Shown: positions 1 through 64,000 of the stretch, piece after piece
How positions within the stretch are numbered: position 1 is the stretch's first letter
Layout of the letters: every line of letters starts with the position of its first letter
Assembly (NCBI GenBank): GCA_900073065.1
Contig: FJOG01000001.1
Coordinates: forward strand, 1,130,430-1,194,429
Length of the DNA stretch: 64,000 nt
Reading direction: 5' to 3'
Origin: Phialocephala subalpina
Taxonomy: Eukaryota; Ascomycota; Leotiomycetes; Helotiales; Mollisiaceae
Translations under genes and position numbers: made by a program
Notes under the pieces: generated by a model
The model's database searches: none
What the model was told of the DNA's origin: nothing
The model's input: the letters and a program-made list of their open reading frames with translations, nothing else

Positions 1-1038
1 AGCACAAAGTGCCCTTCATCAGAAACTCCCAAGGGATCTGGCACATCCAGTATATTAAACGGAAGTGGTAAACCAGCATTGATCAATCAAAGTGGAAAAT
101 CAGGCACCAGCACAAAGCGATCTTCGTCAACAGCTCTCAAAGGATCTGGCATATCTGGCGGTATCACTGGCATCTTAAAAAAGAGTGGTAGGCCGACGTC
201 AACCGGTCAAAGTTCTAAACCATCATCGATGAAGCCGGGCAGTTACAACTCACAAGTGGAGCAACTCAAGTCCGAACCAGCCAGACTTGGGGACTTCATG
301 CCCACTGGCGCGAACATTTCTATACCTCAGACAGGTAAATCGAAAGCTTCCGGCTCTGGAAGAGGCATATCCGAAAATATCAATGGTAGTGGCAAGCCTG
401 GGTCAAGTCGAACCCAGTCGAACTACCCTTTGGGGAGCCATGCTAGTCCAAGCAGAGTATCTGGTCAACCTTCCGGGACACGGACTACCAGGACTGGTGC
501 CTCAGTATATGACTTCGACGAACGTAACGACGTCGGGGCATCAAGAGTGCCAACTGTGATGACCACGTTGAAAACAATCAACGACAAGACAATGGCAAGT
601 CGTCAAACCGCAATCAACACGATGCGTGGATCCGAACGAATGAAGCAGGAAAGATGGGCACAAAGCCAGCTTAGACAGAACGGAGGTTCGAGTTGTGCGT
701 GCGGCTTTATATGGATTAGAATCCCAGACGGTTATAAGTGTTGGGCCGGGGGACATGAGGTGACAGACAAACTGCTTGAGGAAGGACGAGGTGGATGGTA
801 CGAGGCGGATATGCTCCACGCCACAATGGGCCGCATAGGACCACACTATGGACCCGATCCGAGATTTGCAGACATGACACCGGCACAGTTGGCCAGTGAG
901 CGTCGGAGACAGTTTGGTCCCATGAACTTAACCGAGTACAACTGCAGGTGGCTTCCGGAAGTAAGAGCGATGGAAAAACATCAAAGATCAATGGAGTCAT
1001 TAGCGCAGAGAGCTAGAAAGGAGAGAGGCATAGCCTGA
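1..1038 (+). CDS. Ser/Gly-rich hypothetical protein, 5' end outside window
   Basis: The frame is open from base 1 to a TGA at 1036-1038, so the start lies upstream of the window. The N-terminal two thirds is low complexity (Ser, Gly, Thr, Lys). It holds an imperfect tandem repeat of about 38 residues with the pattern STK..SS..KGSG.S..I...SG+P; one copy starts near codon 2 and the next near codon 39. The last roughly 110 residues are ordered and look like the conserved part. They contain CACGF, IRIPDGYKCWAGGHEVTD, a Trp/Tyr-rich stretch and a basic helix ending RKERGIA. I do not recognise the family. The CxC plus GYKCWAGGH pattern could be a small metal-binding or structural module, but that is a guess. 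Convergent with the aminotransferase gene downstream. Confidence 0.75.
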   Translation, partial: STKCPSSETPKGSGTSSILNGSGKPALINQSGKSGTSTKRSSSTALKGSGISGGITGILKKSGRPTSTGQSSKPSSMKPGSYNSQVEQLKSEPARLGDFMPTGANISIPQTGKSKASGSGRGISENINGSGKPGSSRTQSNYPLGSHASPSRVSGQPSGTRTTRTGASVYDFDERNDVGASRVPTVMTTLKTINDKTMASRQTAINTMRGSERMKQERWAQSQLRQNGGSSCACGFIWIRIPDGYKCWAGGHEVTDKLLEEGRGGWYEADMLHATMGRIGPHYGPDPRFADMTPAQLASERRRQFGPMNLTEYNCRWLPEVRAMEKHQRSMESLAQRARKERGIA

Positions 1039-1475
1039 TCATGCCCCAGGGTTTTCAATTTTCGCCGACGATCTTGAAAAACTGCTCGCGTTGCTAGTTC
1101 TTGGTTTAGGAGTGACACTCCCCAAATTGAATGGCGATACAAGGAACGTAGAGGCAACGGTTATTCGATAGCTGCGCGATTGCAAAAGCACATTGGCATG
1201 CTGCACAGTATCTTGCTTGACGTGTATGCTCTAGTCTGTGAATGTCAAAGCACAAAATGATCAGCAGCCCACAAGGTCAATTTGAGTCCATGCCTGGGCC
1301 ACGTCAACTGAGACGCGGCTGGAATATCAACGATTTATTTCATAGGTCTAGATAAGCATCGCTAATTTCATCGCGAATTGCTCATATTTCAACGCCTTTA
1401 TCACCAGCCGGATGGCAATCCTAGATTTCCATCTGCACCGTGACCACATATCCCCTTCCATCACCATATACTGAC
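1039..1475. other. Intergenic, convergent 3' regions
   Basis: This is the 3' space between two convergent genes. I see no reading frame, RNA gene or repeat that I can support. Confidence 0.5.
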
Positions 1476-3225
1476 TCACTCCGGGCCAAAGGTTTTTCTG
1501 ACTGCTGCCCCGAACCTCTCGATAGCATGTGTCATCTTGTCTTGACTCTCCGCTGCGAACGTGGCTCGGAAGAACAGCTCCTCTGGCACGAAATCACCGC
1601 GTTGAGCAATGAACCAAGAACCTTTGGCGACCAGAACACCTTCTTCAACTGCTGCGAGGTAGATCTCGTCTTCGATCTCGAGAATGGTTTTACGGCTTGC
1701 TGCAGGGTGTTTGTGATAGTCGACCTTCATCCAAAGCTTGATATCCACGTTAGCATTGGAGTCAAGAGAGGGGCCACTGAATTTGGCTTACGAACATGCC
1801 TGCAGCAGGAGGATTCCAGCTAACCAGGTCTTTGGGCAGAAACTTCTCACAAGCATCAAGAAGAGTGTCTCGACGCCTGGTATACTCCATCCTCAAATTG
1901 ATCAGCCACTGGAAATACCCTGCATGGCCCCAGTGCTCGTCAAGAAGCTTGAAGAGGACGATTTGTGAGAGACCACTTGGATTTTGAACGGAGGATTCGT
2001 TGGCTCGGACGATTCGTTCAATGATCTGCTCAGATGCTGTGACCCAGCCTACTCGAGTACCTGGTGCGATGACTTTGGAGAAGCTATCCATACGCATAAC
2101 GCGCCCATCAACGTCGAGACTCAGGTAGGTTGGAACGAGAGTTTTGAGGAAAGCTTCATTGCTTGCTGGGGGTGGGGCGGATGGTGAGTCTGGGCCAGTA
2201 TATGGTTGCATTTGAAGGAAGAAGTAGGGTTCGTCTTCAAAGATATAGATATCGTGCTTCTGGGCAACCTTGTATATTGCTTTCCTCCTCGTTGCACTTT
2301 GGGTGGCGCCAGTGGGGTTTTGGCCAGTAGGAACGGTATATAAAACGTGTGGCTTTCGTGCACCTCTTGATTTCTCATCCCACGTGTTCAGAATGTCGTC
2401 CATTTCCTCTGGGAGGAGACCTTCAGAGTCCATCTTTATTGGGATGAAGTTTACTCCCAAAGCAGCAGCAGACTCGACCGCTGAGGAGTATGTATATTCT
2501 TCCGCCAGAACAACATCGCCCCTCTCGCAGAATGTTCGCAGTCCTTTGTCCAAAGATGAAGTGCTTCCAACAGTGAGAACACAACCCCAATCCGCATATG
2601 CAGGGTTGCAGACCAATTCGGTGTGCTCTGTTATGAACCGTATCATCTGTGCCGATCCCGTTCCTTGTGCATAATTGAGCGCAATGGCGAGGTCGTACAC
2701 GCTGCTTCCTTCCGAGGCATCATATTTGCCAGCGGTGAGGATTTTTCCGGATTCTCTGGCATCCTTCTCTGAAAAGTGGGGTGCCGTTGGGACCTTGATA
2801 GATATTTCTTCGATAGGAAAGTTTTCTGCGAGAGGAAGACCGCCTCCGAGAGAGATCAGGCCGGGTTTCTTGAGGTGTTCTGCAGCGCCTTTGAGAGCTG
2901 AAGGGTGCCTTGCTTTGCCCTCAACAGTGATGTAGTCTACGAATCTCAGCGAGTGGTCAAAGGTGGGGTAGCAAACTTCACTTACGGTCCCATCTTTTCG
3001 CTTTCGGTTTGCCAGTGAACTGCAATGTCAACAAAGATATAATCGAGAGTTGACTGAACCTACTGGGCTTTTGAAGAGGGCGCTGTTTGTTGCTGATGCA
3101 GTACCTGCGACCAGCTTGCCCGCCTTCAGTCTTCTCGAAGCGATGCCGTCTATGGTTGGGTCTGGAATTGTAATGGCTTCGGTGTCTGAGACAGCTACGA
3201 TATCAATTGCGGAAGGGGGAGCCAT
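1476..3225 (-). CDS. ARO8: Aro8-type aromatic/aminoadipate aminotransferase
   Basis: PLP-dependent fold-type I aminotransferase of the Aro8/kynurenine/2-aminoadipate transaminase group, which moves amino groups between aromatic amino acids or aminoadipate and 2-oxoacids. Four exons: 3225-3064, 3019-2986, 2936-1792, 1736-1476 (introns 44, 49 and 55 nt), giving 533 aa, normal for fungal Aro8. Seen: KPKAKRWDH just after the N-terminus, GLISLGGGLP, GQNPTGAT, EDEPYFFL, and the PLP-lysine motif DSFSKVIAPGTRVGWV with Lys near residue 353. The C-terminal join reads AAGMFLWMKV, as expected for the family. The start at 3225 was chosen because an in-frame Met at 3321 only adds a leader unlike the family. 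Substrate preference cannot be read from sequence. Confidence 0.93.
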
Positions 3226-4365
3226 CTTGAGTATGTAGGAAGAGAGGAAGACGATGTTAGGAGATTTGTACTTATGACGGTGTTGTGGAGACACAAACCT
3301 ATGGATAGCTTGTCGGGTCAAGGGCGTTTGACTGACAAGAAGCTAAGAAGCGGTCAACAGAGGTGCTTCGAATTCATTAGTCCATAGAAAAATAAGGAAC
3401 GTGTATTTGATAGAAAGTGAGTGCGAGATCGGCCATTGAGCAGGTTTAGTTGTAGTCATGGTTTACCTTTTGTAGTCAGAAGGATCCACCCCTTGCAGCT
3501 TCCTTATCGGAATGCCGTCGATAAGCGAGTCACGTGTAGCCCACTCTTGTACCCCGCAAAGAGCCCCCCTTTCGAGATCGCTTATGAGAAGGGAAAGATT
3601 TCCTTCATTGGTTGAAACTGACGAGATAGCTTCTCTTTGCACTAGCTATGATAGCGAAGTATTGGTATGGACAGTTTCCCATTGGGTGCTAACATGAGAC
3701 AATGCAGGTACGGCTCCCGGAATTCAAGCAATCACGGAAGGAGCATTGCTTATTCCTAAGCCGTCTTGAAAGCCGGTGTTGTTGTGTATTTTCGTTGCTT
3801 GTTTTGCTGCAGATATGTTTGGCGGGTTGTCTTCTTGGCTTGAAGCAAAGCGGAGGAGGCGAGCGCGTAGCTGTGCCAGACTGGCAGTTCAGGTAACCAA
3901 GTCCCTTCGATGCCCTCCTCAAATACGCCCAGAGAGACACACACACATTACCTACACTTCTGCTTTTGAACATTAGATGATAAAAGAGCACTCACTCCTT
4001 TTGTAGCTTGTACCGGCTACCTTGGTTGGTCTCTCGTGTATCCATGTATCTTTTGGCTCAAGACCGGGGTTCAAGTCTGCGCTTCGTGAATAAGATAGAA
4101 TAATACCGTGATGAGGCATAGATGCGAGAACCTCAGAGCGGAGTGATCTTCTTAAATTCATATGATGTTCGAATATATCTGTAGCGTGCTAGTAGCTATT
4201 CATCAAGGAGAAGTTTAAAATACATTGTTCTGTTTCATTGTTGGGCATCCTCGGCTTAGTGGGGCTATGCCTTAACCTGATTTGCTACGAACAAGCCTAC
4301 CATGCCAGCAAATCCCGCAGCCTTATAGATTTAAATAAGCCAAAATGCTTCATCAAACACCCGAA
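3226..4365. other. Intergenic between ARO8 and the tRNA locus
   Basis: No supported gene. Short frames on both strands are low complexity and lack splice or family signals. This is presumably the ARO8 promoter followed by the 5' flank of the tRNA gene. Confidence 0.4.
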
Positions 4366-4429
4366 GCCCGGGTAGCTCAATCGGTAGAGCGTGTGGCTCT
4401 TAGCACAGATAACCTCAAGGTCGCGGGTT

Positions 4430-4483
4430 GTAAGTACTAATTAAGCTACACATCCACAAACAAATCACTAACGTGTTCTCCAG
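4430..4483 (+). other. GT-AG intron-like insertion 1 in tRNA T loop
   Basis: This 54-nt segment begins GTAAGT, has a CTAAC branch-type motif at 4468-4472, and ends CCAG. That matches the protein-gene introns elsewhere in this window (about 45-75 nt, GTAAGT-like donors, CTRAY close to the acceptor). It lies between the two T residues and the CGA of the T loop, so it splits the B-box promoter. Removing it exactly at GT-AG restores TTCGAGC. Confidence 0.65.
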
Positions 4484-4492
4484 CGAGCCCCG

Positions 4493-4546
4493 GTAAGCTC
4501 AACAGCATCTCTCGAAAATGAACTTGCAACTAATTCGATAAATCAG
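4493..4546 (+). other. GT-AG intron-like insertion 2 in tRNA T stem
   Basis: Also exactly 54 nt. It begins GTAAGC, has CTAAT at 4530-4534 and ends ATCAG. It sits four bases into the 3' strand of the T stem. Removing it joins CCCG to C, completing the stem, and brings the 3' acceptor strand into register. Apart from donor, branch and acceptor signals I see no clear similarity between the two insertions, so they do not look like fresh copies of each other. Confidence 0.62.
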
Positions 4547-4547
4547 C

Positions 4548-4566
4548 CTCGGGCTCAATTCCCGAG
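4548..4566 (+). other. T-arm-like hairpin with B-box-like loop after the tRNA
   Basis: CTCGGG and CCCGAG pair perfectly around a 7-nt loop CTCAATT, the size of a T arm. The 11-mer at 4552-4562 matches the B-box consensus GGTTCGANTCC at 9 of 11 positions. It overlaps the 3' acceptor strand, so it competes with tRNA folding. It could serve as a replacement downstream B box, since the proper one is split. This is inference. Confidence 0.35.
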
Positions 4567-4588
4567 TTCATGATTCATGGAACTCAAC

Positions 4589-4599
4589 TTTTTTTTTTT
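4589..4599 (+). terminator. Pol III-type T-run terminator
   Basis: Eleven consecutive T on the + strand, 34 bases after the tRNA discriminator base. A run of this length is a strong Pol III stop. It suggests the locus was or is a Pol III unit, despite the split B box. Confidence 0.5.
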
Positions 4600-5571
4600 G
4601 CCAATTTCTCTTGTGTGGTGTGGGTTGTCGTCACGCAGCCTTAAGCGAAAAGACGCTAAACCTTAACGCCGAAGCAGTCACAAAAGTCCAAGCCTCCGTT
4701 CTTCTCCTAATGCGACCATTTATCTAGCTTTTGCACCTGGACTCGATGAAATCTTTGGGTGTGCCTTGTTGCTGAAACTCTGATAGCTTTTTTTTCGCTC
4801 TCTAGTTTTTCAGCTGGCTTTCGGTCGTACCGACAAATTGATTCGAGGTTAAGTTGTGCCCTCCCCGAGCTGCTTTTCCGTTCTTTTGTTGTTGTACATC
4901 GTGAGAATGCTAGCTAGACGAATCGTCCCTCGATTCAGACCCTCTATTTGAATGATCGGAATCTGTTGAGCATCTAAGTTGCAGCAAGTTCAATTAGAAT
5001 CGCACATATTTTGCTCTCTCTACTGTTTTTCTTTCCGTCTGTTCTCTTCATCTCATGGTTCTCCGCATCGATCAATTCTAAGTCCCTTCCGAAAATCCGA
5101 TCAATGCCATTCTCTTCCAAACCGCACTTCAAACTCTCCAATCAATCACCCAATCACTTCCTCTCATTTATTAGCAATTCCCCTTACAAACGTCATTCGA
5201 TCTCTCCCTCCAAACTTTCACAAGCAGATCGCCACCAGCTTAAGTAGCACCCGTGTGGCAATGGGCTTGATCACAACATCTCGCGTTCAACACGAAATCA
5301 CACCCTCGAATTACCGAGTCATGGACCGCACCTGAAGATATCGTGTCTCGGAGTGTCGGCGTCTTTGTTTGTCTGCAAATTCAATTTGATAGCATCGAGT
5401 AATGGGGGGCCTGTGGCGTGCAGATGAATTGCTTTGCCCCTATCTTGCTATGTACTGTACCACGGATATGCGTGGTACGGTTGTGCTCTTTTTATATCTA
5501 CTGAGATGGTCTTCTCTGGCCTCTCTCATTCCAGGTTGAATTGATTTGGAATTTGACTGCCAGGTTCAATC
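4600..5571. other. Pyrimidine-rich intergenic stretch
   Basis: Rich in TC tracts on the + strand, as in fungal promoter and 5' leader DNA. Frames here (for example 4979-5335) are Ser/Pro/Phe-rich translations of CT tracts and I do not accept them. It may be the promoter and leader of the small reading frame that starts at 5572. Confidence 0.35.
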
Positions 5572-5907
5572 ATGATGATAGGCCTTATCCACAGCCGATT
5601 CGAGCTCTCCTTTCCTCCAATTATTCCAGTTGCTCCAGAACAAGACTACCGGGAATGGAATCCAGAGCCTACACATGAGCCTTCTTACCAATGGCTGATT
5701 CTGTTGCAACGGATGCAAGTATTCCCCTTTTGATATTGATCATGATGAACTAATGGAACTCAGATGTCCAGCACCATTCTCCACACTCCACTTGAACGAG
5801 TCTACGAGTTCTCTTGCCAGCCAAACAATCGAGCTGCAGGCGTGGCACAGCAAGAAGAAGCAATCGAGAATGCGGAATCGAGGCAGTCGATTGAGTATGA
5901 GAAGTAG
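5572..5907 (+). CDS. Possible small two-exon protein (96 aa), unknown
   Basis: Exon 1 is 5572-5718 (49 codons). A 45-nt intron follows (GTATTC donor, CTAAT branch motif, CTCAG acceptor), then exon 2 at 5764-5907 with a TAG stop. The product begins MMIGLIHSRF and ends QSIEYEK. The second half has an acidic helix, QQEEAIENAESRQ. The support is a clean intron that joins two open frames, and more ordinary residue use than the shadow frames around it. I recognise no domain, and there is no signal peptide or membrane segment. It could be a chance arrangement. Confidence 0.3.
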
Positions 5908-6208
5908 AAAGCTAGGACAGCACTCAAAACTTGAGTAGAGAGGCCGCAGCGTGTGAGTGGGGATTAAATGTAGAAGTGCTGGACATGAAGAGAATGACAA
6001 ATGCTGGACGATGTCGATTTTCGACACTCTTAACAATATAGTATGAAGGCGTTCTATTTGTTTGGAAGGTTGTGTGTTTTGGAGTTGTTGTCTCATGTTA
6101 AGATGGGAAAGTTGGTCGCTGGCGCTCTGGGTCTCGATTTTTAGACATTCAGACATTCTCGGTCTTGGGCTCAGAAAAACATCCATTCACATGTTCAAGA
6201 AACAAATC
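5908..6208. other. Short gap downstream of ALG12
   Basis: This is the 3' flank of ALG12, facing the possible small gene. Nothing else is seen. Confidence 0.4.
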
Positions 6209-8162
6209 TTACACTTCCACCTCATCCTTTACTCTCCTCAAAATCCTAATCCTCGGCTCCATCCTCGGCCCAACCCAATACCCCCTCGTAACAACCCTCA
6301 CCATATCCCTCACCAACCTAAACGTTCCAAAGCGTCCAATCTCGTCCATCAACAACCTCGCCTTTAAATCTGCAATCTCCCTCTTCTCTCTCTCCTTCTC
6401 TTCATCCCATGGTATCTTCCTATCGCCACTCTTCACCACTCCCTCTTTGATATCTTTTGGTTCAAGAATTTGTTGTTCGCCTTCAGAATCGGTTTTGGTG
6501 AGATTGTTGGCCGCGTAAACTCGTTCAAGGTTCTCGGAGAAAGAGGACCCGTCACCGGGACGTAAGAATTCGATGCCAGCGTAGGCAAAAACAGTACCTA
6601 CTACATCCCATTTTCCGATGGCTTTGCCTTGTTCTTCCATTAGGGCGTAGTCAAATTGTTCCCAGAACTCAGGTTCCAAGATCTTTTCCTCGTTTTCCGT
6701 TTTATCGTATGTGATGTTGAATCTTTTGCCGTTCAGCTCGGTGCCAGGAGGGAGTTCGAGGAAGCGCGTTACGCCTGTCATGCAGGAAAGGACGTCCATG
6801 TGAACATTGATGTGTGAAATTTGGGAGGGTGCAGTTTCGATGTTAGTGTTGGAGATTATGGAGTGGAGGTTTGCGAGGGCGTCGCCGCCGGGGTAGTTGA
6901 GGGAGGAGATGAAGAGCATAGCTGATGATGCTATGAAGCTACCGCCTATGGAGGCTATGACCAAGATGGAGCTGAGTCGGTATAAGATAGTTTTGGATCG
7001 TCGATTCCAGATGTATGATGCGGAAAGGGAGGCGGCCGCTGTGAGTGCTGGCACAATGTAGATGATGAATCGAGCTTCTTTGTGCGGTTGCAAGCTATAG
7101 ATTGCTACGAAGAGAATGGATGGGGTGACGAGCTCCCGAGCTGGCGATTGTATTGCTGGGATTGTGAGACCCATAGGTATCAAAAGTATTAGGATGAGCG
7201 GGTTGAGTATCAGCTTCGGAAGGAGAGAACTGAAATAATATGTGAATGGAGAAGTTCCCCAATCTGCCGACTTTCCCTGGATGGCATTGTAGTAGAATCC
7301 ACTCAGTTCGGGCCAGATAGGGGTCTGCCAAAAGTACGAATCGATTGGAACAGAAATAGCCAGAGCAACGATGGCACTGACAATTCCTGTTGGAATGATA
7401 ATCAGAAGAGAGATTCTGTTCTGAACAAGCAGGTACAGCAGCTGTGAAGCCAATAGCACCGCGATCTCGGAACGGAAGATCACTCCAGCAAGTACGAAGA
7501 GGAAAATTCCGAACTTTTGTCTCCTCAGCTGCTCAGCTACTGAGCTTCCTGGAGCTGGGAGAAAGTTTCCAAAAGCAAATGTCGCTATACACGTTCAGTA
7601 TATATCATTTTTGAAATAGCATGATGAACACTCACTAATCCCAAAGGCAAACATATTTGGCAAAGTCCTTGAAGCATAATATATAACATGAAATTGCGTT
7701 GCTTGCAATAGAGTATACCATCTCCCAACATCCTCTCCAAAAGCAATATTCAGACTGCTCTTGTATCTCAGCAATGCGAAGGCATTGAAAAGCCCCAGAA
7801 GTCCTCTCGAAATCACTTGTGCCGATTGGTATCCTTTGAGAGCGATGAACGGTTTCGAGGCACCAGCGAGCGCCAGAGCGCCAACGAATGTGCGCGGCAC
7901 AGCGCCGGAGAAGGATACATGGTCGTAATTCTCTTGGAGGAAGGAGGATATGTTTTGGAAGGCTACGCCATTCGTTGCTATATCGTGGGTAGCTTGGATG
8001 TTGAAGGACTCTTCGACTTTGGTGTATGGAGCAACGAGGAGGTGGAGGATGATAAGAGCAGGTATTACGGATGGGAGAATGGCATCTGCCCAAGAGAGTC
8101 AACACTATTCCATAAAGTGTCTGAGAGGAAGATGAATGTTGAATGTTACCAATAGGATGCAT
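6209..8162 (-). CDS. ALG12: Dol-P-Man:Man7GlcNAc2-PP-Dol alpha-1,6-mannosyltransferase
   Basis: ER membrane GT22 enzyme that adds the alpha-1,6 mannose to the lipid-linked N-glycan precursor. Exons: 8162-8150 (only 13 nt, coding MHPI plus one base), 8085-7636, 7584-6209; introns 64 and 51 nt; 612 aa. Seen: KVEESFNIQATHD and DHVSFSGAVPRTF, which are N-terminal GT22 signatures, then SYFWQTPIWPE and NAIQGKSADWGTSP typical of ALG12, and HKEARF near residue 322. There are many hydrophobic segments up to about residue 400 and a hydrophilic C-terminal tail. The 13-nt first exon was placed because no upstream in-frame start exists without it. It shares a 427-bp divergent promoter with YOS1, another early secretory gene. 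Confidence 0.93.
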
Positions 8163-8589
8163 CTTGAAAACTCAGGACAGTGTCCTGGAACAATGGACAC
8201 GAAGCTCCAGAAGCTCAATGCAAAAGAGCTCAAGTGTCGGATCAAATGCAGACTTACTCCACCAAGTAAGCTATCGACAATCGCACCATAGACACAACAA
8301 GTCGCAGATTGTCGAGATAAGAAACACCAGCTTACAATTCACTCTCAAATGTTGTAACATTCCTCATGCAGCCGGGCTAGCTTTGCTCTCCAAATCTCCA
8401 GCCTCGTTCCGCCGAAGTTTCGCCAAACAACACTTGGTCCGTGCACGACCACCAAATGGACAACAAACCTCAGCCTCGAGATCGCTCCTATAGCTCGAGG
8501 AGGAATTGCTGCTACCTGGCAACAAAGACAAATCTCCACGTCCAACTCCCCCACAATCTTACAGTCCAACTACAACTCCGCGAGAAAAG
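8163..8589. promoter_or_regulatory. Bidirectional ALG12/YOS1 promoter
   Basis: A 427-bp space between two divergent start codons. It must hold both promoters and both leaders. I see no clear TATA box or known operator. Confidence 0.45.
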
Positions 8590-9156
8590 ATGTTGCTCTT
8601 TGGCTTTGGAAACCTGATCTATGGTATGTTTCCCTTTTTCGCGCAGCTATGAGAGAACACGGCGCATTCAGTATTGCCAACTAGCTTTCATTTCAGAGCG
8701 CAGAGCTTGATACCTTGGAGAGAGTGTAAGTTGAGGACGCGTTGCTAATTCTATCTGTGTTGCAGTTTGCATCCTCCTAACCAATGCCATCGCCATCCTC
8801 TCCGAAGATCGATTCCTCGCGCGCAGTGCGTCCTTCCGTGCCCCCATAGAGCCCTTCGAGTCCCGAATCGCATCTCGAACCTCTGCCCAATATCGAACAA
8901 CGAGCTAATGAGAATGACAGTTGGCTGGTCAAACACAGTCCAAGAGCCCGGCTTCGGCCAACAAGTGGGAGGAGATGCGAGCGTCAAGCACAAGCTGATC
9001 AATTTGATGACCAGCGTTCGGACATTGATGAGAAGTACGGACTCCCTTCCTCGCTCCATATTCACTCTCTTGGCAGCGGACGGTGGTTAATTGACAATAG
9101 TCCCGCTCATACTGATCAACACCGTCATCATACTATACGAGATATTCCTGGGTTGA
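8590..9156 (+). CDS. YOS1: Yos1-like ER-Golgi transport protein (IER3IP1 family)
   Basis: Small membrane protein of COPII vesicles that works with the Yip1-Yif1 complex in ER-to-Golgi transport. Four exons: 8590-8623, 8766-8825, 8921-9034, 9101-9156; 87 aa, the usual Yos1 length. The product reads MLLFGFGNLIYVCILLTNAI at the start, with SEDRFLARIGWS, SVKHKLINLM and RTLMRIPLILINTVIILYE further on, matching the family along its whole length. There is a membrane segment at each end (about residues 3-20 and 65-84). Introns of about 142, 95 and 66 nt are long relative to the exons, so a long-frame search alone misses this gene. Confidence 0.94.
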
Positions 9157-11435
9157 GGGGTCGATGGGGGGTCGAGGGGACAAAATAAACGGTTAATTTC
9201 TGCATTGCGGTGGCGTTTAGGAGTGAATTACGTCCGGAAAGGATATGTGACAATATGAATGGCAATGCCATTGTAAATGAAACAAGGTTCACTGATACTT
9301 GATTTGCGCTGAATGTCCGTGTTCTGATATTCTGCTTGGTTATACATTTCAGGGGGAGAATGTTGGTCCTCAAGTTGAGGCACCTTAAGTGAGATCTATG
9401 AGATTTCACTGTGCTTCTAGTTTGCACATTTTGGCCTGGGTGACTATGGTTAAACTTGAGGACTTTTGAGATGAAGATTGTTGTTCTCAAGTTGAGACAT
9501 TTCAAGTCAAATTTCTCAAGGGTATTTCATTTCTAAATCGAACATTTTAAAGCAACGTTGCTATACCTTCGTTAGTTTGGATTCTCAAACCTTTCTAGTT
9601 AAAGCATGTAAGAAATACTCGATTCTTCTTTTTCAGACATTTTGGGCCGGGTATATTACGATTTCGCTATTTCGATTCCTCGGACAAATATAAACGGAAG
9701 CTCTTGCAGCCTTTTATGCCTCCTTCTCCATAAAAATATACTCTAAACAAGTTTTATAGAAGAAGCTGAGACACCGCTGCAACTGTCAAGAAGCCTAAGC
9801 AGGGTGCCAGCAAACCCTCAAATATTTGCGCCGGTACCCTGCGGCCAACCTCCCTGCCGCTTCCGCCATTCCCTCCGCCTCCGAGTGTAATGATGTTATT
9901 CCGAGGGGAAGGGTTGCAGCTTTATCACGGCCTAGAACAATCATATATGCCCAATGTGCAAGAATCCCAAGTTCCCTCCGCCGCCAACAGTATCTCTGCC
10001 ACAGGTCCAGCTCCACACCATCGCCGCTCATACTCTCTGATCATCCTCCACGACCCGGAGGTTATTAACCCCGCCATGTTCCGCCCCGCATGCATCACCA
10101 GTCAAGTTGACGTTCTCATCGCTAAGATTTGAGATATTTAGGAAGCTGTCAATCGTGAAGCGTCGTCATCTCTGCTTCGCCTTTCGTTCCGAAGAGCCCT
10201 CTCAGCACGATGACGACGCCAGATTCCTTGCAATCAAGTGTCTTTGCGTAGCTATAGTCGGGTTACCAAGGGAAGAATGCGGTAGTGAAGGTTACAATCT
10301 GGGCCTAGGACCGAAGAGCGTTTATTTATATTCACAGGGGAATTGGGTGTGGATAGCTAGGTAGAACGAGAGGAAGCTTGGAAGACTTTCTGGGCTAAGA
10401 ATATTCATGGTGGGACTGCGTTTGGAGAGAGAGTGCTGAATTTGCGCGAAAAATTCATGCTGGAGAGAAGAGAAGAGAGGGCTAAGCGATTGGGCTAAAG
10501 TCAAGAAGGACAAGAGCTTGAGCGAGAGGCTGTTCCATCAGACTACTGCATTGCTACGAAAGGCATGAATCAAAGACACCAATCTCTGTCCGCTGGTGAG
10601 CATCCCAGGGGAAAGCCAAAGTTCCATAGAAGATGTATCATCGTACCCAGAACCCAGAGGCTCGTCCGCTCCACTCTCGGAAGCGCCCGCCACCCCAGAA
10701 GCTAGTGATAGCAAAGAACCTATCAAGGCAACTCTTACCCATGTCTCATTTCTCGCAACATCCGTTCAAGGCCATTTGGGGAAAGCGAATCACTTTGCCA
10801 CGTGATTGCTCGTGGTCTGTATAAGGAAGCTTGAGTTAAAACTTCTTGGATTTGTCGTTACGGATATCTTGAACGGGAGTGCGAGGAGCTTGTTATTTCC
10901 AGCTTTAGAGGATCCAACTGCTCTTGAACATTGCTCGTCGAAATGAACATTGCCTTGACCCGGTGGAATACCCAATCCAGAGCGACATATTTCCCAGACT
11001 AAGTCTAGTCTCACAGCAATGCAGCAGAGTAACAACGCTCAAAGGGTCATTCATTATATCCACCAAATGCAACCAATCCTATCATTCAAATGCATCTTTG
11101 ATGAGCTCGCTGTAGAGCTGAGGTTATACAAGAACACCCATTTCATATTCCAGAACTCCACAAAATGTGATGTGATCGAGATTCTTCCCCTGAATCCCCT
11201 CGCCTCCGCTCCTAGAAACAAGAACATAGCCAACCATCATGATCTCTCCTCCTTTGGAATATGCCGAAGCTGAAACTAAGACTGCCGTATTTTCCGGGTA
11301 TTTTTTGCCCTTTATGCTGAAATCGAAATGTACAATTGTTCCTTTCCCTCCACTATGTGTCCTGCTCGCCTTCTTTTTCGTCCTCTACCCTGGATGGGCA
11401 GAGAATTTGGGTGACAGGTATCGCTGCTAGATAGC
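9157..11435. other. 2.3-kb intergenic region with diverged short repeats
   Basis: I find no gene I can support. Between about 9345 and 9560 two segments of about 75 bases resemble each other. Each begins near a CTCAAGTTGAG palindrome (9370-9381 and 9486-9497). The rest is short frames of poor quality on both strands. Confidence 0.4.
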
Positions 11436-14012
11436 TCACGAAGCACCTGTAAGGTTACTCTTCTTCCTCCCTAGCCCACTGAAAGAAAATCGATCCTTCG
11501 TGGTCTTCGAATGCTTCTCGGGCGTCTGACTCAACTCTCCCACTCCCTCGACGGCCGTATCATCCGTGTTTGTTGTATTGGTCGTCGACTGGCTCACACT
11601 CGGACTCCCACTCGCGCTGACGCTCGGGCTCGACTTCTCGTGGCCATTCTTCCCTCCAAGGAAACCAAAGCTCTTCCGACTCATGCTCTTGCTCCCCTTA
11701 TGCGTCCGACTCAGTCCCGGCAACGCGAACGTCTTCTCGTGTCCGTTCTCGGCAGGAATTCCAGCAGCAGCGGCTTCCTTCTTTCGTCTCTCTTCTTCTT
11801 CGGCTGCTGACGCTTTGCTTGCTGCCATAGCGGCTTTGACTTCTTCCGCTTGGGTCTTCTGGTACTCTTTCCGCTTGATCTCGAGTTCTTTGCGTCGTTT
11901 CTCGTCGGCTTTTATCCGTTCTTTCTCCGCGGCCTTTTCAGCTGCTTTGCGAGCTTTCTCTGCTTCTTTGCTTTCCTTCTTCTCACGCTCCTCGTCTTTC
12001 TTGCTCTTGATCTTGGTGTGGTCGAGTTGCGGAACAACAGTAGGAGGTTTCTCAGGAGGAAGGGTGGTTGATTGTCGGAGAGCTGGATGTGGAGTTTGTG
12101 GTACCGGGGAGGTGACGGCGTGGTCTAGAGAGACGAATTCTTGGTGTTCGTCGATCGGAGTGTTGGGGATGGAGACAGCCTTCGACGTCTGGCTTGGGTA
12201 AGTTCCGTTCGGTTGGGATGACGGGTGTCGGACAATATCAGCTTCTTGAGATGCGAGAGCAACTTCCGCCAGGCCCTCAGCTTCCTGCTCTTTCCGCATA
12301 GCTTCCACTGTGGTCTCCTGGTAGAACAGAACATAGGCACATGCCATGCCTGGCTTGTCGCCAAAGAAGTTTTTGACATAATGCTTGTCGACAGGTTCAA
12401 CCATTTCATCGTCGAATAACAGCCAACCACGATCCTGGGTTTTAATGACTGAAACATAATGTCCGTGATATGCATTACCACCGATGTGGACGACAATAGC
12501 ATAGAGTTCGTAGAGTCGGTCCGGATCCTCGGCATCGTCTGTCGTATTGAACATTCGGAGATGATAAGGATACACAACTCGATGGAACAGCTTCTGTAGC
12601 CGGGTCATATCCTCCGTATACTTAAATCTCTTGAGGTGCAAAGCCAAGATCTTGGGTAAACGCTTGATCTTCATACGCTTTTCAGCCTCTTGAAGACCGC
12701 CGCAATTGTCGCAATGAAACTTGTTTCTCTCGCAAAGCATTTCCTCCGCGGAGAACTTCCGTAAGCAGGAGGTGACTGATGAGTGCTGTTCCAAATCGAT
12801 AGACAGATCCAGGAAAGTCTCGTCTCTTTGAGACGCCGTCTCGCATGTTAAGCATTTGGTCTCGGATGTTAAGACACCCTCGAAGATCTCGTGAACCCAT
12901 CCAGTCCCAGGTGATCGCGTGCCGTTGTTCAGACCCATTGCGTGTGCCGCTGAAGTTACTGCCTGTTTCATTGATTGAGCCAGGCTGTCGTCGGTGTTTG
13001 GTGGAGCCAATTCCTTTATTCTCTGAGCATTTGCTTCAACGTTCGATATGACCGCGTTGAGAACCAAGCCGTAAAACTCGTGCGCATCCTGGTGCATTGA
13101 TGTTCGGAACATCTCATTATCACGCTTGAAAATCTCTAGGAATCTTTGAGGACTCAGGACTCCTGTCCGTGACGGATTGGCAATCAGAGCCATGAAGATG
13201 TCCTTCAACGCTGTGAATGTCGACTCCTCCATACCATACGAACTCGCACTCTCATATGTGAGTTCTAATATAGGCCCTGCCAGCATCGCGTGCTTCTTCT
13301 TGTATTCTGGCGAGTCCGGTTTATCCTCAGGTCGCTGGCCTGGTGACGCAGGAACAGGCTGACCAGCATTAATCGCTGCTCTCCTCTTCATCGCCTCAGC
13401 CGCTGTAATTCCTTTCGGCTTCGCAGGTGATACAGCCCCACCATTTTGTATTGGCGCTCGTATTGGGGTGACGATTTTTGGATGTCCGTTCGGCGTATCG
13501 AGTGGTGAGTGTGGGGGATATCGAACGACATGTTCTCGGAATGGGACTGAGTAATATAAGGCTTGTACTATCGAATTGCAGTAACTAAGCAATTAGCTTC
13601 CTGAAGTTTGAATGATTCTGAGGACAAACCATGTGTTTCCAAACTAGAAGTCATGTTAGTATCGTCTGCTTGTGGGGGATCTGTTGAACGTACATTCTCC
13701 ATCCCGAAGAACTTGTCGCTTCCATCATTGCGAATGGGCCCAGCATTTTGTAGCATCTTCACAAGAGGTGTGATTTCGGGTTCTGGTTCGACATCTTTCT
13801 TGTGTTTGTGCGATGGGGCGGAGGCACCTGGACTCGTCGTTCCCTACAATGTCCCATTGTCAGTCGATGTTCGCAGAGAGAATAATCATTCGGCGCATCT
13901 CCAACAAAGTTCAAAACAATTGATGGATCCTAGAGCCAGTAGATCGAACGCCATAATAGAGGAATGTACTGACAGTTGCGGCCCCCTTGAATTTACTGAA
14001 CAGGCCCGACAT
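11436..14012 (-). CDS. creB: Ubiquitin C-terminal hydrolase CreB (carbon catabolite repression)
   Basis: USP-family deubiquitinase, orthologous to Aspergillus CreB and human USP46/USP12, acting with the WD40 protein CreC in carbon catabolite repression. Exons: 14012-13974, 13843-13694, 13643-13630 (14 nt), 13584-11436; 783 aa, near CreB's usual 770. Seen: the Cys box FFGMENFGNTCYCNSIV with catalytic Cys at residue 68, a QDAHEFY motif, the zinc-type pairs CLTC and [16 protein letters not shown], and the His box [12 protein letters not shown] near residue 443. A long Lys/Glu/Ala coiled coil lies around residues 590-690, then a Ser/Thr-rich tail. The catalytic Cys codon is split TG|T across the intron after the 14-nt exon. 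Confidence 0.95.
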
Positions 14013-16964
14013 GTTGTCGTGTGGTGATCCTCCTCAGCTTGGTACTCTCTTCGGCCTCACAAGCCGCGAGAGCGGCGACGAAGTGTGAAGGCAAGGTGTA
14101 GATCGAATTGTATCATGCGCGATGTTTTCGATATCCAAATTCTTCCGTTCCCAGATTCTTCGTCCTCAGATGCTCAAGTGCTCAGATGCTCCAAATCCGC
14201 GGCCAAAGTCCGTTGAAATGCAGCGATGGGGCGTAGCGCGGGGTGAAGTCTCGTGTTCGGATTGGCAGCCTGTCCGTGGCAATTGCGTGAATGTATCGAT
14301 GATTGAGTGGTCTTCGATTGATAAATTGATCGTGTAGCAAATGCGAATAATGAAGAGCAAGAGAAGTGAATGTTGGGGTAGAGATGAAAGACGGGGTGGT
14401 GGATTGCGGCGCTGGTATCTTGGTGGCAGGCTGCGAATGTCCGTGGACTCGAAGGGGTGGAGGCTTGGCCCAGATTGGACGTTTTTACTCTCCACCGCAA
14501 AAGTTGGGGCCAGTTGGGGAGCCAGACGCATTCGAGAATACCAGTAGAGGCAAGTATTAGAGAGATCTGGACCTAGTCTAGGCAAGGCAAGTCAGACTCT
14601 CGTGGCTTTCGAGATCACTTTACCCCGAGTTATATATAATCCGGTCGCACGTACGGCCGCCACAAGAGCGATATATGATGGGATGATGGGATGCTCGTTA
14701 CAATTATGCCTCATTCAAGAAACCAGTCTGGAGATCTAGAAGATATCAACCTCGAGTAATCGTGGAACGTGTCAAGCAAGGTACGTCCTCACTTCTACCA
14801 CTCGCAGAAGACAAAACTGCAGAGGCCTGTCTAGTTTCCTTCTAGAGCGACGACGATGCATCCCAAGAACGTTCTCCAGCACCCCATTTTAACCCATGCC
14901 ATCCACATCCCAGAATATTGCCAATCAGCACCACCGCACAGAGTCTTGACTCTTTGACGGGCGTCTGCCCCAGATTTGCCTCACGAATGAGCTGATTTCC
15001 ACCTTGAGAGGGGTGCCATGTTCCAGGGTCAACGTCAAGGTCATGCAGAGAATCACAGTCCCAACTACCACAACCAGAGAATTGCCTGGGATGGGCCAGG
15101 TGTGGGGTAGTCAGGTCGACGGGAGCTGTCATCGCGGTTGGATTTCTCGGGGTCTGCAACTCCAACAGAGGCTGGGATCAAGCAATAGCCGCCGTCATAT
15201 TGACCCAGGCAGTGGCATCTGCAGACCCTCGACACCCTCCAGCATCCAGCTTCAGATTTCAGACCGTTTTCCGTTCGAATGGAACGTTTCCCCCTCCCCA
15301 CTATGACGAAAATCGATGCAGCAACGGACGACGTCCCGCGAGGTATCCTATCAGAAGCTGTATAGCCTGCATAAACAGAGAAGGTTGCCTCTTCGGTCCG
15401 TTATGGCCAACTCAGAAGCATCTTGCGCCGTTGCGGAGGAAGAGACAGTTAACGTGTGGAAGATATCGGGACAATACACCGAAAGCGAAAGGCGCTCATG
15501 ACATTAAATGACCTCAGCAGCTCGCTCTCATGATGCCCGAAAGGATCAATTGGGAACACGAACACCCTCATGACTTCTCATCTCCAGCTCTTCGTTGCAC
15601 ATGATTCAACATGATTCAACATGAATCAAGAACTAGACGATCAACCTCTCAGCCCGGCTTCCTCGCTTCTCGGGTTTGTAACGAAGTCGATTCAAGTCCA
15701 ACAGATCGTTCGGCCTCTTCCTCCCGCGGCTGCCATCGTTTCCAGAAACCCTCCTGCATGAACCTTCGCAGCAATGACGAAGATGTCCTAAGCTCAAATC
15801 GCGAAAGATCAGCAATCAGATCTTCAACGGCTTTCTGCCAAAACCCCATCACTTACCAACCAAAACCTCACCACCACTTTTTACCAGCCACCCCATCATG
15901 CAAAAAGAAAACCAACAAGACAACAAGAAATCGAAATATCGAAATCACTATTCCCGTCGTCCATCGCAGCCCGGCTAAATGCACAAACGAACGGCGTCTG
16001 ATCCAGCCAACAAATTCCCCAATGACCCAACATGCCTTCCCAGATTACCCCACTTCTGGACGAAGACATCGGACTTACCGGTCCCGCACCCGATTGCCTG
16101 GGCCCGCTACCATTCCGTTTCCTTCTTTGAAAAATCTCGCAGCAAGCAAACGGCACAAGCTGCACAACAAACGTCTAAGGTCTGACATGACGATTCGGCC
16201 CCACTTGCTCCTTCCCCTTGAGACTTTCAAGACAAGAAACTTTGCTTAAGTGTTGCAGATATAAGGAAACAAGAGCTCCCTCCGTATGAAACACACGACC
16301 ACGTGGGATCGAGATCGACACATCCACTATCCTGGGTCGCGGATCAGAGCCCGGTTGGGGGCTAAATGACACCATTGAAAGAGACAGGCCAGGGGATATG
16401 TGGGGTAAGTGACCTCCAAACTCTCGTGATTTTTGAAGTGAACTTTGGGGGTACGTCCTTCCGTTCCAGTGGGTGATTTCCTAGCCCCATCCGATCTTAG
16501 GTAAAGATGTTTAAAAATCATCTTCAAACCCTCGTACCTAAGATTGGACCTCACCAAACAATCCAGGGTTCAGATGGGCGAGGCTTGCTCGAGTGGCTTC
16601 ACTAGATCGGGATCCGATTTTAGGTTAAGCCCTCAACGAAGCTTCCGGGTTTTGAAGGACCATTGAAAATTTAGGGTACCGTTGAACTTTGGTTGAGGTT
16701 CTGAACGATCTCGAATCATGTCAATAGCTACTAATCCTCCAGAAAACATCATGATATTTCACTTGTGACTCGAGAGTCCAATTGAAGGATGTCCCGAAGC
16801 GTGCTGGACATCAGCCTTTGATGGCATAACTTCAAGCAAGTATCGACTTTAGCTTTCATCCGATGAGCTCGTGGTTTAAAATACAACTTGAAAGTATAAG
16901 AAGAGGTGAAAACAAACGAAACAGGTGGTAACATGCACACGTACCAACCAGCAATTTGCAAACC
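14013..16964. other. 3-kb intergenic region
   Basis: No supported gene. It includes three near-copies of CATGATTCAA at about 15600-15630, an inverted repeat at 16494-16544 and Pro/Ser-rich frames I do not accept (for example 15611-16249). On the minus strand 15852-15649 reads MMGFWQKAVEDLIADLSRFE and onward, which looks more protein-like than its surroundings, but it has no partner exon or family I can name. Confidence 0.35.
16494..16544. repeat. Inverted repeat / possible hairpin
   Basis: ATCTTAGGTA (16494-16503) and TACCTAAGAT (16535-16544) are perfect inverse complements. An inner pair, AAGATG and CATCTT, lies between them. The arms could fold as a nested stem. No target-site duplication or transposon end is apparent. 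Confidence 0.45.
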
Positions 16965-16976
16965 ATATATATATAA
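16965..16976 (+). promoter_or_regulatory. TATA box
   Basis: A TATATATATAA tract about 130 bases upstream of the ATG at 17101. It is followed by CT- and CA-rich leader DNA with TCACACACAG, the usual fungal core-promoter pattern. Confidence 0.4.
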
Positions 16977-17100
16977 TGAGAAAGAAATAAGTCACGATTC
17001 ATTTCATCTGATCTGATCTCACACACAGTGTCACTACACAACGATATTTGGGTCGTCTTGACTTTCATCAAGCAACCTCTCAAGTCCTCAAAAAGTCACA

Positions 17101-17208
17101 ATGAAATTCGCTGGTCAACATGCTCATGCTCATGCTAATGCTCATATGCCGATCCCCAACGCCGTACCCAACTCTATCCTCTACAATGATCTTACATCCC
17201 ATCTCTAA
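17101..17208 (+). CDS. Small His/Ala-repeat reading frame (35 aa)
   Basis: ATG in good context (GTCACA just before it). It encodes MKFAGQHAHAHANAHMPIPN and 15 more residues ending TSHL. The N-terminal half alternates His with Ala, which could bind metal, but that is speculation. A TATA box and a CT/CA-rich leader upstream favour real transcription. It ends 122 bases before the convergent SUT gene's stop. It may be a small protein, part of a spliced gene whose other exons I could not find, or a chance frame. Confidence 0.28.
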   Translation: MKFAGQHAHAHANAHMPIPNAVPNSILYNDLTSHL

Positions 17209-17329
17209 CATTCTCTCTTTAGCTTTCATTCCCTCTCTAAGCACCATCTGATCTGTCGTAACTTCAAAATTCCCTCACTTCTTCGTGTCACCGCACTTCC
17301 TCTCTTCCGTTCTCATCGAAAATAGCTCA

Positions 17330-19345
17330 TCACTTCTCATTCACCTCCCTCATCAACCTCTTCAACTTCTTCGTCGCAAACGCCGCCCCAATCGTACTAA
17401 ACGCCCCAATACAAAAACAGACCGCAATTGCATTCGGTCCGTCCGTACTGTGATGCTCACTCGGATCCGCATCATGCGCCAGCTCGGGACTCTTCCCGGG
17501 CTCTAGAATCGCGAACACAACTGTACTGATCATCGTCCCTATGAATTGCGGGATCGTGGTATAAATGTTTAGGATTCCAAAGTAGAGACCTGAGAGCTCG
17601 CCTGTGGAGTTTACTGGATCGTCTTTTTCGTCGGGGCCGTGCTCGAGACGGAGGAGAGAGGTGGGGGAGGAGAGCTCGATTGAGTCCGCTGATGAGAGGC
17701 GGCGGTAGGCGGCTGGGGAGGAGGAGAGGCGGTTGACTTCGATGCCAAGGAACGCACTAGGTGCCCACGAAGCAATGACCCAAGGGAAGCCGCAAAGGGT
17801 GACGATGAAGGTCGCGAATCGGAAGGAGTGAGCGAATGGTGCCATGAACATAGAGAAGCTGAAAAGAAGGTGCCCGTAGATCCAGGCTGTGAGAAGATCG
17901 GGTTTCCATTTGTTGACTGACGTAACGAGCCCTGCAATGGCTGCTGGTGGACGTGCAGTGAAGTTCTGCTCATCGGGAGATTTGATTAAGAGTGGGAGTA
18001 AAACTGCTCCTATGGTGGTGACGATCGAGAATAGAACCAATGACAAGCTCCCTATTCGACCAATGTCTCCCAGAGCATCGCTGGATCCCTTGAAGTCTTT
18101 CGGCGCATCGTACCTGAAGTAGATTTCTCCAACAAAGGTGGTGCTGTAAAAGAGGAATGGGAACCATCCTATCCAACTCCAGAGTTGGACATTGCAGATA
18201 GCCTGAATTCGTGGAGGCAGAGTAGTCAAAGTTCGGTACACTTTTCTGAAGATCATGCCAATTCCTAGAGGAGCGTCTTGCTCTCTTCCGGATATCAAGA
18301 CTCGCTCAGTGACCGCCCACGAGGTGACACCGCAGGTAAAGACCAGTGCAAACGCTGCTACGACAGTTAATTGTTTGAATTGCGTGTCGCCGAATGTGGT
18401 TCCGAAGATAGTAACAAGATCCATTGTCCCTATCACATATCCAGTAAGATGACCCATCGAGACCATTCTACTTGCTTCACATTGTCAGTATAATTCCTGC
18501 AGAGGGGGTCCTGAACCTACCCCAAGCACTGCCAGATTGCTGTTTGGCAATTGGTAACGTATCAACAATCAGACTCCTGCAACTTGCTTGGACTACCACC
18601 CCGAATTAGTATCCATGCCCAACACTCTGCGTCTTCCAGACTCACCAGCATTGATGGCAAAGTCTATAGCATAAATAGCCAGTACGGCTACGACAACCGT
18701 GCATGTCTTCCTGAAGTCACCCTCTTCCACGAAATATGCCGTAAGCTCCTTCGCCCAGCCAAGGGCCAGTAAGAACACTCCCACCACAAATGATCCAATA
18801 ACCATGATAGGTCTCCGTCTGCCATACTTCGACTTCGACCTGTCTGCAATAATACCGACGATTGGTTGCATTATCAGACCTGACAACGGTCCTGCAATCC
18901 AAACAAGGGATGTTCGCGATTTCGTAAGTCCAAGGGCGAGGAGGTATGGAGTACAGTCTGTCCTTTGATCAGCAATTGAACTCTAATAAGCACAATTGAA
19001 GACTCACAAGTCATTTCAATTCCCCAAGTGAATCTGCAAAGATTCATCAGCCAAAGCCCAATCTCGACAGAACTCCACGTACTGTAAACCTGCCATTGAG
19101 AACGTCAACAGCGCCATGCGCATAGCCTCCGTCGAACCCTTGACAGAAGGCTGCCCACTCCATTGTGCCATCTCTCTGTACCCAGATCTCCCTCTGCTGT
19201 GGCTCCGCCGTCTCGGTGTCGATATTATGAAGTTGTCGTTTCCGTCTGCAGCCCTGTCTTCAGCCTCATGACCTCGTGTTCGCAGCGTTAGAGGAGATTC
19301 CTGAGACTTAGCCGCGTAATCATCATCAGCAACTGCGATCGCCAT
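17330..19345 (-). CDS. SUT/GPH-type sugar:H+ symporter
   Basis: Twelve-helix major facilitator of the sucrose/alpha-glucoside symporter group (plant SUT, fission yeast Sut1). Exons: 19345-19083, 19033-19008, 18957-18646, 18592-18521, 18474-17330; introns 49, 50, 53 and 46 nt; 605 aa. Seen after a hydrophilic, Arg-rich N-terminus of about 75 residues: GLQFTWGIEMTYCTPYLL, then SLVWIAGPLSGLIMQPIVG and IADRSKSKYGRRRP, the family signature loop, then ASRMVSMGHLTGYVIG. The 26-nt second exon carries the conserved FTWGIEMT. Likely plasma membrane uptake of sucrose, maltose or related alpha-glucosides; the substrate is not deducible. The start at 19345 is the only upstream in-frame Met. Confidence 0.9.
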
Positions 19346-19648
19346 GGAGCCTCGAATTTCCGTGATAGAGAAGAACTTACGAAGGAGTAATCTTCACATA
19401 TCTTCTGAATTTACTTTTGCTGAGCTCTGGAATGAACGATAGCCTTGAGGGAAGGTGCGATTGATTGGGGACAGGTAACTCGGGAAGGCTGAGACCAGAT
19501 GTCAAGGGGTATTTCGCCTAAAGCGGGAATCGGTCACGAGGTCCAATTAAGGGGTAGCTTGGCTAGAAATCTTGACATGTAATTTTTGATTTGGGTATCT
19601 ACAGACTTATGCCACAGATTTATGAACAATGCCGTTGTCACAATCGTC
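19346..19648. other. Short intergenic gap
   Basis: Promoter of the SUT-type gene and 3' flank of dynactin p50. No other feature. Confidence 0.4.
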
Positions 19649-21042
19649 TCAAACCTTCTCCATCTTCTGCTCCAGCTCCTTCACCCAGCCTTCTACCACC
19701 TTCATATTTCCACTCATGACTGTCTCGCCTTGCTTCATAGCTGCCTCAACCTTCTCGAGTCCTTCTCGCCATTTCTTGATGTCATCAGCCATCTGCGACT
19801 GTCTTTCTTCAACTTTCGTCAAACCATCACTAGCCGTAGCAGCATCTGCATGAATAGCTCGTAGAGACCTTAGCCTGTCCAGCAAGGGAGGGAGAAGTGG
19901 TGCCAAGTTCTCGATAGTCGACAGAGTGCCGTACAGAGCATTAATCTTGGCCACTTGCTCCGAGTCTTCCCCTTCTTCCGCAATCACATCACCGCCTGCA
20001 GCTCTCAATGCGTCTTGCGCTGCCTTGGCTGCTTTTCGTGACTCCTCCAACTTCTCAGCTTCTTGCGTGAGAGCACGAACTCTTCTGCTAATGCTGTCCA
20101 AAGACGAGGGAGACGATTCTGTGATTAGCGATATTTGTCGCTGTAATGTCTCGAGGCTTGGAAGGATTGCCCTTGGTGTTGCACTTGTGGGAAGATCAGT
20201 TGGATTGATTCCTAGAGCTTTCTCGAGAAGAGCTAGACGTGTATCGAAGTCGGCAGCTTTTGCAAGAGCATGGCTCTGCTGGTACGTAGGTGCGTATGTG
20301 ACAGTATATGTAGCTGAATCTCCCTTCCCCTGTGATGTCTGCGGTGGTCCATTGGCCTTGATTCCCGTTCCTAGGTCTTTGGCAAACTTCGCAGCTACGC
20401 TTGGGGGTGCTGATACCTGGCTGGTAGAGATCCCATCAAGCATCCGACTCAAAGCTGTGACATTGGCTCCCAAATCTTCGCCATCTTTCCCATCCGTCTC
20501 CTTGTTTTCGGCCTGTCTCTTTCCATATTCTTCTTTCACTTCCTCGATTTCTCGCTTTAACCTAGCAAGCTTCCTTTCCAGGCTTTCTCCATCCTCATCG
20601 TCACTGAAGTCTCCGTATTCTTCCGTGCCATCTTCTCGCCTTCGTTGCCGCCGAGTCGAGGTCTTGTATGATTTCCGCTTCGCAGTCACCCTGTCTGAAA
20701 AGTCCACATCTCGAGCATCTACTTGTGCGGGTAGGAAATGTGATCGAGCTTCATCTGGTTGGAGTCTCGCGCGGGAGATGCCCGATTCTTCGTCTTCGTC
20801 AAAGTCTTTGTAAGAGGATGAAGTCGATTCTGAACGTGCCCTACCAGTCTATGGATATTCAGCAGCAATTCTGCAAATAGGACAAGTAACCTACAGCTGT
20901 AGAATTGTCGTCCGTTAACTCAGGAGTCTCATATGTGTCTTGCGCAAAGTCCTGCAGGCGATATGTTAGCTATGATTCCTCGAGTACGTGGCGTGAGTCA
21001 TACTAGATCTGGCAATGCTGCATACTTCCTATTCAGAGCCAT
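19649..21042 (-). CDS. Dynactin subunit 2 (p50 dynamitin)
   Basis: Shoulder/linker subunit of the dynactin complex that couples dynein to cargo and to nuclear movement in hyphae. Exons: 21042-21004, 20951-20895, 20848-19649; introns 52 and 46 nt; 431 aa, family-sized. Seen: MALNRKYAALPDLDFAQDTY and YETPEL at the N-terminus, the conserved dynamitin opening; then DVDFSDRVTAKRK, an acidic stretch, and heptad-rich coiled coils (ERKLARLKREIEEVKEEYGK; RRVRALTQEAEKLEESRKAA) through to the end. No membrane or signal segment. Divergent from the RTC4-domain gene, sharing a 317-bp promoter. Confidence 0.9.
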
Positions 21043-21359
21043 CTTCAACAGTCTGAGTTGTGAATTGGAGAAGCTTCAACACGGAACGCGGGTAAGACTT
21101 AGCGTTGGAGCTTGGGCCACTTTCGATGTCGGATAGAATTCGCGGTCTTTCAAGATGTAGATACAAAATCACAAATACCCATTATCAAAAATCGAAATTC
21201 AGAAATTTTCACGAGGAAACGGTATTACTCTTTTATCCTATTCTTTACTGCTTTGAGCCGAATTTCCCCAGAGATGATCTACCTCTGCCCCATAATATCG
21301 CTTAGACCTCCGTCGATTCCCTAAATCATCCCGACGCGACTGTGACGCGCTCCTGCTCA
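21043..21359. promoter_or_regulatory. Bidirectional promoter, dynactin p50 / RTC4-domain gene
   Basis: A 317-bp divergent intergenic space with A-rich patches in its middle. No specific sites recognised. Confidence 0.4.
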
Positions 21360-23110
21360 ATGAACATTTTCACAGGGCTCGACCTAAAGCCACGACCTGG
21401 AACACCAATAAGAATTGGATTGACGGGAATTCGCACACATACACCTCTGCTGAAACCCATCAATGGGCCAGCAAAGATTACTCGAGATACTATGCCCGCG
21501 AAGTCTACCAAAAGGGCAGTGGGGACGAAGTCAGCCCTGGTGAAGGCAGAGCAGCAGCAGGAAGAAGATATAAACCGCCTACCGGTAGACATCGATACCG
21601 ACGAAGATAACTCCGTACAGGATATCAAAAAAACACGTTTTGTGAAGGGGTCCTCGAAAGCAACGAGCATAGCGTCTTCGCAAGGGAAAGAATCGCCTAG
21701 ACCCGCGGTCAAGGACAAAATCTCATGGAAGGATGAAAATGGCAAATACCAAGGGACTTCAAGACCGCCAATGAGAGCTACAAGGGGGAATGGGGCTCTG
21801 TCTTCGAGTACGTCAACGAATAGTCCCAAGAGGAGCCGGGAAGAGGGGGAAGGCACCAAGCTTGGTGCTGGAATGCAGGATGGATTAGGCTTTATCAAGA
21901 AAACCAACAAGAGGGTAAAGGGATATGGTGGTTCCAGTCAATCCCAATTAGCATCTTCCCGACGGTCGGCCAAGGGAAAACCCGGTACGTTAAGCAAGTT
22001 CCATAGGGAAGGTCAAGACTAACAAAACTAGATCACAAGGAAGACTCCCCCAAATTCCAAAAGCCAGGAAGTATCCCCAACTCGCCAGACGTACGCTCGT
22101 CTCCTAGAAAGTCATTCAACATACCTCAGCTCGATGGAACCCCCGAATCTACGCCAAAATCAACCAAGAAGTACAGGAAACACGTTTTATCACCCGAGAA
22201 AGAAGAAAAGGAGCAGCCGGCCATCTTCCAGTCGTTTGACATGAGTGACATAAGCGACATAGATGAGTCGTTCAGTCAGCCATCTACGGATCCTGCAAAT
22301 ATGCTGCCCCTAAATCGTCGGGACCCCGAGAAGGAATCCGTCGGATTGCCTCCCTCCACCCAGAATCGCAAATTCGTTGCATATGAGCTAGATAGCAGTT
22401 TGCTCGAGACAGTAGAAGATCTTGTCGGGAAGAATAAGGAGGAAGTATCGGCTCCAACGTATGACGACGACCTAGATCTTACCATGACCCAAAGAGGACG
22501 ATGTCCAATGTGCAATGCAGATGTTGATCCCGCAGAACTCAGGAAGTACGGCACGATGAACATCCGGATGCAGGAGAAGTTCTGTCGAGCTCATCGAACG
22601 AAGACCGCAGAAGATACCTGGGCGGATGAAAATTATCCCACAATCGACTGGGAGAAACTGGATCGAAGGATTTCAAAACACCACTCTCTGATCAAGGAAC
22701 TGATCGAGGGAAAGGATTCCTACTACCGACATCAAATGGAAGAGAAAGTCAACGCAGGCAAGGATCGATCACTGATGAAAATGACCACAAACCTCACCCC
22801 TGGATACTACGGAGCTCGTGGTCTCCGCGCCATCTCAGAAAACATCATGCAGCAATTCACAAAACTGCTCAAAAAGCGGATGGTAGAAGACAAATTAATG
22901 TCAGCTCGAGGCTTCACACCTTATGTACAATCTGTACTTGTACCAGAAGTTGCATCACGCCTCATTCAGAAGGACATGAAAGTCACATTGGAAAGAGCTA
23001 GAGAGATTCTTACCGAGAGTGTTGAGGTTGGAGAATTGTTGAACGAGGAAGTTAGAGATGTGGTTACGAAGACTGTGGATGATAGTGAGGAGGAGAGTGA
23101 TGATGATTAG
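21360..23110 (+). CDS. RTC4-domain protein (restriction of telomere capping 4)
   Basis: Named for yeast Rtc4, whose loss affects telomere capping phenotypes; the biochemical role is unknown. Exons 21360-21984 and 22032-23110 with a 47-nt intron; 567 aa. The first half is disordered, basic and Ser/Pro-rich, likely nuclear, with motifs such as GKESPRP and NSPKRSREE. The C-terminal domain (about residues 350-567) carries GRCPMCNADVDP, then FCRAHRTKTAEDTW, YPTIDWEKLDRRI, and RGFTPYVQSVLVPEVASRLI, which match the RTC4-like domain order. It ends in an acidic tail. The first in-frame ATG is at 21360. Within 5 kb of the TLS1-type gene. Confidence 0.82.
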
Positions 23111-23980
23111 ATTCGAAACTTTGAGACCTTGCTTTGTATTGCATTTTCATGACGCTTGAGCATTTGCAGGAGTTATGGCCAGGGTATACTTGTATGGATG
23201 GATGTTTTCGGACTTGCCCATGTATAGAAATTATGGCGCCAGCTTTTGGAATCGAGAGCAATGGATATGCTTGTATCAGATGCACCGCTTTTCCTGAATT
23301 TTTGGCTTTGCTGACCGTGATATGGAACGTACGTCTGAGGTTGTGACTTCTCGATGACCCAAGTTCGGCAGATAGGCTTTGAAGAAACTACAGTCCGTTT
23401 CCATTTCAAGCCTCCTTCCAAGGTTTTGTCCCGGTGTCAAGTTGAGACACTCAATCATTTACATTGTTGTTCCACGGAACCGACATTCGCATGTCAATTA
23501 AAACGCACTCAGAGTGCCTTCAAATCTTGAATGGAGGAATGGAGGAAGCGAGTAGAAAACACTTAGAGACTCTCAGTCCAGTCACCAGTGGCAAACTTCT
23601 CCCTCAACCGGAGGCCCGAGAAGTACAACGCGAATAGAAACTTAAGATTTGGACTAGAAGGAAGGATCCAGAGAGAGGACTTGGAGGGAGGTTTTGGAGT
23701 GGTGTTAGCACTGTATTGCGGCCATCATTTTGAAGTAAATGGTTGCATACAAGCGTGTCAGGACGTGGGCTGTTTGGAAACAATCGAGCAAGAGTATCAC
23801 TCTGCTAAGATAAAACCGTGAAGTGTCTGCAGAAGCAATTTTCATTTGTATGTTATCCTATTCAGCGTCATCATGAGCCATTCTGTCATTCCGGATGCTG
23901 TTGAAATAGCCAAATGAGAAGCCAAAGAGAAATGCTCCGATGCTCATTGTTGACTTAACATGGAAGAGGTTCAAAGCACC
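23111..23980. other. Intergenic, convergent 3' regions
   Basis: No gene seen. It contains CAAGTTGAGACA at 23438, the same 12-mer as at 9488 in the repeat-like region. Otherwise it is ordinary 3' flank. Confidence 0.35.
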
Positions 23981-25163
23981 TCAAACTTTCCTCTTCCAAG
24001 CCACAACCCTGACCTTGAGCGGTTTACGACCTGCCCTCACGCGTCTGTACCTACGCTCATCCTCAGCAACCATCCTACCACTCAACTCAGAGATGTCGAA
24101 CGGGCTTCTGTCCTCATGAAGCTGCACCCAGCCCGCATAGTTGATTTTCACCATTCTCCTCCGCCCATCTACACACCATTGCTCCAGGTCCCTCAACTCG
24201 ATTGACGCATCCCCAAGCCAAGATTTTTCCTCACATCCAAGCATAAACGTCAAAGTCTTGAGCTTCAGACAAAACCGGTCGGACATGTCAGATGCCCATT
24301 GTATGCTATGCGGTATAGGCCGCTTGATATCAAGAGGAATAGCAAGATGTTCGATTTGATGCAATCCCAGAAAAGCCAACGAGAGGGCCTGAACCCTGTT
24401 GTCCAAGGAATGATCCATAGGCCGGAAGAACAGCGTGTCACGTTCCGGGACAAAGGCCGGTTGAGGGTTTGAGGTCGCTGGTAAATGATATCTATTGCAG
24501 AATGTCAGCATCTTGCTCTATGTTGAGTAGAATTTAAACTCACCGTGGAGAGAATAACCGGACCCGTGACATTGTCCTAACATCGGGGTTTAATGCTAAT
24601 GCTTGAGCAACGTCTCTGCTTTCTTTACAGACAGAATACAATGGATCGTATCGTCTGTGATTGACTATTCGTGGGCATGAAGGACCGGTATAGTACTGAA
24701 TCTCAATAAACTTAGGGTTCAAAACGGCTTGCTCCCAGACTTGTAGGCGAAGTTCGGTAGGAAGAAGGCCGAACTGAGGAAAGCATGAGAGATCTCTTGC
24801 GGAGCGTATTGGGAATGGAAAGTTTGATGGTGATATTGCAGGTTGTTGAGTTGCCAAAGCGCTTGCGGTATTACCAACGGATAGAAGCGATGGTTGCTGG
24901 GACCCCGTGTCGAGCTTCGTTGCAGTTTTGAATGGATTTGCTCGATACGCTCGAACTGAGTTCACAGTCGGCCATCTTTCAGATGGTGGAACAAGCTGCC
25001 GCAATTTTTCCGCAGACTCGATACGCACCCTGATCAGCTGCCGTTGCTGCTGGAGTTTCCTGGCCTCGATTTTCTCGTTGAAAGTTGGCGTCTTTACTTT
25101 GGGCGTAAGTCGGCCTAGAGAAGCCCGTGTAGGTCTCATGTACTTTGGTGTTTCTGGATCCAT
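23981..25163 (-). CDS. 2EXR-domain protein
   Basis: Fungal protein with the 2EXR domain, an F-box-like N-terminal module (FPQFGLLPTELRLQVWEQAV here) common in Leotiomycetes and Sordariomycetes; function unknown. Exons 25163-24544 and 24491-23981 with a 53-nt intron (GTGAGT...ATAG); 376 aa. Residues 1-120 are basic and disordered, with an Arg/Gln-rich helix (EARKLQQQRQLIRVRIES). The 2EXR core starts near residue 130 and runs through SVCKESRDVAQALAL. The C-terminal half is leucine-rich and irregular, as in LAFLGLHQIEHLAIPLD. Convergent with the RTC4-domain gene and divergent from the TLS1-type gene. Confidence 0.82.
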
Positions 25164-25721
25164 AGCGATCTGGAGAAAGAAAGAAGAGTTGGAGGGACTT
25201 GCGCGAAGACTCGAGGCTCTTTGAAGAAGGCTGGGCTTACTCTTTCGGCTAGGCAGCTGCAGGCAGACTGGGCACTACCAATACTCGGAATTCAACGTCC
25301 GTCTTCCTCGTAGAAGAGGTAAGTCTTGTAAAATGGAAAAAATGTTGAGTAAACGTTAAGATGCGCTGGAAAACAAAAGTTGAACGCCAAAGATTCAAAA
25401 GGGAAAGTAGAGCTTCGAGGGAAGTCGCGACACGCCGACACGTCATAAGTACCTTCCGTTGCGAACTCACTCGAGAACCTCTCATTTTTCGGAATAGAGC
25501 CTTGTGCATCACTCGAAGGGCTGTAAAGCTTAAGCTTAAGCTTGTAGTTGATTCGACATTAGGATTGTTACAAGAAGAAAGTTTATCAAGGGAGAGGGAG
25601 AGAAGTTATTTCATTTTGACCTAAGATCTGCCAATTTCAGACCCCTGTTACCCCAGATTTCACATCAACCTGCAACCTCGAGTCTCCAGCCTCTCGCACT
25701 ATTCCACAGCAACACTCCAAC
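25164..25721. promoter_or_regulatory. Divergent promoter region, 2EXR gene / TLS1-type gene
   Basis: A 558-bp space between divergent starts. A small minus-strand frame at 25512-25249 lacks any support. AAGCTTAAGCTTAAGCTT at about 25527 is a short direct repeat that is also palindromic. Confidence 0.4.
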
Positions 25722-26960
25722 ATGGCTTCTCCACCTCCCGAATCCCCAAACGCGATACTATTCCGACCCAGCAAGAAGCGCAAAGTCTACCGCCAGCGCA
25801 CAGCCGCCGACGACGAAGAAACCACAGCAGCCTCCCCTCCCTCAACAGCAACACCCCTCTCCCCATCCACGAACCCACAAAGCCTCGACGAGTTGATCTC
25901 TTCGGCTAGCAACAACCCAGTCAACAATGGCGGCGAAGAAGTCGAAGGCGTGCCTGTATCCATGGCCGAGATCCTCCGAATGCGAAAGATGAAGAAACGC
26001 GTAGGAGGGGTAGAATTTCGCGCCGAGACACAATCGCATACGCCGAAAGATGATTCACAAGCCCTGGTACCTCATACTGAAGCTTTGGAACAAGCTGGGG
26101 GATTGGCAGAGAATGGAGTTCCGAGGAAGTTCGCGCCGCAGACGGGCGCGGTGGGAGATGTGAATAGACATATGTGAGTGCTTCCATGGAATGGAACCCT
26201 GGATGCTGGGACAAGGATGGTGACTGACGAAGGAAGGATGGCATACATAGATTCTGAATTAGCTAAACGTCGAGTACTTGAAGGTGCACATGGACCGCCT
26301 TCTTCTATATCACATATGGGAGCTAGCAAGGGATCATCAGATCACAAGAGCACTTCGAAAGACAAATCAGATGTCCAACACCAGCCAGCAGCGCTTGGGA
26401 AGCTTCAGGAGGTCGATCTTGGGGACGATGTCCGATCGAGGAATGTGGAGCTCACAGATCGTGCGAGACGGATACAAAATGGCGAAACTATAATTGAAGA
26501 GGATTCGCAAAATGGCAAAGGAAAGGGAAAGCCTGGGAAGATCAGATTAGGCCCAGATGGGAAGCCATGGCGAGGACGTAAGAGGAGAGGTAGCGATGAT
26601 ATTGCGAGAGACAAATTGGTCGAGGAAGTTCTCAGGGAGAACAGACGTATGCCCCTCCATCTTCCCTTTCAGTATCCTGGCTAACAATCCACAGTGGAAA
26701 TCTACGAAGAGCCAATACCCCAAAAGCCATCAACAGGAGACGACCAAGCAGCAGATGACAGAATAGCAGAAGAATTCAGAAGAGAATTCATGGACGCAGT
26801 GTCTCAACGACAACGAAAGAAAGCTGGTCCTCCTCAACCTGCTGCTAGGACCGCCGCTGGGAAGAAAGAAGAAGAAGTCATGAAGGGTCCGAAGCTGGGT
26901 GGTAGTAGGACTGCGAGAGCGGCGATGAGAGAGGCGATGTTGAAGGCTGGGAAGAAGTAG
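25722..26960 (+). CDS. Hep59/C9orf78 family splicing factor (Tls1-like)
   Basis: Relative of human C9orf78 (Hep59) and fission yeast Tls1, a spliceosome-associated protein that affects splicing and, through it, telomere length and heterochromatin. Exons 25722-26173, 26237-26646, 26695-26960; introns 63 and 48 nt; 375 aa. Seen: FRPSKKRKVYRQR at the N-terminus, SMAEILRMRKMKKRVGGVEF, the join NRHMMAYIDSELAKRR (family core), then a basic GKIRLGPDGKPWRGRKRRG stretch and EVLRENRLEIYEEP, and a Lys-rich end. No signal or membrane segment; a nuclear protein is expected. Confidence 0.88.
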
Positions 26961-29900
26961 GCTTTGCCTTGACCGAACATAATATCAATCGATCGTAGCC
27001 ATGCTCCAGGTTGGGAGTAGTATCAAGTGAGGTGTTTCATTGTGGTATCTTGATTTGTCGGATGAGGGGCGGCTGTGATAATCACACCTTGACGACGCAT
27101 TGCCAGATGTCACCCCACCTCGGACAACCACGTTGTGTTTCTTCTCGTATTAAAGTCCTAGCTTATGCTTCACGTTTAGAAGGTTGACATGTTATCAGTT
27201 CAGCTTCAGGCCATCCCCTCGCCTCCCCTCGCTTCCACCCACAAGCGTCGAAAAGCGAGCCCCCTTCTCCTAAAAAAAAAAAGACCAAAGAGCCAGCCAG
27301 GAAATAAAAATGTAAAAAACTAACGTGTCATCATGGCAAGGCCTTTTCAGACTGTCAGATAAAACCCGGATCACAGAAGTATGGCTGGTAATAGCTAAGA
27401 GTCGAAACGGGGCCGGCTTTCACTACCTTGTTTGCACAAGCTCAACGGCACCTGCGCCCAGTGATACTCCGTCAAACTCTCCAGTTTTTGTTGGTTAAAT
27501 TAAAAGTGCTTATTTAAATCTATATAGGTATTTGTGGGGTGTGGCGTAAAATGGGGGAGGTTTGGGTGGAGGTATGTGCTCTAGTGTTGGTTGGATTGGG
27601 TTGCTTTCTTGCTACAGCATTTGATCATGGCACTCACTTTTAGTAGTGTGGGCTTGTGGAATTGGGTTTCGAAAACGTATAGATTTTTTGCTTGCGGTTT
27701 TTCTTTTATCACTGGAGTTTCGAAGCACCGAAGCTTCATGTTTTCGGTCTGTCATATTTCATCTTCATGCTTTTATTTCTATTCGTATTGTGCATTGCGG
27801 AGGCTGGGCACTTTCAACGTCAACACACCTGTGTAGATGTCCTCTTTTTCATCTTTTCAATTGGCCCCGGCCAAGCCCCAGTGTGCATTTCTTTCCTCTG
27901 TCGCACTTTCTGTGCGTGCTGATTACCGTTGGAAGACTTCCCTCCTCTGTTTGCCAACCTCGCCAGCTTCACTTTTGCGACTATCAATCTCATGACTGCA
28001 ACGTGCGCCGATCTTCCCTGGAATTTCTGCGTGCTCTTCAACGATCACAAGGCACTTTTGCGAAGTTCATTAATATCGGAAGCCCCCTTTTAAGCGAGAT
28101 GCTCCGCGCGCGACGAGATGAGGGTCGGAATTCTCAAGTCGCGATGATGATCCACTGCCAGCCCACTGGCGAGGGGCCACTTTGTTGCGTCATGTGGTGT
28201 AGGACCGGAAGTTGTTTCGACTACAGCAAGGACCTTGAAGGGAGGATCGGAGGCAGAGTATATATAGACACCTTCCTGAGGGTTTCCGATAGTAATCTTC
28301 CAACAAAGAACGACCTACGAGAAATGGCTTCGGGGTTCTCCTGCACCACCAGATACTGCAGCTGTGAGATCCCATATCACAAGCTGTCATTCTGACCTCG
28401 AAAGCAATTGCTCAAGCCGTATCACCGCCTCAGGTGCGAATCCCGAGTCATCTTTTTCCATCTTTTTCTCTTGTCGTCTATGTTCTTGCTGTCAATTTTG
28501 CGTTTCATTTGTTCGATACTGTTCCATTCCTAGAGAAGCCAAAGGTCGGACTACCTCACGTTCGACTCCAGTGAAGCTCGGAATAGAGATGCACTTAACT
28601 GGTGATGATTCTACAGCGTGCCAGCTCCGACCATGGTCTGGTGCGTGTACGGCTATGGATGTTGTGAACTTCCTCGGATAGTGAGGGTTGGGTTTATATG
28701 TCTTGAAGTTGCTTGATTCGAGGGAAGATGTGGAGAAAGGTGGTGAATTTGAAGAAGCCTTCCAATTCCTTGAGTCTTGACACTGATGCATCTACTGCCC
28801 TTCTTACATTTAGTGTAGACTATATCAGAGAGCAGCTGCACTATATCTTCCCACAAGTCAAGGGTCAAGGAGAAAGAAGAATCCTGATTATAGCTCTGCT
28901 CCAAACCTCGGCGATCAGACACGAACTTATTCACCAGTGCGCAGCCTTGCACATTGTTCGAGTGAAGATAGTGCTGCCACGGGTCTCCGAAGATCGACAG
29001 GTATATATTTAAGCTCGATTTCCTGAATGCCAGCTCCATAAGCACCTCTCCCAGCAATGACTTACTAAGGATACTCGGATGAGAGTTCCTTCGACGGAGC
29101 CAATGCTCTTAACGTCTTCTTAGGTTACCCGCTTGTGATCATGACACAGCGTAGCTTCTCCACTTCCCTCAAGTAGCTTTGATACGAAGTACGTAGGGTG
29201 TTTCAACTTAAGATGGAGATTTGCTGTTACTGATTTTTCATTGTCAATACCCCACTTTCCCCTTTTCTTTACACTCAAGGCTACTCCAATTCCTGGGCCA
29301 AGTCAGAAGGAAATTTCGCGACTTATGTACCCGCTTAACGTCTCGAAGGGACTAGCGACTTGCGCGCGAGTCACCTTGTTTTGGGGTGATGATTCACCAA
29401 GAGCGCAGCACCGCACAAGCCGGATTACAACCGTGCGAGTTTAATTCACGCCTAGTGTCTGAAAGCAAGGTGTAACTTGCGTGACTCCTCTTCCTTCAAA
29501 ATGAAGCTCACATGGTCAGGCTGAGTCAGAGCACGACTTTGTGACTTGGATTGACACCCGGCGTCTCAAACAAAAGCATAATATGCGTGAATCATCCCTC
29601 CAAACAAAAGTTTTCCGTTGAGCTAGGCTAACAATACGTCTAGCTGCAACTTCGCATGAGTATAGGGTCTCCTATGGATACGTCACATCCGCATCATCGA
29701 CTAGGAATCTGGATGAGGACTCCGATGATAAGTGGAGCAATTGTAACGATGTGTGATGAGTCCCATCAAAAACTAGTAGTTTCACCCTTTATACCCAAAG
29801 ACACCTCTTACATACTCTCGTTATTCGTGGAAACGAGGCTTAGGTATGGTGAATCAGGTAGCGGACGTGAAATTCGTGAACTAAATGGGGAGGTGGCGTC

Positions 29901-30921
29901 ATATGTGAGTTCTTTGATTGAAATTAGGCGTGAATCTAAGGATGACTCAAAGGAAGAGGTAAGAAGGATACATCTGGGCAAGTATAAATTGCTGTCCCTA
30001 CCAGATCCTGCTCGGCATATACCCGTTCTCTTGCAGCTTCTGTGGCATAGAGCAAGGACGTGGGTGAAGTTCTGAAAATGCGTACTATGAAGGATTACAT
30101 GTGAATAAAGGTTTGAATACAGTATTCTAAATGTCCCAGTACATGCACTATTTAAGACTGCGATTGAAAGTAGATAGATGCAAAGAGAGATTTTTGGTAA
30201 GATTACAAATCCGAAGTATAAAGATGAGATGGCTACCCAAAGCATTGACAGCCACTCAAACTTGACAACAAAGAAATGTTATGAGACGAAACATGTGCTG
30301 CTTGAATACGATCGTAATCTGAAAGAAAAAACAAGCCATATATGCTATCCCTAAGAATCCTTAGGAACCCATGCATATTTCAAACCCCATGATGATCTTC
30401 TTCTTGCTGGAAGGCCTGACAGTGGTGTGTGGATTGACAGTGATGATTTGCTTCCTCGTAATACCCACGGCGGGGTATATATACTATGGAAGACCTCTGA
30501 TCAAAGTTCGTGACTTGACTCGGAACAGAAAGGCATGCTGATGTGACTCATAGAGTCGTAGTGAAAGAGATATAGGCATGCCCACCAGACCTTGAACATA
30601 GATCTGGAAAGCAAAGGCACTTGCCATTCATGCCAGTGTATCTGGCAATGCGATATTCAAATAGGAGAACAGTTCATTCATATTGGACATTAGTGTAGAG
30701 AGTATCATGATCCTATGCTGAAGGGGATAAGAAACCCGCCCAGCACCAAGCTGAAATGCAACAGATATGTGAAAGGAAACGCAGAAAAACACCGCACCTA
30801 TGTACTCATCCTCCATCGTCCCCCAACGTCCCTCGTCCTGTGTTAGCCCAATCGATATCCCATCCTCTATATGACATAATTTTCCTTCGTTTCGTTCATT
30901 TTCTCTTCATCATCTGGTCAT
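26961..30921. other. 4-kb gene-poor region
   Basis: I can support no full gene here. There is an A10 run near 27276-27285. A TATATATAG box (28260-28268) sits 56 bases before an ATG at 28324 with a short Cys-rich start (MASGFSCTTRYCS). GT-AG joins could extend that to a small protein ending near 28600, but the model is weak. The minus-strand frame 29057-28653 (134 codons) and plus frame 29656-30075 (139 codons) read more like proteins than noise, without a family I can name. They may be decayed genes. Confidence 0.35.
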
Positions 30922-32572
30922 TCAGACCTTGATCAGCTCCTTCAACCGCTTCTCAATGGTCTGTCGTCCATTGTACGTCTCCCATACCTCATGCGGAGCT
31001 TTATTAACAATGTCCCAACTCTTCAAATTATTCGTCAAACCACTCAAATCTTTCTGCTTCTTCTCCCACGTACTATCCCTCCTAACCTCAATACCCGAAC
31101 TGATAAGCGCCAATGGCGTACCCTCCTTCTGGATATTTCTTGCGCTGCTAACCTCATTCTTGCTCAACGAATCCGCAACAAGGGATTCTTGAAGCTTAGC
31201 CTTGATGTACTTTCCATTCTGGTGAGATGAACGACCATAAACACGATCTTCGCGAGTGCGACCTTTGACCATGGCGGCTGGGATACGGTCCAGTCCGAGA
31301 GGAGAGATGATACCCCATGCCCAGAGAAGAAAGCCTCGTGATGGAGCGCCGACCTTGTACAGCAGGTCTTCGTGCAGGGGATCGATGAGCAATATGCCTT
31401 TGACGTCGCGGCCGTGGCGGGAGGAGAAGATACGGCTGTAGATACTGCCAATTCCGGCAGAGGCAAGAACCCATGGACCTTCTTCTCCGGCACGAGCAAG
31501 AGCTTCGGAAAGCACGTCTGCTGACATGCCGGCGGAGAATGGAGAGGGAGCATTGTCAGACCAGCCGAGGCCCGGACGATCCGAGTAACAGTATCTGCTG
31601 ATGCTTCCATTTGCGAGGGCATTCTCGGCGAATAAGGCCATGCTGCCGGCGAAGGGACGCTCTCCTGCTTCGAAGAGGACTGTTGGTACTTTCACGCCAT
31701 TGTGTGTGGTTGTGTTGCCCTCGCAGAAGAGGTGGATTCGGTACTTGTCGCCGTCAACGTAGTAACGTTCTCCTGGAGGTGCAAGAGACGAGTCGCGACC
31801 ACGGAGGATGAGAGTTGCGGTCATGAGTACTGCTACAATAGCAATAACGATCAAGACAATGGTCGACAGAAGGACGGCGAGCCATTCTGCGAGAGTGCGA
31901 CGAGTCTCATAGCGGCCGGTAAGACGTTCTTCTTCCTCATGCTTGCCCCAAGTGACGATCCTGTCTGTGAAGACGGTCCAGACGCCGATGAGAAGTGCCC
32001 ATACAACGCTGGCGATTCCAACCCAACCTTCCTCGAATCGAACCTGTGGGACAGCCACAATCATGATCATGTCGATCAAAAGAATGACTGAGATGACCAG
32101 ACATGATACTTGCGCGGCCTTGGAGGGTGTTGCGAAGAACAGCAGGACAGTGAGGAGCAGACCGAGAGTTAAGGTGGTGTATGAGAAGTCGAAGAATCCG
32201 GAGCCACGAGAGTGCATGCCCGGTGGGCTGACGAAGATTGAGACCAGCAAAAGCACCCACCAGATGAAGGTGATTACTGTGAAGAGGACTGTGAAGTACC
32301 GAAGAAATCGAACACTCCAAAGGTTGTATGGAGATACCTAAGCCTGTTAGTAGGGCCCATGGGATGTTTGATAAAACGTGAGTGCTTACAGCGGGGTCAC
32401 TAGGGCTCAGATACCCTTCGTGAGGTGGTGGAGGAGGATTATGGGGTAGCAGCCGTGTGCGTTCGTTTGCTTCAGACGCGCGGGGTTCGCTGGGCTCTGG
32501 TCCACTTCCATTCTGAGGAGCTGCACCCTCAGGGTCATCGTCATCTTTCTTCGTTCCCCAGAGGGATACCAT
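30922..32572 (-). CDS. DUF2417 membrane protein with alpha/beta hydrolase domain
   Basis: Fungal DUF2417 family, often annotated as a mitochondrial integral membrane protein; no known substrate. Exons 32572-32390 and 32337-30922 with a 52-nt intron; 532 aa. The first 61 residues are hydrophilic and Pro-rich (ERTRLLPHNPPPPPHEGYLS). Then come about five or six membrane segments (for example YFTVLFTVITFIWWVLLLVS, and the helix ending in ILRGRDSSLAPPG). The C-terminal hydrolase fold includes VPTVLFEAGERPFAGS, YCYSDRPGLGWSD, VLASAGIGSIYSR and ILLIDPLHEDLL. The nucleophile elbow position reads SAGIGS, so the usual GxSxG is not intact: either a divergent elbow or a non-catalytic fold. Confidence 0.85.
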
Positions 32573-33327
32573 CTTGGCAATTAATCTGAGAAGAGCTGTG
32601 AATGCTGTCTCGGTGTGAAAGCACGAACACTTTTCGTATATTTGAAGCTGCTGTTAGAGAGTAAAGATCAAGAACCCAAGGAGGGAAGAAAGCAGGGTTC
32701 AGCAAACAGAGCTGCGCAATCGAGCTAATGCTGCATATGATGCGGAGTCCTAAGTTGGTAACTAACTCACATGTAGTTAAAGGGGGAAGCTTGGGAGGCG
32801 TATATGGTACGGGCTTGAATCTAGAAACTTAATATTGTTGCGTGACATCATCCCGCTGCACTCGCTCATCCACATTCGATTTTCGAGGCGGATGATGGAG
32901 GATGGTAAAATTGCTCATGGAAAGCTCGTGATAGCGCTAGGGTAGTACATAACGGATGTGCGTTGACTTGATGGAAGATATATGTTTCGAAATGTCTGGG
33001 CATACATAGGAAGACCACAATTCGTGAATGTTGAAGTTGATTGATATGGCCATAGAGAAGATTGAGAGATCCGCGTCACCCCAGCCACACCAAAAAGTCC
33101 AAGCTCCTCACCCCACCTAGCCCACTTCGATGCAGCCCCCTATCTTATCGCTAAGCGAGACCAAGATTGACCTCGAAATGTTCCTCAGATTCAAACAACA
33201 TAAACAACTCCTTGACTGGATCCTTACAAACCGACCATCTTCTCAAACCCAATTCACTTGGTGACGCGCTGACTGCATACTCCCCTCACATCTCAGATGC
33301 TTCCTCTCTCATAACAATCAGCCCACC
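32573..33327. promoter_or_regulatory. Divergent promoter region, DUF2417 / PME-1
   Basis: A 755-bp space between divergent starts. No RNA gene or repeat recognised. Confidence 0.4.
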
Positions 33328-34657
33328 ATGAGCGATCTCCAAAGAGCATTTGCCAAAGCCAAGTTGTCAAGTTATCCCGCGGCTATGCCTCCACCTGCAT
33401 CGTTCAATGAGGCAGACAAAGAAGAAGAGACGGATACCTTCGACACAGAATCTGCGGAGCTTCACCACGACGACGACTCATCCTCCGCCTCCTCCGCGTC
33501 TTCTGCGTCCTCGACTGGCACGATCATCCCTTCGCAGAACCAGAAGCTATTTGCAAGGCCTCAAGGGTACATTGGTCCCTTCAGGAGAGAATAGAAATCT
33601 AACATGTGTGATACAGGTCTCCAAATAAAAGAACCATGGACCAAATACCCTGGACCACTTATTTCGAACGCGAACTATTCCTCGAATCCACTACCGACAC
33701 TTCTACAATAACCTACCACGTATACCTCACATCACCAGTTGGCTCGGCACCATTATTCATAATGCATCACGGAGCGGGGTCCTCTGGGTTATCATTCGCA
33801 GCATTGACTGCTGAGATCCGAAAAAGGTTACCATCTGCTGGTATATTATCACTCGATGCTCGTGGCCACGGGTCAACGAAGATCACACCTGAACAAGATG
33901 TTCTGGATCTCAGTTTAGAGACATTAAATTCGGATCTATTGTCTGTTATTGACAAAACAAAAACACAAATGGGTTGGAAGACAATGCCTCCACTCGTCCT
34001 GATAGGACATTCTCTTGGTGGAGCAGTCGTTACGGATGTTGCGAAGAGCGGGAAATTGGGCAACGCGGTCCTCGGATACGCAGTCCTCGATGTCGTAGAA
34101 GGATCAGCAATCGATGCATTACAAAGCATGCAAACATATCTCTCCACCCGACCTGCTGGATTCCCATCATTAGAGTCTGGCATAGAATGGCATATCCGAT
34201 CAAGGACGATACGAAACTCGATGTCAGCTAGAACAAGCGTTCCAGCTCTGTTGAGACATGATCCAGATGTGAGGAGTTCGAGATCATGGACATGGAGGAC
34301 GGACCTGGCTGCTACCCAGCCATTCTGGGAAGGGTGGTTTATTGGACTTAGTAAGAAGTTTCTTGAGGCTAGGGGTGGGAAGTTACTACTTCTCGCAGGG
34401 ACGGATAGACTGGACAAGGAGCTTACCATTGGGCAGATGCAAGGTAGGACTCTTTCACACTTTAATGGTCTGAATGCTGACACGATGTAGGCAAATACGC
34501 TTTGCAAGTCTTCCCCGAAGCTGGTCACTTTATACATGAAGATCTCCCAGAGAAGACAGCGATGATTATTGTGGATTTCTATAAACGAAACGATAGAAGT
34601 GCGCTGGTACTGCCACCGAAGGTATCAGACATGCTTCGAGCTGGCAAGAAGGTGTAG
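33328..34657 (+). CDS. PPE1: Protein phosphatase 2A methylesterase
   Basis: PME-1/Ppe1 removes the C-terminal methyl ester from the PP2A catalytic subunit, opposing the methyltransferase Ppm1. Exons 33328-33566, 33617-34443, 34491-34657; introns 50 and 47 nt; 410 aa, family-sized. Seen: an N-terminal disordered acidic/Ser region (about residues 25-70), then TYFERELFLES, MHHGAGSSGLSFAAL (oxyanion region), LSLDARGHGST, the nucleophile GHSLGGAVVTDVA, VLDVVEGSAIDAL, LLLAGTDRLDKELTIGQMQG (acid) and FPEAGHFIHEDLPEKTA (catalytic His). The spliced joins fall inside conserved motifs, which supports the model. Confidence 0.94.
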
Positions 34658-35591
34658 GACAAGCGACCCAATCATCACCATCACATACAATTGCACAGGA
34701 CACAGTACCTATGCTTAGCCACTTGAGCACGTTTGGAGCATGCCAAACCGAGCGGATTCTCAACCTAGGTATACTACGATAAGGCATCAATCCTCCTATC
34801 GCTGTACCAAATGAGTCAACGGCTCCTCGGGAGATCATGAAATCTGTCACAGCGAGGGACAGAATCCAGGAGACTGGATACTGCGCACCTCGACTACCGA
34901 CGGGGAAAAAATCCACAATGAAGTAGGACAAGGATATCAAGGCGAGGTGATATCGTGATGAAGGACATTTGAAGGCATACCCAATGTCCTCGACATCGCG
35001 AGTACTTTTGGACGCGAGAGAAGCTCATGTTGTCCCGCGACTACTCAGCAATCAAGATATTACAATGCGGGCCGGCCGATGGCAGTGCGTGCTTTTCTAA
35101 AACGGGAATATATATTGCGTAGGTACAACGCCTTATTTGAGCCACTTGAACGACCGAAATTACAAATGAGGAAGTTTCCATGTCGTGTTACAGCTAGTAG
35201 CTCATGATGGCAAGATCACCACTCTATCCACTTCCATCTATATTCTGTATGTTGGTTTTATTTTCAACCAATACGTTTTCCCTGCACCTAAATTTATGTT
35301 TTGAGAAGTCGTCGGCATCCTCACTCAGCCAACAGCAATACGCTAGTACCAATGGCGAGACATGATGTTCCCCATACTATTTGCAAAGACAGCGGTGTCG
35401 AAGATGAATGTAAGTCTCATCGCCCAGGAACGTCGAGACAGCTTAACATTTTGAGGAATGTGGAAATCTATCGACAGGAATGCAGATGTTGCAGAAGTCC
35501 TCAGTCGCGCTCCTCGCCTCTCGGCATTTCTATACAACACTAAAACTACCGCGCCATCAAGAATCCATCGCTGAACTTTCAATCCTTCATC
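34658..35591. other. Intergenic
   Basis: No gene supported. Minus-strand frame 34940-34566 (124 codons) overlaps the 3' end of PPE1 and has no features of a real protein. Confidence 0.35.
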
Positions 35592-36631
35592 ATGGCCACG
35601 TCCCTCACCTTCCCCTCCGAATCCCTGACAACAATCTCCAACCACCCAACAGCCTTCCTCCCCCTCCCCACTTCCTACCCCCCGCAACCAGCCTGCTCAA
35701 GCCAAATATACCTCAACAAAGACAATCTCTCTGACCTTCCCACAATACTAGCCTTCGATCCATATCTAGCAATCATCTCTCCTGGCTCAGCATCCAAATG
35801 TCAGCCTCCAGAATTCACTGCGAGTCATAACCAAGGGATATGCCTCCGTTGCAACAACAACATTATTGGGTGGAAGCGGAGGATTCGTATGTCCGGGAGA
35901 TTATGCATCTGTGGGGACAGGTCCGGGGTTATGGGGTGGAGTTGGGGGTGGGGGGTTGGAGATGGTGCTTTGTTGTCCGAAGTGAGCCTCCTTCCCTTTT
36001 CCTTCATTCATTCCCGCGATTATAGTTGATACGTACTAATGGAAGAGGGAACAGACAATATGGACTAGCAACCCCATTCACAACCCTCAACGCGCCCGGC
36101 TCCTTCCCCTCACAATGCACCTCCTACCTCACGTCGGGTCAGGTCGTTACATTGCCATCTTGTACTAGTTTCAAGTCCTGTCTACAGACAACAACAACCA
36201 TGACGACTTCTCAAATAGTGTATGCTTGGCATGTTAATGGTTATAACCTCGTCCAGACATCGACTTCGACAGGTAGTACAGGTTCGACTTCAGCAGCAGG
36301 AGGGGCAGGAGCGGTTAAAGAGTTGTTTCCAGGCACAGTAGCAGGAATATCGATAGCTGCAACGCTGGTATTCATTGTGATGTTGATAGGAGCGCTCCTA
36401 TTTTGGAGAAGGAAGAAGCAGCCGAGAGGTGTGATGGAGAGCATGCATCATCATATGCATATGGAAGGAGTTGGCGGATATTCTGATAAAGGACAAGGAG
36501 AGAGAGGAGGAAGTTATGAGATGGAGTCTCCTGTTCGAAACATGCATGTGCCAGAGGGATCGGGGGCGGTGGGTAGACATCCCAGACCGATTAGAGATGT
36601 GTATGAGATGGATGCCGGGGCTTTGGGATGA
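35592..36631 (+). CDS. Single-pass membrane protein, apparent frameshift
   Basis: The 5' part (from ATG 35592, MATSLTFPSESLTTISNHPT to about residue 80, ending SASKCQPPEFTASH) and the next part (from about 35836: GYASVATTTLLGGSGGFVCP, EMVLCCP) look like one Cys-containing ectodomain, but lie in different frames with no GT-AG intron able to join them. The second part is spliced by a 73-nt intron (35982-36054) to exon 36055-36631. That exon encodes more ectodomain, a Thr/Ser/Gly linker, one membrane helix (VAGISIAATLVFIVMLIGAL), a stop-transfer RRKK, and a His/Met-rich cytoplasmic tail. The layout resembles fungal cell-surface sensor-like proteins. Either a real frameshift or an error in the sequence. 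Confidence 0.5.
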
Positions 36632-38116
36632 GGTGAAATAAAACTTGACATATAGGCTGATTTTAGCGACTTCAGTGTAGAATCGGACGTACAGTACATT
36701 GAGCGCAGTTACTATCGCGGATTTTAGGTTGCCTTAGACTAGTAGTGGGGAGGCGGGACTCAATTGACGTCTACATATATCTTAGCAGGACGGACTTCTC
36801 GGCCTTTAGGCGAGACTATTCCCATCCACCGCCACTTGGGTATCACGTTGAGGTTCTTCTATTTGCGGAGATGTTTCGTGATAATGCGTTCCTTAGACAC
36901 CGTTGGCCGAAGGCGTCTCAATCCACTACAGCGTCGAATTCGTAAAACTGGACCGCGAGGGCTGTAGAGTCTGCTTGAAAGACTGGACGCTTAATTGGAC
37001 TGATAATGGTCAATTTGGGAGAGTCAGTTCTGGAAGTGTTATGCTCAATGGGGGCTCTCTTCCAGCGAGGCAGTAGCGAGGCAAAAGTGAAGTCCATTTC
37101 AACTCTGACAAGAATCAGACTCTTGAGAAGACCCACCTCTTGACTTCAATTATTCTTGAAGCCGATCAGCTCATCTGCTGCTTCGATATTCTTGACGATG
37201 AGGTCAATCCTCGGGAACGCTTGAACGAAACTGCCCTCTTGCAGATTTCAACCTGGAAATGGCGCAAACCTTACTTTGTCTCGATGGCATTGCTGTTTTG
37301 TCCGGTCGAGTCCACCTCAAGGGGCGAAGCTGCGAGGTATCAACGCGTCGGGATCGCAGAAGTGCCAAACATTGATGGACCGGCAGAGGATAGATGGGAG
37401 CAGAGAGACTTCTGCATCATTTGAGGGCATGGGGCTTGCACAGAAACATTGGCAGCAACTTGCTTGTTAGGTGGAAGGGAAGAAAGGGTTCGCTCTAAAG
37501 GAGTCTTGAAGTGGTCAACACACTAGATTAATTAGAACTAGGCTAGCCATATTTCCTCCCCGGCAGGCAATCCTCCTTCCTCTCTGGGGTGTTCTTTCCC
37601 AATACACAATCTGCGAACATGGCCACGGGCTCAATCTCATATGTTGTCGCGATTCAGCCTGAGCAGGCACTTGTCACTATTGACTTGATGGTCATGTCAC
37701 GATATATGAAGAGAAGGCCTTGGAACTTGAATGGGAAACTAAATCAAAAATTGACTTCGAAGCTGTGAGAGCAGCAGCAGAAACAAAGACTGAAGTAGCA
37801 GGGTCGCTTTTTGTATAACAATGGGCCGCTTGACCCAAGCACCTCGTGAACTCGTTCCTCTCCATAGACCTGCAGTCACAGTGCATTTGGGTATGCGTAT
37901 GTGTGTAACCAAAACATCCTCGAAAAGTATCGTATTCAACTCCGAATCGAAAAGCACGCCTGATCCATAAACCAACAGTGGTGTCTCCTCGTAGCAGCTC
38001 ATTCGTACCCAAACCAATCCCTTATTCCCCGAACTCCTAGACTCCCAAACTTTCTGCCATCTTGGGTGTACTAGCAACGGCCCGCACATCATCCATTCTC
38101 CATCCACCAAACGCGC
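36632..38116. other. Intergenic
   Basis: Frames at 37140-37424 (+) and 38110-37692 (-) are ordinary shadows without recognisable features. No RNA gene or repeat seen. Confidence 0.35.
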
Positions 38117-38439
38117 TCAGATGATGCAGCAATCGCAAGGAAGAGGACATGGGATGATGAAGCAGAATCGTCCGGGGCACATTCCTCCTCGGTCACCACC
38201 GCGGAGACGCATCTCTTGGTCTTGGGATTCTTTTGCTTGTGCTGGTGTAGTCGATTGAGAGGGATTGAGAGCTGTGGTTGAGTATGTTAGCGGCGGACTG
38301 ATGAAGGCGAAGCTGCGCATGGTTGTGCGACGGGGATATGGGAGTGAATGTTCATACTCATTGATTGAGGTGCAGAAGGTTGGGTAGTTTGAAGATGTGC
38401 TTGAGGAGGTGCGGCGATGTTTTGGGTTGTTGGAGACAT
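38117..38439 (-). CDS. Small protein with RGG segment and Cys-rich tail (78 aa)
   Basis: Exons 38439-38358 and 38271-38117 with an 86-nt intron (GTATGA donor, CTAAC branch, CCACAG acceptor). The start was chosen at 38439, where ATG follows CCAA; an in-frame Met at 38592 would add 51 Asn/Gln/Ser-rich residues that look like leader. The product has a Gln/Thr/Pro/Ser-rich first half, then EMRLRGGDRGGMCPGRFCF and ends IIPCPLPCDCCII, a hydrophobic tail with five Cys. The tail could be palmitoylated or insert in a membrane, as in CYSTM-like proteins. I do not recognise a named family. Confidence 0.55.
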
Positions 38440-39876
38440 TTGGATGGATTTGATGGAGTTGTTGGTTTGTGGGTATGATTGTTGGTTCGTAAGGATTTGG
38501 ATTGAGAATTTGATACTCGAATTATGTTGATTGATAGTAGAGAAGTTGAAGTTGTAGAAGTTGCGTTGGTGCTGATCAGACGAAGCTTCCACTAAGTCGT
38601 ACGTCAGTGGCAGGGGTTTCAGCCAAGGCTTCGGATAGCTTCATCCCAGCAGATACGACCCAACCTCCTTCTATGCATCTTGCTGCTACCACTGCTAAGA
38701 TTTTCTGATTTTCTGATTTCTGACAGAACGTTTGTCTACAAACAAATGCATGGCACCATTTTACGATTAAAAGATCCGATCAAAGCCTGAGTCGGACGCT
38801 CCCCTCAGAGGTTCTTGCCCCGTTATCTCCTCGCAACTTTCCGAGTACTATCATACCAACCTCTGAGCTCTCCAAGCTACACTGTCCTCATCACACACAA
38901 GCACACATAATCACAGTCTGCCACTTACCCCAGTTCATTCTACAAACTGTCTCCTCATTCTCCTTACCTTGAGAAGTGGAAGGTTTTGAGTTCGATGCGA
39001 TTCAGGACGTAGAGCTGCAAAGTTGCAAAGTTTTGAATAGCTCCATTCTAAAATTTACGCTTATAGCCTTGATTTCATTACTTGGCTGAACCTTGCTACA
39101 TCTCTTTATTACTTAGAATACTGTATGCTGTTCTTTCTTGCGTTGCAACCGTTTCATAGTTGTAAAATCTTACTTTTCCCCTCCACAATAGAAACACCAT
39201 ATCGACTCTCTACAGTAGGCAGTTACTTCGGCATACGGCATTGACTTTGAGTTCGCCGATTCTTACCGTTGCTACTTACTCAATTCTTTGGAAGAACTTC
39301 ACCTCGAATTGTCCGTCATGAGGAGGCATGTCACATCAGAAAAGTCAAGCGGCGAGGTGCTGCCGCCGAAAAATCTCGATCTGAGTTTGCCGCCTTGCAA
39401 CATTTTTGGACTTCTGACTCGAACCACGATCTGAGCAATGATCTTCTGCCAACAGCCTCGGCGAGCGTCATTCTTCGGATTGAGATCCAATCATTTTCAT
39501 TTCTCGTATTTTAGAATAGACATCGCCCCTTCTATCAAACCCGAAAAAGAGATAGTGCCTACTTAGTCCACAAGGCTGAAGGTCGCGAGGACAATTTCCT
39601 CGCCTAACCCCTGAGATTTCACGTCAAAGAACCGTCAATGGCTTCATTTCGGCACTAAGTCCTGCTGTGCCTGCTTCTTGAACAGGCCTTTTGAAATTTG
39701 ATCGTAGGCCGATGTTGGGGAAGCGGACGGCGGAATTGAAGACTTAAAAGCGCGTTGTTTCCTCTTTCTTTCTCGTCATGTCGCGCAGTTTTCTCGGTCA
39801 AATAATCTGAACGTCAACTTTTCCTCACCTCGCCAGAATACTCTTACTTGAGGTAATTCACACACCACTCCTCAAA
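38440..39876. other. Intergenic
   Basis: Promoter DNA for the small Cys-tailed gene and for the secreted-protein gene. CT-rich in places. No gene supported. Confidence 0.35.
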
Positions 39877-40559
39877 ATGCAACTCAACACCCTCCTCGTC
39901 CTCACCGGACTCCTCTCCACCCTCTCCCTCGCAGATCCTATCCCAGAACCCCAATCCCCAGCGTTCATCTCCCTCCCCTTCCTCTTCAAACCGTCTTAAC
40001 ACTAACTCCCTAACACCCCAACAGACAAATATCAGCCCTAGTCTCCGACCTAGTCCTACATCTAAGTCTTTGTAACTGACACCGCCTTCCTCAGTTTTGC
40101 CTCCGTAATCTAAACTAACGCCCCCCTTTCCCTCCTCCATTGCCTTTTTTGAATCTAGCATGTCTTTACTCATTGCACATAAGCAGACTCTGGCACCGGA
40201 TTATTTGACTGCGGTGCTGAGCGAGTATCAGGGATTGTTTAGTAGTATTTATAGTGAGGAGTATAGGATTGTGTCTCAAGATGGTATGTTTTATTTACGC
40301 TGCATTTTCTTTGGAATACCTTGGGCTGGGAACTGTCTTAGGAGTTTGCATGCAAATGGTGGAGGAGGATGGTGTTCCTGAGACGGCCACAAGCCCTCAA
40401 TGGACGTATTTAGATATCAGGTTTACAGTGCTAATCAGATGGCAAAATTTTTATTCACGAGTTCGAGTGCGGGCTGCTCCGACACAGGGTGTGTCTAACA
40501 AGGTGAAAGCTGCCGGCGTTGTTGCTGCGGGGTTTGTTGGGGCTGTTGCTTTGTTGTAG
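39877..40559 (+). CDS. Probable secreted GPI-anchored small protein, exon model uncertain
   Basis: Exon 1 from ATG 39877 encodes a signal peptide, MQLNTLLVLTGLLSTLSLAD, followed by PIPEPQSPA. A GTTCAT...CAACAG intron (39963-40024) joins to QISALVSDLV. A later segment at about 40160-40284 reads TLAPDYLTAVLSEYQGLFSS and on to IVSQD. The last exon ends VKAAGVVAAGFVGAVALL and a TAG at 40557-40559, a typical GPI-attachment hydrophobic tail. The middle joins are ambiguous: several donors and acceptors fit. Product probably 100-150 aa, at the cell wall or membrane. Signal and tail at the two ends are the main evidence that these pieces form one gene. Confidence 0.5.
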
Positions 40560-41187
40560 ATGAGGGACTGTTGAAATGTGAGGTGAATTGGAGGATCGCT
40601 GGGGATTTTCGATTTTGTAGAGATGACACCATAGGTGGACTGGAAATAATAGTCTTCCTGGTTTATGTCGCGAAGTAAATGATATTTGTATTTTCAGACT
40701 TTTTGATGGATCTCGCGAACGTGATTGTCAAGTTCAGATGGAATAGGGGAAAATTCGCAGCCTATAAAACTTCCTAAGGCGCTTTCAAAGGTTGTCAAAC
40801 GACTGCTGATGAGAAGGCGGGAACGTAGGGTGGTGGATGCTCTTGTGGTCGTGGAGGACGAGGCTATTTCTGGTGTCTCGGTCCCCGAAAGTCACTCTTA
40901 GTCACTCTATGTTAATTTTAGAACGCTTCCAATGGACGTTGTACTTTTTCAAACGGTGGCTGTAGTGTTGTCAATACATTCTCGGTTACTGTCAATACGA
41001 ACAGGGGGGGATCGAAAAGAAGCAGCTTCAATTCAGCTAATTGTGTATTCGTTTTATTCATTCATCGACTTCAGGGAGCAAGATTACTGTCATAACACAT
41101 ACACCCGAGCTCTTTTCATCTCAATCCTGACCAAGCCTGAACGCCACATGCCCTGCTATGCAAATCCAGACCACATTGCCATCCCAT
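40560..41187. other. Intergenic, convergent 3' regions
   Basis: Between the ends of the secreted-protein gene and RFC2. Nothing further seen. Confidence 0.4.
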
Positions 41188-42504
41188 TCAAGCTCCTGCA
41201 AGAATACCAGATATCCTCAAAGTTGAGTCGAGGATTGTGAGGTGTTCATCTGAACCATCAACCAATCGCTTGTCAGCTTCTGAGAAGATGAGGGTTATCT
41301 TATTTTTTTGCTTGTCTGGGATAGCTTCGTCGTAAATGATGGCTTGGAAAAGCTGCACTTATTAGCAAAATTGCAAAGCAGAGACCAACTAAACACTTCA
41401 CGTACCTGAGAAATGACTTGGGTAGCACTCCATCCATCTGCTACCATATCCGTCACCTGCTTTGAAACGGCCTCATACACCAAGCCCTTTGACTTCGGCC
41501 GCATCGCCTTAACCAGACCCTCAATCGTGACATCCGGAATCACACCCGCAATGTCCTCCACACTCTTCACCGTAACAACTCTCTCCTCCTTATCATCCAC
41601 ATCCATCTTATCCTCGTCCTCGTCCTCGTCTCCATCAACCGCCCCCACAGCCCCAACCAACCTCGCCGCACTCTGCAAAAACGTGATCGCCTTCCTCAAA
41701 TCTCCCTCCGAGCACTTAATCAACATATCCGCCGCCCCATCCTCTAACTTCACCCCTTCTTTTTGTGCAATATCTTCCACCCTCATCCTCGCATTCCCCT
41801 GATCCAAGCTCTTAAACCGAAACTTGGAACACCTACTCGCCAACGGATCAATAATCCTCGTCACATAATTACAAATCAAACAAAACCTCGTAATCTTACT
41901 ATACGTCTCCATCGTCCTCCTCAACGCACTCTGCGCATCCTGCGTCATACTATCCGCTTCATCCAATATAATGATCTTGTAAGGGGGACAAGGGTAGGCG
42001 GCTCGTTGGGCGGCGGTCGGTTGGGCGAGTTGCATTCTGGCGAAGTTTTTAACTTTTTCTCGCACGATGGAGATTCCGCGTTCGTCGGAGGCGTTGAGTT
42101 CGAGGACGCGGGTTTTCATTAGTTCGGGGCCGTAGAGTTCTTTGGCGAGGGCGAGGACGGTGGAGGTCTTCCCTGTGCCCGGGGGGCCGTAGAAGAGCAT
42201 GTGTGGGAGCTGGAAGGGTCAGATGGGTTGATTGATGGTGGGATGGAGAGGATGTACATTGGAGGATTGTAGAGTTCGTTGTAGGACGGTGATAGTATGA
42301 TCTTGAGCTGTGACATCAGAGAGGTTCTTAGGACGACTGTGCAGAATTATTAGCAGATGTCCGCGGTTCTTGAGATGTTGTCGCATACTATTTCTCGACC
42401 CATGGCTGCATTCGATTTGTTTCCTTCGCAACTGGAGCATTTTTTGAGCTGCCATTAGTGGCAGCAGCTTCCTTGCGCGCCTTCAAGTCGAAGAAGCTGG
42501 CCAT
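41188..42504 (-). CDS. RFC2: Replication factor C small subunit (yeast Rfc2 / human RFC4)
   Basis: Subunit of the RFC clamp loader that opens PCNA at primer ends; AAA+ ATPase. Exons: 42504-42389, 42336-42258, 42209-41406, 41352-41188; introns 52, 48 and 53 nt; 387 aa. Seen: [20 protein letters not shown] start, [13 protein letters not shown], the Walker [33 protein letters not shown], Walker [12 protein letters not shown], sensor 1 [11 protein letters not shown], arginine finger region [10 protein letters not shown], and [13 protein letters not shown]. An acidic insert ([18 protein letters not shown]) lies before the third-domain helices. The last exon reads [19 protein letters not shown] to SGILAGA. 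All joins fall in conserved blocks. Confidence 0.96.
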
Positions 42505-43334
42505 ATTTGCCGGTGTTTCGTCGTCGATTCGTGGGCGATCTAGTTGTCTGGAGGCTGTGAGCAGGTGTAGATTTTTGGAAGACGCGTTGAAGTCGCGTCG
42601 GCCACTTTACGCGAGAAAACGAGGCTGAAGGGGGCTTGCAAGGCTGGGACCTCACATTAAGAAATACTTCTACGTAGCCGTCACAAACATTCAGCATTTT
42701 TCACTATTGTGATATTGCCTTCAAAGATGTTTTCCTGGCTTGCTATATAATTTTTTTTTTTTGTGTTTTACTCTTGATTTACGTGGGTTTCTGCTGGAAT
42801 TTTACAAGCTCTCGATATCCGAAACTCGACTTGAACAATTTCTCCTTCAGATGTTCTCATCAAATTATCGACAATTTTAAACCTAGAACATCAAATTTCA
42901 CGACAGACATTCTCCTCTTATTATACAACACTTTCAGGACAGACAATCGCCCTCTTTCGGGAGTGGGGAATAAACTCCATCGCCAAGATTCTTGTCCATC
43001 AAAAGCTGCTCAAACCCGCTCTCAATTCCTTGGCAACATCTCTCCATCGCCTCAAAAAACTCATCTTTTGCAGCCGGTATTCGTGTCAAGAAGCTCTTTC
43101 CTTCTCCACTTGTGTAATGTAGACAAGTGCTACCTTTACCCAGTGGGTCGCGCCTGCCCGCTATACTTAGCTTGTGCTCCGTACCGTGACTTCTACTTTC
43201 GAAAGTCGCACGGCGTCTTTCTTCATCTCTTCATCCAAATCCATCCATTCACAATCTCTCACCATTGATAGTTGACACATCACTAAACTACCGGTACTTG
43301 TATCACTTCCACCGTTGATAGAGAAGCACTGAAA
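42505..43334. promoter_or_regulatory. Divergent promoter region, RFC2 / copper transporter
   Basis: An 830-bp space. It has a T-rich run near 42750-42760 and CT-rich leader DNA ahead of 43335. The frame at 42774-43268 is Phe/Ser-rich leader translation, not accepted. I did not find a convincing copper-response element. Confidence 0.35.
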
Positions 43335-44134
43335 ATGGGTATAGGCGACGCTCTTACATCTGCTGCAATTGGAATTGCTGCCGACCTTACAGGTAAAGCA
43401 ATGGATATGGATATGGATATGGATACCGGCGCTGAGTGCAAGATCTCTGTGAGTACCTTCGACTATCCAAAGCTCCGATTTGTGCTGATATGATGCTTAG
43501 ATGCTGTGGAATTGGTACACAGTCGATGCTTGTAAAATCGCCATTGTCTTGACTCCAGAAAATATATGTCGATAATTGACATATCGCAGGCTTCCTCTCC
43601 AGTTCATGGCACATCAAATCCAAGGGAATGTTCGCCGGCTCCTGTATCGGCGTCATCCTCCTCGTCATGACCCTCGAAGCCCTCCGTCGTGCCAGCAAAG
43701 AATACGATCGTCTCATCCTCCGCCAGTACCAACGTTCCTACACTCCAGCTCCTGTCGTCACCGTCAATGGCAATGGCGACCCAAACAGAACAGCAGACCA
43801 GTCGGGTTCGGACGCAGAAAAGGAAGGTGCCGTAGCGGGAAATCGAGCAGCAGCAATCCCACCCTTCCGACCACATATCGTCCAGCAAATGGTTAGGGCA
43901 ACATTGCACATGCTGCAGTTTGCGGTGGCGTACTTCATTATGTTGTTGGCGATGTACTTTAATGGGTATATTATCATTTGTATTATCATTGGTGCGTGGT
44001 TGGGTGGGTTTGTTTTCACCTGGGAGACGGTTAGCTTGAGGTAAGCAAAGTCTCCAAAGTTCAACGAGGTTCATAACTGATTTTCTGATAGTGGTCTTAG
44101 TCCTCAGGAAGAGGCGTCTAAGTGTTGTGGTTGA
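43335..44134 (+). CDS. Ctr-family copper transporter
   Basis: High-affinity Cu(I) channel of the Ctr family, closest in layout to the Ctr2/vacuolar or small fungal types. Exons 43335-43448, 43501-43531, 43590-44040, 44092-44134; 212 aa. Seen: an N-terminal MDMDMDMD run supplying Met ligands, CKISMLWNWYTVDACFLS ahead of helix 1 (SCIGVILLVMTLEALRR), a cytoplasmic loop of about 75 residues, helix 2 with the MxxxM motif (YFIMLLAMYFNGY), and helix 3 with the packing motif GAWLGGFVF. It ends ASKCCG, a Cys pair suited to metal hand-off. The M-D run comes from GATATG repeats in the DNA. Confidence 0.93.
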
Positions 44135-44391
44135 GAAGGGGACGGGTATGAGGAGCGGGTACGAAGTTATGACTAGAAACGAATGACAGCGTAAGGTTTA
44201 GCACAAACAAAGAAGGATAATATGGCCCCAAAAGGTCAGGAATAAGTTCAAACAGTTGTACCTCGATTCAGACATGTGATCTACCGCCAACGCCTCGCAA
44301 TGCCAAAGCTGGAATTCGGTCCGTAGCTTGTCAGCCGTAACGCCTCCAGATGCCCATTGTTTTCCTTTTCCCTAAAATATTGACCTTGAAA

Positions 44392-45777
<1,386 letters not shown>

Positions 45778-46017
45778 TTATATTTCGGACGACAAATCTT
45801 TAAATCTTTAGACTCATCCGGCCATCAAAAGCGTCGTCTCTTATCTTATCGGCACGTGTCGGATCACAAAAATGTCTCTCCTCGTTCGGGCCACGGGAGA
45901 TGCTCGTCGGCATCTCGAAGCTATGGAGCAGCAGTAGCGGTAGTGCGACTGCAGCGAGAGCCGGATTATTAAAGACCAATTGCGGAATCGCAGTTGGTGT
46001 TACAGTCTTCAGCCTGT

Positions 46018-46266
46018 ATGTCCATCATTCAGTCGACTATTCGGGCATCAATTCAAAAGAGTTGGCCTGGACTTCAGATCCAACCATTTAGACATTCACC
46101 GTCCCTGTCCCATAATCTGCAGCTGCAGGCGATATCGTTCGCGGCTTTCACCACACTGGCGCAATCCAAGCCCACCCACAAAATTTCGGATCGCACAAGT
46201 CAAATAGCTCGACACCTCTCGGGCTCCTCTTCAGCATCACTCAACAACACCTCGTCGAGTATCAAC
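46018..46266 (+). other. In-frame N-terminal extension of pyrophosphatase
   Basis: An ATG at 46018 opens an 83-codon frame that runs straight into the pyrophosphatase start at 46267 without a stop. It reads [20 protein letters not shown] and onward, with many Ser, Arg and Lys, a single Asp and no Glu, and RHLSGSSS near its end, the composition of a mitochondrial presequence. It may encode a mitochondrial isoform from an upstream start, or simply be a 5' leader that stays open by chance. Confidence 0.4.
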
Positions 46267-47475
46267 ATGGCCTCCCAATTCAAGGTCAGAAAGGTCGGAG
46301 CTCCTAATACCTTGGAGCACCGTGTCTATATCGAGAAGGATGGCGTCCCTATCTCGCCTTTCCATGACATTCCTCTATATGCGAACGATTCCCAGACTGT
46401 CTTGAACATGATCGTCGAGATCCCAAGATGGACCAACGCCAAGATGGAGGTAAGTTATTTTTTTCGGTTCTTTACTTTATCGTCACCCTCGAAGTTACCC
46501 CGCATTAGAGACCTCAATGCTCCCCCTCAACCACACCGCATCTTCACTTCTTGTTAGGCATCTGCTAATATATTGTCGTAACAGATCAGCAAGGAGGAGC
46601 TTCTCAACCCGATCGTATTACTCCCAATCCACCCTATCCTCTGAACACGAGCTCACGATCCTATAGAAGCAAGATGTCAAGAAGGGCAAGCTACGTTTCG
46701 TCCGAAACTGCTTCCCTCACAAGGGTTACCTCTGGAACTACGGTGCCTTCCCTCAAGTAAGATGCCCCGAGAGTTTTTATGTGCTATGCTGACTATTTTC
46801 ATAGACCTGGGAGGACCCCAACGTCATCCACCCCGAGACCAAGGCAAAGGGCGACAACGACCCATTGGACGTCTGCGAGATCGGCGAGTTGGTCGGATAC
46901 CCAGGCCAAGTCAAGCAAGTCAAGGTTCTCGGTGTCATGGCTCTGCTCGATGAGGAGGAGACTGACTGGAAGGTCATTGTCATTGATGTCAACGACCCAT
47001 TAGCTCCCAAGCTCAATGATGTTGAGGATGTCGAGCGTCACCTTCCAGGTCTCTTGAGGGCTACAAACGAGTGGTTCAGAATCTACAAGATCCCAGATGG
47101 AAAGCCAGAGAACCAATTTGCTTTCACTGGCGAGTGCAAGAACAAGAAGTGAGTTTTGGGTATGTTAGTGTTCAAGGTGCATGACTGACAACGTTTAGGT
47201 ATGCCACTGATGTCGTCCGTGAGTGTGCTGAGGCTTGGGAGAAGCTCATCACTGGCAAGACCAACCCCGGTGAAGTCTCCACGTAAGCAACATTGAAGCT
47301 CTCTTTTCCTAGCTGTTACTAACAAGACGATAGTACCAACCTTACTGTTGCCAAGTCTCCAAGTCGTGTCACCCCAGACCAGCTCCCCCAGATTCCTCCC
47401 AACGAGAACCTTCAACCAGCTCCTATCGACCCAAGCATCGACAAGTGGTTCTTCATCTCTGGTGCCGCTGCTTAA
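46267..47475 (+). CDS. Inorganic pyrophosphatase (family I)
   Basis: Soluble Mg-dependent pyrophosphatase (yeast Ipp1 type) that hydrolyses PPi to drive biosynthesis. Exons: 46267-46449, 46585-46614 (30 nt), 46667-46756, 46805-47148, 47199-47282, 47334-47475; 290 aa. Seen: [48 protein letters not shown], the metal-binding signature [46 protein letters not shown], and WEKLITGK. It ends [10 protein letters not shown]. The start at 46267 gives the classic cytosolic form; an alternative upstream start at 46018 is described separately. Confidence 0.95.
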
Positions 47476-47860
47476 ATTCATTGAACATAGAGGCATGTGT
47501 CCGAGATCATGGATTTCAAGCATGGTTTGCTGGCATGGTACAAAAAAAAGTTACGAATGACGTTTAGACGGCGCTCTCTTCGGTGCTTTTTCAGATGCAA
47601 TGCAATGCAAATATCATGAATTGTCTTCTCTGTGCATATACACTTGCTCTGTGACCATACTTGACCCATTCCTCCATGCAAGGTCTCTCTCTATGCGGAG
47701 CTGGACGGTATCTCTTGACTCATTGGGCAACACCACCTCTTCTCCATGACTCTTTGGGTGGACCAGTCTCATCTGCTGCCCAAGTATAAGCTGACAAGAG
47801 TATCATACATTCATCCAGTACGCCTACCCTATGCAATAATATACAAGGTCCATAATAACA
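47476..47860. other. Intergenic, convergent 3' regions
   Basis: Between the stops of the pyrophosphatase and mL53 genes. No feature seen. Confidence 0.4.
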
Positions 47861-48220
47861 TTAATTGCCAGTCAGCTCCTCTTGTCTGGCCAATATCCGC
47901 GAATGTCTGTCCACTTCCTCCGTCACTCCCTTTATGCCCAACTTCTCCGTATCTAGTTTCATCTCCTTTCCATCCTCTACCATAAATTGTCAGACAATCT
48001 GCTGCAAATGTTCGTATGACTTTGATGGTTCCAACTCACTGAATTTGAGCTCCAGAAAGCTCGGCTCCTTTGACGCTCGCGGTAATAACTTGGTATTGAT
48101 CTTCATACCAGTCTGTCTCGCATTTGGTGGGAGAAAGGAGAGAAACAATCGTGCGGTCTTCGCTTTTGGAGAGAAGGGGTTGAAGACGGTTGTCACTTCG
48201 GTCATAAATCTGGTGATCAT
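47861..48220 (-). CDS. Mitochondrial ribosomal protein mL53 (yeast Mrpl44)
   Basis: Large-subunit mitoribosomal protein. Exons 48220-48040 and 47976-47861 with a 63-nt intron (GTGAGT...GGTAG); 98 aa, normal for fungal mL53. Seen: MITRFMTEVTTVFNPFSPKA, KTARLFLSFLPPNARQTGMK and the join ELKFKDGKEMKLDTEKLGI, then EEVDRHSRILARQEELTGN at the end. The last 38 residues come only from the second exon; an unspliced reading would give an unrelated 16-residue end. Confidence 0.9.
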
Positions 48221-48503
48221 CTTGACTTGAGATCAGGGCTCGAATCTACACCACAGAGTTAGAAATTACGTTCCTTGTATGTGAATTGAAGCACTTACAC
48301 CCAAATCACCGGGAATGAGACGCAGATTGTGACGTTGTGAAGTCTGGAATTTAGTCGCAAATATCAAAAAGCTCGACGGAAGCTCGGCAACTTCCGCCTC
48401 GCCCGAAAGCTTGGTTCGCAGCCTTGTGAACTTCGTGCCAGCTTTCCAAAAAACGACAACTCTCTCTCTCCAACGACCTCCAACACTCCAAATGCGCCAA
48501 AAT

Positions 48504-49835
48504 ATGTCGTTCGAAGCAGTATCCGATCAGCTGAAAGCTCTAAAAGAGTCAAACGCACAATTAAAGGACCTCATCGATCGACTCGCGAATATCAATTTCC
48601 AGCCAGGTTCCGTACCTCTAGATGATGAAGACGACAATGTAGCTATAGAGCTCACATCCGAGATACATCAAACGTTGAAGGAGCAGGATGAGGACTTGGA
48701 ATTACTGCTGGAGGAGGCAGAGGATCTGGATGCAGGCAAGGAGCATAGTGAGCTATGGCAACAGAAGGAGGAGCTCAAGACAGATGTCACAAGAGCCATC
48801 ACAGAGCTCAAAGCGTACGCCAAATCCTTTCTCTAAGTTGGACATATCTAACAAATAAATAGATATCAAATCGAATTCCGCAAAGCCCAAATCGCCGCGA
48901 AACGAAAACTCGAAGAAGCCCAACGTGCAGAGCGCGACCTATTACTACAATCCTACGTCTCCCCTCCACGAACCAATAGCTCCTCTCCAGCTCCATCAGC
49001 CATAACCTCCCGGAAACGAAATAAACAGAACACCACTCTTACCGAAGAGGAGAAGACTGTCAGCGCAGCAAGCGACGTCACTCGAGCGTTACGGCGTACA
49101 CACGACATGATGGAGTCCGAACTCGCGCGCTCTCAGTTCGCCCACGAAACCCTTACTGAAAGCACCGCCGCATTAGCACAACTATCAGAAAGTTATTCTA
49201 TGCTAGATACCTTATTATCTAATTCTCGGAATCTGTTAGGGACTTTATTGAGGAGTCAGAAGAGCGATACTTGGTATTTGGAGTCAGCGTTTTATGTGTT
49301 AGCAGTGACGATTGGGTGGTTGGTTTGGAGGAGATTACTTTATGGGCCGATGTGGTGGTTGTTGTGGTTTCCGGTGAAGATATTCAAGAGTTTGATGGGG
49401 GTTTTTGCTGCTATGGGAATGCTTGGGGGAAGCAATCCTGGGAGTGAAGTTGGAGTTAGTCCGGGGATTAGTGAGGTGGTGGGTGGGCAGACTGTGGGCG
49501 TGGTGCATAGTAGTGGAACCAGGGGACCGAGACCGTCGATGGGTCCGCCTGGCGCGCATAATGTGAGGGTTGGTGGTGGTGGGAGGGGGGCGCCGATGCA
49601 AGAGTCGAATTATCCTTCGGCGAGCAGGCAGGAGGGTTCGGGAGAAAGTATGGTTGAGCAGGTTGGCAAGATCATCGATGAGGGTCAGCAGGAGCCGGTT
49701 GCTGAGAATGAGGTGCTTGAGAGGGGTGCTCAAGGAGAACCTGAGTCTGAAGTCCAGCGTAATCCTAAGAAGAGGATGTGGGAGGAGCCCAAAGAAGCTG
49801 CGAAGGAAGTCGAGAGGAAGAAGGATGAGTTATAG
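48504..49835 (+). CDS. SEC20: Sec20 Golgi-to-ER SNARE with KDEL end
   Basis: ER membrane SNARE-like protein (with Ufe1, Tip20, Use1) receiving retrograde COPI vesicles. Exons 48504-48814 and 48863-49835 with a 48-nt intron; 427 aa. Seen: an N-terminal coiled coil (QLKALKESNAQLKDLIDRLA), then the Sec20 core RRTHDMMESELARSQFAHET, LTESTAALAQLSESYSMLDT, SRNLLGTLLRSQKSDTWYLE, and a membrane helix (AFYVLAVTIGWLVWRRLLYG). A Gly/Pro-rich lumenal region ends EVERKKDEL, an ER retrieval signal, as yeast Sec20 ends HDEL. The start at 48504 is preferred; in-frame Mets at 48411 and 48492 would only lengthen the N-terminus. Confidence 0.93.
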
Positions 49836-51529
49836 GATCTCAATCAAATGATCATACCTCCTTTAGTACTTGATTATTGCATGATCCTATTCCCAAGTGA
49901 GGTAACAGAACGGACTTTCTGATGTGTGGAACGGAAATATCTACAGGAGCTTGGAACAGACATTCTAATGTTCACGATTGGGATTGTTGAAACGGATATT
50001 CAAAAAAGAGCTTGCTAGATCCATCAAGGAGTGGCAAAGGCTAAGCAGCTCATAATCCTTTAACAAAGCGTCCTTCAAGCATAGTACCTATGATCACGCA
50101 TAAGTCCCCAAACCAATCCACGACTCATCCTTGAATAATCCCTTTTCTCGCTTCCTAACTAGCGCCCTTTCGAAAAACGATAAGTTTGAGAAGAGTACCG
50201 ACCATGTTTTTTAAACCCAGGTAGCTGGATTGCTCTCAATGCATGGTGGTCCTAGCCCAGGAGAAGACCGACAGCTCAAGCTGTCCCAATTTCCATGGTT
50301 CAGCCTTTGATATGGGCTTCCGACTTGGGAATGAGTTCTTGCTGTCAACTGCACTTTGGCATCTTGCTTTTGCCTTCCAGTTTACTTTCGATTATGCGAT
50401 GATAATGGCTATGATTGTTGACAGCAAGTAATCAATTGATAGGCTTCTCCTTCAAAACTTGGCCCGTGAAGTAAGTGGTCTGCTGTTTTGAAAAACGTCG
50501 GCTTCTCAATACTCACACTGGAAGGTCTGACTAGCAATCAGCTGGCGCTAGCCATAAGGGCAGCTGTAGCTGAGCTGATTGAGGAACGCATTGTTATGTG
50601 GGCTCGTTTCTCACGCAAAGAAGGGCGTATATATACCTTCCTCCAAGCATACAATTCTCACTCATTGCGGACCTGCTTTCAAGCGTCAAAATTCACACAT
50701 TTCCAGCCTTATTCCTAGACGCTATGCGTGAATACAAATTGCATCCTCTACGCCCAGCTTATACAAGGCTACAGGCCTCAAAAAGGGAATTTACGCATAT
50801 CGTAGTCTGAAAATGAAAATGGACGCTAGTCATGTCTATAAGTCGTGCGCTCCTGTTCCAACTTTTAAAAGCAAAAACCAGACACGAGAATCTAAGACGC
50901 AGAACAACTCCCCGAAGATCTTGGGCAATGTACTATTGGGTTCGTTGGCGCATAGCACTCTCAGTATGATCGAGGTCGAGGAATTCATGCGAGGATTAGA
51001 CATCGATCCCCGCTAGATGAGAAGACTTATCTCTTTAGTTATTGACATTTGACAAACAAGATTTCGTCTCATCTGAGCTTTGTTTATACTCGAAGATTGA
51101 TTTCTTGACAGCAAAAAGGCTTTCCAATGAAAAAGGCGAGCACGCATCTCGAGCTCTTCTTGGTAGCAGTGCCACATGAGATTGAAGGGATATCAAACAT
51201 AAGATACTTAAGTTCTCGCTGCAGCCCAAAATTGGTTCCTCTCATAACGTTCGGGAATTCCTTTCCGTTCCTGATTTAGATTAGAAAATTCCAAGAGTAG
51301 AGGCATTTTATACTCAGGTTAAAGTTGAAGCAACTCGGTCTTCGAGAAATATTTGCACTTTTCAGATCCCGAGCCGTCTTCGAGTATAGATAAGTTGCAA
51401 GATATTCTTATCTTCTCTCGAATTTGAAAGATTCATGCACACAAAATCATTATTGTAGATCAATCTCTTGCCAAGGCTTGTCATCTTGCTTGAGTACCTC
51501 CTCTCATATTTTCGCACTGCATTTCAGCC
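49836..51529. other. Intergenic, downstream of SEC20
   Basis: A 1.7-kb stretch with only short frames. No supported gene, RNA or repeat. Confidence 0.35.
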
Positions 51530-52125
51530 TCAACAATTCTGCAAGGAAATCTCAGTAGATTGACGATGTGCTTCTCGAGCTAGGAGGTAATGGTCTTCCT
51601 CGTTACAAAGAACGAGGTGGAAATTGCACCCAGCAACGACACCGACGATATGGCCCCTACGAGTGTTGGCAGGCCCTCCCTGATGGCCATTCTTGGTAAT
51701 GAAGTGACGTCGATCTCTCAAGACGCTCAGAAATGTCCGCTCGAAATAATGCTCACTGTCATCGTAGCCTGCAAGCAGAGTATCGTTCACTTTTGCCTGG
51801 ATTTTACTGTCGGAAGGAGCGCTGCCGATCCAGTGTTCTTTGGCCTAGTTGAGAAACGTTCGGTGACAAGTCACCCCGCCACCAAACATCCCTAGATTGG
51901 TATCTTCGCTACATACACTATCTAGCTCATCGGTATCGTCGTCCTTGGAGAAAATGTATGATGCTGGCTTATTCTCTGTCTCTCGCTCGACTTCCGTCTT
52001 CTCACTTGCTGACTCTCCCTCACCAATTGTCTTTTCAATTTCTGTCTCCTTATGAATATCAGTTTCTTCTCCAATGTCTGCTTCCTCAAGAAATTCCCTT
52101 TTCTTCTCAACCTCTGTGTCAAAAA
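51530..52125 (-). pseudogene. Broken HET-type C-terminal remnant
   Basis: The reading frame runs from an acceptor-like GCAG at 52126 to a stop at 51530-51532 but holds one in-frame TAG at 51847-51845. Upstream of the stop is an acidic Glu/Lys/Thr-rich segment (EKTIGEGESASEKTEVERET) and NKPASYIFSKDDDTDELD. Downstream the frame reads RTFLSVLRDRRHFITKNGHQ, RRGHIVGVVAGCNFHLVLC and EEDHYLLAREAHRQ. That order (RxFITxxG, then GD/HIVxVLxGCxxPxVLR, then DHYxLxGEAY) is the usual end of fungal heterokaryon-incompatibility (HET) proteins. No HET domain lies upstream. I call it a decayed gene or fragment. The family assignment is by pattern only. Confidence 0.45.
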
Positions 52126-52503
52126 CTGCATTCAGTTAGTCCTTATCAAAGCTAGAAATTGGATGATTACCTGTTCTCCAAATACTGATAATATCTATAC
52201 TTCTACGCGGACTTTGAAAATCAATGTACGAAACCACTTGAAGAATTCAACCAACACTTGCAGTAGAGCCAACTTAACCAACTTGACTCGAGAGCACACA
52301 AGAAAAAACAATGATAGTTGAAGCTTATGCTGGATTGGAAAATTTGCCTCCAAATACCCCTCTACTCGTACACCAAAGCATCCTACCAAGCCAAACTGAG
52401 CGCTAGCAAATGCGTTTAGGAATGTCCATGCAGACCCCTTAGAAACCATGGTATCATATACAATCTCTCCCTCGGCCATCGGCAGACCACACGCTTCAAT
52501 CCA

Positions 52504-53313
52504 TTACCTCGAGAAGAACCTCCCAATCATGCTACTTGCAACATTTGTCGCAATACCACCCGAGCTCAACGCACCTCCAGCAAAGTTTGACGCTTGACCG
52601 AATTTGTCGCATCTCGAGAAGGCAAGCGTGTTCGTGACCGTCAAACTGAGCGCGATGACTATTGTCCATTAGCACAATCCTCTCCTTCTGCCTATCCCTT
52701 CCCTTCCCTCCCTTCTCCATGCCCCCAAACCCAACACCACCCCACCATGCAAATGAAAGAATTCAACATACCAACAAGTGTCAACCAAATAAACTCGAAC
52801 CTAAAGATCGCCAACACCGCCAACACAACCCACAACAACGGCTGCGAGTATAGTGCAATCCAGAAGAACCTCGAATCCGTCGCATTAATAATCTTAACAC
52901 TAGGATCCGAGCTCTCAAACACCCAATGACTCTCTCCATTCTCGGGATTAACTTCGTTCCACCATCTTAGGCCTACGAGGCGGCGTCCGGCGATGTTTTT
53001 GAGGTAGTAGAAATCGGCTGCTAGGAGGAGGATTGTAATGATGAATATTAGGACGCTGTGGGACATTCGTGTTAGCATAATCCCTGGTACAGTCTGATGT
53101 TGGATAGAGGAGAGAAGAATGGACGTACAAGTTCGAAGTAAACAGCAGTCCGAAAAGATAAACCAGTAATGAAGCTATTCACCGTCAGCCTAGAATCCTC
53201 CCTTCTGGACACGCAACCCTCTACTCACAAATCCTAAACCCCAAGAAACAAAGCAGTGTTATAGGATGTGAACTGAGTCTCCAACTCAAATTACCCTGCT
53301 GTGGTGCATCCAT
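52504..53313 (-). CDS. TVP23: Tvp23 Golgi membrane protein (FAM18 family)
   Basis: Four-helix late-Golgi/TGN membrane protein that works in vesicle trafficking. Exons: 53313-53229, 53174-53129, 53055-52772, 52658-52504; introns 54, 73 and 113 nt; 189 aa. Seen: [60 protein letters not shown] (family signature), [29 protein letters not shown], then [20 protein letters not shown] and GRFFSR at the C-terminus. The last intron begins GTATGTTG after LTLV. Confidence 0.94.
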
Positions 53314-53597
53314 CGTTTCGATCTTTCGCAGGTCGTTATGCGTGATGTTCGTGTTGAAGTTCAAGCCGCGTGGACCTGAAGCTCGAAGCCAGCAACAGAT
53401 CATGGGTCGCAATACCCCTGCCACGCTAGTTCATAAGGCTGCAGCCTAGCCTTGCCGAGCCGAGCTTAAAGGGAGGAAGCTTGGGCTTATTCCCGATGAG
53501 GGGTCTCAATGTCCCAAATCAACATCAACAATGTAACCACCAGAATCCCCCATTCGACGACCGACAATTGCGTCTGCCATTCACCTTCACAGCCAAA
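53314..53597. promoter_or_regulatory. Divergent promoter, TVP23 / CitE-like gene
   Basis: A 284-bp divergent space with no recognised sites. Confidence 0.35.
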
Positions 53598-54640
53598 ATG
53601 TCTATCAAAGCAGCTTCCACGCTCCGCCGAGCACTGCTTTATGGTCCTCTTCCCTCACCGTCTTCTTTCCCCCCTCCCTCAAACTCCAAGCTTGATGAAT
53701 GCTGATGATTTGAACAGTACCCTCCTCCTCCCCAAAGTTCCTCCAAAAATCCCTCACCCTCCCCTTCCCCCTCGACACCATATCCTACGACCTCGAAGAC
53801 AGTGTAGCACCCCACCTCAAATCGCCCGCGCGGAAATCCCTCTTGGAACACCTCTCCAGCGCCCGACCCTCTCCTTCAAAAATCCGCGAGATATCAGTAC
53901 GAATAAACGACGTCTCCTCCGGCCTCGCACTCGATGATCTCACAACTATTTTACAAGCCAAGAATTTAGATGCGTTGGTTATTCCAAAAGTAAACAAAGC
54001 GTCAGACCTGCATTTTGTGACGGATGTTTTGAGGCATCAATTACCGGAACGACATGGAGGAGGGGAGGGAGAGTCGGTGAAGATTATTGCGTTGATAGAG
54101 AGCGCGGAGGCGATTATGAATTTGAATGAGATATGCAAGGCGAGTCCGTATCTGGATGGATTGATATTCGCAGCTGAGGATTTCGCTCTCGACCTCTCCC
54201 TAACCCGGACCCCCTCACTCTCCGAATTCCTCTACGCCCGCTCCGCAATCGTAACCGCCGCCCGTGCCCATAATCTCGGCTCGACTATAGATTTGGTTTG
54301 CACAGCCTTTCGAGGAGAAAATGGATTAAGGACTTTAGAGGAGGAGAGTCAGGGAGGCAAGGGATTAGGATTCAATGGCAAACAATGTATCCACCCCTCC
54401 CAAGTGGAGATTGTGCAAAGAACCTTCGCACCAGGAGAAAAGGAGGTAGAATGGGCGATGAGAGTTGTGATTGGAGATGAGAAGGCGGAGAAGGGGGGAA
54501 GGGGAGCATGGACGTTGGAGGGGAAGATGATTGATAAGCCTGTTGTGGGGAAAGCGAGGGCGGTGGTTAGGAGGGCGGAGTTGTGTGGGTTTGATGTTGA
54601 GGGTGTGAGGGAGAAGTGGAAAGATCAGGAGCCTGAGTGA
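53598..54640 (+). CDS. CitE-like (HpcH/HpaI) lyase family protein
   Basis: Citrate-lyase-beta/malyl-CoA lyase-like TIM barrel, related to human CLYBL (citramalyl-CoA lyase). Exons 53598-53643 and 53718-54640 with a 74-nt intron (GTCCTC...AACAG); 322 aa. Seen: STLRRALLYVPSSSPKFLQK, ISYDLEDSVAPHLKSPAR (Mg-binding Glu/Asp), VRINDVSSG, DALVIPKVNKASD, IIALIESAEAIMNLNEI, GLIFAAEDFALDL (second metal site), and GKQCIHPSQVEIVQRTF. A basic, Ser/Ala-rich N-terminus (MSIKAASTLRRALL) fits mitochondrial import, as for CLYBL. The substrate is probably a (3S)-malyl- or citramalyl-CoA-type ester; this is inferred from the family. Confidence 0.9.
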
Positions 54641-54756
54641 GAAACAAACATGGGGGAGGCTTGAAGAGGAAACTTGTAGTGAGGTGTGATACCAGTCAGT
54701 TATGTATATAGTGCATATGAGACTAAGTACATGAATGACGATTAACCCAAGTCTCA

Positions 54757-57700
54757 TCAATACTGTCTTTGAAGCTGCCAAAATCCTTCCATGTGACCAT
54801 ACTGTCCTAAATCATAGAACTCGTGACCAGCTTGCTCCTCCGGGTGGAATGGCATCTCAAGCTCTTGATCGATGAACTCCTCAACAATTGCATCGTACTC
54901 ATATATATCTCTCTGACCACTGCCGGCCGGAGGGTATTGAGATCCTGGTTCATTGCATGTGTTATATTCCGGATGATATTCCATACCAAATTCATTTACG
55001 CCGCCGTGATCAGTATCGCCGGCGCCTGCATCATTGAGATGGTCGTAATAGTGGCTATTCACAGGATCCTTGGCGACATACGCTTCATGGTAGCCATAGC
55101 TCATCTCCCCTTGGTACTCGTCATGCATTGAAGCTGGTTCCTCTTCCTCTGGTATATCGTACAGCTCGTATTGGCTGACTTCTGTGTATTCTGGGACGGT
55201 ATCATAATTCATCAGAGCTTCTTGCTGCAACTGATGGAGGAAATGTGGCCGCTGGTCCGACATAACTCTTGATTGATGCTGCTGATCTGGGCGCCAGGAA
55301 CCTCTCAATGGCAATCCCAGGTAGGTTGAAGAGCAAACATTTTGGACGAAGTCCGTCTCCTGTGGCGCATCGGCTGTTGAGCTTTGCTGAGGTGACTGCT
55401 GGCCGAAACGCTCACGTCTTTCGCCAAATTCGTGCAATTCGTACCCCGAATTGGAAGCGAATTCTTGGCCATCCTCTGAGTCAACTTGCTGAGAAGTATT
55501 CTCTTTCCCACTAATTTGCTCGGTGTCTGGGTGATGAGTTCTGACACCAGCTGGGTTGTTTTCGGTTGAAAAGGCAGTCTTGTCTACCAACATTGAGGCT
55601 TTATGCTCCGTGCTTCTAACCACGGTCGTCCTCGTAGTCTCTTGATCGCCATGTTGAAATTTTTCTTGCTCTTTCTCTTCGGCGGGATATCGAGAAATTG
55701 GTAATGTTGTCGCCAGTCGCTTGATTCGAGCTGCTTTCGCAAGCTCATGCCGGTCAATGGGTGTACTCCTGGACTCTCGAGGTGGATCACTTGTTCTGGA
55801 TGCACATCTGCTGAGGGGGTTCGGAGTCTCGTGCCATCCGTGTTCAGGATCGAAATGCTCAACGACAATCCGTCTTTGGATATTGCCAACCTCCTGCGGG
55901 TTTTGACTATTTTCTGCATCGCCAGGCTTACTAGAAAGTGGCCGACTCTCCTCTGCTGAAGGACTTCGTCTTCTTCCACGATAAGAAGCAGATGTTGGTC
56001 TCTGTTTCTGAAACCGAGGGTCCAGAAGATGATTGTGTCTGACTTCTGGTGATGTCCTCTTAGGCGATGTGGAACTCCTCACCTGACCATAGTGAGCTGA
56101 CTCCGATCCATGGCTCGCCACTTTCGTCCTGTCCAAGCGAGAAGACGGTCTTTCATCTCGGCGCAGGGCAGAAGTCCTTTCAACACCAGTATCTCTGAAA
56201 ATGCCAGTCTTTTCAATCAATCTCCATACTGACTCCGGTGTGGGACTGACTCGCCTGCCGTCGATGGTCGTTGGACGACGTGATGAAGCAGAGGGTGACA
56301 GTTGTGTTTCAGACCAAGAGACATAAGTAGTAGCCTTCTCAGAAGCTTTACTTGCTGATTCATGACCTTTCCGAGGGTCAGTGATGGCTGGAGAGTCTAT
56401 ACAATAGGTTGATAATCGCTCGGAGGATGTATGCCTCAAGCCAATGAATGGTCTCTCCCTGGGATCTAGTGATCTAATGTCGTCGTGACTTTGTTGTTGA
56501 TTTTCCTGCTCGACCTGCTTGATATTGACTGAACGCTTTTCTGTTGGCTTGCTCGAAGAAGTTTTTCGTCGATCCTCCTTATTGGGGTGAGTCTCTTCCA
56601 ATGGCTTTCGACTTGGTCTGAAGAATTCGGTTATTTCCTCCTGTGCTCTTGACGCCTTTCGCTTCTCCTTTTCGCGTGATTTCGAGCTAGTCTTAGTCTT
56701 TTGCTCGACTTGAGGGTGGCGATTCGAGTGCTGCAGAAAGTTCATTTCCGAGAAAGCTAGATCAGACACTATCCCATTAGTCAATCTGGGCGTATTGTGG
56801 TGAATCTCAACTTACAACCTCTGCGACGAGCTGGAGAAGATGCCCGACCGTTGTTGAAAAGGCCAAGCCCCTGTGTCGGTCGTACCTTGAAAAGTCAGTA
56901 TCAAGAGCTAGCTTTTTGCCAGCCTCACTTACTGTCAATCGTTCTTGGCCAATGCTTTTCGAGCTGAAATTTTGCATCAGCTCCTCGCCAGACTTCCTGG
57001 CTGTCTTCCTGCGATCGCTCTTCTTCTCCTTCTTCCGTCTTGACTTTCGTTCTGTGCCATCTTTCTTGGCCCTCTTATCTTCAGTCTTCGGCTCGTATTT
57101 GTCCTCTCGAGTTTTGTATCGCGCTCTCCTTTCAAACGTCTCCTTTGGTGGACTTTCGTCTGTGAAGGGATCTGAAGAGCTGGACTCAGGTGACTCTATT
57201 CTCTGCTTCTTTCGTGGAGACTCCTTTTCCTGGCTCTTTCGAGTTCTAGCCTCCTTTTTCCCCCTATCGATTTGTTGCGACTTCGACCTTATCGGCACGG
57301 CCAGGATAGAGCTATCCGAGGAAGATGCGTGCTTTCTTTTCCTGATTGGAGGCAGTGCCTCTTCCGTTTCTTGTGGGTCCAAGCGATTTTTAGGCTTGAC
57401 ATGTGCGATGTGCGTTCCCTTCTCTTGTTCATATCCTAGAAGGTGTCAGCAGAGGGATTCGCTTCAGAAGGTAGAACACTGGGAGCCAATACTTACTGGA
57501 GCTTGTCTCCCGCCTTCTTAGGGGTTCAACGTCCTGATTGGTAAGGTTATCGGTGTGTGCAAGCCATCTTCGAACGTAATCATCGTCTCCATTCAGTGGC
57601 CCTGCCAAAGTCTCCTTAGGCAGCTTCGCATGTGCTCCATCTCGATGCGATTCCGTCTTCGGAACTCCCTTGTAGCTCCGCGATTGTCCGTTTGATGGCT

Positions 57701-57803
57701 TATGGAATTTGTGGTGTCGAGAACTGCTGGGATGCTCCCTAGAGTCTCGAGGTCTGGTTGGGTGTTCGCCAGCAACTCTTTCCCGCCGCCCATGTCGCTC
57801 CAT
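54757..57803 (-). CDS. 963-aa charged, disordered protein of unknown function
   Basis: Exons: 57803-57497, 57435-56933, 56885-56816, 56768-54757; introns 61, 47 and 47 nt, each with good GTAAGT-type donors. Residues 1-300 are very basic with Arg/Lys/Ser clusters (RRKKEKKSDRRKTARKSGEE) and look nuclear. The middle has SWSETQLSPSASSR and ESVWRLIEKTGIFRD, the latter a likely short conserved helix. The last 250 residues turn acidic and Tyr/His/Glu-rich (EYDAIVEEFIDQELEMPFHP). No catalytic domain, signal or membrane segment. The basic-to-acidic split suggests a scaffold or chromatin/RNA-associated protein. I do not recognise the family. Confidence 0.78.
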
Positions 57804-60800
57804 CTTTACCAATGGTGGGTGGGTGAGAAAGGTTCCTCTCAAACCGGGAGCAATATCATTCCACTGTGGTTGATGGCCATGGCAGGTCCCGTTTGTCAGT
57901 GATCGCTGTTTATGAAAACGTCATGTTTGCGAATTGTGGTCAAATTTAAAAGCTCAAGAGCTCGCAAGACTAGTAACATTCAAATCTGGAAGCTGCACCT
58001 ACAGAACTGGGAAAGAATAACGTATGCGCACACGCAACTCAAGTGCTTGGATGGAAGTCTGCTATAACTGTGCAACCTTTACTTTCATAGATTGGGCGAG
58101 ATGAACCTTATCAATGCGGTACTAAGGTCTTCGAGATTTTGAGTTTCTGATGAGAGGCTCGCAACAGAGTTCCCCACGTATGGCAAAAGCTTCCCCTTTT
58201 CAAAGCGGCACCTATCACAAACTTACAGCAACACACAGACCTTCACATTGTCCCTGCATCACAGTTGGCTTCCGAGAGGTCGGCAGAAGAATGCAGTGAG
58301 ACATAAATTTGGCAAAGATGACGGCGTAAGGGTCCAAAAAGCGGTGTGGATTCGCCAGCCCTACAGCATTTCCAGCGATCAACATGCAGCCTGAGATATT
58401 TCCTTAAGTCCATGCCACTGCTCCTGCCTCGATTGGAACTCCAACTGATGGGTCACAATGCCTTATCGGATTCTGTGAGGTCTATCACATGATGTGCGAG
58501 ACATGCGACCTAACTGCGAGTATGGCTGTCAGAAGTGAGTTGTCGCGATGAATCGTGATTCCGGGAGAGTGGGATTGGACAGTTAGACCGATCTGCGAGT
58601 TCTCGCTGTCCCACTTTGCCACACATCTTAATTCAACTTCAGAGGAATCGTCCACATACCTTCCTGGTGCGACGTCAGTCCGGTGGACGCGCATCTCATA
58701 AAAGTTGAGTTCTAGGTATTGGTGGCCTTTGACGAAGGCTTCTCTTGACATGGGCAGAACTCTCTCCCGGAAGCTTCACGCAGCCAGCCGGACAGCATTC
58801 CCCCGTTTCCGTTTCTTCTCATCGATGCCAGCCGCGTCATGCTGAAAATAAAGACAAACTTCTATCGGGGTTGTCAAGGTATGCCGCGGTGGCGAGGGGT
58901 TCGGGAGAGCATCCAACTCAATCCATATGTCCTTCTCCAACGTTCTGCAAGCAGACTGCCCAATAGAGTTTGAAATTGCTTGTGGGTGGTGTGGATAAAG
59001 GGTTGGATGCCTCGAGCAAGTGGACGCGGAGGGGAAACAAAAGCTGTTAGTGTACCACATGGGAGACTGGCGAGCAGTACAGCGCACATCATGGAGAGGG
59101 CAGTTGGTTGGAATGGTGGTTGAAATTGGAGTTGGAGCTGGAGATGGTGGGTCGATGGAGGTCAAACGACAGGCGAGAAAGGCTCAAGTCGGTCAAGCGA
59201 GCGGTCGAAGCTCTCAACGCTCGGGACAAGTACGGGCACCAGCTCTGCTTGTCAGACCTTACCACAAGGAGGCATCGCATCTTATCGATAAGTTAGAGCT
59301 GGTGGAGGGAAAAGGACGGGGCAGATGGGGCAAGTTGGGTGCAAGATAGGCCGATGGACCCCACGTCTGTAAGTAGGGGAGGGGAGGACCAAAACAGTGG
59401 CGAGTGGTGGGCCATGGTGGGCAATGGTGGGCAATGGTGGGCAATGGTGGGCAATCCACTGCTGCTAGAGGCCGTGATCATGATAGCACTTCGAGACCAG
59501 GGAAGCCATAGAATTGCTTGATCGCTGCTTAATGCCACTAAGAGCAAAAGGAAAGGACGCCGCTTCATCATCGCTTCCAAGCTTGCAATTGCACCATACC
59601 ATTCAATTGCACTCAACGGCTACCCCTCCCCTGAACTCTCTTGCCTGCACCACGTTTCTCCCTGCACAGAGCTGTCTAGCCAAACTCAACTTCGACCCCA
59701 CCAAAGACGAATCGAGCAATGAATGCATACCGCTGATCGACGAACCAGAGCCCAGCTACAAACGCAAAATGCTGCAAACTGCAAACCTGTTCGCAGACTG
59801 CATTTTTCAGACTTAGCCTGCATATTTAGGCGCGACGCCGGGAGCAATCACCAGGCACGTCAACGATAACTGCGTTGATCGAGTGATTGGATCTTGATCG
59901 TATTTCAAACGGCGTACCGTACCTGGGCTATAGCATGGCAGGAGGGTGCCAGCCGATGAAGAATCTCCCCAGATGCGGAGCCTTACAGATGGCGAGAGAT
60001 ATGCATCTGATACCAAAGTTTTCCTGCTGCCATACGCCCAAAACCCTCATCGTAATGCGCCACCAGCACAAGCCAATCCAGTCAGGGGGCATTAAAGTTG
60101 ATTCAGCCGGTCTGCTTGCCGCATTACTGTCGCCGTAACCTACTGCATCCTCTGAGGGGAGCTGGATTGGAGGAACAGCCTTGCTGGCACACCCTCCCAG
60201 CGTTGTAGTCCCCACGTAATTGGCTCACTGATGGAACAATGCCAGCCCCCCAAGTTTCGTAAAAGCATCTGAAGCCATCGAGCCATAAATTTTTCATCGA
60301 GCATGGTTGGTATGGGGAGTTCAGGTCGTAATAAGGCAGGACCAGGCTGCCGTTGCTTGGGTGCTCCTTCCCTCCTCGCTCATTCAGCGCTAGGAAATTA
60401 CGCGAGGAGGGGCAGCTACCGCAGAGACTTCAAATATCCCCCGCTACTGCACCATCTTCTTTCCACCTACATCTACGACTTCCCACCTACTTCTTTCTTG
60501 CGAATTCGTTCGCGCTCTGTGTCTTCAGTCTTCATTACTCAACGTTCGCACAGTCCTTTCTGTCGTGTCCGACCGAGGAATACTTTTGCGTCTCACGATA
60601 ACCTACCCCCCCAATTCAATCACACCCACTCACCTATCTTTCGAGAAACTCACGACCACTCATTCGACAAACAATCAAGAAGTTCGTCTGTTCTCCTGCT
60701 TGCGCTGACCTTCATCCTCGATCTCCTCACCTTCACCTCATCATATCACCTCTCCCTTCCTTGTCCGCTTTTGCGGAGCCCTGTTCTGCCTCGATGTACT

Positions 60801-60930
60801 TTCTTTGTGTGATCCGTGTTCCCTCCGTTTCATCCTCTTCACCACCCGGATGAACGCGCTCTTTTGTGTATGAGGAAGCGCGCGGAAATTGAGACTTTGC
60901 CCCAGATCATCATCCTAAACATCAATCAAG
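57804..60930. other. 3-kb intergenic / long promoter region
   Basis: It contains a 10-bp minisatellite at about 59411-59455 and, from about 60430 to 60900, CT-rich DNA typical of a highly expressed gene's promoter and leader, upstream of the RRM gene. The minus frame 58751-58485 (88 codons, MSREAFVKGHQYLELNFYEM start) reads somewhat like a protein but has no family I can name. The 60303-60812 frame is leader translation. Confidence 0.35.
59411..59455. repeat. 10-bp tandem repeat (GCAATGGTGG)
   Basis: About four and a half head-to-tail copies of GCAATGGTGG, the first with a C for A change. Non-coding as far as I can tell. Confidence 0.8.
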
Positions 60931-61774
60931 ATGTCCAAGCTCTTTATTGGGTAAGTTCACCTTTGCGCAAGCATTCCCCTCCCAAGCAAATCTGACATAC
61001 TAATTGCGCTTCAGTGGCCTCGCATGGCACACTGACGAGAAGGCCCTCCGCGACAAGTTCGAGGAGTTCGGTCAAGTCGAGGAAGCTGTAAGCACCCTCA
61101 CTCCCTCCATCATTGAAAGCGATGCTGACCATTCGCCCTTCAGGTTGTCGTTAAGGATCGTGACACCGGTCGCAGCCGTGGCTTCGGATTCGTTCGATTC
61201 ACCAGCGAGCAGGAGGCCGAGGCTGCCATCAATGCGATGAACAACATCGAGTGGGTCTAGAAGCAAACATAATGTCATACACATACTGAACTCTGCAGAT
61301 TTGATGGTCGTACCATTCGTGTCGACAAGGCCAGCGAGCGTGGCTCAGGCGGCGGCGGTGGTGGTGGATTCGGAGGTGGACGTGGCGGTGGTATGTAACA
61401 CAAAGCTCAACGTCCTAATGTCTTCTGACTCTCAAACAGGTGGTGGATATGGTGGCCGCGGTGGTGGCGGATACGGTGGTGGTAATATTCCCTCGCCCAA
61501 TGCTCCTCGTCATTGCTAACATCTTCAGGCGGATACGGTGGTGGTGACCGTGGAGGATACGGCGGCCAACAAGGCGGTGGTGGATATGGTGGTGGACAAG
61601 GTGGCTATGGCGGCGGCGGTGGTGGTGAGTGCCTCGTGGTTGGCAAGCTTATGGCTTCCAACCGTCCTATTTAGGGCCCTTTAACACTGACCAGAGACAG
61701 GATACTCCGGAGGTGGTGGTGGATACGGAGGTGGTGACCAACAGCAGGGCGGCGGCGGTGGTGGCCGATGGTAA
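60931..61774 (+). CDS. Glycine-rich RNA-binding protein (one RRM)
   Basis: Small RRM protein like plant GRP7 and animal CIRBP, usually stress- or cold-responsive and acting on RNA in nucleus and cytoplasm. Seven exons: 60931-60950, 61015-61087, 61144-61250, 61299-61390, 61440-61481, 61529-61624, 61701-61774; 167 aa. RRM: RNP2 is KLFIGGLAW (residues 3-11), with [23 protein letters not shown]1 is RGFGFVRF, and [20 protein letters not shown] closes the domain by residue 81. Then come about 85 residues of GGYGG/RGG repeats ending GGRW. The last three introns all interrupt Gly codons in phase 1, so exons 5 (42 nt) and 6 (96 nt) could be skipped without shifting the frame. Confidence 0.95.
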
Positions 61775-62145
61775 TCCAGCAGTTCGACATTCTCTCCAAC
61801 CTTGCGTGCGCGTTCGACGATACGATACGAAGACAAGAAAAGTCAGCTTGGGTGCTTAGCGAAAGTTAATTGTGCGGTCAACCTTGGAAATTCATCTCTC
61901 GATGGGAAGAAGAGATTAGCCTCGTGGTCTATGGATGCGGTTCTTCTAGCAAGCTTTACGCTCTGCTCGGCGTTAGGGGGGATTTACCTTGTTCTGTTTG
62001 TCACACTACTTGCAGTCATCACACACACGCTGAGCTATCCGGGATTTCGACCAAGATCACTACGATCGAGGTTCTTTCATGAAAGACTGCACTTAATGCA
62101 GGTCTAGGTCTATTGCGAGTAATTGAACGAAAAGGCTCTGCCACA
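61775..62145. other. Intergenic, convergent 3' regions
   Basis: Between the RRM gene and the ChaC gene. No feature seen. Confidence 0.4.
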
Positions 62146-63055
62146 CTACTTCTCCGTCTCCTCTTGCTCATCTGTGCTTCCAATCTTCATAAGCTCATGA
62201 TCAACTGCTTGGCCTGTGGGATGACTCTTGTCACCCTTGGCTCTCTGCTCGATGATTCTGACCATGTTTGCCAGGTCCTTGATATGCTCATCTCCACTCT
62301 CGGAACTTAAATTGTCCAAAGCAACGTCCAAACTCAAAAGATAGTCAATGTTGGGTCCACTGGGACCAACACTTCTGTATATATGCTCTGCTAGCTTCTG
62401 CGGGTCCTGAGGGCCCATGAACTGATCATTGTCCGGCGTTCCAATATAAACCAACGTCCGAATCGTCGTGGATCCATCACTTGGATAGAATGGTGTATAA
62501 TGGATCGTGTAACCGTTGATCTCTCGAATATCAAGGTACTCTCGAACCTCTGCGACTTTTTCGGCTTGTATCCTATACGCTGTTCCCCAGACTTTGTCGG
62601 ATCCAGAAGGATGATGATCGTTCAGCGTTTCCCAGAATGATCGTTCGATCAATGTTACGACTCGTCCTGGTGCTTCCGGAGTTCCTCTATGGTCCTGGCT
62701 TGACTTGTTGTCAGCAAAGGCACAGAGAATCATGCGAACTGCCTCCTGCTTACCTGGCCTGGATTATCCATAAGCTGCGGTCGTCTCATGTTGAGTTTTC
62801 GGAATACAAACCTGCCAGAATCGACGTACGTATCCTGTTACATAGCCGGGAATCCGTCTGTCCTTGCATTGTTCAGTGAGGCGGATTGGGAGAATTTGAT
62901 TCTAGAAAAGACGTACGAAGTGAGGTGGGGGTTTCCATATTAAGGATCTAGTAAAATTTTGTTAGTGGAGGTACGATTTGTGGGTCAGGAGGTCTTGCGT
63001 ACCCATATCCGAATAACCAGAACTCCGAGTTGGATTCTGGAGTAGCGACTGTCAT
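62146..63055 (-). CDS. ChaC-type gamma-glutamylcyclotransferase
   Basis: Cytosolic enzyme cleaving the gamma-glutamyl group of glutathione to 5-oxoproline and Cys-Gly (ChaC family; yeast Gcg1). Exons: 63055-63003, 62947-62917 (31 nt), 62862-62812 (51 nt), 62703-62146; introns 55, 54 and 108 nt; 230 aa. Seen: FWLFGYGSLIWKPPPHF (substrate loop YGSLIW), DRRIPGYVTGYVRRFWQ, SSQDHRGTPEAPGRVVTLI, VWGTAYRI, and YLDIREINGYTIHYTPFY, with the catalytic Glu in the REINGY motif. The C-terminal 50 residues are hydrophilic. All four joins fall within conserved family sequence. The start at 63055 gives the usual short N-terminus (MTVATPESNSEFWLFGYG). Confidence 0.93.
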
Positions 63056-63549
63056 GTTGAGAAGACAGGAATCACAGAGAATGCGGTGTGCTGGTTTTTG
63101 ACCGTGAATAAAGTCGGTGGAGGAGTCCCCAGTGATTGGAACCGAGGATCTTGGCAAAATGACTTTGGTGGACAACACCCGGTCAAGGCATCGCTGTCAA
63201 GTCAAGCTCAGGAACCACTCATCAAATACGTAAAACGAGCCCAATACGACGGTACGAGATAAAACCCTCCTTCAACTCGTAGCCAAGTCTCACAATCGAC
63301 TGAACATTCTCGGATCGTCACGCATCACCGTGCGCAGCTCATTTCTTGCACTGCCATTGTCTCAGACCCAGCGGATTCTCGGTCCAAGCCTGTGCCCGCC
63401 AGCCTGGTGACGGGGCTCAGTTGACAGGACAGCTCCTCCAAACTGCCATGTCACTACTTGTTAGAGGATTCCTCTGTGCAACTTGGACCTCCACCTTCTC
63501 ACAAATATTTTAATCTTGATCTTTCCTCTTCTTTACAATATACATCAAG
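63056..63549. promoter_or_regulatory. Divergent promoter, ChaC gene / Pro-rich gene
   Basis: A 494-bp divergent region. No specific site recognised. Confidence 0.35.
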
Positions 63550-64000
63550 ATGGCATACAGACAGAACTTTAATCCGGATTCTTTGCCTGCGTAAGTCCTC
63601 TTGCTGTGTCCACTCTGTACCTACAATAGCTTAGCTGACCATCTACAGATTCGCAGAGCCAGAACGGGTATGAATCATAAGTCCTGCCAGCAAGCAAGCT
63701 GTATACTGAACCCAGATCGCAGAAACACAGCAACAACACTCCCTCCTCATCCTCTACCCCGCAATACAGCCAACCCCCACCACAACAACACCAACAATCA
63801 TACTCGAAACCCCCTCCTCCGCTCCCCACCGACCACCAAGGAGGTGGACGACGACTCTCCCCTCAAGGGCCACCACACGGATACGGTACTCCCCCTCCAA
63901 ACCGCGGGTATGCTTCTCCTCCACCGGGACAATATGGTACTGGTAGACCTGGGCCTGGAGGTCGACCTCCGCCTATGTCGAGACCGCCTCCTTCTCCTGC
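63550..64000 (+). CDS. Pro/Gln-rich N-terminus of a protein cut by the window end
   Basis: Exons 63550-63590, 63649-63667, then 63723 onward, running off the window. It starts MAYRQNFNPDSLPAFAEPER and continues into KHSNNTPSSSSTPQYSQPPP, with many PPP, QQ and GYG blocks (HGYGTPPPNRGYASPPPGQY). The acceptor at 63722 was chosen because the nearer AG at 63715 leads to an early stop. Such N-termini precede penta-EF-hand, metacaspase and other fungal domains. The diagnostic domain is outside the window, so I give no function. Confidence 0.6.

Follow-up and report, generated by a model that had tools for sequence, protein, structure and literature searches.

The tRNA-Lys(CUU) locus and its copies

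The window analysed here, a 64,000-nucleotide stretch of the genome of the root endophyte Phialocephala subalpina (PMC5148876), contains near its start an interrupted tRNA-Lys(CUU) gene (Table 1). When a 9-nt intron at 37/38 and two 54-nt GT-AG segments are removed from 4366-4555, a 73-nt tRNA-Lys(CUU) is left. In the joined 73-mer the acceptor stem pairs at 7 of 7 positions (one G-T pair), the D stem at 4 of 4, the T stem at 5 of 5 and the anticodon stem at 4 of 5, and 7 of 7 conserved features scored by a cloverleaf scorer are present. An earlier sequence-only reading had claimed perfect D and T stems, a fully paired acceptor and, in each 54-nt segment, a spliceosomal-type donor and branch motif; all of these were recovered, each segment having a CAG acceptor, and its coordinates and segment lengths proved exact. 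Absent from that reading was a T-T mismatch at 29-41 in the anticodon stem, found in all four copies of the gene. The spliced sequence is identified as a tRNA by ARAGORN, with its anticodon printed only partly. For the unspliced locus ARAGORN returned 0 genes and Rfam 0 matches at the gathering threshold; a sub-threshold Rfam match over 4366-4429 has 21.7 bits, below the family cut-off.

Table 1. Features of the window, numbered from its first nucleotide
Feature	Position	Strand	Remarks
Pol III upstream (TATA-like) element TATAGATTTAAATAA	4324..4338	+	starts 42 nt before the tRNA start
tRNA-Lys(CUU) exon 1, 5' part	4366..4402	+	nucleotides 1-37: acceptor 5' strand, D arm, anticodon loop
9-nt intron at 37/38	4403..4411	+	after A37; canonical place of tRNA-endonuclease introns
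tRNA-Lys(CUU) exon 1, 3' part	4412..4429	+	nucleotides 38-55
GT-AG intron A, 54 nt	4430..4483	+	55/56, T loop; same position in 4/4 copies; donor GTAAGT, branch ACTAAC (A at 4471), acceptor CAG
Exon 2, 9 nt	4484..4492	+	nucleotides 56-64 (CGAGCCCCG); identical in 4/4 copies
GT-AG intron B, 54 nt	4493..4546	+	64/65, T stem 3' strand; same position in 4/4 copies; donor GTAAGC, branch ACTAAT (A at 4533), acceptor CAG
Exon 3	4547..4555	+	nucleotides 65-73 (CCTCGGGCT); acceptor 3' strand and discriminator
6-bp hairpin CTCGGG-CTCAATT-CCCGAG	4548..4566	+	contains the B-box-like element; uses the acceptor 3' strand
B-box-like element GGCTCAATTCC	4552..4562	+	overlaps tRNA 3' end and trailer; 10/11 to GGTTCRANNCC; 4/4 Lys copies
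T11 run, putative Pol III terminator	4589..4599	+	first run of at least five T, at +34
Locus L162	27244-27524	-	second exact Pol III element at 27510-27524
Replication factor C protein (RFC2) gene	41298-42200		protein-coding

A BLAST search of the assembly with exon 1 (64 bases) gave four matches, the window gene and three others, all interrupted. Both GT-AG segments are found at 55/56 and 64/65 in 4/4 Lys(CUU) copies, and after their removal the mature sequences are identical at 73 of 73 positions in every copy. The segments themselves, 51-55 nt long, show a pairwise identity of 56-74%, compared with 49-53% for shuffled sequence. The 37/38 intron measures 9 nt in the window gene and 12 nt in the other three, and the first 18 nt of the trailer are identical in all four. 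Identical exons with freely diverging inserts at fixed places argue for real introns in a working gene. With three further copies alike and no control at this score (see below), the architecture in the window is more than chance.

No intact tRNA-Lys(CUU) gene was found by the exon 1 BLAST search or by two pattern searches of the assembly (68.1 Mb, 119 contigs) for an uninterrupted D stem with a CUU anticodon. The first pattern yielded 25 matches, of which three are tRNA-like and correspond to the interrupted copies L010-L012, the window gene lying outside that pattern; the remaining 22 gave no tRNA in ARAGORN. The second pattern, with at most one mismatch, yielded 69 matches, and the tRNA-like ones are the same four Lys genes only; from the rest, 11 were fetched and read by eye and the remaining ones were judged from the matched letters alone. 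An intact gene would escape these searches if its D stem differed or if it lay in sequence absent from the assembly, and some sequence is missing, as the published genome comprises 69.7 Mb in 205 scaffolds, with 91 tRNA genes and all amino acids coded (PMC5148876). In its passages on introns and on tRNAs, the genome paper does not mention introns in tRNA genes (PMC5148876). A tRNA-Lys(UUU) gene free of GT-AG segments exists (L154). The idea that a sole essential Cys or Phe gene is interrupted was dropped, given a Phe gene lacking a GT-AG intron (L231) and a Cys-like sequence with an uninterrupted D arm (C31:18927), and the statement that no intact copy was found is therefore restricted to Lys(CUU). 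The sequence-only reading had reasoned that many intact Lys(CUU) genes and unconserved segments would mark the locus as a dead copy; the opposite was seen, with 0 intact genes found and segments at identical positions in 4/4 copies whose bodies have diverged.

A partial census of interrupted tRNA genes

Interruption is not confined to the window: a partial census of this one genome found at least 21 interrupted tRNA genes with 34 introns at 22 places, 17 of these genes lying beyond Lys(CUU). The entry to the census was an exact copy of the upstream element TATAGATTTAAATAA, and 138 of its 171 sites were examined, 123 by fetched DNA and 15 as belonging to tRNA genes already in hand. Because ARAGORN misreads anticodons on raw loci owing to the introns, a dedicated scorer was written, which looks for a cloverleaf both in the raw locus and after the removal of one to three candidate introns. 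A candidate had to begin with GT or GCAAG, match two or more of the four donor letters, carry a branch motif in its final 30 nt, finish with HAG and be no longer than 75 nt. Scores were obtained for 127 loci, 120 reached via the element and 7 otherwise (the four Lys genes, L082, L093 and L094). At a score of at least 21 there were 28 loci, 19 of them only after intron removal; the corresponding numbers were 27 and 18 at 23, and 25 and 18 at 24.

Plain controls, comprising 1482 random window stretches, 127 reverse complements and 127 reversed sequences, gave no intron-dependent hit (0/1736) at thresholds from 20 to 25. Regardless of introns, 5/1482 random stretches, 1/127 reverse complements and 1/127 reversed sequences reached 20, and none reached 23. 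These controls are weak, since 186 of 1500 random stretches contain a candidate intron at all, the mean being 0.30 compared with 1.2 in the loci, and a harder control was therefore added in which the introns of 20 interrupted loci were kept and the rest was shuffled. It produced 5, 1, 1, 0 and 0 intron-dependent hits per 1200 at thresholds of 20, 21, 22, 23 and 24.

The interrupted genes are those for Lys(CUU) (four), Phe (two), Arg(UCU), Arg(UCG), Cys, Glu(UUC), Thr(CGU), Val(AAC), Pro(AGG), Ala(AGC), Ala(CGC), Gly(CCC), Gly(GCC) and Leu(CAG), two CAU-anticodon genes with initiator-like sequence (judged by eye), and L194, a weak Ser-like gene of uncertain anticodon whose score of 21.6 sits where the intron-keeping shuffles give 1/1200. 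One gene, L245, came from 19 further loci that were scored. One of the initiator-like tRNA-Met(CAU) genes, L216 (together with L230, C115:1248940-1249420), has three GT-AG introns and an insert of ~25 nt at 37/38, more interruptions than any other gene in the census. The scorer had passed it over on account of a 79-nt intron; it was assembled from two overlapping stretches of one contig, and its introns were picked by hand and then scored. Among the 138 sites there are 37 tRNA genes, of which 14 are interrupted (13 via the element and the window gene) and 23 lack GT-AG introns (14 from the Rfam list and 9 via the element). An Rfam search of the assembly listed 38 tRNA matches, three of them interrupted (L082, L093, L094), with 63 of 2196 candidates scored, so that the tRNA totals are a partial sample. 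Four possibly interrupted loci in which no tRNA was resolved (L200, L124, L209, L217) were left out of the count. Five further loci are tRNA-like and odd by eye (L109, with A at 33, L193, L111, L131 and L146) and may be degenerate copies.

Several isoacceptors are represented by paralogs that differ in their introns. The Phe genes L126 (intron at 25/26), L189 (intron in the D loop) and L231 (no GT-AG intron) all give identical 73-mers. The Pro(AGG) gene L157, with two GT-AG introns, differs in its mature sequence from the uninterrupted L127 by one compensatory pair only, T-A for C-G at 5-68. Intron presence and absence is also seen in Gly(GCC) (L182 and L085, the latter with neither intron) and Arg(UCG) (L180 and L092), at greater divergence than in Phe and Pro. 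Comparison of paralogs is the cleanest test of the introns. Where an uninterrupted paralog exists (Phe, Pro, Gly, Arg), the interrupted copies could be dispensable.

The origin of the inserts by introner-like copying was considered and set aside, as no near-identical pair exists among the 34 introns of interrupted tRNA genes. The best interior score, 9.5, belongs to a pair of Lys paralogs. The best pair from different sites, L082/L245, scores 9.0 (64% alike overall); 3000 shuffles peaked at 8.0, with 4.0 as their 99% value. A weak resemblance between introns at different sites is therefore possible. In the tRNA-Arg(UCG) gene L180 (C57:11126-11406) the two introns are 72% alike overall and share GTTCGTT and ATTACTAATTGA; it is possible that one was copied within the gene, the interior score being just above the shuffled 99% value.

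Splice signals, Pol III signals and alternative explanations

The 34 introns have the signals of mRNA introns. Their borders are GT at 33 donors and GC at one, with a YAG acceptor in 31; the GC-AG intron (GCAAGT donor) accompanies a GT-AG intron in the anticodon stem of the tRNA-Gly(GCC) gene L182 (C57:45865-46145). G at +5 is present in 34/34, a letter that the search favoured, though did not require, for GT introns. The branch A lies 9-14 nt from the 3' end in all 34, a narrow distance that was not among the search criteria; in the window gene, 12 nt (ACTAAC) and 13 nt (ACTAAT) follow it to the intron end. The introns are 45-60 nt long, apart from one of 79. The earlier suggestion that the segments have the length of local protein-gene introns held up: the RFC2 introns in the window, the last three of the gene and within the tblastn-supported part of the spliced alignment, measure 52, 48 and 53 nt and carry the same donor, branch and acceptor as the tRNA-gene introns, and the intron motifs fit 14 stretches of the window that measure 47-66 nt and in some cases overlap. 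All 34 GT-AG introns lie away from 37/38, and 17 of the 21 genes have in addition an insert there (4-34 nt, in the scorer's layout). Counted against the proposed reading are exon 2 of the Lys genes, which at 9 nt between two introns is very short, and the 29-41 mismatch in the anticodon stem of these genes.

Removal of the introns restores recognisable tRNAs. ARAGORN called 21/21 genes after removal and 1/21 before (a displaced call, in L082), and called 368/2100 after random removal of the same lengths. Cloverleaf pairs that span introns are standard in 212 of 218 cases, compared with a mean of 124 and a maximum of 142 for re-dealt partners; this test is partly built in, as the cloverleaf had guided intron choice. 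When the borders were shifted from -6 to +6 (13 placements per intron), the predicted border was best or tied in 32/34 and the unique best in 8; the two exceptions, intron 1 of L199 and intron 2 of L177, fitted better after a one-base shift.

These results bear directly on the pseudogene explanation, in which the loci are dead tRNA copies and the segments arose as chance or parasitic insertions. Some of the genes do have uninterrupted paralogs (L127, L085, L092, L231), L194 scores weakly, and the unspliced Lys locus goes uncalled by both Rfam and ARAGORN, as dead copies might. However, the exons of the four Lys copies are identical while their introns have diverged by 26-44%, pairing across the introns is kept, with a compensatory change in Pro, and splice signals are present in 34/34 introns. 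A T run is likewise kept downstream of 20/21 genes, and no intact Lys(CUU) gene was found in the BLAST and pattern searches of the assembly. On the strength of the conservation and the pairing, this explanation was rejected as very improbable.

A second explanation keeps the tRNAs alive and assigns the segments to the tRNA endonuclease, as ectopic introns of the bulge-helix-bulge kind found in archaea and Cyanidioschyzon. Cleavage of ectopic tRNA introns by endonucleases is established, and it can be widespread: disruption affects 34 of the 43 nuclear tRNA genes of C. merolae (PMC3978253). For an endonuclease, however, the GT (33/34; one GC) and AG borders, the G at +5 and the near-constant branch distance in 34/34 introns would be pointless, and the lengths equal those of local mRNA introns, which makes endonucleolytic removal of these segments extremely improbable.

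The sequences around the genes point to RNA polymerase III. The exact element TATAGATTTAAATAA occurs 171 times in the genome, its reversed control 0 times, and is present at two places in the window compared with 0.03 expected. It or a close variant stands upstream of intact tRNA genes; it is also found upstream of a 5S rRNA gene (L166, an Rfam match at the gathering threshold) and, with one mismatch, upstream of the one U6 gene looked at (L229). Some plants and fungi have tRNA genes with a conserved, functional TATA box, and yeast genes that have a TATA box upstream can be transcribed in vitro without TFIIIC (both as cited in PMC3978253). A run of at least five T follows within 41 nt of 20 of the 21 interrupted genes; the sequence taken for the 21st, L180, was cut short. 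Inside the introns, runs of at least four T are avoided, with 1/34 observed compared with 6.2 in shuffled sequence (P 0.0055) and 5.4 in random window pieces (P 0.023); runs of five and six T, 0 observed against 1.7 and 0.5 expected, do not differ significantly (P 0.16 and 0.60). By comparison, 4 of the 14 protein-type motif matches in the window contain a run of four T.

Internal promoter elements are affected in several of these genes. In the Lys genes the A-box region is uninterrupted, and intron A splits the internal B box after GGTT. The B-box-like element GGCTCAATTCC in the trailer was scored against the B-box consensus GGTTCRANNCC; chance alone would produce so close a match (one mismatch or none) 0.016 times per 60 nt. 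We propose this element as a candidate replacement for the B box broken by intron A. The hairpin that contains it appears in the minimum-energy fold of the window-gene precursor, where it is predicted to compete with the acceptor stem. Glu (L115) and Val (L199) likewise have a split B box, and in L216 an intron falls where the T loop ends. A downstream B box was rejected as a general rescue, being present in 4/4 Lys genes and absent, at up to one mismatch, from L115, L199 and L216. The upstream element is thus the better general explanation, and Pol III recruitment to these three genes would depend on the TATA-like element alone. Three other genes with a 37/38 insert (L077, L079 and L097; GTG anticodon by eye) have, likewise by eye, a second B-box-like sequence (GGTGGTTCAATTC and similar) ~30 nt downstream, which may be related to the Lys element.

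Spliceosomal introns normally reside in Pol II transcripts, and under a third explanation the interrupted copies are spliced within non-coding RNAs made by Pol II, in which tRNA sequence is present by coincidence, and contribute nothing to the tRNA pool. The upstream element, however, is common to intact tRNA genes, a 5S rRNA gene and U6, T-run terminators lie within 41 nt in 20/21 genes, the introns avoid T4 runs, and the complete mature tRNA is conserved, acceptor end included; an origin of these copies in Pol II transcripts has hardly any chance of being right. Group I or II self-splicing introns can be dismissed, as 45-79 nt is far too short for them and the window has no Rfam match at the gathering threshold.

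Other loci behind the same upstream element were noted during the census. L162, which carries the second exact element of the window, is related by eye to L119, L175 and L237 (AAAACTGGAGAG...) in an unnamed Pol III RNA family, and L119, L162 and L237 have no Rfam match at the gathering threshold. A multi-copy family recognised by eye from GGTTCAGGTCACTG...CGCCTGCCCCGAGCTC...GAGCACACGCCAT or variants includes L118, L125, L132, L133, L142, L149, L150, L151, L153, L163, L169, L170, L178, L203, L219 and L249; it is possibly an undescribed fungal non-coding RNA family, and its members L118, L142, L149, L153, L163 and L249 gave no Rfam match. Five more Pol III-type groups, alike among copies by eye, have the same element: L141, L143 and L165; L122, L145, L186, L205, L211 and L214; L114, L174, L183 and L204; L140 and L161; and L164, L207 and L221. 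No Rfam match was obtained for L122, L140, L141, L161, L164, L165, L174, L186 or L221. In two sets of 20 Pol III loci of unassigned type, Rfam at the gathering threshold matched 0/20 and then 1/20, the latter being the 5S rRNA gene L166. A dispersed repeat with the 20-mer AGTTGAGCACGAAGCTCTTA has at least 11 exact occurrences on C24, C33, C36, C42, C51, C56 and C62.

Proposed maturation, known systems and significance

Judged from its DNA, the window locus is, with a probability of roughly 0.87, a functional Pol III tRNA-Lys(CUU) gene that has a 37/38 intron and two bona fide U2-type spliceosomal introns and is one of at least 21 such genes. The gene structure, its conservation, the splice signals, the pairing across introns and the paralogs with and without introns were read directly; Pol III transcription, spliceosomal removal, the order of the steps and the role of the trailer B box are what we infer. 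Under the proposed model, the TATA-like upstream element would place TFIIIB, so that Pol III transcribes the gene despite the split B box, possibly helped in the Lys genes by the B-box-like element of the trailer, and the transcript would end at the T run. The spliceosome would then remove the short (~50 nt) GT-AG introns in the nucleus. Only after this step would the D, T and acceptor core fold and become recognisable by RNase P, RNase Z and the tRNA endonuclease, the last of which would remove the 37/38 intron after the spliceosome has acted. In the predicted fold of the precursor with introns A and B in place the normal T arm is not seen, which suggests the spliceosome-first order. The mRNA-type signals, the lack of GT-AG introns at 37/38 (0/34), the T runs kept downstream and the avoidance of T4 runs point to the action of the spliceosome and then the endonuclease on Pol III transcripts.

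The sequence-only reading had offered a tRNA colonised by introns and a tRNA whose maturation needs both machineries as alternatives; both fit the data and amount to one reading. With 14 of the 37 sampled-element tRNA genes interrupted, and as many as three spliceosomal introns in addition to a 37/38 intron within a single ~73-nt tRNA, we consider it likely that introns of the spliceosomal kind have colonised the tRNA genes of this conifer-root fungus on a large scale, that cognate decoding of at least AAG has become dependent on the spliceosome and that the TATA element has freed the A and B boxes. A strong upstream TATA element that relieved these internal boxes would have left tRNA genes open to intron gain.

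Spliceosomal introns have been described in other structural RNAs of ascomycetes, as lichen fungi contain them in nuclear rRNA genes; those are Pol I rRNA genes, whereas the genes described here are for Pol III tRNAs. The nearest precedent is the U6 gene of Schizosaccharomyces pombe, which has an mRNA-type intron in a Pol III transcript (PMC8917221). The intron-bearing U6 of such fungi is likewise a Pol III transcript with an intron removed by the spliceosome, a removal that in P. subalpina is inferred, but it concerns one intron in one spliceosomal RNA, compared with at least 34 introns at 22 places in 21 tRNA genes. The seven U6 matches listed for P. subalpina are full length (102-112 bases over 105 model positions), with no intron-sized gap. 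Canonical eukaryotic tRNA introns at 37/38 are shared by 17/21 of the genes (inserts of 4-34 nt), whereas the 34 GT-AG introns all lie elsewhere and carry spliceosomal signals. The ectopic and permuted tRNA introns of archaea and C. merolae likewise interrupt or rearrange tRNA genes off the usual plan, in many genes of one genome, and TATA-like upstream transcription has been proposed there too (PMC3978253); they differ in being bulge-helix-bulge introns cut by the tRNA endonuclease, where P. subalpina has GT, branch and AG signals. Among the matches listed in a search of the open full-text literature, a scope that leaves out most subscription papers and preprints, no report of spliceosomal introns in tRNA genes was found. 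Searches with junction and exon patterns gave four matches without a tRNA in viral contigs, and none with further patterns; in prokaryote genomes they gave 52 short matches, three with a loose motif upstream and none tRNA-like.

The introns of tRNAs and mRNAs are taught as two systems that differ in position, signals, enzymes and polymerase, and the spliceosome is not known to act on tRNAs. If the proposed reading is true, mRNA splicing would be joined directly to tRNA supply, the spliceosome would act on many Pol III transcripts, and the tolerance of a split B box would become a practical question. As the exon bases are constrained, intron gain and loss can be read directly from paralogs whose mature sequences are identical and whose introns differ, and the paralogs with, without and with differently placed introns would form a clean record of recent intron gain. 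Since a standard tRNA finder misses such genes (ARAGORN called 1/21), similar cases are perhaps hidden elsewhere as missing tRNAs.
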